NCBI GenBank assembly: GCA_017642425.1
Contig: JAGCPB010000105.1
Coordinates: 1 to 47,951, forward strand
Source of the DNA: Bacteroidaceae bacterium
GTDB lineage: Bacteria; Bacteroidota; Bacteroidia; Bacteroidales; Bacteroidaceae
Direction: 5' to 3'
Length of the DNA: 47,951 nucleotides
Below the pieces are notes generated by a model. The model had not been told where the DNA came from. It ran no database searches and worked only from the letters and a program-made list of their open reading frames with translations. Below, in pieces: positions 1 through 47,951 of the stretch; positions within the stretch are counted from its first letter, which is position 1; each line of letters starts with the position of its first letter. Position numbers and translations under genes: made by a program.

Positions 1-45
1 AGCAGATTTACAGTCTGCCCCATTTGGCCACTCTGGAATTCACCC
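1..45 (-). tRNA. tRNA-Tyr (GTA), 3' part cut by window edge
   Basis: On the minus strand the sequence reads as the 5' half of a class II tRNA: a GGGTGAA acceptor strand, the D-arm segment GAGTGGCCAAATGGGGCAGA, then an anticodon loop CTGTAAA with anticodon GTA at positions 11-9. The D-arm resembles tRNA-Tyr. The variable arm, T-arm and acceptor 3' side lie beyond base 1. It sits 5 bases downstream of tRNA-Thr and is probably co-transcribed with it. Confidence 0.9.
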
Positions 46-50
46 CTCAG

Positions 51-122
51 AGCCGCTAGTCGGAATCGAACCAACAACCTACGCATTACAAGTGCGTTGC
101 TCTACCATTGAGCCATAGCGGC
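51..122 (-). tRNA. tRNA-Thr (TGT)
   Basis: The minus strand gives a complete cloverleaf. The 7-bp acceptor stem pairs GCCGCTA with TAGCGGC, followed by discriminator T. There is a D-arm with GGCTCAATGGTAGAGC, an anticodon stem-loop containing TTGTAAT (anticodon TGT), and a T-arm with GGTTCGATTCC. No CCA is encoded. In Bacteroidota a Thr/Tyr tRNA cluster commonly lies between hpf and tuf (family knowledge), which agrees with hpf being the next gene here. Confidence 0.96.
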
Positions 123-168
123 ATGGTTTCAAAGAACCCGCTCCTCGGCCTAGGGCGAAGAGCGGGTG

Positions 169-199
169 CAAAGATATCTCAAATTTCTTTCTGAACAAA
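169..199 (-). promoter_or_regulatory. Bacteroidota sigma-A-type promoter for the tRNA cluster
   Basis: On the minus strand TTTG (199-196), a 19-base spacer and TATCTTTG (176-169) match the TTTG-N19-21-TAnnTTTG consensus. Transcription would start around 162 and run into tRNA-Thr and tRNA-Tyr. The short leader contains the arms ACCCGCTC and GAGCGGGT (137-168), which can fold into a hairpin. Confidence 0.75.
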
Positions 200-216
200 G
201 AAAAGATGCGGTTTTT

Positions 217-516
217 TTACTTCTCGCGCAGTTTTTCCTTGTTTTTCTTGAGTTGTCTGGTAATTGCGTCAAGGCAACCGTCAACAGCCTCCTCAAAAGT
301 ATCGCACGTCTTGTCGGCAAAAAACTCTCCGTTTGGAATGGTCACGCTGATGCTGGCCTCCTTGTTCAGGGCCGTCTCGGGTTTTACTACCTTCAGGGTA
401 ACCTCTACCTTCTGAATCAACTCGTGTACTCTTTCCAGTTTGGCACACTTCTTCTCAATGAACGCCTGAAGCTGTTCTGTTGCAGTAAAATGCAACGCCT
501 TAATCTTAGTTTCCAT
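217..516 (-). CDS. hpf: Ribosome hibernation-promoting factor, short form (HPF/RaiA/YfiA family)
   Basis: A 99-residue protein of the S30AE/HPF family, which binds the 30S decoding region in stationary phase to inactivate or dimerise ribosomes. The N-terminus (METKIKALHFTATEQLQAFI) and the alternating strand/helix pattern ending in a Lys-rich tail (RQLKKNKEKLREK) fit the single-domain short form. There is no C-terminal dimerisation domain of the long form. It starts 12 bases after the xerC stop on the same strand, so it is probably the distal gene of a xerC-hpf unit. The rpsU-xerC-hpf-tRNA order is typical for Bacteroidota. Confidence 0.93.
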   Translation of the reverse strand: METKIKALHFTATEQLQAFIEKKCAKLERVHELIQKVEVTLKVVKPETALNKEASISVTIPNGEFFADKTCDTFEEAVDGCLDAITRQLKKNKEKLREK

Positions 517-528
517 AGTCTTTTGGTT

Positions 529-1416
529 TTAGGCCCTTGGATGAGCCTGTTTATATATTTCCTTCAGTTCCTGGAATGTGGTATGTACATAGATTTCGGT
601 TGTCTGCAGGCTGTTGTGGCCCAAAAGCTCCTTGACCGCGCCAAGCTCGGCATCGTGGTTGAGCATGGAGGTGGCAAAGGTATGCCTCAAGACGTGGGGA
701 CTCTTCTTGGATACGTCCGATACCTTGCCCAGGGCATCTTTAACCAGCAGATAGACCTGATGACGCGGAATCCGCCCGCCCTTAGGGCTCAGGAAGAAAG
801 CCCCGTGAGTCTCGCCAAACTCAGCTGTCCTGGCCTCAAGGTATTCCTTAAGACGGCGTTCCAGATCGTTTCCGAAAGGAATGAAACGCTGCTTGTCACG
901 TTTACCGGTAACCTTGATGGTGCGCGAGCCAAAGTCAATGTCCCTGTCATCGAGTCCTATCAGCTCAGCCATACGCATTCCTGTCTCATAAAAGGTGGCT
1001 ATTACAGTCCTGTTCCTGACTCCTGTGAATCCCTTTCCCAAATCTATCTCCGGATCATCCAGAAGCTTGTCCATATCGGCCTCCTTGACAAACTGCGGAA
1101 GAGGTTTCTTGTTCTTGGGTCCTTTTACGCCTTGAACAGGCGAACTGTCAGTGATACCCTTTATGCGAAGGAATCTGTAGAAAGAACGCAGAGTGCTGAG
1201 TTTACGGTTGACGGTAGTTGATTTCTCACCCTTATCCATCATTGAAACAACCCAAAGACGCACTACGTCCCTATCGGCAGAAAGCATATCCAGGTCAGGA
1301 TCAGTCTCCTTAAGGAAGTCCCCGAAAAGGACAAGATCCCTACGGTAACTGGCTACGGTTCTGGGCGAATAATTACGCTCCAGCCTAAGGTAATCCGTGA
1401 ACTGGTCTATGTACAT
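529..1416 (-). CDS. xerC: Site-specific tyrosine recombinase, XerC type
   Basis: A 295-residue tyrosine recombinase of the size expected for XerC/XerD, which resolve chromosome dimers at dif. An N-terminal SAM-like core-binding domain (about 1-95, with FTDYLRLERNYSPRTVASYR) precedes the catalytic domain. Catalytic signatures are visible: the first Arg in YETGMRMAELIGL, a Lys on the beta-hairpin (TGKRDKQRFIPF), the box HVLRHTFATSML, LGH, and the nucleophile Tyr in TTEIYVH. It lies between rpsU and hpf. The XerC rather than XerD label rests on this neighbourhood and on a second recombinase at 28384-29310. A stem-loop lies just upstream of the start. Confidence 0.9.
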   Translation of the reverse strand: MYIDQFTDYLRLERNYSPRTVASYRRDLVLFGDFLKETDPDLDMLSADRDVVRLWVVSMMDKGEKSTTVNRKLSTLRSFYRFLRIKGITDSSPVQGVKGPKNKKPLPQFVKEADMDKLLDDPEIDLGKGFTGVRNRTVIATFYETGMRMAELIGLDDRDIDFGSRTIKVTGKRDKQRFIPFGNDLERRLKEYLEARTAEFGETHGAFFLSPKGGRIPRHQVYLLVKDALGKVSDVSKKSPHVLRHTFATSMLNHDAELGAVKELLGHNSLQTTEIYVHTTFQELKEIYKQAHPRA

Positions 1417-1422
1417 AACAAA

Positions 1423-1452
1423 ATTCGTCGCTGAACGGATTCAGTGACGAAT
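1423..1452 (-). promoter_or_regulatory. Stem-loop in the xerC leader
   Basis: Arms ATTCGTC (1423-1429) and GACGAAT (1446-1452) are perfectly complementary, with a nested TGAA/TTCA pairing after a small internal loop. The hairpin ends 6 bases before the xerC ATG, so it could affect initiation. There is no T-tract, so it is not an ordinary terminator. Its function is unknown. Confidence 0.55.
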
Positions 1453-1469
1453 ATATGAAAGAAAATACC

Positions 1470-1494
1470 AAAAAACAAGCCTTGCGGCTATTTT
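1470..1494 (-). terminator. Likely rpsU terminator or attenuator
   Basis: Just after the rpsU stop the minus strand reads AGCC-GCAA-GGCT, a GCAA-tetraloop hairpin, followed by TTGTTTTTT. Flanking A and T runs can lengthen the stem. The GC core is only 4 bp, so termination may be partial and allow some read-through into xerC. Confidence 0.5.
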
Positions 1495-1686
1495 TTATTC
1501 CTCGGCCTGCTGCAGTTTCTGTACGTAGATGGCGTGCTCCATCTTGAGACGCTTGAGTTCTGACGGTTTGTCAAACTGCTGACGGCGACGCAATTCCTTT
1601 ACAACGCCGGTCTTTTCATACTTTCTCTTGAATTTCTTGAGGGCGCGCTCTATGTTCTCACCCTCCTTAACGGGAACAATAATCAT
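1495..1686 (-). CDS. rpsU: 30S ribosomal protein S21
   Basis: A 63-residue basic protein with the S21 pattern: MIIVPVKEGENIERALKKFK, then KYEKTGVVKELRRRQQFDKP. S21 is a small-subunit protein close to the 3' end of 16S rRNA and helps translation initiation. In Bacteroidota the anti-Shine-Dalgarno is largely sequestered with S21 involved (established knowledge). That matches the scarcity of Shine-Dalgarno-like sites in this window. It has its own strong promoter, so it is probably mostly monocistronic. Confidence 0.97.
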   Translation of the reverse strand: MIIVPVKEGENIERALKKFKRKYEKTGVVKELRRRQQFDKPSELKRLKMEHAIYVQKLQQAEE

Positions 1687-1739
1687 TTTAAGTTCTTTAT
1701 TTTTATTTAGTTCTGACTTTTCTTAGGGAATAAGCGGCG

Positions 1740-1770
1740 CAAAATTAGACAATTTTTCAACAAGGACAAA
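1740..1770 (-). promoter_or_regulatory. rpsU promoter
   Basis: On the minus strand TTTG (1770-1767), exactly 19 bases, then TAATTTTG (1747-1740): a full match to the Bacteroidota -33/-7 consensus. The start would fall near 1733, giving a leader of about 45 nt before the rpsU ATG. The region is shared with the divergent porP operon, for which no equally good promoter is visible. Confidence 0.8.
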
Positions 1771-1812
1771 AATAATGGGCTTTTTTTGCCGTTATTCAAA
1801 TTGATGAACACT

Positions 1813-2763
1813 ATGAAACGTTTCGTTTCTGTTTGCCTGTTCCTCTGTCTCGCGTTATGCCGGAACGTTTACGCCCAGACGGACGCCCACTTTACGCATT
1901 TCCGTGAAGTGGAGAATTTCTATAACCCTGCGGCAATGAACCGCGACAGCCGGATGAATGTGGTAGGGTCACTTGCAATGCAGATGGCCGGATACACGAA
2001 TGCACCCGTTTCCATGTACATAGGAGCCAATACGGCCATTCCGTTCGGCAAACTCCGCAACTCGGTGGGCGTAGGACTTTTCAACGAGACAATAGGACTG
2101 TTCACCAACCGCCGCCTGCTGTTTGACTATGCATATAAGGCGGTCATCGGAAAGGGGTGGATGAACATAGGCGTCCAGGCCGGCGTAATGTCAGAAGAGT
2201 TCAACGGAGGCAAACTCAAGACGGAGACTCCGAATGACCCCGCTTTCCCAACCGGAAACGAACGCGGAACAGTGGGCGACCTGGGTGCCGGGATACTCTA
2301 CGTAAGAGGCGAATGGTGGGCGGGAGCATCGGCCCAGCATCTCAATTTCCCCCACGTGGAACTGGGCAAAACCGAGGGTAAAATCACTGAAATGGACATC
2401 AAGCCCACACTATATTTGACCTCAGGATGCAATATCGGACTCAGAAATCCGTTATTATCGGTACAGCCATGCTTTCTTGTGGAGAGCGACCTGGACTTCT
2501 ACAGGGTGGACCTGTCTGTAAGAGGTTCTTACATGTTTGATTCCACCCTGCTGTATGCAGGAGTTACCTACAGTCCGGGAATATCGGTAACCGCAATGGT
2601 AGGAGGCAAGGTGATGGACGTTCTTATCGGTTATGCATATGAGTTCTACACCAGCGGCATAGGCGCCCTTAACGGCAGTCACGACCTGATGATAAGCTGG
2701 CAGACCGATGTGGATTTCTTCAAGAAGGGGAAAAACGTACATAAAAGTGTAAGGTATTTATAA
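1813..2763 (+). CDS. porP: Type IX secretion outer-membrane protein, PorP/SprF family
   Basis: A 316-residue PorP/SprF-family beta-barrel. In type IX secretion this family works at the outer membrane with the PorK/PorN (GldK/GldN) ring or anchors secreted filaments. A signal peptide (MKRFVSVCLFLCL...CRNVYAQ) precedes the family hallmark QTDAHFTHFREVENFYNPAA, followed by repeated amphipathic strands. The ATG at 1813 is chosen because it puts the signal peptide at the N-terminus; an in-frame ATG at 1804 is possible. It is the first gene of the operon with gldKLMN, 10 bases before gldK, an arrangement conserved in T9SS organisms. No consensus promoter is obvious upstream. Confidence 0.9.
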   Translation: MKRFVSVCLFLCLALCRNVYAQTDAHFTHFREVENFYNPAAMNRDSRMNVVGSLAMQMAGYTNAPVSMYIGANTAIPFGKLRNSVGVGLFNETIGLFTNRRLLFDYAYKAVIGKGWMNIGVQAGVMSEEFNGGKLKTETPNDPAFPTGNERGTVGDLGAGILYVRGEWWAGASAQHLNFPHVELGKTEGKITEMDIKPTLYLTSGCNIGLRNPLLSVQPCFLVESDLDFYRVDLSVRGSYMFDSTLLYAGVTYSPGISVTAMVGGKVMDVLIGYAYEFYTSGIGALNGSHDLMISWQTDVDFFKKGKNVHKSVRYL

Positions 2764-2773
2764 AAAACATACA

Positions 2774-4213
2774 ATGAAACTGAGAAACATTGTTCTGTCC
2801 TGTCTGGCAGCCTTCATGGCACTGACACAGTCCTGCACAAGCAGCGGCTATGCCGGTGGCAACGGTGGCGAGGTGACAGGAACTTCCAAGACGGCATTGC
2901 GCGAACCGGTGCCGTTTGGCATGGTACTTGTCAAAAGAGGTTCCCTCAAGATTGGCGAGGAAGGAAACGACAGCCTGTGGGGCTCTAACGCTCCAACCAA
3001 AGAGATATCGGTTGAGTCATTCTGGATGGATGAGAAAGAGGTGTCAAATGCCAAATACCGTCAGTTTGTGGAGTGGGTCCGCGACTCTATCATACGCACA
3101 CGTCTGGCCGATCCCGCCTACGGTGGCGATGAATCATTCATGATTACCGAGGATAAGTACGGCGAGCCCGTAACCCCGCATCTTAACTGGAACAAGCCTA
3201 TTCCCTGGAAGAAGCCTAATGAAGACCAGCAGAGAGCTATTGAGAGTATGTTCTACACACATCCCATTACCGGAGAGAAGATTCTGGATGTAAAGCAGCT
3301 CAACTACCGTTACGAATTGTTTGACTATACTCAGGCCGCCCTGCGCAAGAACCAGCTTGACCCGAATGACAGGATCAAGAATACAGACCAGGAGGTACCC
3401 AAAGAGAAAGTCTATATCTCCAAGGATACCGCTTACATTGACGATAACGGCAATATAGTTCGCAAGACCATAAATAGGGAACTGAGCAGTCTTTTTGACT
3501 TTGTCAACACATACATTGTGAACATATTCCCTGACACCACCTGCTGGGTGAATGATTTCCCCAACGCCAACAACGAGACCTACATGCGTCTGTACTTCAA
3601 TCATCCCAACTATAATGACTATCCCGTAGTGGGTGTCAGCTGGGAGCAGGCCAACGCTTTCTGCGCGTGGCGTACCGAATTCCTGCTGGCAGGTCTTGGA
3701 GCACAGGCCAAATATGTACAGCGCTATCGCCTGCCTACCGAGGCTGAATGGGAGTTCGCCGCACGCGGACGTGAGAACAATCTCTTTCCCTGGAAGACTG
3801 ACGGTTCAAAGGACGATGAGGGTTGCTATTATGCAAACTTCAAGCCTGAACGCGGAAACTACACCAAGGACGGAAGCCTGATAACCACCCGCGTTGGCTC
3901 ATACAAGCCCAACTCCAACGGACTGTATGATATGGCCGGAAACGTTGCCGAATGGACATCGACCACCTATACCGAGGCCGGCATTCTCCAGATGAACGAC
4001 ATGAACCCCGAACTGTACTACAATGCTGCCGTGGATGATCCTTATTACATGAAGAGGAAAGCAGTGCGCGGAGGTTCCTGGAAAGATCCCGAGAAGTTCA
4101 TAGAGTCATCATGGCGTACCTATGAATACCAGAACGAACAGCGCTCTTACATAGGATTCCGGTGCGTACGTACACAGGTTGGTACTGCCGGTTCAACAAA
4201 GGGACGCAAATAA
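2774..4213 (+). CDS. gldK: Type IX secretion lipoprotein GldK/PorK
   Basis: A 479-residue lipoprotein with lipobox ALTQSC (Cys21) and a formylglycine-generating-enzyme-like (FGE-sulfatase) fold. Its start (PFGMVLVKRGSLKIGEE), the motif RLPTEAEWEFAARG and the end (AVRGGSWKDPEKF...IGFRCVR) are all recognisable. A long insert, about residues 120-260, interrupts the fold, as is usual for GldK. GldK/PorK forms the periplasmic ring under the outer membrane with GldN/PorN. Catalytic activity is not expected for this branch. It lies between porP and gldL in one transcription unit. Confidence 0.95.
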   Translation: MKLRNIVLSCLAAFMALTQSCTSSGYAGGNGGEVTGTSKTALREPVPFGMVLVKRGSLKIGEEGNDSLWGSNAPTKEISVESFWMDEKEVSNAKYRQFVEWVRDSIIRTRLADPAYGGDESFMITEDKYGEPVTPHLNWNKPIPWKKPNEDQQRAIESMFYTHPITGEKILDVKQLNYRYELFDYTQAALRKNQLDPNDRIKNTDQEVPKEKVYISKDTAYIDDNGNIVRKTINRELSSLFDFVNTYIVNIFPDTTCWVNDFPNANNETYMRLYFNHPNYNDYPVVGVSWEQANAFCAWRTEFLLAGLGAQAKYVQRYRLPTEAEWEFAARGRENNLFPWKTDGSKDDEGCYYANFKPERGNYTKDGSLITTRVGSYKPNSNGLYDMAGNVAEWTSTTYTEAGILQMNDMNPELYYNAAVDDPYYMKRKAVRGGSWKDPEKFIESSWRTYEYQNEQRSYIGFRCVRTQVGTAGSTKGRK

Positions 4214-4236
4214 ACAGAAGAAAAAAACAAATAGAT

Positions 4237-4932
4237 ATGGAAAAAACAGGGAAGAAAGGTCTTCTGACCAGAATACAGGACTATCTGGATTCACCCAACG
4301 GAAGGATTCTGCTTAACTATCTTTACAGCTGGGGTGCCGCTGTAGTCATACTGGGTGCATTGTTCAAACTCACCCACATAAAGGGTGCCAACCTTATGCT
4401 GTTCATAGGTATGGGAACTGAGGTGCTGGTGTTCTTCATCTCCGGTTTTGAGAGACCGTACATACCCGGTCAGGAGGATGAAGAAGAAGACGATACACCG
4501 CGCCTGCGTGGCAACATAATCATAAACGGTACCGCACAGGCTGCTCCGGTACAGACCGCACAGCCCACTGTAACTCCGGCCGCAGCAGCAACTGCAGAGA
4601 CAGGCGGCTCACTGAATGTGGACGGCGTGGAGAACATAACACAGGATTATATAGCACGTGTTCATGACCTCACTCTCAAAATGGAGCAGATGTGCCGTCA
4701 CTCCGAAAAGATGGAGCAGAGTTCCGAGGAGATTGAGCAGCTTTCACGCAACCTAATAAGTATCAACACCTTCTATCAGATGCATCTTAAGTCAGCAAGC
4801 ACTCAGATGGAAAATCTGGATAAGGTGAACGAGCAGACCCGCCAGATGGTGGAGCAGATTGAGGAACTGAACCGCGTATATGCACGCATGGTCGAGGCAA
4901 TGAAGGTGAATTCCCAGATGGGAACCAAGTAA
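4237..4932 (+). CDS. gldL: Type IX secretion/gliding motor protein GldL/PorL
   Basis: A 231-residue inner-membrane motor subunit. The ATG at 4237 is used because the reading frame upstream of it overlaps the end of gldK and encodes an unlikely N-terminus. Two membrane helices, about residues 28-45 and 52-70, are joined by the conserved KLTHIKGAN loop. The second contains an intramembrane Glu (E62, MGTEVLVFF), the residue type required for proton-driven rotation in this family. An acidic and Ala/Pro-rich linker leads to a C-terminal coiled coil (KMEQMCRHSEKMEQSSEEIE). GldL forms a pentamer around a GldM dimer in the inner membrane. Confidence 0.95.
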   Translation: MEKTGKKGLLTRIQDYLDSPNGRILLNYLYSWGAAVVILGALFKLTHIKGANLMLFIGMGTEVLVFFISGFERPYIPGQEDEEEDDTPRLRGNIIINGTAQAAPVQTAQPTVTPAAAATAETGGSLNVDGVENITQDYIARVHDLTLKMEQMCRHSEKMEQSSEEIEQLSRNLISINTFYQMHLKSASTQMENLDKVNEQTRQMVEQIEELNRVYARMVEAMKVNSQMGTK

Positions 4933-4938
4933 AAAGGT

Positions 4939-6516
4939 ATGAAGAGAAAGGTTATACAGAGACCGCCATCGGCGCGTCAGAAGATGATCAACCTCATGTA
5001 CATCGTCCTGTTGGCGATGCTTGCCATGAACGTGTCATCGGACGTACTGAACGGTTTCAAGATAGTGGAGGAGAGTCTGGGCAAGAGCACGACCAACGCC
5101 ACAATCCAGAACGAGCAGGCTTACCGCGAGTTTGCCGCCGCTGATTCCATGAACCATGAGAAAGTAGGTGAATGGTACAGCAAGGCACTCTACGTAAAGC
5201 AGATATCTGACTCTCTCTTTAATTTTGCCGATGAACTCAAGAGACTGATTGCCATCGAGGCAGACGGAAAGGATGCCGATGTAAACAACATCCACAACCG
5301 CGAGGACCTGGAGGCTGCCACACAAGTGATGTTGCACCCCACACGCGGCAAGGGCGGCATGCTGTATGACGCAATCAACAACTACCGCGACAGGATTCTG
5401 GAGATGGTGTCCGACCCCACCCAGAGAGACATCATAAGCAACAACTTCAGCACTGAGGTTCCTCTCACAGTGGGTTCGCTCGGCAAGAACTGGCAGGAGT
5501 ACAACTATGAGAACATGCCTGTTGCAGCCGCCGTCACGATGCTTACCAAACTGCAGAACGATGTGCGTTATGCCGAAGGCGAGGTTCTGCACACTCTTGT
5601 CAACAACATTGACGTTGGTGACCTTCGTGTAAACGCCATCAACGCCTATGTGATCCCCACATCACAGAATGTGGTACAGGGCAACAGTTTCAAGGCACGC
5701 ATTATCATGGCTGCAGTTGACTCTACAGCACGCCCTGCCATCTACATAGACGGCAAAAAGATTGACTCGGAGGACGGCTGGTATGAGGTACCCGCCACAA
5801 AAACCGGTGATTACACCCTTTCAGGTTATATGGAACTCCAGTCCGGCAACGGAATGATACGGCGCGACTTTACGCAGAACTACTCTGTGGTTTCACCGTT
5901 GGCTACCGTATCGGCCACAATGATGAATGTGCTGTATGCAGGTTATGACAACCCCATAAGCATATCGGTTCCCGGTGTGCCAAGCAACATGATTTCAGCC
6001 CGGCTCAAGAACGGAGGCGGTACTCTGACACGCAGCGGTAACGGATTTGTCTGCAAGCCTACCAGTGTGGGTCAGGATGTGGTAATAGCAGTTACGGCCA
6101 ATCAGGAGGGACGCCAGCAGAGCATGGGCGAATATGCTTTCCGTGTACGTCAGTTACCGGATCCAACCCCGTTCATAGAATACAAGGATGACAATGGCAA
6201 TACGCAGCGTTATCGCGGAGGCGGTACTCCCATTTCAAAGAAGAACCTTCAGGCTGCCGACGGCATTGTAGCCGCCATAGATGACGGGTTGCTCAACATA
6301 GGATTCCGTGTTCTCAGTTTTGAAACCACATTCTTTGACAACAATGGTAACGCCGTTCCTGAAATATCGGACGGAACACGTTTCTCAAACCGTCAGAAAA
6401 GGGTGTTTGACCAACTGGGGCGTGGAAAACGTTTCTACATCCAGCGTGTAAAGGCCATCGGTCCCGATGGTATAGAGCGTCAGCTTAACACTGCACTGGA
6501 AGTTATAATAAATTGA
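4939..6516 (+). CDS. gldM: Type IX secretion/gliding motor protein GldM/PorM
   Basis: A 525-residue protein of the usual GldM length. A short cytoplasmic tail (MKRKVIQRPPSARQKMI) and one membrane helix (NLMYIVLLAMLAMNVSSDV) precede a long periplasmic shaft of four domains. GldM dimers span the periplasm and carry rotation from GldL to the GldK/GldN ring. The conserved AMNVSSDVLNGF after the helix and repeated beta-rich domains (for example RVRQLPDPTPFIEYKD) support the call. It starts 6 bases after gldL. Confidence 0.96.
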   Translation: MKRKVIQRPPSARQKMINLMYIVLLAMLAMNVSSDVLNGFKIVEESLGKSTTNATIQNEQAYREFAAADSMNHEKVGEWYSKALYVKQISDSLFNFADELKRLIAIEADGKDADVNNIHNREDLEAATQVMLHPTRGKGGMLYDAINNYRDRILEMVSDPTQRDIISNNFSTEVPLTVGSLGKNWQEYNYENMPVAAAVTMLTKLQNDVRYAEGEVLHTLVNNIDVGDLRVNAINAYVIPTSQNVVQGNSFKARIIMAAVDSTARPAIYIDGKKIDSEDGWYEVPATKTGDYTLSGYMELQSGNGMIRRDFTQNYSVVSPLATVSATMMNVLYAGYDNPISISVPGVPSNMISARLKNGGGTLTRSGNGFVCKPTSVGQDVVIAVTANQEGRQQSMGEYAFRVRQLPDPTPFIEYKDDNGNTQRYRGGGTPISKKNLQAADGIVAAIDDGLLNIGFRVLSFETTFFDNNGNAVPEISDGTRFSNRQKRVFDQLGRGKRFYIQRVKAIGPDGIERQLNTALEVIIN

Positions 6517-6535
6517 TTTAAAAAGGAAAAACGAT

Positions 6536-7543
6536 ATGAAAAAGAGTGTTCTTTTGATTCTGACATTGGCAATGGCAACCATCGCCGGTGCACAGCCCAC
6601 GCGCCGCCTGCAGGAGCAGGCAGCCCAGAAAGAGGCTGAGAAGAGTCCCACTGCAGTGACTCTGACAGACCGTGCACGCTCACAATATACAGCTCAGACA
6701 GCCGTGCCCACAGAACTGACATGGAGGCGTGACATATACCGCGAGCTTGACCTCACCAAAGAAAAAAACGCCGCGCTCTATTATCCCGAAGAGCCCCTTG
6801 GTGACCGTGTAAACTTTTTCACCCTTGTATTGAATCTTATTCTGGACGGAAAGATAAAGGCTTACGAATACCGTCTGGACGGAAATGAACTGTTTACCCC
6901 CGACAATGAGCTGGACTTGGAGAGCATGCTTGACAAATTCTATATTGACTACAAGAAGGATGAGAACGGCAAATACATAATTGACATCCCAAGCAGAGAT
7001 ATAGGCAAGTATTACATCAAGGAGAGCAACTATCTGGACAAACTGTCCAACTATCAGACCAAGGTTACTGCCATATGCCCGGTGCTGATGCAGGGCGGTT
7101 ATGGCGACAAACCTACCGCTTACCCTATGTTCTGGCTCAACTATGACGAGATAAGTCCCTATCTTGGACAGACTCAGGTCATGACAAGCAGCTACAACAA
7201 CACCACCAACATGTCGCTTGACGACTACTTTGTAATGCGCCAGTATGAGGGTGAGATATACAAGACATCAAACCTGCGCAACCAGCCCCTGTCAGAGTAT
7301 TGCGATACTGATTCGGCACTTCAGGCAGAAAGAGCCCGCATAGAGAAACAGCTCATAGATTTCCAGAACGGACTGTGGAGCGAATCAGAGGTCAAGAAAG
7401 AATCCGCATCTGACAACACTGCAAGCGCATCCCAGAAGAAAACCGCAAAGGAACCCAAACAACCCAAAGAGAAAAAAGAGAAGGCTCCCCGCGCAACACG
7501 CCAGCAGGCTTCAGGCGGCGAGCGTCTGTCAGTTCACCGTTAA
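6536..7543 (+). CDS. gldN: Type IX secretion protein GldN/PorN
   Basis: A 335-residue periplasmic protein with a cleavable signal (MKKSVLLILTLAMATIAGAQ). It is the partner of GldK in the outer-membrane-associated T9SS ring. The family core is visible as TWRRDIYRELDLTKEKNAALYYPEEP and the Tyr/Asp-rich YIDYKKDENGKYIIDIPS. The last 50 or so residues form a Lys/Pro/Ala-rich, probably disordered tail. It is the last gene of the porP-gldKLMN unit and is followed by a stem-loop. Confidence 0.94.
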   Translation: MKKSVLLILTLAMATIAGAQPTRRLQEQAAQKEAEKSPTAVTLTDRARSQYTAQTAVPTELTWRRDIYRELDLTKEKNAALYYPEEPLGDRVNFFTLVLNLILDGKIKAYEYRLDGNELFTPDNELDLESMLDKFYIDYKKDENGKYIIDIPSRDIGKYYIKESNYLDKLSNYQTKVTAICPVLMQGGYGDKPTAYPMFWLNYDEISPYLGQTQVMTSSYNNTTNMSLDDYFVMRQYEGEIYKTSNLRNQPLSEYCDTDSALQAERARIEKQLIDFQNGLWSESEVKKESASDNTASASQKKTAKEPKQPKEKKEKAPRATRQQASGGERLSVHR

Positions 7544-7570
7544 GAACTGAAAGGGGACATAACAACAAAT

Positions 7571-7610
7571 CAGTCAGGTTTGCCAAATTATTCGTGCAGA
7601 CCTGACTGTT
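7571..7610 (+). terminator. Stem-loop ending the gldN operon
   Basis: Inverted arms CAGTCAGGT and ACCTGACTG (9 bp perfect, 22-base loop) are followed by TTTAATTT. It lies 27 bases after the gldN stop and before a new promoter element. The broken T-tract makes efficiency uncertain. Confidence 0.55.
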
Positions 7611-7625
7611 TAATTTAAAATGTTT

Positions 7626-7633
7626 TAACTTTG
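7626..7633 (+). promoter_or_regulatory. -7 element for the PorT-like barrel gene
   Basis: TAACTTTG matches TAnnTTTG, 34 bases before the ATG. A -33 TTTG at the usual spacing is not present. The element suggests that the barrel gene is transcribed separately from gldN. Confidence 0.5.
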
Positions 7634-7667
7634 TAGCCATTAAGAACAACTATCAACTCATATCAAT

Positions 7668-8300
7668 ATGAAAAAAGCATTAGTAGTCTGCAGTCTCGCA
7701 CTGCTTTCATTCATCCCCGCATCAGCTCAGTTCAGCTGGGGTCTCCGCGGTGGTCTGAACCTTGTGAACAATGACATTACCCAATTCAGTGAGGATGCCG
7801 CCAAAAACAAGGACACCTATACAGGTTGGTTCTTTGGACCTATGGCTGAACTCCAGATTCCTGTCATCGGAATTGGCGTTGATGTAGCTGCTCTCTATTC
7901 ACAGAAGGGCGTGGAGCTTCCTGATACTTCCACAATGAAGAATCAGTCACTCTCTATTCCTCTGTCACTGAAATACTCACTTGGACTTGGCAACTTTGCA
8001 TCTGTATACTTTGCAGCAGGTCCTCAGCTTGATTTCAGGATTGGTGACCTGAATCAAACGTTTGACGATGGTGAAGACGTTAAGGAATTTGCCCTGGAAA
8101 AGAGCACATGGAGTATCAACATAGGTGCCGGCGTTAAGCTCATCAACCACATTCAGGCCGGTATCAACTATAACATCCCCGTTTCAAAGGATGGTGCCGT
8201 CAAGGTTATTGAGAGTCCCACACCAGGAGCTCTAATAGACAATAAACCTATTGACATCAAAGCCAGTACACTCCAGTTCTTACTGACCTGGACATTCTGA
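7668..8300 (+). CDS. PorT-family outer-membrane beta-barrel protein
   Basis: A 210-residue protein with a clear signal peptide (MKKALVVCSLALLSFIPASAQ). The mature part is an eight-stranded-barrel type (outer membrane protein beta-barrel, PorT-like), opening FSWGLRGGLNLVNND and ending with an aromatic C-terminal strand (LQFLLTWTF), as outer-membrane proteins do. The family includes T9SS PorT but also many unrelated small barrels. Closeness to gldN is suggestive only, since a stem-loop and a separate promoter lie between them. No specific function can be assigned. Confidence 0.8.
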   Translation: MKKALVVCSLALLSFIPASAQFSWGLRGGLNLVNNDITQFSEDAAKNKDTYTGWFFGPMAELQIPVIGIGVDVAALYSQKGVELPDTSTMKNQSLSIPLSLKYSLGLGNFASVYFAAGPQLDFRIGDLNQTFDDGEDVKEFALEKSTWSINIGAGVKLINHIQAGINYNIPVSKDGAVKVIESPTPGALIDNKPIDIKASTLQFLLTWTF

Positions 8301-8322
8301 TAAAAAACAGGGCAACTTAAAG

Positions 8323-8353
8323 GACCGGTTCCGTAACAGAGCCGGTCTTTTTT
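8323..8353 (+). terminator. Rho-independent terminator after the PorT-like gene
   Basis: Arms GACCGG and CCGGTC, extended by three inner pairs (one of them a T-G wobble), close a 7-base loop. TTTTTT follows directly. It is placed 22 bases after the stop codon and just before priA. Confidence 0.85.
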
Positions 8354-8370
8354 ATTAATTTCGCCTTCCG

Positions 8371-10641
8371 ATGCCACTCTATGCTGACATAATACTGCCT
8401 GTCCCGTTGAACCAGCTATTCACCTATCTGGTTCCCGGGCCGCTCCGACACTTGGCAGTGCCCGGAGCAAGGGCCTATGTCCAGTTCGGCAAGGGACGCA
8501 GACTGACAGGAATCATACTCAGGATACATAATGACAATCCTTCTGTCCATGCCGTAAAGGAGATACTCAGCATCCTGGATAATGACAGGCCTTCTGTCTT
8601 ACCCTCCCAGCTCAGGCTCATGACATGGATGTCAGATTACTGCATGTGTTCTCCGGGAGATGTCATGAAAACTGTCATACCATCGGGCATGCGTCCTGAC
8701 AGCGGAGCGAATGACAAACCGTTCAAGCCCAAAACAGAGATATTCGCAAAGCCCGGTCCGGCCATCAAAGTTCAGACTCCGGTTGATCCTGCCAAACTGC
8801 TGGGCAAGACCGCCGTAAAGCAGAAAGAGGTACTGCAAAAATACCTGGACATGTCCGGCTACAACACTAATCCTGATGCACCGGTACCCGTTTCCAGAAA
8901 GGCATTGACGGACGGAGGTATAACATCGGCCACACTGAATGCCCTTCAGCAAAACGGATTCATTGAATTTTACGAACTTGAAACCGGACGTCTGCCTCAT
9001 TTTGGAGGCAAGACACAGGAACCGCCTGTACTGAGTCAGGCACAGCAGAAGGCACTGGCGGAAATAAAGGCCTCATTCAAAACCAGGAACGTCTGCCTGC
9101 TTCACGGAGTGACATCAAGCGGCAAGACAGAAATATACACACATCTCATAAAGGAATGCATAAGCAGAGGCAGACAGGTTCTTTATCTGCTGCCGGAGAT
9201 AGCGCTTACCACCCAAATCATGCACCGCCTTCAAAAAGTGTTCGGTAATGAGATGACTGTTTACCATTCCCGCTGCTCGGACAACATAAAGGTTGAAGTA
9301 TGGAACCGCCTTACAGGCACTGATCCCTATAAACTTGTTCTTGGTGCACGCTCTGCCGTCCTGTTGCCTTTTCAGAATCTGGGACTGGTCATTGTGGATG
9401 AAGAGCATGAACCCAGCTTCAAACAGGAGGATCCGTCACCACGCTACCAAGGACGGAATACGGCAATCATGCTGGCATCGCTTTGCGGAGCCAAAACTCT
9501 TCTGGGGAGTGCCACGCCCGCTATTGAAAGCTACAGCAATGCTGTAAGCGGCAAATACGGGCTTGTAAGTCTGACAGAAAGGTTCCGCGGTATGGAATTG
9601 CCGCAAATTGAGATTGTGGATACAGCCGAGCTAAGACGAAAGAAATACATGAAAGGGATCTTTTCGCCACAGCTGACTGACGCCATTGACATGACTCTTG
9701 ACAAAGGCATGCAGGCCTTGCTGTTCCATAACCGCCGCGGTTATACCGGAACTGTGGAATGTCCGGACTGCGGATGGGTACAGAAATGTGACTGCTGCGA
9801 TGTAAGCCTTACTTTCCATAAAAGTTCAGATACTGCATCATGCCACTACTGCGGGCGTAAATACAGGGTTCCCCTATCTTGTCCGTCATGCGGTGGCAAG
9901 TCACTTAGAGGTAAAGGGTTCGGAACAGAACGCATAGAAGAGGATGTGGCACGCATGTTCCCCGGAGCCAGGGTGGCCAGACTGGACCTGGACTCTTCAA
10001 AAGAGGGATACTCATCCATCATAAATGATTTCCAGGAGGGCCGGACCGATATTCTCATAGGTACACAGATGATTTCAAAAGGACTGGATTTTGACAATGT
10101 AAACGTTGTGGGAATACTGCAGGCAGACTCCATAATGAGTTATCCTGATTTCAGGGCGACAGAACGTGCTTTCCAGCTTATGGCACAGGTAGCCGGACGT
10201 GCAGGGCGCAAAGGCGTTCAGGGTAAGGTTATAATACAGACTCGTAGGCCCGATGCTCCTGTGCTGGAGATGGTACGCCACAATGATTACATTGGTTTTT
10301 ACAAACAGCAGATGGAGGAGCGGTATTCATTCAGTTATCCTCCATACGTAAGGCTCATCTGCATATCTTTGAAAAGCACGGATTTGGGTTGTATTGAAAC
10401 TGCAGCTACCGCCCTTGCTTCAAATCTTAAAGAACTGTTCGGACAGCAGGCCATTCTTGGGCCGGATGCTCCTCCGGTACCCAGAGTAATGTACCGTCAC
10501 ATAAGACGGATAATAGTAAAAGCCGGGCTGGACGTATCACCGGCAAACATAAGGCTACAGATAAACAAAGCCGTTACAAAGACCGAATCCCAAAAACTAC
10601 TCGGCAAGGTCACTCTGTCTTTCGATGCAGACCCTCAGTAG
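8371..10641 (+). CDS. priA: Primosomal protein N' (replication restart helicase PriA)
   Basis: A 756-residue superfamily 2 DNA helicase that reloads the replisome at stalled forks. The N-terminal 3'-DNA-binding domain (ADIILPVPLNQLFTYLVP) is followed by Walker A (HGVTSSGKTEIY, about 244-255) and the Walker B box VDEEHEPSFKQ (about 342). A zinc-binding insert with paired cysteines (CPDCGW, CDCC, CHYCGR, CPSCGG, about 464-512) comes next. Then come helicase motifs GTQMISKGLDFDNV and QVAGRAGR. Full length. The 3' end overlaps the convergent HD-domain gene by 32 bases. Confidence 0.97.
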   Translation: MPLYADIILPVPLNQLFTYLVPGPLRHLAVPGARAYVQFGKGRRLTGIILRIHNDNPSVHAVKEILSILDNDRPSVLPSQLRLMTWMSDYCMCSPGDVMKTVIPSGMRPDSGANDKPFKPKTEIFAKPGPAIKVQTPVDPAKLLGKTAVKQKEVLQKYLDMSGYNTNPDAPVPVSRKALTDGGITSATLNALQQNGFIEFYELETGRLPHFGGKTQEPPVLSQAQQKALAEIKASFKTRNVCLLHGVTSSGKTEIYTHLIKECISRGRQVLYLLPEIALTTQIMHRLQKVFGNEMTVYHSRCSDNIKVEVWNRLTGTDPYKLVLGARSAVLLPFQNLGLVIVDEEHEPSFKQEDPSPRYQGRNTAIMLASLCGAKTLLGSATPAIESYSNAVSGKYGLVSLTERFRGMELPQIEIVDTAELRRKKYMKGIFSPQLTDAIDMTLDKGMQALLFHNRRGYTGTVECPDCGWVQKCDCCDVSLTFHKSSDTASCHYCGRKYRVPLSCPSCGGKSLRGKGFGTERIEEDVARMFPGARVARLDLDSSKEGYSSIINDFQEGRTDILIGTQMISKGLDFDNVNVVGILQADSIMSYPDFRATERAFQLMAQVAGRAGRKGVQGKVIIQTRRPDAPVLEMVRHNDYIGFYKQQMEERYSFSYPPYVRLICISLKSTDLGCIETAATALASNLKELFGQQAILGPDAPPVPRVMYRHIRRIIVKAGLDVSPANIRLQINKAVTKTESQKLLGKVTLSFDADPQ

Positions 10642-12670
10642 GTTCAGGATAGCTTATACGTGTATGATACATGGTACGGAGCTTCTCCTTGAATGTCTCC
10701 TTGACCCGTTTTATCTCCAATGAGTTAATGGGACAATCGTTGAAATAACCCTCCTTTACCTGTGTATCGATGATCTTGTCAACCAAAGTCCCTATGCTCT
10801 CCTCAGTATACTCCTTGAGACTGCGTGAAGCAGCCTCCACAGCATCGGCCATCATAAGAATGGCTGTCTCTTTTGAATAGGGATTAGGACCCTGATAACT
10901 GAAAACGTTTTCATCAGGTTCTTCTCCCGGATGAGCCTTTAAGTATTTGATATAAAAATATCTGGCCACGCCTTTGCCGTGATGTGAAGCAATAAAGCCG
11001 CGTATTGCCTTGGGGAGTCCGTATCTGTCGGCCATCTCAAGACCCTTCTCCACATGACCGGTAATGATACGGGCGCTCTCCTGGGGGGTAAGCTTGTCAT
11101 GGGGATTGACTCCTGTCTGGTTTTCGGTAAAAAACGGAGCGTTGTCCATCTTGCCTATATCATGATACAGGGCGGCTGTACGCACAAGTGCAGGATTCGC
11201 CTTGATCCGTGTGGCAGCCTCGGCGGCAAGGGTGGAAACCTGCATGGAGTGTTGGAATGTGCCCGGAGCCTTCTCTGCCAGTTCCCTCAGAAGCGGATTG
11301 TTTATGTTTGACAACTCTATCAGTGTCACGTTCGATGTGAATCCGAACAGTTTCTCTATCACGAACAGGAGGGGATAGACAAGCAGTATCACCACGCTGT
11401 TGATTGCAAAATAGAGGAAATTCCAGGGATCGATGTCACGGATATCCTCAAGCTGTGTCATCTGCAAAGCTATCCACACAAGACTGTATGATACAAATAT
11501 GAAAAGGCATGTGCGCAGGATCTGAGAACGTTGTGACAGTTCCTTAAGGGTATATATTCCCGTAAGACCTGCCATCAACTGAAGCAACACATATTCATAT
11601 GGCATGCTCACCATCAGCGATGTGGAGAGAACAAACACCATATAACCTGTAAACGCCGTACGGGAATCCAGGAATATGCGCAACATAATAGCCAGCATGG
11701 AACAGGGAAACAGGAATATGCTCCAGCCTGAATACTGACGGAACAGGCACACGCATAAGATAAAGAGAGTTATGGAGCCCAGCAGGAAATATAGTATTGA
11801 ACGGCTCTCGATATCATCAATCCTGTACAGGCACAGGTAAACAAACAAAACCAGGAAACACAGGAACACGAATACAGCCCTGCCGCCCCATGTCAGCAGC
11901 TGGAACTGTTTGGATGATGTCCTCTCGTTCACTATATCCAGATAGGACTTGATGATAAGGCTCTTCTCCTCATCCACAATTTCACCCTGGTCTATTATCT
12001 TCTGGTCAGCCACCACCATGCCGCGGAAATGGGAAATCTCGTTCAGCTGAGCCTCAAGATCAGCTTCGGACCGGGTAGCATCATACTGCAGATTGGGCTG
12101 GATGAAATCTTCCAGATTATGCTGCAGAAGCATGTACCGGTCATATACATATACCTCTGCATCGGTCACATACCTGTAGGCGTCACGCACACTGCGTATT
12201 CCCGCCGTCTGCACAAAAGATGAAGTGTTTCCCTCATATGTACGGAATACATCCTTTCCGGACAGGATCTCCTCATCGGCCGTAGAGATTACTCCGTCAC
12301 GATAGACCTTCTCCAAACGACGCCTTACAGCCTTGTATGACTCCTCCCAGACAATCTTGCTCAGACTGTCCGAACAGAACTTGTCAAACTGGGCAAGGGC
12401 ATTCTCACCCACACTTGCGTTGCGGCTGAAATAAGGGGCGAACGAAGCCTTTACACTGTCGGCCTCGGCCTGCCATACCGCTTCACTTTTTTCTATAGAA
12501 AAACTGAACGGAGCAAAAAGCACATTGTACGTCCATGGTTTGCCTATTGTATATGAGTAACTTTCCTTGTGACCGGCCGGCATGGAATAGACCGTAAGCA
12601 ACACTGAAACCAATGACAATACGATCAACAGGTTCCTGTTGCTCTTTATGAGATGTCTTTTATCATTCAT
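10610..12670 (-). CDS. Membrane HD-domain phosphodiesterase, PgpH-like (7TMR-HD)
   Basis: A 686-residue protein with one N-terminal membrane helix (NLLIVLSLVSVLLTVYSMPA) and an extracytoplasmic domain of about 230 residues. A bundle of about seven membrane helices (about 265-450) and a cytoplasmic HD domain follow. Metal-binding signatures are TFQHSMQ, ALYHDIGKM, NPHDKLTP and ASHHGKG. This architecture matches PgpH, which hydrolyses cyclic di-AMP in Firmicutes. c-di-AMP hydrolysis here is inferred. An AGGAG lies 10 bases before the ATG, one of the few clear Shine-Dalgarno sites in the window. It is divergent from gltX. Confidence 0.88.
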   Translation of the reverse strand: MNDKRHLIKSNRNLLIVLSLVSVLLTVYSMPAGHKESYSYTIGKPWTYNVLFAPFSFSIEKSEAVWQAEADSVKASFAPYFSRNASVGENALAQFDKFCSDSLSKIVWEESYKAVRRRLEKVYRDGVISTADEEILSGKDVFRTYEGNTSSFVQTAGIRSVRDAYRYVTDAEVYVYDRYMLLQHNLEDFIQPNLQYDATRSEADLEAQLNEISHFRGMVVADQKIIDQGEIVDEEKSLIIKSYLDIVNERTSSKQFQLLTWGGRAVFVFLCFLVLFVYLCLYRIDDIESRSILYFLLGSITLFILCVCLFRQYSGWSIFLFPCSMLAIMLRIFLDSRTAFTGYMVFVLSTSLMVSMPYEYVLLQLMAGLTGIYTLKELSQRSQILRTCLFIFVSYSLVWIALQMTQLEDIRDIDPWNFLYFAINSVVILLVYPLLFVIEKLFGFTSNVTLIELSNINNPLLRELAEKAPGTFQHSMQVSTLAAEAATRIKANPALVRTAALYHDIGKMDNAPFFTENQTGVNPHDKLTPQESARIITGHVEKGLEMADRYGLPKAIRGFIASHHGKGVARYFYIKYLKAHPGEEPDENVFSYQGPNPYSKETAILMMADAVEAASRSLKEYTEESIGTLVDKIIDTQVKEGYFNDCPINSLEIKRVKETFKEKLRTMYHTRISYPEPTEGLHRKTE

Positions 12671-12726
12671 TAAGAAACTCCTCTTTGTTGGCTTGTAAAA
12701 ATAAGGCTTTTTAGTGAGAAAATGAT

Positions 12727-12734
12727 TACTTTTG
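12727..12734 (+). promoter_or_regulatory. gltX promoter -7 element
   Basis: TACTTTTG matches TAnnTTTG, 20 bases before the gltX ATG, implying a leader of roughly 12-14 nt. It lies within AAATGATTACTTTTGC, also found before mdh. No clear -33 TTTG is seen. Confidence 0.6.
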
Positions 12735-12753
12735 CACCGCTAAAACTAAAGAG

Positions 12754-14283
12754 ATGACAGACAATACAGGCGGCCGTCGCGTCAGGGTGCGTTTTGCACC
12801 CAGTCCCACGGGACCTCTTCACATAGGAGGAGTACGCACGGCACTATACAACTACCTGTTCGCCCGCAAACACGGGGGCGACCTTATATTCAGGATAGAG
12901 GATACTGACAGCAACCGGTTCGTTCCGGGAGCAGAGGAATATATACTTGAGTCTTTCCGCTGGCTCGGCATCAAATTTGACGAGGGCGTATCATTTGGCG
13001 GAAACTATGGTCCCTACCGCCAGTCGGAGCGTAGGGATATCTACAAAAAATATGTAGACCAGCTGCTTCAGGCCGGCAAGGCATATATTGCTTTTGATAC
13101 CCCTGCTGAACTGGAAGCCAAACGTAATGAGATTCCCAATTTCCAGTACGATGCGTCCACACGCTGCCGGATGCGGAACTCACTCACTCTTTCCGCCGAT
13201 GAGGTCAAGGCTCTCATTGATGCCGGTAACCAGTATGTAGTACGTTTCCTGATAGAGCCTGACCAGGAAATAGAGGTCAATGACCTTATCCGCGGCAAAG
13301 TAACCGTTAACTCATCTGTCCTGGATGACAAGGTCCTCTACAAATCGGCCGACCAGCTGCCTACATATCACCTTGCGAACATAGTTGATGACCATCTGAT
13401 GGAAGTGACCCATGTCATCCGTGGCGAAGAGTGGCTTCCGTCGGCCCCTCTGCACGTTCTTCTTTACCGCGCTTTCGGATGGGAGGATACCATGCCACAG
13501 TTTGCCCACCTGCCCCTGCTGCTCAAGCCCGAGGGTAACGGAAAACTGAGCAAGCGTGACGGTGACCGTCTGGGATTTCCTGTATTTCCGCTTGAATGGC
13601 ATGATCCCAAGACCGGAGAGATTTCATCGGGATACCGCGAGAAAGATTATCTGCCTGAGGCAGTTATAAATTTCCTGGCACTGCTGGGATGGAATCCGGG
13701 CGATGACCGTGAAATCATGACCATGGATGAGATGGTAAGCCTGTTCAATCTGGAGAAGTGCAGCAAGGCGGGCGCCCGTTTCAACTACCAGAAACTGGTC
13801 TGGTTCAATCACGAGTACATAATGCTCAAGAGCGACCGCGAGGTTGCCGGACTGTTTGCACCTGTATTGGAAAGCCATGGAATCAAAGCCCCGATAGAGC
13901 GCATTGAGAAAGTCGTAGGCCTGGTCAAGAACCGCGTTAATTTTGTGGGTGAACTCTGGGACAACTGCAAATATCTGTTTGAGGCACCATCAGAGTATGA
14001 TGAAAAGTCACTCAGGAAATGGTGGAAAGACAACGCTCCCCAGACTACAGCCGAACTCTGTGATTTTCTGGAAAGCCAGCCGGTATGGGACGGAGAGGTT
14101 CTGGAACCTCTTGTCATGGAATGGATATCATCCAAGGGATACCAGACCGGTAAAGTCATGAACGCATTGCGCGTGACATTGGTTGGCGCAGCCATGGGAC
14201 CGCAGATTTTCTGCATAACTGATTTCATAGGACGTGAAGAGACTCTTAGACGTGCCCGCAAGGCCATATCGGAACTCTCCTGA
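12754..14283 (+). CDS. gltX: Glutamate--tRNA ligase
   Basis: A 509-residue class I aminoacyl-tRNA synthetase that charges tRNA-Glu. The HIGH-type motif is in [20 protein letters not shown] (about residues 11-30), and the KMSKS-type motif is KLSKRDGD (about 263). The Rossmann domain, the Glu-binding motif [11 protein letters not shown] and the helical anticodon-binding C-terminus are all present. Length is typical. waaA follows after 14 bases and is probably co-transcribed. Confidence 0.97.
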
Positions 14284-14297
14284 AGCGTAAGAAAGAC

Positions 14298-15527
14298 ATG
14301 ATTCTATATACAATAGGCATATATCTGTACGCAGGCCTGGTGGCTATCGCCTCGCTGTTCAACAGAAAAGCCCGCCTTCTGGTCAAAGGACATAAAAGGA
14401 TTCTGGATACCATCAGGGAACAGGTGGATCCCCACTCCACCTATCTTTGGTTTCACGCGTCGTCCTTGGGTGAATTCGAGCAGGGACGCCCTCTTATTGA
14501 AAGGATCCACAACAAACATCCCGAGTGCAGGATACTTCTTACATTCTTCTCGCCGTCCGGTTATGAGGTACGTAAAGACTATAAGGGTGCGGACATAGTA
14601 TGCTACATCCCTTTTGATACCCCTATCAACGTAAAGAGATTTCTGGATGCGATAAAAATAGAGAAAGCTTTCTTCATCAAATACGAGTTCTGGCCCAATT
14701 TTCTGAGAGGACTGCATAAACGTGGTATTGAGATTTTCAGCATTTCATCCATATTCCGTGACAACCAACTCTTTTTCAAGTGGTACGGAAAAGGGTATGC
14801 AAAGGCTCTGTCATATTTCAAACACCTGTTTGTTCAGGATCGGCACTCCAAGGACCTGCTGTACAGCATCGGCATTACCGACGTATCAATTGTAGGCGAT
14901 ACACGTGCGGACCGCGTCATAGAGGTGGCCGCCGCTTCACAGCAGTACCCGGTGATAGAAAAGTTCGTAAACGGCAGTCCCACATTCATTGCCGGAAGTT
15001 CATGGCCTGCAGATGAAGAACTGTTCATTCCCTATTTCCTGCCCAAACGTGACTGGAAACTGATCATTGCACCTCATGAGATACATGAGGAGCATCTTGC
15101 CGAAATAGAATCCCGTCTGGACGGAAGGGATTACATACGTCTGTCAAAAGCCACGATAGACAACGTCAAGAATTACGACACCCTGATCATAGACTGTTTC
15201 GGTATGCTGTCATCCATTTACCGTTACGGTCACATAGCCTATATAGGCGGCGGATTCGGAGTAGGAATACACAATGTACTTGAAGCCGCCGTATTCGATA
15301 TCCCGGTTTTGTTCGGGCCCAACAACCAGCGGTTCCGTGAAGCGCAGGACCTTAAACGCCTCAAGGGCGGATTCGAGGTCACAGACGCCTATTCATTAAG
15401 AGTACTGATAGACAAGTTCATCAGCAATCCCAACGCTCTCAAGAAAGCCGGACGCGCCGCCGGTGACTATGTCCGCAGCAGCAGTGGTACCTCCGACAGA
15501 ATCTTAGGAGAAATTGGCTTAGACTAA
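14298..15527 (+). CDS. waaA: 3-deoxy-D-manno-octulosonic acid (Kdo) transferase
   Basis: A 409-residue GT30 glycosyltransferase (KdtA/WaaA) that adds Kdo to lipid IVA at the inner-membrane face in lipopolysaccharide synthesis. An N-terminal hydrophobic anchor (TIGIYLYAGLVAIASLF) precedes family signatures WFHASSLGEFEQGRPLIE, FFSPSGYEVRKDY, the C-terminal nucleotide-sugar site IGGGFGVGIHNVLEAAVF and PVLFGPNNQRF. It lies 14 bases after gltX. Its TAA overlaps the TAG of the convergent carbonic-anhydrase gene by sharing bases 15525-15526. Mono- or bifunctionality cannot be read from sequence. Confidence 0.95.
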   Translation: MILYTIGIYLYAGLVAIASLFNRKARLLVKGHKRILDTIREQVDPHSTYLWFHASSLGEFEQGRPLIERIHNKHPECRILLTFFSPSGYEVRKDYKGADIVCYIPFDTPINVKRFLDAIKIEKAFFIKYEFWPNFLRGLHKRGIEIFSISSIFRDNQLFFKWYGKGYAKALSYFKHLFVQDRHSKDLLYSIGITDVSIVGDTRADRVIEVAAASQQYPVIEKFVNGSPTFIAGSSWPADEELFIPYFLPKRDWKLIIAPHEIHEEHLAEIESRLDGRDYIRLSKATIDNVKNYDTLIIDCFGMLSSIYRYGHIAYIGGGFGVGIHNVLEAAVFDIPVLFGPNNQRFREAQDLKRLKGGFEVTDAYSLRVLIDKFISNPNALKKAGRAAGDYVRSSSGTSDRILGEIGLD

Positions 15528-16045
15528 TCTTCCTTCGTATACCAGGAAGCGTACATGTGATAATCCCGAGCAATCCGTTGGTTTATCTCCTTGGCCTGCT
15601 CCGGGTCAACATCCTTTACATACTTGGCGGGAACACCGGCCCATATGGTGTTTGGCGGAATGACAGTCTTGCCCAAGACAACGGAACCCGCTGCAACAAT
15701 GGCCCCCTCGCCCACAACGGCATGGTCAAGTACCACCGAACCCATCCCTATCAGGGCGTTGTCCCTTATCTCGGCACCATGAATGGTAACATTATGACCA
15801 ACCGAAACATTATCACCTATCACTGTGGTGGAACGCTGATACAGGGTATGGATTACCGTGCCGTCCTGGATGTTGGTCCCGTTGCCTATGCGGATTGAAT
15901 TTACGTCACCACGCAGTACTGTTCCGAACCAGATGCTGCATCCGTCTCCAATGACTACATCGCCTATGACTGCGGCGTTGTCGGCCAGGAAACAGTCTTC
16001 ACCTATCTTGGGTGTAAACCCTCTCACGGATTTTATGATAGCCAT
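15524..16045 (-). CDS. Gamma-class carbonic anhydrase-like hexapeptide protein (YrdA/PaaY family)
   Basis: A 173-residue left-handed beta-helix protein with hexapeptide repeats (AAVIGDVVIGDGCSIWFGTV, IGDNVSVGHNVTIHGAEI, VVGEGAIVAAGSVVL). It has the three metal-ligand His expected for the gamma-carbonic anhydrase family (GTVIHTLYQ, SVGHNVTIHG). The end (GVPAKYVKDVDPEQAKEI) is typical of the YrdA/PaaY branch. Activity is uncertain because many such proteins are inactive or acyl-CoA-related. It is divergent from mdh. Confidence 0.9.
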   Translation of the reverse strand: MAIIKSVRGFTPKIGEDCFLADNAAVIGDVVIGDGCSIWFGTVLRGDVNSIRIGNGTNIQDGTVIHTLYQRSTTVIGDNVSVGHNVTIHGAEIRDNALIGMGSVVLDHAVVGEGAIVAAGSVVLGKTVIPPNTIWAGVPAKYVKDVDPEQAKEINQRIARDYHMYASWYTKED

Positions 16046-16124
16046 ATATTGTGTTTATTATATTTCCGGTGCTAAAATAGTGCAACTTTTCTGAATTTAT
16101 ATACCAATCAAACAAGTAAATGAT

Positions 16125-16132
16125 TACTTTTG
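16125..16132 (+). promoter_or_regulatory. mdh promoter -7 element
   Basis: TACTTTTG matches TAnnTTTG, 42 bases before the mdh ATG. It sits in the same 16-base string AAATGATTACTTTTGC seen before gltX. There is no clear -33 TTTG. Confidence 0.6.
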
Positions 16133-16174
16133 CGTTCCAAGACAATTACAACGCATTAAATACTTAAAACAGCT

Positions 16175-17173
16175 ATGAAGTTTTTGACAAATGAGAAACT
16201 GGTCATCTCCGGCGCAGCCGGTATGATCGGATCAAACATGGCACAGACTGCCATCATGATGGGACTGTCATCAAACATCTGTCTTTATGATGTTTATCTG
16301 CCCGGTCTGGAGGGTGTGGTTGAGGAACTCCGTCACTGCTCATTCCCCGGCGTGAACATCACCTTCACCGACAAGGTTGAGGAGGCTTTCAAGGATGCCA
16401 AGTACATGGTTTCTTCTGGTGGTGCACCCCGCAAGGCCGGAATGACCCGCGAGGATCTGCTGGTAGGCAATGCCAAGATCGCCGAGCAGCTTGGTAAGGA
16501 TATCAAGACCTACTGCCCTGACCTTAAGCACTGCGTCATTATATTCAACCCCGCCGATATCACCGGTCTGGTTACTCTGGTTTACTCAGGTCTGAAACCT
16601 TCACAGATCACCACTCTGGCTGCTCTTGACTCAACACGTCTGCAGAGCGCACTTGCCAAGCATTTCGGCATAGCTCAGGACAAGGTTACCACAGCCCGTA
16701 CTTATGGCGGCCACGGTGAGCAGATGGCAGTATTCGCATCAACAGCAAAGATTGACGGCAAGCCTCTGACCGATATCATCGGCACTCCCGCTCTTACAAA
16801 CGAGCAGTGGGCACAGATGAAGCAGGATGTAATCAAGGGTGGTGCCAAGATCATCGAGTTGCGCGGACGTTCATCATTCCAGAGCCCCTCATTCGTATCT
16901 ATCGAGATGATAGGTGCTGCCATGGGCGGTCAGAAGTTCGAGTGGCCCGCTGGCTGCTACGTAAACAACTCACAGTTCCAGAACGTGATGATGGCTATGC
17001 CTTCAACCATTGACGCTACCGGCGTTCACTACACCGACGTCAAGGGTACCGCAACTGAGATGGCTGACATCGAGGCCAGCTACAAGCATCTGCAGGCTAT
17101 GCGTGACGAGGTTATCTCTCTTGGAGTGCTTCCCGCAGTAAGCGAGTGGAAGAAATACAACCCCAATCTCTGA
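16175..17173 (+). CDS. mdh: Malate dehydrogenase (lactate/malate dehydrogenase family)
   Basis: A 332-residue NAD-dependent dehydrogenase interconverting malate and oxaloacetate. In Bacteroidales it feeds the reductive branch to fumarate and succinate. Features: the nucleotide-binding Gly motif SGAAGMIGSNMAQ, SSGGAPRKAGMTREDLL (substrate loop), NPADITGLV, the ALDSTRLQSALAKHFG region, and the catalytic His in TYGGHGEQMAVF (about 180). It is monocistronic: its own promoter element lies upstream and a strong terminator follows. The fumarate reductase/succinate dehydrogenase genes at the window end act in the same pathway. Confidence 0.94.
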   Translation: MKFLTNEKLVISGAAGMIGSNMAQTAIMMGLSSNICLYDVYLPGLEGVVEELRHCSFPGVNITFTDKVEEAFKDAKYMVSSGGAPRKAGMTREDLLVGNAKIAEQLGKDIKTYCPDLKHCVIIFNPADITGLVTLVYSGLKPSQITTLAALDSTRLQSALAKHFGIAQDKVTTARTYGGHGEQMAVFASTAKIDGKPLTDIIGTPALTNEQWAQMKQDVIKGGAKIIELRGRSSFQSPSFVSIEMIGAAMGGQKFEWPAGCYVNNSQFQNVMMAMPSTIDATGVHYTDVKGTATEMADIEASYKHLQAMRDEVISLGVLPAVSEWKKYNPNL

Positions 17174-17197
17174 TTCCTTATTCAAGCGCAAGATTAA

Positions 17198-17230
17198 GGC
17201 GTGCGGAACGGATCCGCACGCCTTTTTTTT
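17198..17230 (+). terminator. Rho-independent terminator of mdh
   Basis: A perfect 10-bp stem (GGCGTGCGGA with TCCGCACGCC) closes a 5-base loop and is followed by eight T. It starts 24 bases after the mdh stop. Confidence 0.95.
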
Positions 17231-17314
17231 GCAAAAACTTTCCGTATTCATTAAAAAATGACTCACTTGGCGTATTTTGTGGACTGTTTAATCGGAAATG
17301 ATATTGTGATTAAT

Positions 17315-17322
17315 TAGATTTG
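17315..17322 (+). promoter_or_regulatory. -7 element for the first hybrid sensor gene
   Basis: TAGATTTG matches TAnnTTTG, 22 bases before the ATG at 17344. A -33 element is not recognisable, which suggests a weak or activated promoter. Confidence 0.45.
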
Positions 17323-17343
17323 TAGTGATAATAAGGATATTAT

Positions 17344-20300
17344 ATGAGAAGAATCATAATATCAGCGCTGATTATACTATACACGTCATTGCTTTGGGCT
17401 ATCAACGGAGTCTCCATATCCCAGAATACAATAGGCAACGGACTGGAAAGCCAGTCCATGAACATAATTGCCAAAGACAGGCAGGGACGTCTTTGGGTAG
17501 GATCGGATGTAGGCATTTCATTGATATCCAACGGAACGGTGACAAATATCAGGGAACTGGCCACTGAAGGCGGGCTGGTGATATTGGGCAATGTCAGGGA
17601 AATTGTGTGCACAAACAGTATCCTGATAGCATGCGACGACAGAATCCTTCACTATGACTACAAGAAAAACAATGCCTTTACGGTCAGATATGATGAAACC
17701 ATTCTGAACACACAGGACTTCCTGTTGGAAGGAAACGTGGCCACATTCTATGACAGAGATACCCGAAGTCTGTATTCCTATGACATGGAAAGTATGGAAT
17801 GCAGCCTGGTGGCCTCCTTGACCGAACACAGAGAACACTCTTTCAGCAAGATCCTGCGTTCCAACTCAGACTCTACCATAATCTATCTGGCCGATGACTT
17901 ATATGGTCTGTACCGTTTCAACCGTAAGGACGGCTCTATGATACATGTGCCTAATACAGACACTCCCATTATAGCAAAAGCCACGGTAATAGACAACAGC
18001 AATGTAATATGGCTTTCGGTGCCTTCAAAGGGAATAAAAGGATATCATATAAGCGGAGGATTTGATCTGGTGGCGGAGTACAACACCGGTAATTGTGACC
18101 TGATATCGGATGATATTTCATATATCTGCTCATTGCCGAACGGAAACCTGCTCACATGCCATTCCAAAGCCGGAAGCTGTACCATAGAACGCAACAACAG
18201 GGTTTCGGGGAGGACAAACGTAATCAGGATTCCGGACCTGAAGAACATAACATCCGTGCTTGCCAATTCTCAGGACAGGGAAACGCTTTATGCCACAGAC
18301 GGATATGGTCTGATTTCAATGAAAAAGACCTTCATTGAACAGTTCTCTTACCTATATGAGCAGGAAAACGGCATTATCAGTTATGAAAACTTCATTTCGG
18401 CTATTGAAGAACCTCAAGGCTCTGTAATACTGGGTACTAAAGACAACGGCATCTGCAGAATCAACCCTGCCACAAGCCAGAAGGTTACAATACCTGAAAC
18501 CAGGAGTTTCAAAGTCAATACAATGTGCCGGTTTGATGACAACAGCATACTGATGTATGATGAAAGCTCGGGACTGCTGCTGTTTGACTGCAGAAACGGC
18601 AAGACAACGTCACTTGCCGGTCATCCCGTACTTGGCGGCATTTCCAGATCCAGGTCCACCAACATGCGTCTTGCATCCACCCCGGACGGGACCATATTCA
18701 TTTTCAATGTCAACTCCAGTCACTACATATACAGGAAGAATGAAAACAGGATCAAGGAATTGACACTCAGTTCATTTGACGGCAGAAGTATTACATCGGT
18801 AGAAAACATCTGTATTTCGAGATATGCCGTCTATGCCACATGCATGGGAGAAATCCTGGAAATCAATTTCAATGCCACGGATACCAGATGCATATATCAC
18901 AACAAGGAAAGAGTGATTCACAACATAACCTCATTGGCTTCAAACTCCAGAGGTGAGCTGTTCTTTACGGAACCGGAGGGGCTTCATTGCTACAACCCGC
19001 ATTCTAATGCGGATGAACTGCTTATCAATACATGGGGAAACGGACGTTTCATGAATGTAGCCGTTGACAGCAAGGACCGTGTATGGTTCAACACCACCGA
19101 CGAGTATCTGCATATGTATGATCCCGAAAAGAAAGAGCTGCTCATGTATTCCGTCGAAGACGGAGTGCCCGATTCCCGTTCACAGAACAAATTTTCCATC
19201 TGCACCACATCCGGAATAATCCTCTACCCCAATGCAAACGGAATGGTGGCAATCAATACCAACGGATCACTGATGTATGACACTCCTCCCATAGAGGTAA
19301 CCTGTGTTTCGCTCAGGACAGAGAGAAGGGAAATACCGGAAAAGTATCTTGCCGGCTCACTCGACAAACCGGTAAGACTGCCGTCAAAGTTCAGGGAACT
19401 GACCCTTGAATTCTCAGCGAACGAGTTCAATCCCATCTATCCTCACCTGCTCATATATGATATCTACAGGAACAACCTTCCAATAAAGTCCATCAGTACC
19501 ACCAGCACTGAAATAACCCTTCCAAGACTGGATAACGGCACTTACAGCGTGGTCATAAGACAGGCTTACCGCAGGGGACTCAGCGAACCGCAAACCATAC
19601 TCATGTTCAGGATCCCCAATTCCTATTTCGGGACCATCCCTGGAGTGCTCACAGCCCTTGCCCTGATGCTTGCTTTCGGTTATTCAATAGCTAAAATCTC
19701 AAGTACAAGAGAAAAGAACCGCATGGAAAAAGCCATAGCGGCACAGGATATAAAGAACCGGGAAGACAAGATTGCATTCCTTTCCAACATAGCCCACGAG
19801 CTGCGGACTCCGCTTTCGCTTATATACAATCCCGTAAAGGACTTCCTCCAGGAGAAATCCGTTGACGGAATCGATTATGAACGTATGGAACGTATATTCA
19901 ATCAGGTCAACAAAATGACGGTTATGGTCAATATGATTCTTGACAGCAGCCGTGCCGATATAAACAAAGCCGATATCCTGATTGAAGAGGTTAATCTTAA
20001 CGAATGGATCAACTTCCTTCTGGAAGATTACCGCATTGACTGTTATGGCAAAGGTTTCAGTCTCAAGTTCATAATGGACAATTCAATAGGTACAGTCTCC
20101 ATTGACAAGAGAATTATAGAAACCGGACTCTCCAACATGGTTAACAATGCCATAAAATACAGTCCTACAGGAACAACAATAACGGTGAGCACTTCAAAGG
20201 TTGGCGAAGAGATGATACGCGTCTCTGTCAAAGATCAGGGACGTGGATTCTCCTGTGACCCTGAGGAGCTGTTCAAACGTTATTACAGGGACAATATAGA

Positions 20301-21321
20301 CAACTCCATTCCCGGATACGGGTTGGGACTTCCATATGCACGCCTTCAGCTGAGTCTCATCAACGGAAACATGTCGGCTTTCAGGAATGAAGACGGAGAG
20401 GGTTCCACATTCTACATGGAATTCCCCTCTGTTATAGGAAATAACGGCGCTCCTGTCCATAAAAACGTTAACGGGCAGACAGGTAATGAAGCATCGGAAA
20501 AACCAGAAGACAACATACACCATGAGATGACAGAAGAAGGAATGGCTCAGGACTTTGATACCAACAACATGACAATAATGTATGTTGGAACTGATGACGA
20601 TGAACTCAAATCATTTACCGATAAGTTCAGTGGTATGTTCAAGCTTATCCTGACCGCTCATGATGGCATTGAAGCTATCAACCTGCTTAAACAAACCGAT
20701 ACAGACCTTGTCGTCAGCAATGCAGATATGCCCAATATGGATGGTTTTGAACTCTGCCGCACCATAAAAGGCACTCTGGAAATAAGCCACATCCCTGTAA
20801 TACTTCTCACATCACGCACGGACAAAAGGAACAAGGCCCTGGGATATAAGATGGGTGCAGATGCCTTCATCAGCAAACCATATGATTTTAAGAAGATGAA
20901 TGCCTTGATAAGGAGTCAGTTGGGTGGTCGTTTTGAGGTAAAACGCCAATACAATTACGGTTTCTTCAGCACTATGAACCCTGACCAGACTTTCAGCATG
21001 ACAGATGAAGAGTTCATACGCTCCCTTAACACACATATCAACGAACATATATCAGACCTTTCATTGAATGACGGTTTCATAACCGAACAGATGAATCTGT
21101 CACCGTCAGTCATTTCAACAAAGATGAATATGCTACTGGGAACAGACCTGAACAGTTATATCAACAGGATAAGGATAAGGCTTGTCAAAGACAAACTCAT
21201 GGATACGGACAAGGAACTTGAGGCTATCGCCAGGGAGACCGGTTTCAAGGATGTTGAAGCCTTGAACGAGGCTTTCAGACGTGAGACCGGCAAGAATGTT
21301 TTTGAAATACGTGACTTATAA
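17344..21321 (+). CDS. Hybrid two-component sensor/regulator with degenerate receiver (HTCS-like)
   Basis: A 1325-residue one-protein phosphorelay. In order: signal peptide (about 1-19); a periplasmic sensor of two beta-propellers with Reg_prop repeats (DRQGRLWVGSDVGISLI); a Y_Y_Y domain (about 686-755); a membrane helix (about 762-782); a HisKA domain with phospho-accepting His818 (NIAHELRTPLS); HATPase with N, G1 and G2 boxes (NNAIKYS, DQGRGF, GYGLGL); a receiver (about 1075-1195); and a C-terminal AraC-type HTH. The receiver is abnormal: Asn1126 stands at the phospho-acceptor position (VVSNADMP), and Gly-Thr at 1082-1083 replaces the acidic pair. The Lys (SKPYD) and Thr (LLTSRT) remain. 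The second HTH half-motif is also divergent (KDVEALNEAFRRETG). It is a tandem paralogue of the next gene. The ligand is unknown and no PUL genes are adjacent. Confidence 0.9.
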   Translation: MRRIIISALIILYTSLLWAINGVSISQNTIGNGLESQSMNIIAKDRQGRLWVGSDVGISLISNGTVTNIRELATEGGLVILGNVREIVCTNSILIACDDRILHYDYKKNNAFTVRYDETILNTQDFLLEGNVATFYDRDTRSLYSYDMESMECSLVASLTEHREHSFSKILRSNSDSTIIYLADDLYGLYRFNRKDGSMIHVPNTDTPIIAKATVIDNSNVIWLSVPSKGIKGYHISGGFDLVAEYNTGNCDLISDDISYICSLPNGNLLTCHSKAGSCTIERNNRVSGRTNVIRIPDLKNITSVLANSQDRETLYATDGYGLISMKKTFIEQFSYLYEQENGIISYENFISAIEEPQGSVILGTKDNGICRINPATSQKVTIPETRSFKVNTMCRFDDNSILMYDESSGLLLFDCRNGKTTSLAGHPVLGGISRSRSTNMRLASTPDGTIFIFNVNSSHYIYRKNENRIKELTLSSFDGRSITSVENICISRYAVYATCMGEILEINFNATDTRCIYHNKERVIHNITSLASNSRGELFFTEPEGLHCYNPHSNADELLINTWGNGRFMNVAVDSKDRVWFNTTDEYLHMYDPEKKELLMYSVEDGVPDSRSQNKFSICTTSGIILYPNANGMVAINTNGSLMYDTPPIEVTCVSLRTERREIPEKYLAGSLDKPVRLPSKFRELTLEFSANEFNPIYPHLLIYDIYRNNLPIKSISTTSTEITLPRLDNGTYSVVIRQAYRRGLSEPQTILMFRIPNSYFGTIPGVLTALALMLAFGYSIAKISSTREKNRMEKAIAAQDIKNREDKIAFLSNIAHELRTPLSLIYNPVKDFLQEKSVDGIDYERMERIFNQVNKMTVMVNMILDSSRADINKADILIEEVNLNEWINFLLEDYRIDCYGKGFSLKFIMDNSIGTVSIDKRIIETGLSNMVNNAIKYSPTGTTITVSTSKVGEEMIRVSVKDQGRGFSCDPEELFKRYYRDNIDNSIPGYGLGLPYARLQLSLINGNMSAFRNEDGEGSTFYMEFPSVIGNNGAPVHKNVNGQTGNEASEKPEDNIHHEMTEEGMAQDFDTNNMTIMYVGTDDDELKSFTDKFSGMFKLILTAHDGIEAINLLKQTDTDLVVSNADMPNMDGFELCRTIKGTLEISHIPVILLTSRTDKRNKALGYKMGADAFISKPYDFKKMNALIRSQLGGRFEVKRQYNYGFFSTMNPDQTFSMTDEEFIRSLNTHINEHISDLSLNDGFITEQMNLSPSVISTKMNMLLGTDLNSYINRIRIRLVKDKLMDTDKELEAIARETGFKDVEALNEAFRRETGKNVFEIRDL

Positions 21322-21391
21322 GTGTCTTTCATGATTTGTTCATTCAATTCATATTTACTACATTAGCCAAACAATCATAGAATCAAGTCAT

Positions 21392-24300
21392 ATGAAAAAG
21401 AGGATTCTGACAATATTGTTATCATTCATTGCTTTTCTGAACTTAAGCGCCAACTACACTCAGCAGGTGCAGATTGGAACAGATAAGGGTCTCAGCTGCG
21501 ATGCCGTCAGGGCGTTTGCCAGAGATATTTACGGACGGCTTTGGGTGGGAACCGTAAACGGTGCAGACATGATTTCCAACGGGATAATTCGTCAGTATCA
21601 GTATTTCACGGTTGACGGTAATGACATTGTTGCCGGCGACGTACAGTCAATAGGATGTTCCCGGCGGGCAATCATTGCCACCACCCACCATTTAATCGAT
21701 TTCGATCCTGACAATGATTCCACAAGCATAGTCACTTATGACGGCAGGAATATCCGCACAGAATTCATTATGATGAGGGGAGATTCGGCATTTTTCTTCA
21801 ATATGCCCTTAAGTGCCGTGATGATGTATGACCTTAACACCTGTACGACCAGAATTGTGGCACAGTTCCCGTCAGAACGCCAATTCCACTTTACCAAGAT
21901 ACTCCAGGTCTCAAATGATCCCAATCAGTTGCTGCTGGTTGAGGATGAACGAGGTTTCTATCATCTTGACATAACCACAGGAGCCCTTACACATCTGGAA
22001 AATCTTGGCGCAGGTGTTATTAGCAGGGCAGCATTCATTGATTCAAAAGACATACTTTGGATAGCCTACAGGGATAAGGGCATCTCCGGTTATTATGTAA
22101 AATCCGGATTTGACCTGATAGCCCACTTTGACAGGTCAAATTCAGAAATACCTGAAAACAATATTATCTGTCTTTCAGAAATGCCTGACGGCAGCCTTTT
22201 TACCTGTTCTCCAAATAACGGAATATGTATCCTGAACCGAAAGACCGGAAAGGCCGAGGATGTTTTTTTCAAGCAGATACCGCCCATGCATGTTTTATGT
22301 GCTATGTCCAATGAAACAGAGAATGAAATTATCCTGGGTACATTGCATAGAGGTATAATTACATTGAAAAAGTCTTTTTTCCACAACCTGAACAACACCG
22401 TCACCGAGCACGACACAGAATCTACAAGCATACCGATATCAGGTTATCAGGAGAGTGACGGCACAATCTGGTTCGGTTCCGGCGGATTCGGAATAAGCCG
22501 TTTTGATGAAGAAAAAGAGGTTTTTACCCAATTCCAGGCAACAGATGGAATGAGAATAGCCGGTATATGCCAATATGATGAGAACAACCTGTTGATTACC
22601 GAGCGTACACAGGGACTTTTCCTTTTCAACAAAAGAAGAGGAACTATCAGTGAGGCAAAATTCCTTTCTGATGCCGGAATCAACATATCATCATCAAGGC
22701 TGACCAATCTTAAAACCTTAACGACACCAGACGGAGATATCATGTTGTTCAACTGCAACGGCCGTCATCTGATATACCGCCGTAACATCAAAGAAGTAAC
22801 GGAAATAGTGCTGCAGATGAACGGTGAGGAGAACAGAGGCGTGGTTGAAGACGTAAAGATGTATCCTTCGCACGCCACCGTAGTATGTAACGGTTGCATC
22901 TACGAGATTGACTACAGGACATTGCTGGCCCGACTCATATTCCAGAACCAGGAAGACGGACACAGCGCCATATCCCGCGTTGTAGAGGATTCACGCGGCA
23001 TCATCTGGGCTTGTTCACCCGATGAACTTATCAGTTATGACCCCAGGGCCAACAAACTGTCAAGAGTTATGGACAAGAAAGACTACGGAGTCTTTCTGTC
23101 AATGGCTATAGACCTCCATGATCATCTTTGGATTACCACAGACAAAAGCTTCATGATCATGTTTGATACCAATAACAAGGAGTTCCAGGAGCCCTCTACC
23201 TATTATGGCAGGGATTGCGGAACAATGCTCAACTTCATGCCGGGTTTCTCTTTGGTATCTGACAAGGGGCTCGTCTATTTTCCTAATACTTCCGGTCTTA
23301 TTGTCATTGATCCCAATGACGCAGACATACGTTTCAACAGCGATCCATACCCTTTGGCACTTACCAAGATCGTCCTTGACGGAACCATATATGAAAGCCA
23401 CGGTGTACAGAACAAACCTCTCAGCCTCCCTAACAAGTTTTCACTTTTAGGCGTCCATGTAGCCCTCAATCAGTTTGATCCCACAAGACCTGTCTCCCTT
23501 AAATATACACTCATGAAGAAAGGCAGGCTGTATCCTGTAATGGAAGTTGTAACAACCAACACAGAACTTTCCATTCCCAGGTCCACTCATGGTTCTTACA
23601 CTCTTTCCGTAAGCCAGCACACAATACAAGGTTGGAGTGAACCCCAGAATATACTTTCCTATAATGTGGCACGTCCCTTCATAATGACAGTACCTGCATA
23701 CCTTCTCATCATTGCCATCATCATATCCATAAGCGTAACCATATCAAAGGTCGGTATCAGTTTGAAACAGATTGATATGGACCGCGCCATCAATGCCCAG
23801 GAGAACAAGCACAAGGATGACAAAATCTCCCTACTCTCAAATCTGGCTCATGAACTCAGGACACCGTTATCGCTGATATATAACCCGGTAAAGGATATGC
23901 TTGAAGAGAAGTCTGTCAAAGGTATTGACTATGACCGTCTGGAACGCATATTCAATCAGGTTCAGAAGATGACAGAGATGGTCAATACCATTCTGGACAA
24001 GGGAACCAGTGACATCAATAGAAGTGACATTGTAATAGAGCAGGTTGACCTTAACGAATTGATCGGCAAGATTATTGAGGATTTCAAGATTGACTGTTAT
24101 GCAAAAGGCCTTAAGACCCAATTTGAGCCTATGTCCGGTCTGGGCAGGACAGGAATTGATGTCAAGATGGTAGAAACCGCTGTAAACAATATAATGACCA
24201 ATGCCATAAAATACAGCGACACCGGCACCATCACAATATCCACCGGTCATGACAAGGGCATGATCTGGATCAAATTCCATGACGAAGGCCGCGGTTTCAC

Positions 24301-25366
24301 CTGCAAGCCCGAAGAACTCTTCAAACGTTATTACAGGGAAAATGAGAACATACCCGGATATGGACTGGGTCTTTCTCACGCCAAACTGCTGATAGAACTG
24401 CTGGATGGTAAAATAAAAGCCGAAAAGAACATAGGTCCTGGCTCTACATTTACCATTGAGATACCTGATGACTTGTCAGAAAGATTCGGCAGTACACAGA
24501 CCAAACCTCAACCTCAGGCTCCTGTCATGTCCGAAACAACTGATTTCGGCACTATTGAGGAGACATCACAGAACGATGAAGTCTATTTTGATACTAAGAG
24601 CATGACTCTTCTCATTGTTGATGATCAGGATGATATACTGCAATTCATCAAAGACGAGTACTCTCAGCTGTTCAAGACCATCTACACTGCTCATGACGGC
24701 AAGGAAGCACTGGATATTATACGTCAGCGTATGCCGAATGTGGTTGTCAGCGACATAATGATGCCCCGTATGAACGGATTCGAACTTTGTAAGACCATTA
24801 AGACAGATCTGGAACTCAGTAGCATACCTGTCATCCTGCTTACTTCACGTAGCGATCCCAAAAATCAGGATATGGGTTACAAGATGGGAGCTGACTCATT
24901 CCTGCCTAAACCGTTTGATTCAAAGCTTCTGTACAAGATAATAAGGAGTCAGCTTAAGAATAGGTTCGAGATCAAGCGGCAGTACGCTACTTCATTCTTC
25001 ACTGCCATATCAGAGGATCAGACATTCAGTGCTGCCGATGAACAATTTGTCCTAAAGCTCAACCGCTTTATCCGTGAGAACCTGTCAAATACCATGCTGG
25101 GTGTGGATATGATAGTTGATCACATGAATGTTTCACGAACCACTCTGTTCAACAAGATGAACAACCTGGTAGGTGCATCTACAAACAAGTACATACGCCG
25201 CATAAGGATAGATGTGGCAAAGGATTTGCTGTCCAAGACAAACAAATCAGTAGGCACCATAGCCGAGGAGACAGGATTCTCCGAGAGCCAGTACTTCAGT
25301 ACCGTTTTCAAGCAGGAGACAGGAATGACACCGTCCCAGTTCAAGGACTCACTACGTAAGATATAG
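21392..25366 (+). CDS. Hybrid two-component sensor/regulator (HTCS), canonical receiver
   Basis: A 1324-residue paralogue of the preceding protein with the same domain order: signal peptide, Reg_prop beta-propellers (DIYGRLWVGTVNGADMI), Y_Y_Y domain, membrane helix (about 765-787), HisKA with His820 (NLAHELRTPLS), and HATPase (TNAIKYS, DEGRGF, GYGLGL). The receiver has acidic pair Asp1077-Asp1078, phospho-acceptor Asp1121 (VVSDIMMP) and Lys (PKPFD). The AraC HTH is canonical (TGFSESQYFSTVFKQETG, then MTPSQF). HTCS proteins usually sense oligosaccharides and activate adjacent susCD loci; none is adjacent here, so the regulon is unknown. The gap to the first gene is 70 bases with no terminator or clear promoter, so co-transcription is likely. 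Confidence 0.93.
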   Translation: MKKRILTILLSFIAFLNLSANYTQQVQIGTDKGLSCDAVRAFARDIYGRLWVGTVNGADMISNGIIRQYQYFTVDGNDIVAGDVQSIGCSRRAIIATTHHLIDFDPDNDSTSIVTYDGRNIRTEFIMMRGDSAFFFNMPLSAVMMYDLNTCTTRIVAQFPSERQFHFTKILQVSNDPNQLLLVEDERGFYHLDITTGALTHLENLGAGVISRAAFIDSKDILWIAYRDKGISGYYVKSGFDLIAHFDRSNSEIPENNIICLSEMPDGSLFTCSPNNGICILNRKTGKAEDVFFKQIPPMHVLCAMSNETENEIILGTLHRGIITLKKSFFHNLNNTVTEHDTESTSIPISGYQESDGTIWFGSGGFGISRFDEEKEVFTQFQATDGMRIAGICQYDENNLLITERTQGLFLFNKRRGTISEAKFLSDAGINISSSRLTNLKTLTTPDGDIMLFNCNGRHLIYRRNIKEVTEIVLQMNGEENRGVVEDVKMYPSHATVVCNGCIYEIDYRTLLARLIFQNQEDGHSAISRVVEDSRGIIWACSPDELISYDPRANKLSRVMDKKDYGVFLSMAIDLHDHLWITTDKSFMIMFDTNNKEFQEPSTYYGRDCGTMLNFMPGFSLVSDKGLVYFPNTSGLIVIDPNDADIRFNSDPYPLALTKIVLDGTIYESHGVQNKPLSLPNKFSLLGVHVALNQFDPTRPVSLKYTLMKKGRLYPVMEVVTTNTELSIPRSTHGSYTLSVSQHTIQGWSEPQNILSYNVARPFIMTVPAYLLIIAIIISISVTISKVGISLKQIDMDRAINAQENKHKDDKISLLSNLAHELRTPLSLIYNPVKDMLEEKSVKGIDYDRLERIFNQVQKMTEMVNTILDKGTSDINRSDIVIEQVDLNELIGKIIEDFKIDCYAKGLKTQFEPMSGLGRTGIDVKMVETAVNNIMTNAIKYSDTGTITISTGHDKGMIWIKFHDEGRGFTCKPEELFKRYYRENENIPGYGLGLSHAKLLIELLDGKIKAEKNIGPGSTFTIEIPDDLSERFGSTQTKPQPQAPVMSETTDFGTIEETSQNDEVYFDTKSMTLLIVDDQDDILQFIKDEYSQLFKTIYTAHDGKEALDIIRQRMPNVVVSDIMMPRMNGFELCKTIKTDLELSSIPVILLTSRSDPKNQDMGYKMGADSFLPKPFDSKLLYKIIRSQLKNRFEIKRQYATSFFTAISEDQTFSAADEQFVLKLNRFIRENLSNTMLGVDMIVDHMNVSRTTLFNKMNNLVGASTNKYIRRIRIDVAKDLLSKTNKSVGTIAEETGFSESQYFSTVFKQETGMTPSQFKDSLRKI

Positions 25367-25391
25367 CATACCGACAGAACGGAATTATCTT

Positions 25392-25428
25392 CAGGATCAC
25401 TCTTAACATGGTTTACAGAGTGATCCTG
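25392..25428. repeat. 12-bp perfect inverted repeat at the dprA 3' end
   Basis: CAGGATCACTCT and AGAGTGATCCTG are perfectly complementary around a 13-base centre. The repeat sits in the convergent junction of the second hybrid sensor gene and dprA and includes the dprA stop codon and last codons. Neither side has a T-tract. It may act as a bidirectional 3'-end hairpin. Confidence 0.7.
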
Positions 25429-26515
25429 GAGCCTGTTTTACAAGTCCCTTCATCTCAAGGCTGAACAGAATCGATGAAAGCCTGGGAAAAGGAATATTCA
25501 GTTCATTCATCAGCGTGCTTATGAACACACCCTGAGCCTTAAGGCGCACTCTTTCATATACTCTGCTTTCATCATCCGTAAGGTCAGGGAACAATTCTTT
25601 CTGAACTGCATTTCTTTTACGCTCACGGTCATTCCAGTTCATGGCGTTAACCATATCCAGGGCAGACGTTATAAGTGCCGCATGATTGTCTCTGATAAGT
25701 TCATTGCAGCCTACGGAGTACGGATCGCCCACACTGCCGGGGAAAGCAAAACACTCGCGTCCATAACTCCCTGCAATCTCGGCAGTTATCAGAGAGCCGC
25801 TCTTAGCTGCAGACTCAACTACAACCACGGCATCAGACAAACCCGCTATGATTCTGTTGCGCCTTACAAAATTAGGCCCTAAAGGTATGGTTCCGGACAT
25901 GAATTCAGTAACCAGCCCACCGTCTGACAGCATCTCTTTTGCGGTGCTGCGATGCGCATTGGGATAGATCATGTCAAGTCCATGGGCAAGCACTCCTATT
26001 GTAGGACATCCGTTTTCAAGGGATGCCTTATGGGACTCTATATCTATACCATATGCCAGGCCGCTTACTATAGTGACATCGGGACATAACTCATGTAATT
26101 CTTTAATAAAGGTGTGGCACATTCGGCGACCGTAATCAGTAGCCTTCCTTGTGCCTACAATGGCAACCATCCTGGCTGCATTGTAATTGACGTTACCCAG
26201 TGAAAACAGAACAAGGGGAGCATCATTGCAGTCCAACATCCTTGCAGGATAATCGGAATCGACGGGAGTTACGCATCTTATACCGTGTCTTTCTATAAAC
26301 TCCAGTTCTTCACGGATAAAAGAATCATACCCGGAACCGCATAACGCATCAATAATATGCGTATCGATTCCGGGTATGATTTCCTTAAGATGTTCGCGAT
26401 TCCTGAAGATCTCCTGCGCGCTTCCGAACTGCTTATACAGGTACTTGGCACCTATACAACCTAATCCGTCTATTCTGTTAAGAGTGAGCAGCGCCGTCAG
26501 TTCATCTTCCGGCAT
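25403..26515 (-). CDS. dprA: DNA-processing protein DprA (Smf)
   Basis: A 370-residue protein that loads RecA on incoming single-stranded DNA during natural transformation. It is also conserved in bacteria not known to be competent. An N-terminal HhH-like region (LLTLNRIDGLGCIGAKYL) precedes the extended Rossmann fold with IVGTRKATDYGRRMC, VSGLAYGIDIESHKASL, GPNFVRRNRIIAGLSDAV and SAAKSGSLITAEIAGSYGRE. A C-terminal winged-helix domain follows (GVFISTLMNELNIPFPRLSS). It lies 29 bases downstream of the TPR lipoprotein gene and could be co-transcribed with it. Its last residues (LCKPC) are encoded within an inverted repeat. Confidence 0.95.
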   Translation of the reverse strand: MPEDELTALLTLNRIDGLGCIGAKYLYKQFGSAQEIFRNREHLKEIIPGIDTHIIDALCGSGYDSFIREELEFIERHGIRCVTPVDSDYPARMLDCNDAPLVLFSLGNVNYNAARMVAIVGTRKATDYGRRMCHTFIKELHELCPDVTIVSGLAYGIDIESHKASLENGCPTIGVLAHGLDMIYPNAHRSTAKEMLSDGGLVTEFMSGTIPLGPNFVRRNRIIAGLSDAVVVVESAAKSGSLITAEIAGSYGRECFAFPGSVGDPYSVGCNELIRDNHAALITSALDMVNAMNWNDRERKRNAVQKELFPDLTDDESRVYERVRLKAQGVFISTLMNELNIPFPRLSSILFSLEMKGLVKQAPGSLCKPC

Positions 26516-26544
26516 GTGTTCACGCGAATTCTAACTTGTTCTTA

Positions 26545-28230
26545 TCAGAGAGCTTTTACTGCATCCTGGTACTTGGCGAACTCAAGATCCTTCTGAGCCT
26601 TAGCCTTGAGAGCTGAATCAAGACTTACAGCCTTCTTGAGGTTCTGTGCAACAGCAGCGGCATCGTTGGTACGGGCAGCTACTACAGCAGCCAGATAAGC
26701 GGTGTTGGCATCAGCGTTCTTTACAGCGGCAAGAACCCTCTTGGCACCTGCATAATCCTTAGTCATGATCATGGCAAGAGCCTCAGCGTTGGTGTTGCTG
26801 CCCTTAAGAGCTGTGAGAGCACGCTCGTACTGACCCTGAGCAATGTACATGTTACCGAGAGCCTCATTGTTCTGTGAGCTCTGGCCACCCTTAGCGAAAT
26901 ATGTAGCTGCATCGGCAGGCTTGTTCTGTGCAAGGCAGAGCAGACCCATGTTGGTGTTGACCTCAGGAGCGTCAGCCTTCAGAGAAAGAGCCTTCTTGAA
27001 GTTGGTCTCGGCAGTAGCAAGATCCAGATCCTTGAAAGCAATCTCACCAAGGTTGTTGAATGCGCGGTAGTCATTGGGATAGTTCTTTGTAGCGGTTGTG
27101 TAGATAGCCTTCTTCTGAGCCTTGTCCTCTGTCAGGGTAGCGGCATAAAGCAGCTCCTCAACACTCAGGACAGAAGCGTCGGTCTTGTAAGCCTCCATTA
27201 TCTCCTCATCCGAGCGGCCGATGATCTGATAGTTCAGAGTCAGGCGGGCACGACGCAACTCAGGAAGAATGTCTGCTGCAAGATCCTTATAGACAGCTGA
27301 AAGGTTCTTGATCTCAGCCTCACGCTTCTCGGGATCGTCATACATTGAAAGAACGCGCAGTATCAGGTCCTTGTCCTGAAGATTTGACTCCTGAACCTTC
27401 TCCTTGAAACCTTCCCAGTCCTGAGCGGTGTACTCAGACTCGATGGCTGCATCAGATTTAGCCTTCTTGATCTCATTCTTGGCATACTTTACAGCATTGC
27501 TTTCACGCTGTGAAGCCAGTTTGTCATTCAGCTTGACACCGCCATCAGGTGATGCATAAGCAGAAATGGCTACATTATTAACAGCATAGTTCTTGGTATC
27601 GGCAGTGTAGTCCTTGAGAGCCTGGACAAGTTCCTTGACCTCTGACTTGCCTGTCTCTGATGAACGTATATTGGCCTGCTGGATTATGAACATGATATCA
27701 GCTTTCTCTTGTTCATCGATGATGCGCTGGAAAGCATCCTTTGAACCGGCTGTATTGGCACCCTTTGCAGTCTCGGCATAGAGTTCAGCTGTTGAAAGGA
27801 CACCGTCGGCAATCTTGACGGGCTCGATTTCAATGGGTTTGCCTTTCTTGGTGGCCTCGAAAGTAACATAAAGCTCTGACTTGGCCATCTCCGGCTGATA
27901 CTTGAAGTTACCGTTATAGGTGAAAGAACCACCTTCCTTCCACTCGATAACCTTGCCGTTACCCTGAACCTTCTCTCCCTGAAGAGTTACAGGCTCACCC
28001 TTGACTGAGCCACCCTCCCAACGGAGTTCCGGAGTAGCAACTGCAACAACCTTCTTGACGAATGTCTTTGAAGGGAATGTACCTGTCACTGTGTAATTGA
28101 CCTCACCGCCCTTAACTTCCAGCGGATTAGGATCAACAGTAAAATACTCCTCCTTTACCTGCATGTTCTTGCAGCTGGCAAACAACAGGATGCCTGCTCC
28201 AAGAATCGCAAAACGAAATGATTTTGACAT
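26545..28230 (-). CDS. TPR-repeat lipoprotein with OmpA-like region
   Basis: A 561-residue lipoprotein (lipobox LFASC, Cys20). The N-terminal half holds beta-rich segments (EYFTVDPNPLEVKGGEVNYT). A central segment resembles the OmpA C-terminal peptidoglycan-binding fold (VAISAYASPDGGVKLNDKLA, then RESNAVKYAKNEI). The C-terminal part is tetratricopeptide repeats (DYRAFNNLGEIAFKDLDLAT, APEVNTNMGLLCLAQNKPAD, NEALGNMYIAQGQYERALTA). Similar proteins are widespread in Bacteroidales, but I know no established role. A structural link between outer membrane and peptidoglycan is inferred. Ala/Lys-rich composition and a good promoter suggest an abundant protein. Confidence 0.82.
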   Translation of the reverse strand: MSKSFRFAILGAGILLFASCKNMQVKEEYFTVDPNPLEVKGGEVNYTVTGTFPSKTFVKKVVAVATPELRWEGGSVKGEPVTLQGEKVQGNGKVIEWKEGGSFTYNGNFKYQPEMAKSELYVTFEATKKGKPIEIEPVKIADGVLSTAELYAETAKGANTAGSKDAFQRIIDEQEKADIMFIIQQANIRSSETGKSEVKELVQALKDYTADTKNYAVNNVAISAYASPDGGVKLNDKLASQRESNAVKYAKNEIKKAKSDAAIESEYTAQDWEGFKEKVQESNLQDKDLILRVLSMYDDPEKREAEIKNLSAVYKDLAADILPELRRARLTLNYQIIGRSDEEIMEAYKTDASVLSVEELLYAATLTEDKAQKKAIYTTATKNYPNDYRAFNNLGEIAFKDLDLATAETNFKKALSLKADAPEVNTNMGLLCLAQNKPADAATYFAKGGQSSQNNEALGNMYIAQGQYERALTALKGSNTNAEALAMIMTKDYAGAKRVLAAVKNADANTAYLAAVVAARTNDAAAVAQNLKKAVSLDSALKAKAQKDLEFAKYQDAVKAL

Positions 28231-28284
28231 AGTTTTGTTATTAATTAGTTGGTTAAACGTTTTTGCCTAATGTGCATACGTGCG

Positions 28285-28315
28285 CAAAACTACAAAAAAG
28301 AATGTGAGCTACAAG
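28285..28315 (-). promoter_or_regulatory. Promoter of the TPR lipoprotein gene
   Basis: On the minus strand CTTG (28315-28312), a 19-base spacer and TAGTTTTG (28292-28285) match the Bacteroidota consensus with one -33 mismatch. The implied leader is about 48 nt. A possible dprA extension of the transcript follows the lipoprotein gene. Confidence 0.7.
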
Positions 28316-28383
28316 GTTTACACGCCATATTTTTTTAAAAAGAGGTATTTTTTTATGATATTATGTTCAGAGAACACAAAAAA

Positions 28384-29310
28384 CTACAGATTCCTGGGAT
28401 GATGGCTTACTATCTCCTCTCTGAGACGGCTGCGGTCAATATGGGTGTATATCTCTGTCGTGGATATCTTTTCATGTCCCAGCATACATTGGATGGCCCT
28501 CAGATTGGCTCCGCCTTCAAGCAGGTGTGTGGCGAATGAATGACGGAACGTATGGGGACTTACCGTTTTTTCTATGCCTGCCTTGGCGGTAAGGTCCTTC
28601 ACTATATCAAAAACCATTATCCTGGAAAGCGGACGTCCGCGGCGCAGACTCAGAAAGAGATATGATTCGGCTCCCGGTTTTATCTCTATGTGACAGCGGT
28701 CCATAAGATAGTGTTTTATTTCCTTTACCGCCCTGCCGGATATGGGGACAAGCCTCTGCTTGCTGCCCTTGCCGGTTACGCGTATGAAACCCTCATCCAG
28801 AAAAAGGTCCTCCATCCTGAGAGAACAGAGCTCCGATACACGCAATCCGCAACTGTACATGGTCTCTATCATAGCCCTGTTGCGCTGCCCTTCAGGCAGG
28901 GAGAGGTTTATCTGGTTTATTATGCTGTCTATCTCACCTACAGAAAGGACATCCGGCAGATGGCGCCCTATCTTGGGAGCCTCGAGCAACTCACTGGGGT
29001 CATCCTCACGATAACCGTCCAGACAGATGAATCTGAAAAGTGATTTGATTCCTGAGATAATCCGCGCCTGAGACCTTGGAGCAATACCCAGATCACCCAT
29101 AGCCGCCGCAAATCCATGCAGGTCATCAAGAGAGACATTCTCAATCCCTATGCCGCAGTCATCCAGATAGCCCAGCAGTTTTCCCGCATCGTCCATATAC
29201 GCCTCGAGTGTGTTGGGAGACAGCGATTTCTCCAACAGAAGATACTGGCGGTATCTTTTAAGCATCGCTCCGTGGGACTGCCCGGCGGTATGGTCCGTTT
29301 CAGGTTTCAT
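28384..29310 (-). CDS. xerD: Site-specific tyrosine recombinase, XerD type
   Basis: A 308-residue tyrosine recombinase, the second in this window. The N-terminal core-binding domain (YRQYLLLEKSLSPNTLEAYM) is followed by the catalytic domain with Arg in YSCGLRVSELCSL, Lys in VTGKGSKQRLVP, HTFRHSFATHLLEGGANLR, LGH and nucleophile Tyr in TTEIYTH. It is closer to XerD than the gene at 529-1416 (GSKQRLVPI, HSFATHLLEGGA). Together they would form the XerCD dimer-resolution pair. It is divergent from the O-methyltransferase gene with a 44-base gap. Confidence 0.93.
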   Translation of the reverse strand: MKPETDHTAGQSHGAMLKRYRQYLLLEKSLSPNTLEAYMDDAGKLLGYLDDCGIGIENVSLDDLHGFAAAMGDLGIAPRSQARIISGIKSLFRFICLDGYREDDPSELLEAPKIGRHLPDVLSVGEIDSIINQINLSLPEGQRNRAMIETMYSCGLRVSELCSLRMEDLFLDEGFIRVTGKGSKQRLVPISGRAVKEIKHYLMDRCHIEIKPGAESYLFLSLRRGRPLSRIMVFDIVKDLTAKAGIEKTVSPHTFRHSFATHLLEGGANLRAIQCMLGHEKISTTEIYTHIDRSRLREEIVSHHPRNL

Positions 29311-29328
29311 TATGTCAGAAAAACCGAT

Positions 29329-29336
29329 TAACTTTG
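29329..29336 (+). promoter_or_regulatory. -7 element for the O-methyltransferase/rbfA/permease unit
   Basis: TAACTTTG matches TAnnTTTG, 18 bases before the ATG at 29355. A weak -33 (GTTTC) lies about 19 bases upstream. An upstream in-frame TTG lies inside this element, which argues against that start. Confidence 0.55.
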
Positions 29337-29354
29337 CACAAAGATAAGCATAAT

Positions 29355-30023
29355 ATGGCTACATCGGGACAAGGCATAGGATATACGGGCGAAAACCAGC
29401 TTGAAGAGTATATCTCAGCTCACATAGGGCCTGAGAGCGGACTGCTCAGAGACCTTTACCGTGAGACCAACCTACGCCTGCTCAATCCCCGCATGGCGTC
29501 AGGCCATATCCAGGGGCGGTTGCTCAAGATGATGGTTTCCATGATCAAGCCGCAGCTTATCCTTGAAGTAGGGACTTTTACCGGTTACGCAACCCTTTGC
29601 ATGGCAGAGGGATTGTCTGATGGGGCGGTTATCCACACGGTCGAAATTGACGATGAACTGGAGGATTTCATACGCAAAGGATTTGAAAAGTCACCCTACT
29701 CTGACAGGATCCGGCTCCACATAGGCGATGCGCTTAAGGTTGTACCCGGACTGGGGTTGTTTTTTGACATGATATTCCTGGACGGAGAGAAGAGGGAATA
29801 CCCCGATTATTACACCGCACTGCTGAATTATCTCAAGCCGGGGGGTTATATGATAGCCGACAATACTCTTTGGGACGGGCACGTGGTGGACAAGGATTAT
29901 GACTCCGATCCTCAGACGGCTGCGGTCAAAAGATTCAATGACATGGTGGCGGCCGATGAAAGGGTTGAGGTGGCTATGATTCCTATTAGGGACGGATTGA
30001 CTATAATCCGGAAGATTAACTGA
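29355..30023 (+). CDS. Class I SAM-dependent O-methyltransferase (catechol-type family)
   Basis: A 222-residue methyltransferase of the PF01596-like cation-dependent O-methyltransferase family. Motif I is ILEVGTFTGYATLCMAEGL. The acidic ribose-binding residue lies in IHTVEIDDELE. Metal and substrate-site signatures are DMIFLDGEKREYPDYY and MIADNTLWDGHVVD. The ATG at 29355 is chosen because the upstream in-frame TTG lies inside the promoter element. rbfA follows after 17 bases. The acceptor substrate cannot be predicted. Confidence 0.9.
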   Translation: MATSGQGIGYTGENQLEEYISAHIGPESGLLRDLYRETNLRLLNPRMASGHIQGRLLKMMVSMIKPQLILEVGTFTGYATLCMAEGLSDGAVIHTVEIDDELEDFIRKGFEKSPYSDRIRLHIGDALKVVPGLGLFFDMIFLDGEKREYPDYYTALLNYLKPGGYMIADNTLWDGHVVDKDYDSDPQTAAVKRFNDMVAADERVEVAMIPIRDGLTIIRKIN

Positions 30024-30040
30024 AATTTGAAGATTGATAT

Positions 30041-30376
30041 ATGGATAGTACCAGACAACAGAAGATTGCAAGACTGATTCAGAAGGAACTCAGCGAATTG
30101 TTACTGATGCAGACTAAACTGACAAAAGGTTTGTTGATAACCGTGAGTGAAGTTAAGGTCAGCAGTGACCTGAGCATAGCAAGCGTGTACCTGAGTGTGT
30201 TTCCGTCAGAGAAAGGTGAGGAGACGGTCAGGAACATAAACGCAAATGTCAAGGATATCAGATATGACTTTGGCCAGAGGGTCAGACATCAGCTCCGTAT
30301 AATTCCTGAACTTAGATTCTTTCTGGACAAGACTCTGGACTACATGGCACATATAGACGAACTGCTCAAAAAATGA
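30041..30376 (+). CDS. rbfA: Ribosome-binding factor A
   Basis: A 111-residue KH-like protein needed for 30S maturation, in particular 16S rRNA 5'-end processing. Recognisable segments are STRQQKIARLIQKELSELLL, the LTKGLLITVSEVKVSSDLSI strand region and LRIIPELRFFLDKTLDYMAH near the end. Length is normal for the family. Its TGA overlaps the ATG of the next gene (ATGA), so translation is probably coupled. Confidence 0.95.
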   Translation: MDSTRQQKIARLIQKELSELLLMQTKLTKGLLITVSEVKVSSDLSIASVYLSVFPSEKGEETVRNINANVKDIRYDFGQRVRHQLRIIPELRFFLDKTLDYMAHIDELLKK

Positions 30377-31611
30377 ACTTTCCGCTCTTCATAGCCCGCC
30401 GTTATCTCTTTGCCAAGAAGAGCCACAACGTAATAAACGTGATTTCGGCCATTTCAGTGGCAGGAATCATGCTGGCATCGTTCGCCCTTATCTGCACTTT
30501 ATCGGTTTTCAACGGATTCCATGACCTGGTTGAGTCACTGTTCAAGGATTTTGATCCGGAAATCAAGGTTGTTGCTCAGGGCAGGAAATTCTTCAGCACG
30601 GATGAAGAACGGATTGTCAAGGCATCTAGTCTGGATTTTGTGGATGTCTGCTCTTTTACTCTCCAGGAGCAGGCTTTGATAAGCTACAAGAGCAAACAGC
30701 AGATTGCCATGATCAAAGGGGTTGAAGAAAGCTACCATGATCTGGTAGGCATAGAAAACCTGCTGAAAGGTAACGGCATATACATGCTTGAGGATGAGGT
30801 TTGCCACTACGGAATATTAGGCATAGGACTTGTCAGCAGGATGGACTGCGGGATAAAACCCGCATATCCTCTCACATTGTATGTGCCCAGGAAAGAGGGA
30901 CGGGTAAGCATTAACAATCCTGTTGCATCATTCAACCATGCCAGCATATATTCGCCGGGAGTGATATTCCAGGTTGAGCAGGAAAAATATGATGACAACT
31001 ACGTTATCATCTCGCTTTCACTGGCACAGCAACTCACAGACAGGGACGGTGAGGCGTCAGCCCTGGAGATAAAGACAAAAGAGGGAACATCATTAAGGAA
31101 AGCCATAAGGGAACTGGAATCCCTGCTGGGACCCGGTTATGAGGTTCAGGACCGTATTCATCAGCAACAGGATGTATTCAAGGTATTCAAACTTGAGAAA
31201 TTCATATCATACCTGTTCCTTACATTCATCCTGCTGATAGCCTGTTTCAACATCATAGGCTCGCTAATCATGCTGATGGTTGAGAAACAGAAAGATGCCG
31301 TTCTGCTGGAAAGCATGGGTGCGGAACAAAAGACCATTGAGAGAATATTTATCTCCAACGGAGTCCTCATCTCGCTGATAGGAGCAGTATCGGGCCTGGT
31401 TCTGGGAGTGATTGCCGTACTGCTTCAGCAAAAGTTCGGATTCATTTCACTGGGTGCTCAGGGAAACTTCATAGTTGACGCCTATCCTGTCAGCATACAG
31501 GTCAAGGATATACTGCTTGTCCTGGTTACCGTACTTGTAGTCAGTTTCCTATCAGTACGTCCCATCGGGCCCATTGCCCGCCGGTTCATCAGGAAATCAG
31601 AGAGTGACTGA
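30373..31611 (+). CDS. ABC transporter permease of the LolC/LolE type (FtsX-like)
   Basis: A 412-residue inner-membrane protein with the LolC/E layout. An N-terminal helix (VINVISAISVAGIMLASFAL) is followed by a large periplasmic MacB-like domain (about 50-265). Three C-terminal helices carry the FtsX-type segment (LIACFNIIGSLIMLMVEKQK, then DAVLLESMGA). The N-terminal FIARRYLFAKKSHNVINVIS is typical of Lol permeases. The likely role is extraction of lipoproteins from the inner membrane with a LolD-type ATPase, which is not in this window. The 3' end overlaps convergent murI by 15 bases. Confidence 0.88.
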   Translation: MNFPLFIARRYLFAKKSHNVINVISAISVAGIMLASFALICTLSVFNGFHDLVESLFKDFDPEIKVVAQGRKFFSTDEERIVKASSLDFVDVCSFTLQEQALISYKSKQQIAMIKGVEESYHDLVGIENLLKGNGIYMLEDEVCHYGILGIGLVSRMDCGIKPAYPLTLYVPRKEGRVSINNPVASFNHASIYSPGVIFQVEQEKYDDNYVIISLSLAQQLTDRDGEASALEIKTKEGTSLRKAIRELESLLGPGYEVQDRIHQQQDVFKVFKLEKFISYLFLTFILLIACFNIIGSLIMLMVEKQKDAVLLESMGAEQKTIERIFISNGVLISLIGAVSGLVLGVIAVLLQQKFGFISLGAQGNFIVDAYPVSIQVKDILLVLVTVLVVSFLSVRPIGPIARRFIRKSESD

Positions 31612-32439
31612 ATCGGCGTCAATAACCGAATTCAGGAAAATGGATGCATTGGGCAGGAATGTATCCAAAGACTCAGTGGTGTAATAATTGCAGGTTGCGC
31701 CTTTAGTACACCGCTCATCCATTTCAGGATGTCTCTCCAGATAATTCTTTAGTGAAGAGGCCACGTATTCTCCCTGTGAAACTATCTTTATTCCCTCCGG
31801 AACATACTTGCGGATCTTATCCAGAAGGAGTGGGTAATGCGTACATCCCAGAATTATAATGTCTATCTCAGAGTCTTTGGCAAGAAGATTGTCTATATGC
31901 TGTTTGACAAAGTAGTCTGCACCTTCAGACTGTGACTCACCGGATTCAACAAGGGGCACCCATATCGGACATGATTCTCCTGTAACGGTTATGTCCGGGA
32001 ATAGCTTGTTTATCTCAAGCGGATAAGACAAGGACTTCACAGTACCGGGAGTAGCCAGAAGCCCTACATGACGGGATTGTGTCAATTCACCGATGGATTC
32101 CACGGTAGGACGGATAATCCCCAACACCCTGCGGCTGGCATCAAGACGGGGCAGGTCAATCTGCTGGATTGTCCTCAAGGCCTTGGCCGATGCCGTATTA
32201 CATGCCAGAATCACCAGATGGCATCCCATGTCAAACAATTTTGTCACGCATTGAAGGGTGAATTCATATACCACCTGAAAAGAGCGGGTACCGTAGGGGG
32301 TTCGGGCGTTGTCGCCCAGATACATGAAATCATACTCCGGCATGGCGCTCCTTATGTGTTTAAGTATAGTCAAGCCTCCGTACCCGGAATCAAATATACC
32401 TATAGGACCGGGATCTTTTGACAGTAAGGAACTACTCAT
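31597..32439 (-). CDS. murI: Glutamate racemase
   Basis: A 280-residue cofactor-independent racemase supplying D-glutamate for peptidoglycan. The Asp-Ser motif is at the start (GIFDSGYGGLTILKHI). The two catalytic cysteines are in LACNTASAKALR and ILGCTHYPLLL. The GDNARTPYG motif is also present. The ATG at 32439 is preferred over an in-frame TTG at 32457; it overlaps the end of the upstream ompH gene by 8 bases. It is last in the uppS-bamA-ompH-murI cluster. Confidence 0.95.
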   Translation of the reverse strand: MSSSLLSKDPGPIGIFDSGYGGLTILKHIRSAMPEYDFMYLGDNARTPYGTRSFQVVYEFTLQCVTKLFDMGCHLVILACNTASAKALRTIQQIDLPRLDASRRVLGIIRPTVESIGELTQSRHVGLLATPGTVKSLSYPLEINKLFPDITVTGESCPIWVPLVESGESQSEGADYFVKQHIDNLLAKDSEIDIIILGCTHYPLLLDKIRKYVPEGIKIVSQGEYVASSLKNYLERHPEMDERCTKGATCNYYTTESLDTFLPNASIFLNSVIDADSVTL

Positions 32440-33025
32440 CTTTATTGTTGTTGTCAATTATATTTGATATTATCTCCGGTTGTCCGTCTTCGGCCACCCT
32501 TTCAGAACGATTCTCTATTCCAAGCAGCTTGTAAACATCCCCTGATATATCCACACCTTTATTTCCGTTAATGAAAAGATACGTACCCTTGCCCGTATCT
32601 ATCACATAATCCAGGCCCTTTGCGGTACAGACATCCGATACCGCTTTAAGCAGTTTCTTCTTGAGCGGCACAAGCAGTTCGTTGCGTTTGGCCTCAAGCT
32701 CTGACTGCACCTTGTCCCTGAACTGGGCGTTGTTGTCCATCAGTAGCTGCAACTCTTTCTGGCGCTTGGCCACAATGGATGCGGAAAGATGATCCTGCTC
32801 CAGCATGAACTCAATATACTGCCTCTCGAATTCGCGTTTGGAACGCTCTATCTCCTCGCGGTAATCTGACTGTATCTTCTGCAGGTTTATATCGGCCTCC
32901 ATGTACTCCGGCATAAGCCTGAGGGTGGAATTGAAGTCTATATAACCAAACATCCCCTCCTGAGCGTAAGCCAGAGAGGACATGCTGATTAGGGCAAACG
33001 CCAAAAATGTCTTAAGTTTTCTCAT
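32432..33025 (-). CDS. OmpH/Skp-family periplasmic chaperone (third of three)
   Basis: A 197-residue protein with a signal peptide (MRKLKTFLAFALISMSSLAYA), then GMFGYIDFNSTLRLMPEYME and a long charged coiled coil (about 45-125). It closes with the beta segment LDYVIDTGKGTYLFINGN. Skp/OmpH chaperones hold unfolded outer-membrane proteins for the BAM complex. It has a longer, acidic, Asn/Asp-rich tail than its two neighbours. It is separated from the second ompH by 83 bases containing a hairpin and overlaps murI by 8 bases. Confidence 0.9.
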   Translation of the reverse strand: MRKLKTFLAFALISMSSLAYAQEGMFGYIDFNSTLRLMPEYMEADINLQKIQSDYREEIERSKREFERQYIEFMLEQDHLSASIVAKRQKELQLLMDNNAQFRDKVQSELEAKRNELLVPLKKKLLKAVSDVCTAKGLDYVIDTGKGTYLFINGNKGVDISGDVYKLLGIENRSERVAEDGQPEIISNIIDNNNKDE

Positions 33026-33059
33026 ATATAAGGTCCGGCAACTGTTTTCTAACCAATAA

Positions 33060-33086
33060 GGGGAATCGGGCTTGTGCCGGTTCCCC
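33060..33086 (-). promoter_or_regulatory. Intercistronic stem-loop between ompH paralogues
   Basis: Bases 33060-33069 pair with 33077-33086 (10 bp, one G-T wobble) around a 7-base loop. On the minus strand the sequence after it is TTATTGGTT, without a T-run. It may be a processing or mRNA-stability element, or a weak terminator, setting different levels of the paralogues. Confidence 0.5.
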
Positions 33087-33108
33087 CTATCCTAATATCC
33101 GAATATGG

Positions 33109-33612
33109 TTATTTTATGCCCAACTTGGCCTTGACAGCCTCGGTGACATCGGTAGTAAGCGTAGAATTCACAAAGGGGACGGTGCCTCCGGCTATATCAA
33201 AAATACAGATGTACGAACCCTCCTCGCCTACCGTCTGGATAGCCTTGAGAACTTTTGTCTGGATTCCGCTCATAAGCTCAGTCTCCTTGTTCCCCAGATT
33301 GATACGGCAGTCATCAAGATACTGTGACAACTTCTGCTGGCTCTCCATCAGCTCCTGCTCCCTGCGGGTACGGATACTCTCGGGAAGAGTCTCGCGGTTC
33401 TTAAGATAATCATCCTCTTTCTTCTGATACTCTGTCTGCATATAGTTAAGCTCCTCCTGATACTGTTTCTGAAGGTCTGCCAACTCATTCTGAGCTGTCT
33501 TGTATTCTGCCATAGAGGGAATGATATCCGCAGAATTGATATGCCCGAATTTCTGTGCGAACGCGCCAAAAGGCATGATAGCCAGCAGCGCAATGATAAA
33601 CGTCTTTTTCAT
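33109..33612 (-). CDS. OmpH/Skp-family periplasmic chaperone (second of three)
   Basis: A 167-residue protein with a signal peptide (MKKTFIIALLAIMPFGAFAQ), the family start KFGHINSADIIPSMAEYKTA and a Gln/Glu-rich coiled coil (LADLQKQYQEELNYMQTEYQ). The C-terminal strand region YICIFDIAGGTVPFVNS completes the fold. Length matches typical Skp. It has its own -7 element upstream and so may be expressed apart from bamA. It is followed by an intercistronic hairpin. Confidence 0.92.
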   Translation of the reverse strand: MKKTFIIALLAIMPFGAFAQKFGHINSADIIPSMAEYKTAQNELADLQKQYQEELNYMQTEYQKKEDDYLKNRETLPESIRTRREQELMESQQKLSQYLDDCRINLGNKETELMSGIQTKVLKAIQTVGEEGSYICIFDIAGGTVPFVNSTLTTDVTEAVKAKLGIK

Positions 33613-33652
33613 ATTGTAATCTTTTTTTTTCTGATAAATTAATCATCGCCGA

Positions 33653-33660
33653 CAAAGGTA
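33653..33660 (-). promoter_or_regulatory. Internal -7 element before the second ompH gene
   Basis: On the minus strand TACCTTTG matches TAnnTTTG, about 40 bases before the ATG of the 33109-33612 gene and just after the first ompH stop. The -33 position reads CTGG, a weak match. Confidence 0.5.
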
Positions 33661-33665
33661 GGCAA

Positions 33666-34181
33666 TTAGTTTGAATATCCCAGTTTCTTGAGGACCTCAT
33701 TGCTGATATCTATCTTGGGTGAAGCATAAATCATGCTGGTGGCCGATGAACGGTCAATCACCACCTGATAACCGTCAGACTCGCTGATCTGCTTGATAGC
33801 CTCATATATTTCATCCTGAATAGGCGACATGAGACTCTCCTGTTTCTTGTACAGTTCACCATCGGGACCAAAGTACTGGCGCTTAAGGTCACTTGCCTGT
33901 TTCTCTTTGGCTACTATCTCCTCTTCTTTCTTGGCCTTCTGCTCCTCGGAAAGGAAAAGCGACTCATTCTGGTAGTTCTTGTATAGAGTCTGTGCCTCAA
34001 GGTTCAAAGCCTCAACTTCGGCCTGCCAGCGTTTTGAGAACTGATTGAGCTGCTCGTTGGCACGCTCGTATGCGGGAATCCTGTTAAGGATATACTCCAT
34101 ATCTACCAGAGCGAATTTCTGCGCACCTGCGGTGATGCAGAAAAACAGCATCATTGCTGCGATTGATAATGTCTTTTTCAT
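33666..34181 (-). CDS. OmpH/Skp-family periplasmic chaperone (first of three)
   Basis: A 171-residue protein with a signal peptide (MKKTLSIAAMMLFFCITAGAQ). The start of the mature part, KFALVDMEYILNRIPAYERA, is the OmpH hallmark. A Lys/Glu-rich coiled coil (LSEEQKAKKEEEIVAKEKQA) and the C-terminal GYQVVIDRSSATSMIYASPK follow. It lies 54 bases downstream of bamA in the same direction, the usual bamA-skp order, and is the most likely partner of BamA among the three. Confidence 0.93.
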   Translation of the reverse strand: MKKTLSIAAMMLFFCITAGAQKFALVDMEYILNRIPAYERANEQLNQFSKRWQAEVEALNLEAQTLYKNYQNESLFLSEEQKAKKEEEIVAKEKQASDLKRQYFGPDGELYKKQESLMSPIQDEIYEAIKQISESDGYQVVIDRSSATSMIYASPKIDISNEVLKKLGYSN

Positions 34182-34235
34182 AATCGTACGTTTTCTCTGT
34201 TACTCTATCTATAATATCCCGTTTGCATGGGCAAG

Positions 34236-36890
34236 TTAAAATTCCTGGCCCAGAATGAAGTGAACCTGACTGCCGCCATACTTTCTTGAACCCATTATGG
34301 GATCGAATCCGTAAGCCCAGTCTATTCCCATCAGACCAACCATCGGAAGGAATATGCGTACTCCTGCTCCGGCAGAACGTTTAAGGTCAAACGGATTGAA
34401 CTTACCTATGCTGTTCCATGCATTTCCGCCCTCAACAAAGGTCAAAGCATAGATTGTGGTAGAGTTCTCCATGAGCAGAGGATAACGCAATTCGGCCGAC
34501 ATCCTGGTATAAGCGTAACCGTCAGAGTATGGAGTGAGAGAACCGTTGTCATAACCACGCAGTCCGATAATCTCGGTAGCGTATGTATATGAACCGCCGC
34601 TCATGCCGTCACCACCCATAAAGAAGGTCTCAAACGGTGATTTCTTATACTTGTTGTAATGGCCAAGCAATCCAAAGTCAAAGCGCGTCACAAGAACAAG
34701 ACGTTTCTTCAACCCGTTTGTTAAAGATGTATAGGTGCGGCTGCGGAACTTCCACTTGTTATACTCAATCCATTTATGTTTCTGCGCCAGCTCCTCCTGA
34801 TAAGTGGCCGATGTCTTGTCAGACGCCAGATTCTCGTAATCCACTCCGTCCCAGAGAGAATAAGGAGGAGTGAAATATACAGAGAAAGCGAATTCAGAAC
34901 CTGTTCGGGGGAATATGGGATGGTCTGTGGTACTCCTGCCCACGGTGAAGCCCAGATTGATGTTATTGCAGGTTCCGTTGTTGATAAGGAAATAGTCCCA
35001 CTGCTTGAGCTTGTAACGGGTATATGACAGTTCTGTATAGAACGTGAAATAATCATCCGGCCAGTGGAGACGCTTTCCCCACCCTACGCTTGCTCCGAAC
35101 ATTGTTATGTATTTGTCCGGATCGTAATATGACTCGTAATTGTTGTAGTAACCGCCATAACCGTAATTGCCGTAATAGTTGCCGTAACCGTACATGTAGT
35201 TATACATGTTCTGATAATAGGCCGAATTGTAGTAATTGCTGCTTATATCTGTCTGCTTTGAATAGAACAGGCTGACAGACAGCGAGTTGGGACGTTTACC
35301 TCCAAGCCAGGGCTCTATGAATGAGATACTGTATGAATGGTAGAACTTGCCGTTTGTCTGTCCGCTTATGGAGAGAGTCTGACCGTCACCCTGAGGCAGG
35401 AACAGACGGTAATTGTCACTCTTGTGGAACAGGTTGTACATACTGAAATTGGTGAACTTGAGAGCAGCACGGCCTATTATACCTGTCTGACCCCAACCCA
35501 TTGACAGCTCTATCTGGTCATTTCCCTTGCTTTCAAGCTGCCAGTCTATATCAACGGTGCCGTTTGACGGATCAGGCCTTATGTCTGGATTGATGGATGT
35601 CTGCTCAAAATGACCCATGTTGGCAATAGAGCGGAAGGAGCGCTCCAATGCATCATAAGAGAATATGTCACCGGGACGTGTGTACAGTTCACGTCTTACC
35701 ACATTCTCGTAGACACGGTCGTTGCCATGTATCATTACGCGGTTGATTGATGCCTGCGGACCCTCCGAAATACGCATCTCAAGGTCTATGGAATCACCTA
35801 CCACATTAGCCTCGACGGGATTTATGGCGAACATCACATATCCCTGGTTATAATACATCTTGCCAATAGCATCATCATCATCCTTGGTACGCTCCTCTAT
35901 CTTTTTCTGGTTATAGACATCACCTCTCTTCAAACCCAGCATGGCAGAGAGTTCCTGACTGTTGTAAACGGTGTTGCCCACCCAGTTGATATTACGGACA
36001 TAATATCTGTCACCCTCTTCAAAACGCAGCCATACATCAACCGTGTTGTCATCATAGTTTGAAGCAACGCTGTCAAACACTATGATTGCATCGCGATAAC
36101 CCAATTCACCGTATTTTTCACGTATCTTGTCCTTATCACCCTCATATTCCTCGTTAACGAACTTCTTGGTACGGAAGAATTCACGAAGTTTCCCCTTTTC
36201 GTTGGTCTTTTTCATGATCTTCCTGATGTTCTTGTCTGTCAAGGCATCATTGCCTTCAAGATGAATGGTACGGACTTTTACCTTCTCTTTCTTGTCTATA
36301 TAGACATCCACATATGCAAGACCATCCTCATCAGGTTCGGAGCGTTGCTGAACGCGGACATCGGCATCCTTGAATCCCTTTTCATCAAAGTATTTTCGGA
36401 TGAGTTTCTCTGAACGGTTCAGGCCGTTCTGGGTTATCTGGCTGCCGGGGAACATTCCTATCTTGTCCTCCAGTTCCGATGCCTCTCCCTTGCGTACACC
36501 GTGGAACACCACCTCCTTGATCTTGGGATTCTGCTCAATAAAAAACTCAAGCCATATCTTATCGCCCGAAATCTTGAGCGCCCTTATCTTGACATTTGCA
36601 AAAAGGCCTGTCTGCCACAGGCGCTTCATGGCCTCGGTAATGTCCGCACCTGGAACAGCGACACGCTGCCCCACGCCAAGACCGGACAGTTTTATCAAAG
36701 TCTTGTGGTTGTTATCCTCTATTCCGGTAACCACGATATCGGCTATCTCATATCTTTTGGGAGATCCGGAGTATAGGATTACAGGGTTTTCCTGAACGGA
36801 TTCATCTTCTGTCTGAGCCCACATGGACTGGCCTGACAGCAAGATAAAAGAGAGGAGTATGATATGTCTAAGTCTCAACTTCATCATCAT
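34236..36890 (-). CDS. bamA: Outer-membrane protein assembly factor BamA
   Basis: An 884-residue Omp85 protein, the core of the BAM machine. A signal peptide ([21 protein letters not shown]) is followed by five POTRA-like domains to about 430 (for example [20 protein letters not shown] and [20 protein letters not shown]). The 16-strand barrel comes next, with the surface-antigen C-terminal half ([20 protein letters not shown]) and ending in LGQEF. About residues 549-588 form a Tyr/Asn/Gly-rich insert, probably an extracellular loop. The ATG at 36890 overlaps the uppS stop (ATGA), supporting this start and coupled translation. Confidence 0.96.
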
Positions 36891-37645
36891 TCATCATTGT
36901 TCTGTTTCAATTCAGCCACCTGGGCTCCCGTCTTGCCGAAACGGCGTTCACGCTGCTGATAAACATATATGGCTTTGCACAGTTCCTCCATATTGAAATC
37001 CGGCCAGAAGGTATCACAGAAATAGAGTTCCGTGTATGCAGCCTGCCAGAGAAGGAAATTGCTCAGCCTGATCTCACCACCGGTACGTATAAGCAGTTCC
37101 GGGTCCGGCATGAAACTGGTGGTCATGGCATCAGCCACCGTCTTTTCATAAATCTCTGATGGAGTGATTTGCCCTGCAACCGCCTTTTCGGCCAGCATAC
37201 GGGCTGCGTTTGCAATTTCCCAACGTGAAGAATAACTCAAGGCAATCACCATAGTGGAACGGTCAAACTCCCTGGTGTTGTCAATGCAGTGGTTTATCTT
37301 GGCAAGGACCCTGGCCGGAATCCTGGAAAGATCGCCTACCACACGCAAACGTACATGGTTCTTTATGAAAACCTCCTCATCAATGTTGTTGAACAACAGT
37401 TCCATCAACGCAGCTATTTCATACTCGGGACGATTCCAGTTCTCGGTGGAGAAAGTGTAAAGGGTAAGGTATTTTATTCCCAGCTCCACTGCGTTCTCCA
37501 TAATCTTCTTAACAACCTCAACTCCCTTGGCGTGTCCCTCTGTACGTTCTTTTCCACGCTGTTCCGCCCAGCGGCCGTTGCCATCCATGATAATGGCCAC
37601 GTGCTGCGGTATACGGCTCTTGTCCAACTGCTCCTTGTATGTCAT
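36887..37645 (-). CDS. uppS: Isoprenyl transferase (undecaprenyl diphosphate synthase)
   Basis: A 252-residue cis-prenyltransferase making the C55 lipid carrier for peptidoglycan and surface glycans. Signatures: [20 protein letters not shown] with the catalytic Asp, the [20 protein letters not shown] segment, [14 protein letters not shown], and the C-terminal [20 protein letters not shown] with AYTELYF. Full length. Its TGA overlaps the bamA ATG. The DUF6089 gene ends 6 bases upstream of its start. The uppS-bamA link is conserved in Bacteroidales. Confidence 0.97.
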
Positions 37646-37651
37646 ATCAAA

Positions 37652-38350
37652 TCAGTTTTCGTTATTACAATTACAAGGACGCTTAAAGACGTCAAACGTC
37701 ACATACAGCATGGTAAAACTGTAGCTGTCCTTGTTCTTTATACCCTTTCCCTTTACCATGAACGGATTCTCCAGAGAAGTGCCGTCTGTCCGGGTAACAT
37801 CAAGACGGTCCGAAGTGGAAAACCTCATGGTCCACTCCAGCCCCACATTCACTCTTTCAGACAGTTTGTATCTTATACCCATACCTATAGGAAAATTGGC
37901 GGCAAAATCATTACTGGCCGGTTTAGGGGCAAATGTCATTCCCAATCCCAACAATCCGTAAGGCGCCAGCCTATGGCAATCGCTCCAGTTTTCCATGCCG
38001 TATGCGCAGAATCCCCATTCAATCTGTACTCCAAAATCATATACCGTACGGCTGAAACTGATACCCTCACCCGGCAACACTCCATAGGCGTTCTCCGAAT
38101 TGCCCGATATACCGGCTGCTGCAAGATCCGCCTTAAGGGCAAACCTGGGATTGACGTTATACCGGCCTATCAGCGAAAACACACCGTTGGTATTGTTATA
38201 AAAGCGCGCATTGGCATCTCCCATATAGAAGTTTCCGCCACCGCCCAGGCCCAGTTCCATGAAATAACCGTCATCCTGCGCAGCCAAAAAACTGCAGCAG
38301 AACAGGAAAAAGGTCAACGGAAAGAGTCTGAGCCTGCTCATCATATTCAT
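37652..38350 (-). CDS. DUF6089-type outer-membrane beta-barrel protein
   Basis: A 232-residue protein with a signal sequence (MSRLRLFPLTFFLFCCSFLAAQ) and a small beta-barrel pattern (YFMELGLGGGGNFYMGDANA, YGLLGLGMTFAPKP, SYSFTMLYVTFDVF). It matches the DUF6089 family found beside uppS-bamA in Bacteroidales. Function is unknown. The ATG at 38350 overlaps the upstream TGA (ATGA); ATG codons at 38344 and 38341 are alternatives. A longer frame beginning at 38383 would run into the upstream gene and delay the signal peptide. A tail of NCNNEN follows the last strand. Confidence 0.82.
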   Translation of the reverse strand: MNMMSRLRLFPLTFFLFCCSFLAAQDDGYFMELGLGGGGNFYMGDANARFYNNTNGVFSLIGRYNVNPRFALKADLAAAGISGNSENAYGVLPGEGISFSRTVYDFGVQIEWGFCAYGMENWSDCHRLAPYGLLGLGMTFAPKPASNDFAANFPIGMGIRYKLSERVNVGLEWTMRFSTSDRLDVTRTDGTSLENPFMVKGKGIKNKDSYSFTMLYVTFDVFKRPCNCNNEN

Positions 38351-39690
38351 TTTTTGATCAATCTGTTGATTGCTCCATGCCATACCTGACCGTTTTCTGT
38401 CATGATCCAGATATAACCTTTTCTGTCTGTGACCGCAGCGTAAACCACGTCATCCCCCTTAAGATATGACGGCAACTGCATATACTTGTTCCATGAAGAA
38501 TAGTCTTCGGCATAGGAATCGCATTTGTACCAGGTTACCCCGTTGTCATTTGACTGACGGAAACCGTCCAACCCCTGACCAACACAGAACAGGGCATCAT
38601 CATATCTGAGGAAAGACAATCCTCTACCCACAGGAAGACGTAAGTCAATCCTGGCGGGAGCATCGATTTCGGTCCATACCGTATCGCCTGACAGCATTGT
38701 CCAGACAGAGGAATAAAGGGTGTCATCGGCAGGACCTGCCAGTACAGACCTGGAAAGCATGGTGTTGGTTGAGAGCGGATAACTGAACAATGAAGCCGCC
38801 GAATCAGGGAAATGTTCAGGAACACGCTGGACTGTAGTCCATTCCTCCATATCCTGTGACCTTACAATGTTACTGTCTCCGCTTACAGCCCACAAAACCC
38901 CATAATCATCACATGATACTATGACGCTTTTTATTCCCGTCCTGACTGAATTCCATTCCAATCCGTCAGACGAGCCATACAAAGTACCACCCGATACGGA
39001 ATAGAACTTATTGCCGCAGACCGTAACCCTGTGCTGCCAACCGTCTGCTGCCAGTCCGGACAACGCATGCGCCCCATTCCAGGCTCCCCCTGAAACAGGC
39101 CTGAAAGAAACAGCCGGTACTCCGGTCGTGTCCAGACCGAAACAGAACACAGTGTCATCCCTTATTACAGGACTGATGCCTGAAAGAACCGGAAAGCCAG
39201 CCGTATCAGGCCCTTCCCACAACAAAGAGTCCGGGAACACCTTGCGCACGTTTACCTCTACCTGATATTTCCTTGTATACGAACCGTCGGTTGAAACCAC
39301 GCTGAATGTCAACTTTCGGGTAAAATCTATGGAATCAGCTGAATTCCAAAGATAAGTGATACCCGGATCGTCATCATAAGAATAACCTATAGTACCCAAA
39401 CCGTAAACGCTGGTTGTCACTCCCGAAATATCTGATCCGTATGCAAGTGAATCAATGTTATATATCCGGTTGTTCACCTGGTCTATTGTCATAGGATACA
39501 TTACACCACCCTCACGGATATTGACAAGAGTATCTCTCCTGTACCAGTTGATGTCATGAACCCTGACATTGTAATAACCTATAGTGAATGACGTAATTGC
39601 CGCCTGCGGTGTTTTGTAGGAGTTGTCCTCCTTAAGACAGGATACGCAAAGGGGCAAAAATGCCAACAGAAAAATGAACCGGCTTCTCAT
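38347..39690 (-). CDS. DUF6242-type lipoprotein
   Basis: A 447-residue lipoprotein (lipobox CVSC, Cys18). An N-terminal beta-sandwich-like region (AITSFTIGYYNVRVHDINWY, LTFSVVSTDGSYTRKYQVEV) is followed by repeated Trp-rich blades (GLEWNSVRTGIKSVIVSCDD, QDMEEWTTVQRVPEHFPDSA, NDNGVTWYKCDSYAEDYSSW). These resemble sialidase/BNR-type propeller repeats. It matches the DUF6242 family of Bacteroidales; its role is unknown. It is the first gene of the minus-strand run leading to uppS and bamA, translationally coupled to the DUF6089 gene, with a -7 element upstream. Confidence 0.8.
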   Translation of the reverse strand: MRSRFIFLLAFLPLCVSCLKEDNSYKTPQAAITSFTIGYYNVRVHDINWYRRDTLVNIREGGVMYPMTIDQVNNRIYNIDSLAYGSDISGVTTSVYGLGTIGYSYDDDPGITYLWNSADSIDFTRKLTFSVVSTDGSYTRKYQVEVNVRKVFPDSLLWEGPDTAGFPVLSGISPVIRDDTVFCFGLDTTGVPAVSFRPVSGGAWNGAHALSGLAADGWQHRVTVCGNKFYSVSGGTLYGSSDGLEWNSVRTGIKSVIVSCDDYGVLWAVSGDSNIVRSQDMEEWTTVQRVPEHFPDSAASLFSYPLSTNTMLSRSVLAGPADDTLYSSVWTMLSGDTVWTEIDAPARIDLRLPVGRGLSFLRYDDALFCVGQGLDGFRQSNDNGVTWYKCDSYAEDYSSWNKYMQLPSYLKGDDVVYAAVTDRKGYIWIMTENGQVWHGAINRLIKK

Positions 39691-39716
39691 CCGACAACTT
39701 TTTTATTTGAACCGCG

Positions 39717-39724
39717 CAAATTTA
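39717..39724 (-). promoter_or_regulatory. -7 element for the DUF6242-DUF6089-uppS-bamA cluster
   Basis: On the minus strand TAAATTTG matches TAnnTTTG, about 27 bases before the ATG at 39690. No clear -33 TTTG is seen. It is the best candidate promoter for the whole eight-gene minus-strand cluster. Confidence 0.55.
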
Positions 39725-39839
39725 ACAACAAAATCCGTAGGGGCGTGTGTAATAATGTTGTTTTATATTAAAGATATGCTACATAAACCATTATTTTGTA
39801 ACTTCGCGCCAAAGAAAACCATAAACATACAGCGACATT

Positions 39840-40472
39840 ATGGACAACATTAAGAATCAGGTAGCCCGTGAACTACTGCGCATAGAGGCTGTCAAGGTGC
39901 AGCCCGACGCACCGTTTACATGGGCTTCCGGGTGGCGTTCACCTTTTTACTGCGATAACCGTAAGGCTCTTTCTTTTCCCGAAGTCAGGACATTGGTCAG
40001 AGACTCTCTCTGCAATGTAATTACACGTGACTTCCCGGAATTTGACGTTATAGCCGGAGTAGCCACAGGTGCTATCGCACAGGGCGCACTTGTTGCTGAC
40101 AGAATGGGCAAGCCCTTTGTGTATGTACGCTCGGCGCCAAAAGACCATGGCCTGGCAAATCTCATTGAAGGATATCTGGAACCCGGAAGCCGGGTTATGG
40201 TGGTAGAGGATCTTGTTTCGACAGGATTGAGCAGTCTCAAAGCTGTAGATGCCATACGCAATGCCGGATGTGAGGTAATAGGCATGGTGGCATCATTCAC
40301 CTATGGTTTCCCCGTTGCAGAGGAAGCCTTTGCCAAGGCAGGAGTCAAATTATCCACTCTTACGGACTATCCCGCAATGCTGGAGACAGCCGTAACTTCG
40401 GGATACATTAAAGTTGACAGTCTACAAACACTTAACGAGTGGCGGAAAAACCCGTCAGAATGGGGAAAATAA
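39840..40472 (+). CDS. pyrE: Orotate phosphoribosyltransferase
   Basis: A 210-residue type I phosphoribosyltransferase converting orotate and PRPP to OMP in pyrimidine synthesis. The PRPP-binding signature is VMVVEDLVSTGLSSLKAVDA. The catalytic loop region is YVRSAPKDHGLANLIEGYLE. The start region FTWASGWRSPFYCDNRKALS is typical. The 120-base upstream gap shows only TAACTTCG as a weak -7. The SRPBCC gene follows after 3 bases and argH after that, so this is probably one unit. Confidence 0.96.
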   Translation: MDNIKNQVARELLRIEAVKVQPDAPFTWASGWRSPFYCDNRKALSFPEVRTLVRDSLCNVITRDFPEFDVIAGVATGAIAQGALVADRMGKPFVYVRSAPKDHGLANLIEGYLEPGSRVMVVEDLVSTGLSSLKAVDAIRNAGCEVIGMVASFTYGFPVAEEAFAKAGVKLSTLTDYPAMLETAVTSGYIKVDSLQTLNEWRKNPSEWGK

Positions 40473-40475
40473 TCG

Positions 40476-40901
40476 ATGAAAAGGGTTGAAAGTAATGTAA
40501 AGCATATTCCTTATCCACAGGAATCAGTATATGCCAAGGTATCGGACCTGAACAATCTGAGTTATCTGGCGGACAAGATTCCCGCAGAGCAGAAGGATCA
40601 GTTCAAAACAGAGAATCTGGTATGTACTTCCGATACCGTAAAGTGTACCATATCTCCTATAGGCGAGATAGAATTCAAAGTGGTTTCTCGTGAACCGTAC
40701 AAATGTGTAAAGATGGAGACCCTGCGTTCTCCAATCAAACTTACATTCTGGATTCAGATCGTATCCACCGGTGAATCCTCATGTAAGATAAAACTCACGG
40801 CCGACGCCGATGTCAACATGTTTATGGCAAAGATGGTGGAAAAACCGCTTGCCGACGCGATAGAGAAACTTGCCGATATGATGGCCATGTTCCAATACTA
40901 A
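40476..40901 (+). CDS. SRPBCC-fold small protein
   Basis: A 141-residue soluble protein of the SRPBCC (START/polyketide-cyclase-like) type. Segments: VKHIPYPQESVYAKVSDLNN, LVCTSDTVKCTISPIGEIEF, VKMETLRSPIKLTFWIQIVS, and a final helix MVEKPLADAIEKLADMMAMF. It has no signal peptide or catalytic motif. It is tightly placed between pyrE (3 bases) and argH (12 bases), an arrangement seen in other Bacteroidales. The ligand is unknown. Confidence 0.82.
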   Translation: MKRVESNVKHIPYPQESVYAKVSDLNNLSYLADKIPAEQKDQFKTENLVCTSDTVKCTISPIGEIEFKVVSREPYKCVKMETLRSPIKLTFWIQIVSTGESSCKIKLTADADVNMFMAKMVEKPLADAIEKLADMMAMFQY

Positions 40902-40913
40902 CAACCCTGCAAT

Positions 40914-42251
40914 ATGAAACCTATCTGGGACAAGGGTAAACCCGTAAACGAACTCATTCAGAAATATACCGTAGGTCATGACCGCGAGATGGACCTGATG
41001 CTTGCCAAATATGACGTGCAAGGTTCATTGGCACATATAACAATGCTCCAATCCATCGGGCTTTTGGAACAGGATGAACTCAAGAAACTGTCTGCCGGTC
41101 TAAAAGACCTTCTGCCCGTAATTGAACGTGGAGAGTTTGTCATTGAAGATGGTGTTGAGGACGTACACTCACAGGTGGAACTCTTGCTCACCCGCCAGTT
41201 TGGTGACATGGGCAAGAAGATACACAGCGGGCGTTCCCGTAATGATCAGGTTCTGGTAGACCTGAAACTCTTTACACGTGACCGTCTGCGCGATACCGTA
41301 AATGCAGTCAAGAGCCTGTTTGACATACTCATAAAGCAAAGCAACCGGTATAAGGATGTTCTGCTGCCGGGTTATACCCATCTTCAGATAGCCATGCCGT
41401 CATCATTCGGACTCTGGTTCGGTGCATACGCCGAGGCTCTGACCGATGACATGCTGCTTTTGCGAGCCGCCTTTGACCAGGCCAACCGCAACCCGCTGGG
41501 TTCTGCTGCCGGTTACGGATCATCGTTCCCCCTGAACCGCCAGATGACGACAGACCTGCTGGGATTTGAGTCAATGAATTACAATGTGGTCTATGCCCAG
41601 ATGACACGCGGCAAGATGGAGCGCAACGTGGCGTATGCTCTGGCATCGGTTGCCGCCACAATAAGCCGTCTGGCATATGACGCCTGCCTGTACAACAGCC
41701 AGAACTTTGGGTTCATAAAACTGCCCGATGACTGCACCACAGGCTCCAGCATCATGCCTCACAAGAAAAACCCCGATGTATTTGAGCTTACACGCGCCAA
41801 GTGCAACCGCATCCAGGCCATCCCTCAGGAGATTACTCTCATGACCAACAACCTGCCAAGCGGTTATTTCCGTGATATGCAGCTTGTAAAGGAGGTGTTC
41901 CTGCCTGCATTCCAGGAACTGGACGAGGTTATCACAATGACCGCTTATATGCTTGACCATATCAAGGTGCGTGAAGATATCCTGTCAGACCCCAAGTATG
42001 ATGCAATATTCAGCGTTGAAGAGGTGAACCGTCTGGCACGTGAGGGAATGCCGTTCCGTGAGGCATACCGCAAGGTGGGTGCAGAGATTGAGAACGGATC
42101 ATTCAAGGCAGACCGTAACATACACCACACCCATGAGGGCAGCATAGGCAATCTGTGCAATGACCGTATCACAGAACGTATGGAAAAGCTTACAGCTGGC
42201 TTCCCGTTCAGCAGGATTGACCAGGCCATATCAAAACTGACCTCAAAGTAA
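40914..42251 (+). CDS. argH: Argininosuccinate lyase
   Basis: A 445-residue member of the fumarase/aspartase superfamily, cleaving argininosuccinate to arginine and fumarate in the last step of arginine synthesis. The family signature is TGSSIMPHKKNPDVFELTRA. Other conserved segments are DVHSQVELLLTRQFGDMGKK, HSGRSRNDQVLVDLKLFTRD and LPGYTHLQIAMPSSFGLWFG. Length is normal. No other arg gene is in the window. Confidence 0.96.
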   Translation: MKPIWDKGKPVNELIQKYTVGHDREMDLMLAKYDVQGSLAHITMLQSIGLLEQDELKKLSAGLKDLLPVIERGEFVIEDGVEDVHSQVELLLTRQFGDMGKKIHSGRSRNDQVLVDLKLFTRDRLRDTVNAVKSLFDILIKQSNRYKDVLLPGYTHLQIAMPSSFGLWFGAYAEALTDDMLLLRAAFDQANRNPLGSAAGYGSSFPLNRQMTTDLLGFESMNYNVVYAQMTRGKMERNVAYALASVAATISRLAYDACLYNSQNFGFIKLPDDCTTGSSIMPHKKNPDVFELTRAKCNRIQAIPQEITLMTNNLPSGYFRDMQLVKEVFLPAFQELDEVITMTAYMLDHIKVREDILSDPKYDAIFSVEEVNRLAREGMPFREAYRKVGAEIENGSFKADRNIHHTHEGSIGNLCNDRITERMEKLTAGFPFSRIDQAISKLTSK

Positions 42252-42272
42252 TCACTTGTATCGATTGTTCCG

Positions 42273-42794
42273 ATGAAAAGGGGAGTTCTGCTTATACTAT
42301 TGCTCTTGATGACCATTGCGTGCCATAGAAACAATTACAGGATTTACTCCAATAAATACAAGGTTTTCTACAGTTGCGAAACAGCCGCATCACCATATAA
42401 TCAGCTCACCACACCCGGAAGGTTCCTGTCTGTAAGGAAAGGTGACGGTAAACTGGTCATTGCGGATTCAGACGGTAATAAGTATGACGAACCGCTGTCG
42501 GAAGTCCAAAACGGCTCTTTCATATTAGGACTGGCCGGACTCATCATCGGCACACCCACATTCAATAATGACAACATGTCCATCTGGGCATATGACCTGG
42601 GATGCCCTGAATGTGATGCCCCCGATATAAGGCTCAAGTTTGACATCAACGGAACAGCGTCCTGTTCCAAGTGCGGAGGTTTATGGAACCTTAATGCAAG
42701 CGGAACTCCGGTTAACACGGACGGGAAACAGAACCGACCCCTGTACCGCTACCCCACCTCATTCAATAACGGAATATTAACCGTTTCAAACTGA
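42273..42794 (+). CDS. Zinc-ribbon-containing lipoprotein of unknown function
   Basis: A 173-residue lipoprotein (lipobox TIAC, Cys17). The C-terminal part holds two CxxC knuckles (LGCPECDAP, Cys111/114; ASCSKCGGLWNLN, Cys131/134) spaced like a zinc ribbon. The pattern after the second pair slightly recalls Rieske-like proteins (CxxCG.xWNL) but lacks His ligands. A hydrophobic GSFILGLAGLIIGTP stretch lies in the middle. It is 21 bases after argH and ends at a strong terminator. I do not know a function; metal binding is inferred. Confidence 0.75.
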   Translation: MKRGVLLILLLLMTIACHRNNYRIYSNKYKVFYSCETAASPYNQLTTPGRFLSVRKGDGKLVIADSDGNKYDEPLSEVQNGSFILGLAGLIIGTPTFNNDNMSIWAYDLGCPECDAPDIRLKFDINGTASCSKCGGLWNLNASGTPVNTDGKQNRPLYRYPTSFNNGILTVSN

Positions 42795-42815
42795 TCTGCA
42801 TTAGACCAACAAAAA

Positions 42816-42845
42816 AAAATGCCGACCCTCAGGCCGGCATTTTTT
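42816..42845. terminator. Bidirectional terminator
   Basis: Arms AAAAATGCCG and CGGCATTTTT close a 10-base loop. A-rich and T-rich flanks give a T-tract on both strands. It lies between the convergent zinc-ribbon lipoprotein and carboxylesterase genes and can serve both. Confidence 0.9.
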
Positions 42846-42862
42846 ATGCTTTCATCGGGGAA

Positions 42863-44464
42863 TTACTCCCAAGGCAGCTTGGTGATTGACTCGCCGAACT
42901 CTGAGTTCTCAGCGTCGTTCTCATCAAGTTTGAATACCATGAATCCGGGATTCTCCTTTGTGCAGGGTTTCCACTCGCCGCCCTGAGGACCGTTAGGATC
43001 GCTGTACTTGGCGAAGTTGGTCCAAGCGGTAAGCATCTTCTCTGACAGATCCCAGTCGCCCTGTGTCCAAGGTCTCCAGCAGTGCTGCAGTGATTTGAAT
43101 ACGAACCACAGGTCTGATGAGTGGAAAGCACCGCGCAGACGCTGTGTTACCTCGGGATGTGAACCGTCATCGGGCAGAGGACGTGCAAACTCGTATGCAT
43201 ATGCCTTACTGCCGTTCTTGGTCATCTCCTCGCGGTTCTGGCAAAATGCTGCAACACCGGCTGACATATTACCCATATCGTTCAGAGTATAACCGCACAT
43301 GTAAGGAACATCGGCCAGAGTACCGTCAAGAGCAGCCTCATCAAAGCTCTTCTTTGATACATAACCGTCAACTATAGGCATACCTGTTATGCTGCCCTGG
43401 TTACCGGTAGCGTTGCTGTAGATGGTAGCCAATGAGTAGATAACCTCAGTGTCAGCGTTACGCATCTTCTGGAGGGTATTGTAACCTGCCCAGTCCATGA
43501 TAACCTTGGTGTTGAACTCGGCGCGCTGCAGAGCGTTCAGACCCTCGGGAGCCTGGGGAGCCTTGTAAGCAGCAGGACGCTCGGTATTGTTGGCATTTCC
43601 GCCGCCAAAGCCGCCGAAGCCGCCCATCATACCCATGCCCATGCCACCGCGCATGCCGCCCATACCGCCGCGGCCGCCGGCTGCATTTGCGTTAGGAACG
43701 GTAAGACCACCGGCACTCATGATGATAGCCTTGTGGAACAGACCACGAGCCAGAGGAGACTCGCAAAGTGTACGTACACTACCGCCACCTGCAGACTGGC
43801 CGAATATCATTACGTTGTTGGGATCACCACCAAACTGTTCGATATTCTTCTTGATCCATTTGAGTGACTCAATCTGATCCAGTATACCGTAGTTACCTGA
43901 TACACCGTTGGGGCTCTCAGCTGAGAGGTCGGGGTGTGTCATGAAACCGTAAATTCCAAGACGATAGTTGATTGAAACCAGGATTACATCCTTACCGGCC
44001 CACTCCTGAGCATCAAACTCTGGCTCTGAGCCCCAACCCTCGCGGTAACCGCCACCGTGAATCCACAGGGCAACCGGAAGCTTGGCATTGGTGTCACCCG
44101 GTTTCTTGGTCCAGATGTTCAGGTAGAGGCAATCCTCACTGAAGGGAGCTTCATCACCATAACCCCACTCTGTGTAGTAACCACCCTTGTACTGGATGTG
44201 CTGATAGCTGGGATGATCAAAACGGTTGCAAAGCTTTACACCCTCCCAAGGAGTAACAGGCTGTGGAGCCTTCCAACGGTTCTCGCGGATAGGAGCTGCT
44301 GCATACGGAATGCCGCGGAATACAAAAACGCCCTTTACGCGATCAGCGCTTACGCCCTGAACCTGACCACCCTCGATGCTCAATACGGGACTGAGCTTCT
44401 CAGTGTTACACTGGCAGCTGGCCATCAAGGTCAGAATACCGGCTAAAAACAAAAGTTTCTTCAT
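42863..44464 (-). CDS. Type B carboxylesterase lipoprotein with Gly/Met-rich insert
   Basis: A 533-residue alpha/beta-hydrolase. A lipoprotein signal (LMASC, Cys17) places it in the periplasm or on the outer membrane. The carboxylesterase B layout is clear: GVFVFRGIPYAAAP, SEDCLYLNIWTKKP, the oxyanion motif WIHGGGYREGWGS, nucleophile elbow FGQSAGGGSV (Ser224), and a C-terminal His candidate in GAFHSSDLWFVF. About residues 259-292 are an unusual Gly/Met/Phe-rich low-complexity stretch rich in GGM repeats. Natural esters are unknown. It has its own -7 element and a shared terminator, so it is likely monocistronic. Confidence 0.9.
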   Translation of the reverse strand: MKKLLFLAGILTLMASCQCNTEKLSPVLSIEGGQVQGVSADRVKGVFVFRGIPYAAAPIRENRWKAPQPVTPWEGVKLCNRFDHPSYQHIQYKGGYYTEWGYGDEAPFSEDCLYLNIWTKKPGDTNAKLPVALWIHGGGYREGWGSEPEFDAQEWAGKDVILVSINYRLGIYGFMTHPDLSAESPNGVSGNYGILDQIESLKWIKKNIEQFGGDPNNVMIFGQSAGGGSVRTLCESPLARGLFHKAIIMSAGGLTVPNANAAGGRGGMGGMRGGMGMGMMGGFGGFGGGNANNTERPAAYKAPQAPEGLNALQRAEFNTKVIMDWAGYNTLQKMRNADTEVIYSLATIYSNATGNQGSITGMPIVDGYVSKKSFDEAALDGTLADVPYMCGYTLNDMGNMSAGVAAFCQNREEMTKNGSKAYAYEFARPLPDDGSHPEVTQRLRGAFHSSDLWFVFKSLQHCWRPWTQGDWDLSEKMLTAWTNFAKYSDPNGPQGGEWKPCTKENPGFMVFKLDENDAENSEFGESITKLPWE

Positions 44465-44524
44465 AACAGTTTATTATTGATAGTTAAAGTAAACGATAAG
44501 TCCTTGTATGCCGTAAACAATCCA

Positions 44525-44532
44525 CAAATGTA
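44525..44532 (-). promoter_or_regulatory. -7 element for the carboxylesterase gene
   Basis: On the minus strand TACATTTG matches TAnnTTTG, about 60 bases before the ATG at 44464. A -33 TTTG at usual spacing is not evident. Confidence 0.5.
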
Positions 44533-44581
44533 ATGTATTTTATTACTTGTTAAAATTAACATGCCTTTTTTTTCCTTATTT

Positions 44582-44613
44582 TTTGGCCAATCCCCCCAAA
44601 CCCACTACTTTTG
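44582..44613 (+). promoter_or_regulatory. tRNA-Leu promoter
   Basis: TTTG (44582-44585), 20 bases, then TACTTTTG (44606-44613): a full Bacteroidota consensus match. Transcription would begin near 44620, just before the tRNA 5' end at 44627. Confidence 0.8.
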
Positions 44614-44626
44614 CATCGCTTCGCTC

Positions 44627-44711
44627 GCTCGAATGGTGGAATGGTAGACACGAGGGACTTAAAATCCCTTGGCCTTTATCGGCTGTGCGGGTTCGAGTCC
44701 CGCTTCGAGCA
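44627..44711 (+). tRNA. tRNA-Leu (TAA)
   Basis: An 85-base class II tRNA. The acceptor stem is GCTCGAA with TTCGAGC, then discriminator A. A D-arm follows, then an anticodon stem AGGGA/TCCCT with loop CTTAAAA (anticodon TAA at 44660-44662). A long variable arm and a T-arm with GGTTCGAGTCC complete it. No CCA is encoded. The DUF3108 gene starts 36 bases downstream without a terminator between. Confidence 0.97.
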
Positions 44712-44747
44712 CTTCCATCTGTGGAAACAGGCAAAAACATCGGTGAA

Positions 44748-45497
44748 ATGGTTGGCGTTAGACATTTAAGATCTTATATCTCCGCTCTCCTTCTGATGGG
44801 AGCCCTGCACGTCAGCGCATCGGATTACAATTTCAATCTTTATCTGGGGTTAGGCCCCGTCAGGATTTCCGCAGGAACGGCACACCTGTATGATACAGAA
44901 GTCATTTTCAATGGCCGTGACGCCATACGCACCGCCATGGAAATGAGCACAAACTCTACCGCCGACAAGGTATTTGCCCTGCGTGACACTATAGAATCAT
45001 ACAACACACCTCGGGGAGAAAGCCTCTATTTCCGTAAAACCGTGAATGAGGGCAGCAAGCACAACCTGGAAACTGCCCGTTTCAGCAAAGAAAACGGCCT
45101 TTTTACCGTGAATCTGACCACATGGGATATGGTTACCGGAAAACGTACCAGCCAGACTACAGAAAAGCGTTCCACGCGTATTTTTGACCTTATGAGCATG
45201 ATAGCCTATACTCAGGATATAGACACATCTGACAGCGAACCCGGCAGAACAGAGTCGCTCCCCATGGTTAACGGTAATATGGTGGTAACACAGTATCTGG
45301 TCTATACGGGTAACAAGAGTATCAAGGCTGATGACGGAAAGACCTATGACTGCATGGTTATTTCCATAAGGGACTACAAGGAAGGTAAGGAACGTGAGAC
45401 TGTCAAGGCTTACGTGACCAATGATTCAAAACATACGCCGGTTCAACTGGATATCATTCTGGGAACCGGAACATCCATCAAGGCTGTGCTAAAATAA
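44748..45497 (+). CDS. DUF3108-domain secreted protein
   Basis: A 249-residue protein with a signal peptide (MVGVRHLRSYISALLLMGAL, then HVSAS). The mature part begins DYNFNLYLGLGPVRISAGTA and continues with the DUF3108 beta pattern (LFTVNLTTWDMVTGKRTSQT, MNSIA-like region SMIAYTQDID, and HTPVQLDIILGTGTSIKAVL). The ATG at 44748 is used because any upstream start would run through tRNA-Leu. DUF3108 proteins are envelope-associated with no defined function. A methyltransferase gene follows after 7 bases, so this is the first protein gene of a short operon possibly transcribed from the tRNA promoter. Confidence 0.82.
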   Translation: MVGVRHLRSYISALLLMGALHVSASDYNFNLYLGLGPVRISAGTAHLYDTEVIFNGRDAIRTAMEMSTNSTADKVFALRDTIESYNTPRGESLYFRKTVNEGSKHNLETARFSKENGLFTVNLTTWDMVTGKRTSQTTEKRSTRIFDLMSMIAYTQDIDTSDSEPGRTESLPMVNGNMVVTQYLVYTGNKSIKADDGKTYDCMVISIRDYKEGKERETVKAYVTNDSKHTPVQLDIILGTGTSIKAVLK

Positions 45498-45504
45498 TCC
45501 TATT

Positions 45505-46161
45505 ATGAAACTCACAGACAACCGTTGGCTAACAGGACACGGATTCGGGGTACACTCTCCATGGGCGTATGACCTTATTGACAATGTGATCAATGAGCGT
45601 CATCCTTACTATGCGTATGAGGACCTCTACCCTTTCTGGGAGAAAGCTCCGCAATACCTCCCTCAGTATCCGCAAAGCCGCGATGAGTTGCTTTTCAGAC
45701 TAGTCAACCGTTTCAACCCCAAATATATCCTTGAAGTCGGCACGGGTGCCGGAGTGAGTACCGGTTATCTGGCATCGGTTTCAAAACAATCAAAGGTAGT
45801 GACCGTTGACTATAAGCATCCTGCCGAAAAAGAGGTGCGCCGCAACCTCAGGAAAATCCCCAATATAGAGTATATTGCAGCCGATGTAACTGAGACTGTT
45901 CAGGATATCCTGGACAGCGGTAACATACCGCAGTTCATACATATAGCCCACACCGCACAATGGAGCCGGATAGTGGAAATGATTATTCCCTACGCTACGC
46001 CTGAAACCGTGATTGTGGTTGAGGATCTGGGCAAGAAACAGAAAAAAGAGTGGTGGAAAGAGATAATCAAAGACAAAAGGATAGGAGTTACTTTCCAGAT
46101 GAAAAAGGTGGGACTGCTGTTCTTTGACCCCAAGATGACCAAACAAAACTACGTGTTATGA
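45505..46161 (+). CDS. Class I SAM-dependent methyltransferase
   Basis: A 218-residue methyltransferase. Motif I is YILEVGTGAGVSTGYLASVS, followed by an acidic strand end (VVTVDYKHPAEKEVRRNLRK) and IEYIAADVTETVQDIL. The N-terminus (TDNRWLTGHGFGVHSPWAYD) is typical of a small Bacteroidota family. The substrate is unknown. Its stop overlaps the start of the adenosyltransferase gene (ATGA), suggesting coupled translation rather than a proven shared pathway. Confidence 0.85.
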   Translation: MKLTDNRWLTGHGFGVHSPWAYDLIDNVINERHPYYAYEDLYPFWEKAPQYLPQYPQSRDELLFRLVNRFNPKYILEVGTGAGVSTGYLASVSKQSKVVTVDYKHPAEKEVRRNLRKIPNIEYIAADVTETVQDILDSGNIPQFIHIAHTAQWSRIVEMIIPYATPETVIVVEDLGKKQKKEWWKEIIKDKRIGVTFQMKKVGLLFFDPKMTKQNYVL

Positions 46162-46703
46162 GCAAGATATACACCCGTACCGGCGATAAAGGCACCACCA
46201 GTCTGGTGGGAGGCAAGCGAGTAAGCAAAACTGATCCGCGTCTTGATGCATACGGCACCATTGATGAACTGAACTCATTCATCGGTCTTATGCTTTCTGT
46301 TATGGACGGCAAGGCTGAAAGTGAGGAAAACATACAGTGGATTCAGCAAAAACTGTTCAACATAGGCGGCTGTCTGGCAACAGACACCTCCTCTTTCCAG
46401 CTTCCGGACAGCTGCAACGTACTGGCTCCCGATGTAGAGCGTATTGAACATATGATTGATGCCCTCCAGGAAGGTCTGCCCCAACAGAAAACATTCATTC
46501 TTCCCGGCGGGACTCAGGCTGCATCATACGCCCACGTGGCCCGTACCGTATGCCGTCGCGCAGAACGTCTTATACTGGCACTGCCCGATGAGGCAAAAGC
46601 GCCTTCAGAGCTACTCCAGTACATTAATCGGTTATCGGATTATCTCTTTGTCCTAGCACGTCGCATAAACTTTTTTGCAGGTGTTAATGAAAAAATATGG
46701 TAG
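46158..46703 (+). CDS. Cob(I)alamin adenosyltransferase, PduO type
   Basis: A 181-residue helical-bundle enzyme that transfers adenosyl from ATP to cob(I)alamin, giving coenzyme B12. N-terminal signature: KIYTRTGDKGTTSLVGGKRV, with the ATP-binding loop, then DPRLDAYGTIDELNSFIGLM. The C-terminal helices carry HVARTVCRRAERLI and INRLSDYLFVLARRIN, both strongly conserved. In Bacteroidales the product would serve methylmalonyl-CoA mutase, which is not in this window. No B12 riboswitch is visible upstream. Confidence 0.95.
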   Translation: MSKIYTRTGDKGTTSLVGGKRVSKTDPRLDAYGTIDELNSFIGLMLSVMDGKAESEENIQWIQQKLFNIGGCLATDTSSFQLPDSCNVLAPDVERIEHMIDALQEGLPQQKTFILPGGTQAASYAHVARTVCRRAERLILALPDEAKAPSELLQYINRLSDYLFVLARRINFFAGVNEKIW

Positions 46704-46728
46704 AACTTTTGCAATCCATATTTTTTTA

Positions 46729-46736
46729 TACTTTTG
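46729..46736 (+). promoter_or_regulatory. -7 element for the DUF2795 gene
   Basis: TACTTTTG matches TAnnTTTG, 38 bases before the ATG. A TTTG at 46708-46711 lies 17 bases upstream, slightly short of the usual 19-21 spacing. Confidence 0.6.
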
Positions 46737-46774
46737 CACCCCTATAAAAGGTAACCTTATAAACGCATAAGACT

Positions 46775-46996
46775 ATGTATTGGACATTGGAACTGGCATC
46801 AAAACTTGAAGATGCACCCTGGCCCGCAACCAAGGATGAGTTGATTGATTACGCCGTCCGTTCAGGAGCCCCGCTCGAGGTGATTGAGAACCTCCAGGAG
46901 ATAGAAGACGAGGGCGATATCTATGAAAGCATAGAGGACATATGGCCCGACTATCCCAGCAAGGAAGACTTCTTCTTTAACGAGGACGAGTACTAA
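46775..46996 (+). CDS. DUF2795-family small acidic protein
   Basis: A 73-residue very acidic protein (MYWTLELASKLEDAPWPATK, then DELIDYAVRSGAPLEVIENL). It matches the DUF2795 family, small helical proteins of unknown function conserved in Bacteroidota. The C-terminus is dominated by Asp/Glu and aromatic residues (DIWPDYPSKEDFFFNEDEY). It has its own promoter element and a strong terminator, so it is a monocistronic and probably well-expressed gene. Confidence 0.88.
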   Translation: MYWTLELASKLEDAPWPATKDELIDYAVRSGAPLEVIENLQEIEDEGDIYESIEDIWPDYPSKEDFFFNEDEY

Positions 46997-47028
46997 ATCT
47001 TTTATTTGACATTTAAGACAAAAAAATA

Positions 47029-47059
47029 ACGGCCGGAATTAATCCGGCCGTCTTTTTTT
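47029..47059. terminator. Bidirectional terminator between DUF2795 and the iron-sulfur subunit gene
   Basis: Arms ACGGCCGGA and TCCGGCCGT (9 bp) close a 5-base loop. Seven T follow on the plus strand after one C, and an A-run on the other side gives T on the minus strand. It sits between convergent genes. Confidence 0.92.
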
Positions 47060-47072
47060 ATGGCTGATAAGA

Positions 47073-47828
47073 TCAGTCGCTCAGCTTGGCTGCAATGAAC
47101 TCGCGGTTCAGGCGGGCGATATTGCTGATGCTGATGCACTTGGGGCACTCGGCCTCGCAGGCGCGGGTGTTTGTGCAGTTACCAAAACCAAGCTCATCCA
47201 TCTTGGACAGCATAGCCTTGGCACGGCGGGCAGCCTCTACCTGACCCTGCGGGAGCAGAGCAAGCTGGCTGACCTTAGCACTTACAAACAGCATAGCTGA
47301 ACCGTTCTTGCAGGCTGCTACGCAGGCACCGCAACCGATGCATGATGCAGCGTCCATAGCCAGGTCGGCCTTCTCCTTTGAGATAGGAATTGCATTGGCA
47401 TCGGGTACGCCACCGGTGTTGATTGATACGTAACCACCGGCCTGCATGATCTTGTCATAAGCACGGCGGTCAACCATAAGGTCGCGGATTACCGGGAAAC
47501 CGGCTGAACGCCAAGGCTCAACGGTGATGGTCTCACCATCCTTGAAACGACGCATATAGAGCTGGCAGGTTGTAGCGCCTGTGGCAGGTCCGTGCGGATG
47601 TCCGTTTATGTAAAGTGAGCACATACCGCAGATACCCTCGCGGCAGTCATGGTCAAATACCACGGGTTCCTCACCGTCATTGATAAGATGCTCGTTCAGG
47701 ATGTCAAGCATCTCAAGGAATGAGGTATCGGTGGGGATATCCTTCATTTCATACACCTTGAACTGGCCCTTCTCCTTAGGACCTCTCTGGCGCCATATTT
47801 TCAGTTTGAAGCTAATATTCTTTTCCAT
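47073..47828 (-). CDS. frdB: Fumarate reductase/succinate dehydrogenase iron-sulfur subunit
   Basis: A 251-residue electron-transfer subunit of complex II. The N-terminal plant-ferredoxin-like domain carries the [2Fe-2S] cysteines in CREGICGMC. The C-terminal domain has [11 protein letters not shown] and [13 protein letters not shown], ligands for the [4Fe-4S] and [3Fe-4S] clusters. In Bacteroidales the enzyme mainly works as fumarate reductase in anaerobic succinate formation (established knowledge), so the frdB name is preferred; sdhB is the alternative. It starts 14 bases after the flavoprotein stop in the same operon. Confidence 0.94.
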
Positions 47829-47842
47829 AGTGATGCTTTTTA

Positions 47843-47951
47843 TCAGTTCTTGTAATTACGTGTCTGAACCTTGATATACTCGTAGTTGAGAGGCTCCTTG
47901 AGAAACTCAGGTGCCTTGCCCTCACCCTGATAGTTCCAGCAGGCTACGTAT
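47843..47951 (-). CDS. frdA: Fumarate reductase/succinate dehydrogenase flavoprotein subunit, C-terminal end only
   Basis: The last 35 codons and TGA stop of a minus-strand gene running off the window. The readable end includes [19 protein letters not shown] and finishes VQTRNYKN, which fits the C-terminus of Bacteroidales complex II flavoprotein. Identity rests on this short tail plus its place directly upstream of the iron-sulfur subunit gene. Catalytic and FAD-binding parts are outside the window. Confidence 0.8.

What the first reader, a model, noticed from the sequence alone, without database searches (positions are those of the whole stretch)
17344..21321. Giant hybrid sensor kinase with a pseudo-receiver next to a canonical paralogue
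Comparing the two tandem paralogues: the second has acidic pair Asp1077-Asp1078 and phospho-acceptor Asp1121 (VVSDIMMP). The first has Gly1082-Thr1083 and Asn1126 (VVSNADMP). Its His818 and its N, G1 and G2 boxes look intact. The kinase core could therefore still autophosphorylate, but its own receiver should not accept phosphate in the normal way. Possible roles are phospho-transfer to the neighbour's receiver in a heterodimer, a phosphorylation-independent DNA binder, a decoy, or early decay. The C-terminal HTH is also more divergent.
Basis: partly seen in the sequence, partly recalled or inferred. Interest (0 to 1): 0.72.

Follow-up and report, generated by a model that had tools for sequence, protein, structure and literature searches.

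The report
Sensor split into kinase and receiver
Two neighbouring gut-bacterial sensor genes look like one signalling machine divided in two: one copy seems kept as the phosphate-adding enzyme and the other as the phosphate-receiving gene switch, in a class of sensors thought to work alone.

Summary
Gene A (17344-21321) has an intact histidine kinase but a pseudo-receiver (GT for the acidic pair, N1126 for the phospho-acceptor); its tandem neighbour B is canonical. In 17 species of the genus (Candidatus Colenecus / GTDB UBA1179) carrying both, no A has an intact acidic pair and all keep the kinase boxes, while all 17 B receivers are canonical. The Asn itself is not conserved (Asp in 13 of 17). 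Constraint is mirror-image: A's DHp helices are 99% identical and its receiver 62%; B's are 83% and 96%. For the same species pairs, receiver dN is higher in A in 136 of 136, DHp dN in 0 of 120. At the same locus, three relatives carry a receiver-less kinase beside a kinase-dead receiver protein, one B lacks its ATPase, and six loci are empty. Of 27 readable loci of this clade none is kinase-only or receiver-only. Best reading: a subunit-divided hybrid two-component system, A donating phosphate to B, probably as a hetero-oligomer. Decay and an independent DNA-binding role are disfavoured. There is no biochemistry, and B's own kinase looks intact in 15 of 17, so A may be a second input rather than B's sole donor.

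The parts
17344..21321 (+). Gene A: hybrid sensor with propeller, TM, HisKA, HATPase, pseudo-receiver and divergent AraC-type HTH (1325 aa)
19636..19692 (+). A: transmembrane segment before the kinase (residues 765-783)
   Evidence: hydrophobicity scan
19750..19974 (+). A: DHp helices with His818 (residues 803-877); 99.2% mean identity in 17 species, measured over B positions 805-875
19975..20436 (+). A: ATP-binding domain, N/G1/G2 boxes intact (residues 878-1031)
20566..20928 (+). A: pseudo-receiver (residues 1075-1195)
20587..20592 (+). A: Gly1082-Thr1083 in place of the acidic pair
20719..20721 (+). A: Asn1126 in place of the phospho-acceptor Asp
21079..21315 (+). A: divergent AraC-type HTH (residues 1246-1324)
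21392..25366 (+). Gene B: canonical hybrid sensor (1324 aa), proposed receiver/DNA-binding partner
23804..24028 (+). B: DHp helices with His820 (residues 805-879)
24599..24961 (+). B: canonical receiver (residues 1070-1190), D1077 D1078 D1121 K1173; 96% mean identity in 17 species
25112..25351 (+). B: AraC-type HTH (residues 1241-1320); 91% mean identity
17315..17322 (+). TANNTTTG promoter-like element, starting 29 bases upstream of A; none in the 70-base A-B gap (that this is the Bacteroidetes -7 element is recalled)
17196..17224 (+). Terminator-like hairpin (12 pairs, T run) after mdh; the only + strand one listed for 17100-25500
16175..17173 (+). malate dehydrogenase-like gene, left flank of the locus
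   Evidence: name from sequence, recalled
25403..26515 (-). dprA-like gene, right flank of the locus
   Evidence: name from sequence, recalled

Best explanation
A and B are two subunits of one divided hybrid two-component system. An ancestral hybrid sensor was duplicated into A, B and (in some species) Z. A was specialised as the phosphodonor: it senses through its propeller, autophosphorylates on His818, and passes the phosphoryl group to Asp1121 of B's receiver, since its own receiver presumably cannot bind the metal ion and take phosphate in the normal way. B is specialised as the acceptor and DNA-binding output while mostly keeping its own kinase, so the pair can read two periplasmic signals into one output. 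Contact is most likely by a DHp hetero-oligomer in the membrane. Shown by sequence: residue losses, mirror-image constraint, complementary truncations, all-or-none presence. Inferred: phosphotransfer, its direction, and heterodimerisation.
Against: B's kinase boxes are intact in 15 of 17 B (G267 lacks the ATPase domain; in G301 the G2 box reads X) and B's kinase is under purifying selection (dN/dS about .02-.18 in branch-disjoint pairs), so B may not need A. K, the kinase most clearly forced to act in trans, does not show A's extreme DHp constraint (.12 and .27). The ATPase domain is slower in A in only 5 of 7 branch-disjoint pairs. Same-genome A and B are not more alike in DHp than A and B of different genomes (.679 against .678). 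A's receiver is still under purifying selection (.08-.42), so it is not dead freight. No structure prediction (switched off), interaction or phosphorylation data.
Confidence: 0.62

Rival explanations
1. A is a negative regulator of B: by heterodimerising or by dephosphorylating B's receiver through its conserved DHp (HELRT), it holds B off until A's ligand arrives. The pseudo-receiver keeps A from competing for phosphate.
For: DHp is the most conserved part of A and HELRT is kept in 17 of 17. RetS is a hybrid kinase that blocks GacS autophosphorylation by heterodimer formation (passages of PMC4866733).
Against: A's ATP-binding domain is also more conserved than B's on average (.834 against .687) and its boxes are intact in 17 of 17; pure inhibition or phosphatase action would not obviously need them. 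K beside a kinase-dead Z would have no kinase to inhibit at that locus.
Confidence: 0.2
2. A is an orphan kinase that feeds response regulators encoded elsewhere; its neighbourhood with B is only inherited from tandem duplication.
For: A kinase without a working receiver needs some acceptor; no partner was tested biochemically.
Against: Adjacency kept in 17 of 17, all-or-none presence in 27 readable loci, no promoter-like element in the window's A-B gap, and K-Z pairs in which the neighbour is a receiver lacking a kinase.
Confidence: 0.08
3. A's pseudo-receiver is a regulatory domain acting on A's own kinase (as in ShkA), or A is a phosphorylation-independent DNA-binding partner of B.
For: A's receiver and HTH remain under purifying selection; conserved A-specific acids exist (D1084 in 15 of 17, D/E two residues after the phospho-acceptor position in 17 of 17); ShkA is stimulated through a pseudo-receiver (abstract of PMC7010744).
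Against: The kinases of G305, G303, G288 and G255 that group with A lack receiver and HTH, and G267 A lacks a complete HTH, so neither is indispensable everywhere. Can be true together with the best explanation.
Confidence: 0.08
4. A is a duplicate in early decay, or the missing residues are assembly errors.
For: The Asn is shared only with G243 among 17, and receiver dN is high in A.
Against: 17 of 17 open reading frames; dN/dS well below 1; loss of the acidic pair in 17 genomes; DHp near-invariant while its synonymous sites turn over normally.
Confidence: 0.02

Closest known systems
Bacteroides hybrid two-component systems (HTCS), as in PMC11253607
   Same: Propeller sensor, TM, HisKA, HATPase, receiver and AraC-type HTH in one chain; B is an ordinary member by sequence.
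   Different: HTCSs are described as signalling through a homodimer and as insulated by tethering kinase and regulator in one chain. Here two chains carry complementary losses, and A's DHp is near-invariant.
Pseudo-receivers / aspartate-less receivers (PMC12632262; PMC4395418, listing only)
   Same: A lacks residues needed for phosphotransfer; about 6% of bacterial receivers do.
   Different: Here the pseudo-receiver sits in a hybrid kinase whose tandem paralogue supplies a working receiver, and the loss is traced across 17 species.
GacS-RetS-LadS multikinase network of Pseudomonas (PMC4866733, passages)
   Same: Hybrid kinases that heterodimerise or pass phosphate between proteins.
   Different: Separate response regulator and an HPt step (abstract); separate loci (recalled). 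Complementary decay of tandem paralogues is not in the passages read.
CmrRST with pseudo-receiver regulator CmrT (C. difficile; read of in PMC12632262 section 19)
   Same: A pseudo-receiver protein co-encoded with an otherwise normal two-component system.
   Different: There the pseudo-receiver is in a response regulator; here in a kinase-competent membrane sensor.
B. thetaiotaomicron BT4236 (CSIP-EK, Gln at the kinase His site; PMC11253607 section 14)
   Same: An HTCS without the phospho-acceptor His and with a changed S/CHIP motif; B here has SSIP in 17 of 17.
   Different: Read there as suggesting phosphorylation-independent control; whether it has a trans kinase was not tested here. B keeps its His; the His is lost in Z, which mostly keeps SHIP.

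Membership tests
HTCS | Periplasmic Reg_prop propeller and a TM segment before the kinase | tested here: met
   Reg_prop above cut-off in A and B; TM at 765-783 in A, 764-782 in B. No Y_Y_Y match was listed for A or B.
HTCS | HisKA and HATPase_c with H, N, G1, G2 boxes | tested here: met
   A and B
HTCS | Phosphorylatable receiver in the same chain | tested here: not met
   A: no intact acidic pair in 17 of 17. Residues met for B in 17 of 17.
HTCS | C-terminal AraC-type HTH | tested here: met
   A 45.7 bits, B 69.1 bits, cut-off 33.6; G267 A and the 3 K proteins have no HTH_18 match
HTCS | Works as a self-contained homodimer | not testable with these tools
   Complementary losses argue against it for A
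Pseudo-receiver (PsR) | Recognised as a receiver but lacks key catalytic residues | tested here: met
   PF00072 60.9 bits with GT and N
Aspartate-less receiver (ALR) | Phospho-acceptor Asp absent | tested here: met
   Met in the window and 3 of the 16 other A; not met in 13 of 17
Heterodimeric histidine kinase (RetS/GacS type) | Physical heterodimer of DHp domains | not testable with these tools
   Only suggestive and post hoc: A-B DHp identity .682 exceeds A-S .593 and B-S .612 (bootstrap .95 and .92; 16 genomes, G267 left out), but the propeller also shows A-B above A-S (.98)

The most novel reading that the evidence does not exclude
Hybrid two-component systems can re-divide: after tandem duplication the fused sensor-regulator becomes an obligate hetero-oligomer in which kinase, receiver and DNA-binding duties lie on different membrane chains, up to a receiver-less kinase beside a kinase-dead regulator, and this has happened at more than one locus in one genus. 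HTCS insulation by tethering is then reversible and heteromeric HTCSs exist.
Probability: 0.5. Interest if true: 0.75.

Novelty: new variant of a known kind. Interest (0 to 1): 0.63.

Why it matters
HTCSs are a major class of regulators of polysaccharide-utilisation genes in Bacteroides and are treated as self-contained homodimers (PMC11253607). A natural series from one canonical gene, through a kinase-specialised plus receiver-specialised pair, to a receiver-less kinase with a kinase-dead regulator would show how a fused signalling protein becomes untethered, would give a concrete role to a kinase that carries a pseudo-receiver, and would let two periplasmic sensors act on one output. The prediction of A-to-B phosphotransfer is directly testable with purified cytoplasmic fragments.

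Tried and rejected
Gene conversion between A and B as the cause of DHp conservation: same-genome identity shows no excess (DHp .679 against .678; the propeller.270 against .267, does in all but 68 of 5000 permutations). Nucleotide-level constraint (overlapping element) under the A DHp: dS there is ordinary.41-2.47 in eight disjoint pairs. Register shift placing another Asp at the acceptor site: no indel between A and B across the receiver. Recent strain-level mutation: excluded for the acidic pair; the Asn is shared only with G243. Wider spread: with A as query at E <= 1e-100, 29 of 301 family genomes matched, 14 of this genus and 15 of other genera (at 25-27% identity; the 15 HTCSs from there that I aligned are canonical); with the kinase-type protein of the second locus (L091 11469-15203) at E <= 1e-90, 21 of 399 matched, all of this genus. 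In the capped listing, read by eye, no two matches lay within 5 kb outside this genome and G050. Literature on divided HTCS pairs: none that I recognised in the listings of searches (4 of 4 papers listed; 1 of 1; 7 of 8; 15 of 195; 1 of 1; 10 of 15; 12 of 26). A binding motif of B: only a promoter-like element was found. The pairs were disjoint in rows but two of them share a branch; redid the counts with branch-disjoint pairs and gave the same numbers for DHp, ATPase, receiver and HTH. The label YYY in my scripts is positional only.
Full report
WHAT IS THERE. The window lies in a 2.6-Mb draft genome (87% complete) of a herbivore-gut Bacteroidaceae genus. Of 17 named records found with A as query, 16 carry an A orthologue (46-69% identity) and one (L111, 32%) does not; titles include red deer, reindeer, sheep, water buffalo and horse samples, RUG genomes (rumen, recalled), UBA1179 and Candidatus Colenecus caballi. 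A passage of PMC8957277 says that Colenecus is the new name of GTDB genus UBA1179. Genes A (17344-21321) and B (21392-25366) stand in tandem between a malate dehydrogenase-like gene and a dprA-like gene (names recalled from sequence). Both have Reg_prop repeats, HisKA, HATPase_c, a receiver and an AraC-type HTH. A's receiver has Gly-Thr for the acidic pair and Asn for the phospho-acceptor, with Thr1156 and Lys1178 kept; its kinase boxes are intact. The best solved relative of A's receiver-HTH part is a hybrid two-component system protein (12aw).

CONSERVATION. Of 37 genus genomes searched, 17 carry a nearly full-length A orthologue (G315 matches from residue 82, G267 to 1278), in each case beside B. 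In all 17 A, H, N, G1 and G2 boxes are intact. The first acidic-pair position is G, S or C in 17 of 17; the second is acidic only in G175. The phospho-acceptor position is Asp in 13, Asn in 2 (window, G243) and Glu in 2 (G175, G119); the Lys is Arg in G119. All 17 B have D-D, D, T and K. So the lost acidic pair is old and the Asn recent. Controls: 40 HTCSs that I picked roughly in score order from the listing (38 from other genera, 2 from other loci of this genus) all keep His, Asp, Thr/Ser and Lys; the acidic pair was scored in 38 by script and seen one column off in the other two; four have an unusual G1 box. The 15 out-of-genus HTCSs have canonical receivers too. For scale, a review gives about 6% pseudo-receivers among bacterial receivers and 0.9% of HisKA domains without the His (PMC12632262, sections 4 and 6).

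MIRROR-IMAGE CONSTRAINT. Mean pairwise identity within A against within B over 17 genomes: propeller .57/.63, DHp .99/.83, ATP-binding .83/.69, receiver .62/.96, HTH .56/.91. With each species pair as its own clock, dN is higher in A in 0 of 120 pairs for DHp, 7 of 120 for the ATP-binding domain, 136 of 136 for the receiver and 136 of 136 for the HTH (G267 was dropped for DHp and ATPase because its B lacks the latter). In pairs whose paths on the species tree share no branch the counts are 0 of 7, 2 of 7, 8 of 8 and 8 of 8. Median dN ratios A/B are .07.64, 16.6 and 11.2; for the propeller 1.27. In branch-disjoint pairs with finite dS, dN/dS is at most .013 for A's DHp.004-.048 for B's receiver.08-.42 for A's receiver and about .02-.18 for B's kinase domains, so nothing is neutral. 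In the single canonical gene (S) of G304/G307 the values are .025 for DHp and .061 for the receiver (dS saturated for two other domains): A's DHp and B's receiver are tighter than this one-pair baseline.

A SECOND SET OF LOCI. G088 and G050 carry two or three clustered hybrid sensors at other sites; two of the four clusters lie beside ychF-like and CoA-transferase-like genes (names recalled). In each cluster one member has a complete HTH or is cut by the contig end before it (L092, L093), and this member has a degenerate phospho-acceptor region: unmatched in two, and with a His but no recognisable motif in the other two; the two scanned by Pfam have no HisKA match. Other members have a shortened HTH region, and in each cluster at least one of these keeps H, N, G1 and G2 boxes in recognisable form. 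One of them (L091 11469-15206) keeps only one of the five receiver residues; others (L090 9143-12850, L093 3333-7052) have a canonical receiver and no Pfam kinase domain. Further hybrid sensors of these two genomes were not read. Whether this division is independent of the mdh-dprA one is not settled.

MECHANISM. The most economical reading is trans-phosphorylation inside a hetero-oligomer: A (or K) supplies the kinase, B (or Z) the receiver and HTH. Shown: residues, truncations, rates, co-presence. Inferred: phosphate flow and contact. A and B DHp are more alike than either is to S (.682 against .593 and .612; bootstrap .95 and .92; 16 genomes), unlike the ATPase, receiver and HTH domains, but the propeller also shows A-B above A-S; this was post hoc and is only suggestive. 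Against the simplest form: B's boxes are complete in 15 of 17 and B is probably still a kinase, so A may be a second input. K's DHp is not extremely constrained (.12 and .27). A's receiver and HTH still evolve under constraint and may have a structural or regulatory duty. The propellers of A and B are 27% identical, so separate ligands are plausible. B carries SSIP in 17 of 17 where 16 of 17 A, 2 of 3 S and 4 of 6 whole Z have SHIP, a motif linked to receiver-HTH inhibition in HTCSs (PMC11253607 sections 7 and 14), so B's output control may differ.

EXPRESSION. A terminator-like hairpin follows mdh (17196-17224; six such sites against 6.3 expected in the region, so only its 12-pair stem and T run set it apart). 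A TANNTTTG element starts 29 bases upstream of A and none lies in the 70-base A-B gap; A-B gaps in the 17 genomes are 17-77 bases between longest ORFs. One operon is likely.

KNOWN AND NEW. B is an ordinary HTCS by sequence. A is an HTCS by descent with a pseudo-receiver; it fails the feature 'phosphorylatable receiver'. HTCSs are described as signalling through a homodimer and kept insulated by tethering (PMC11253607 introduction). Heterodimer formation or cross-phosphotransfer between hybrid kinases is known in Pseudomonas and elsewhere (PMC4866733 and PMC8175716, passages) and a kinase-controlling pseudo-receiver in ShkA (PMC7010744, abstract). B. thetaiotaomicron has loci with two HTCS paralogues and proposed joint regulons (PMC3878776, passages); complementary decay is not mentioned in the passages read. 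Of PMC12632262 I read the abstract and sections 4, 6, 7 and 19; of PMC11253607 the abstract, sections 3, 7 and 14 and passages; PMC4395418 was seen only in a search listing. I recognised no report of divided HTCS pairs in the listings of searches, which cover only the held library and, for some, only the top of the list. Hence: new variant of a known kind.

Noticed in passing
L090, L091 (G088); L092, L093 (G050): Clusters of two or three giant hybrid sensors at other loci with complementary loss of kinase, receiver or HTH, including several with a shortened HTH region.
   Followed up: partly
window 24818-24829 (B residues 1143-1146) and the 16 other B: B carries SSIP instead of the S/CHIP motif of HTCS receivers in 17 of 17 species, while A, S and Z mostly keep SHIP.
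   Followed up: partly
L112 1595-1840: Relic of B's HTH (82 residues, 91% identical) left between dprA and mdh in G024, where the rest of the cassette is gone.
   Followed up: yes
window 20593-20595 and 20725-20727 (A D1084, D1128): A's pseudo-receiver has conserved acids of its own: D1084 in 15 of 17 and D/E two residues after the phospho-acceptor position in 17 of 17, where B has Q and M.
   Followed up: no
L079 9258-13145: G315 A starts with an unrelated N-terminus (MGLNFRKSISLGKGLKLNLSKSGPS) and no mdh was found beside it; fusion, rearrangement or assembly error.
   Followed up: no
L080 2951-3898: The mdh-like gene of G311 lacks 16 residues near its N-terminus (316 aa against 332); possibly an assembly error.
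   Followed up: no
genome G000: At E <= 1e-30 only three places in the own genome match B: B itself, A and one at C40 (20 of 35 candidates were scored).
   Followed up: no
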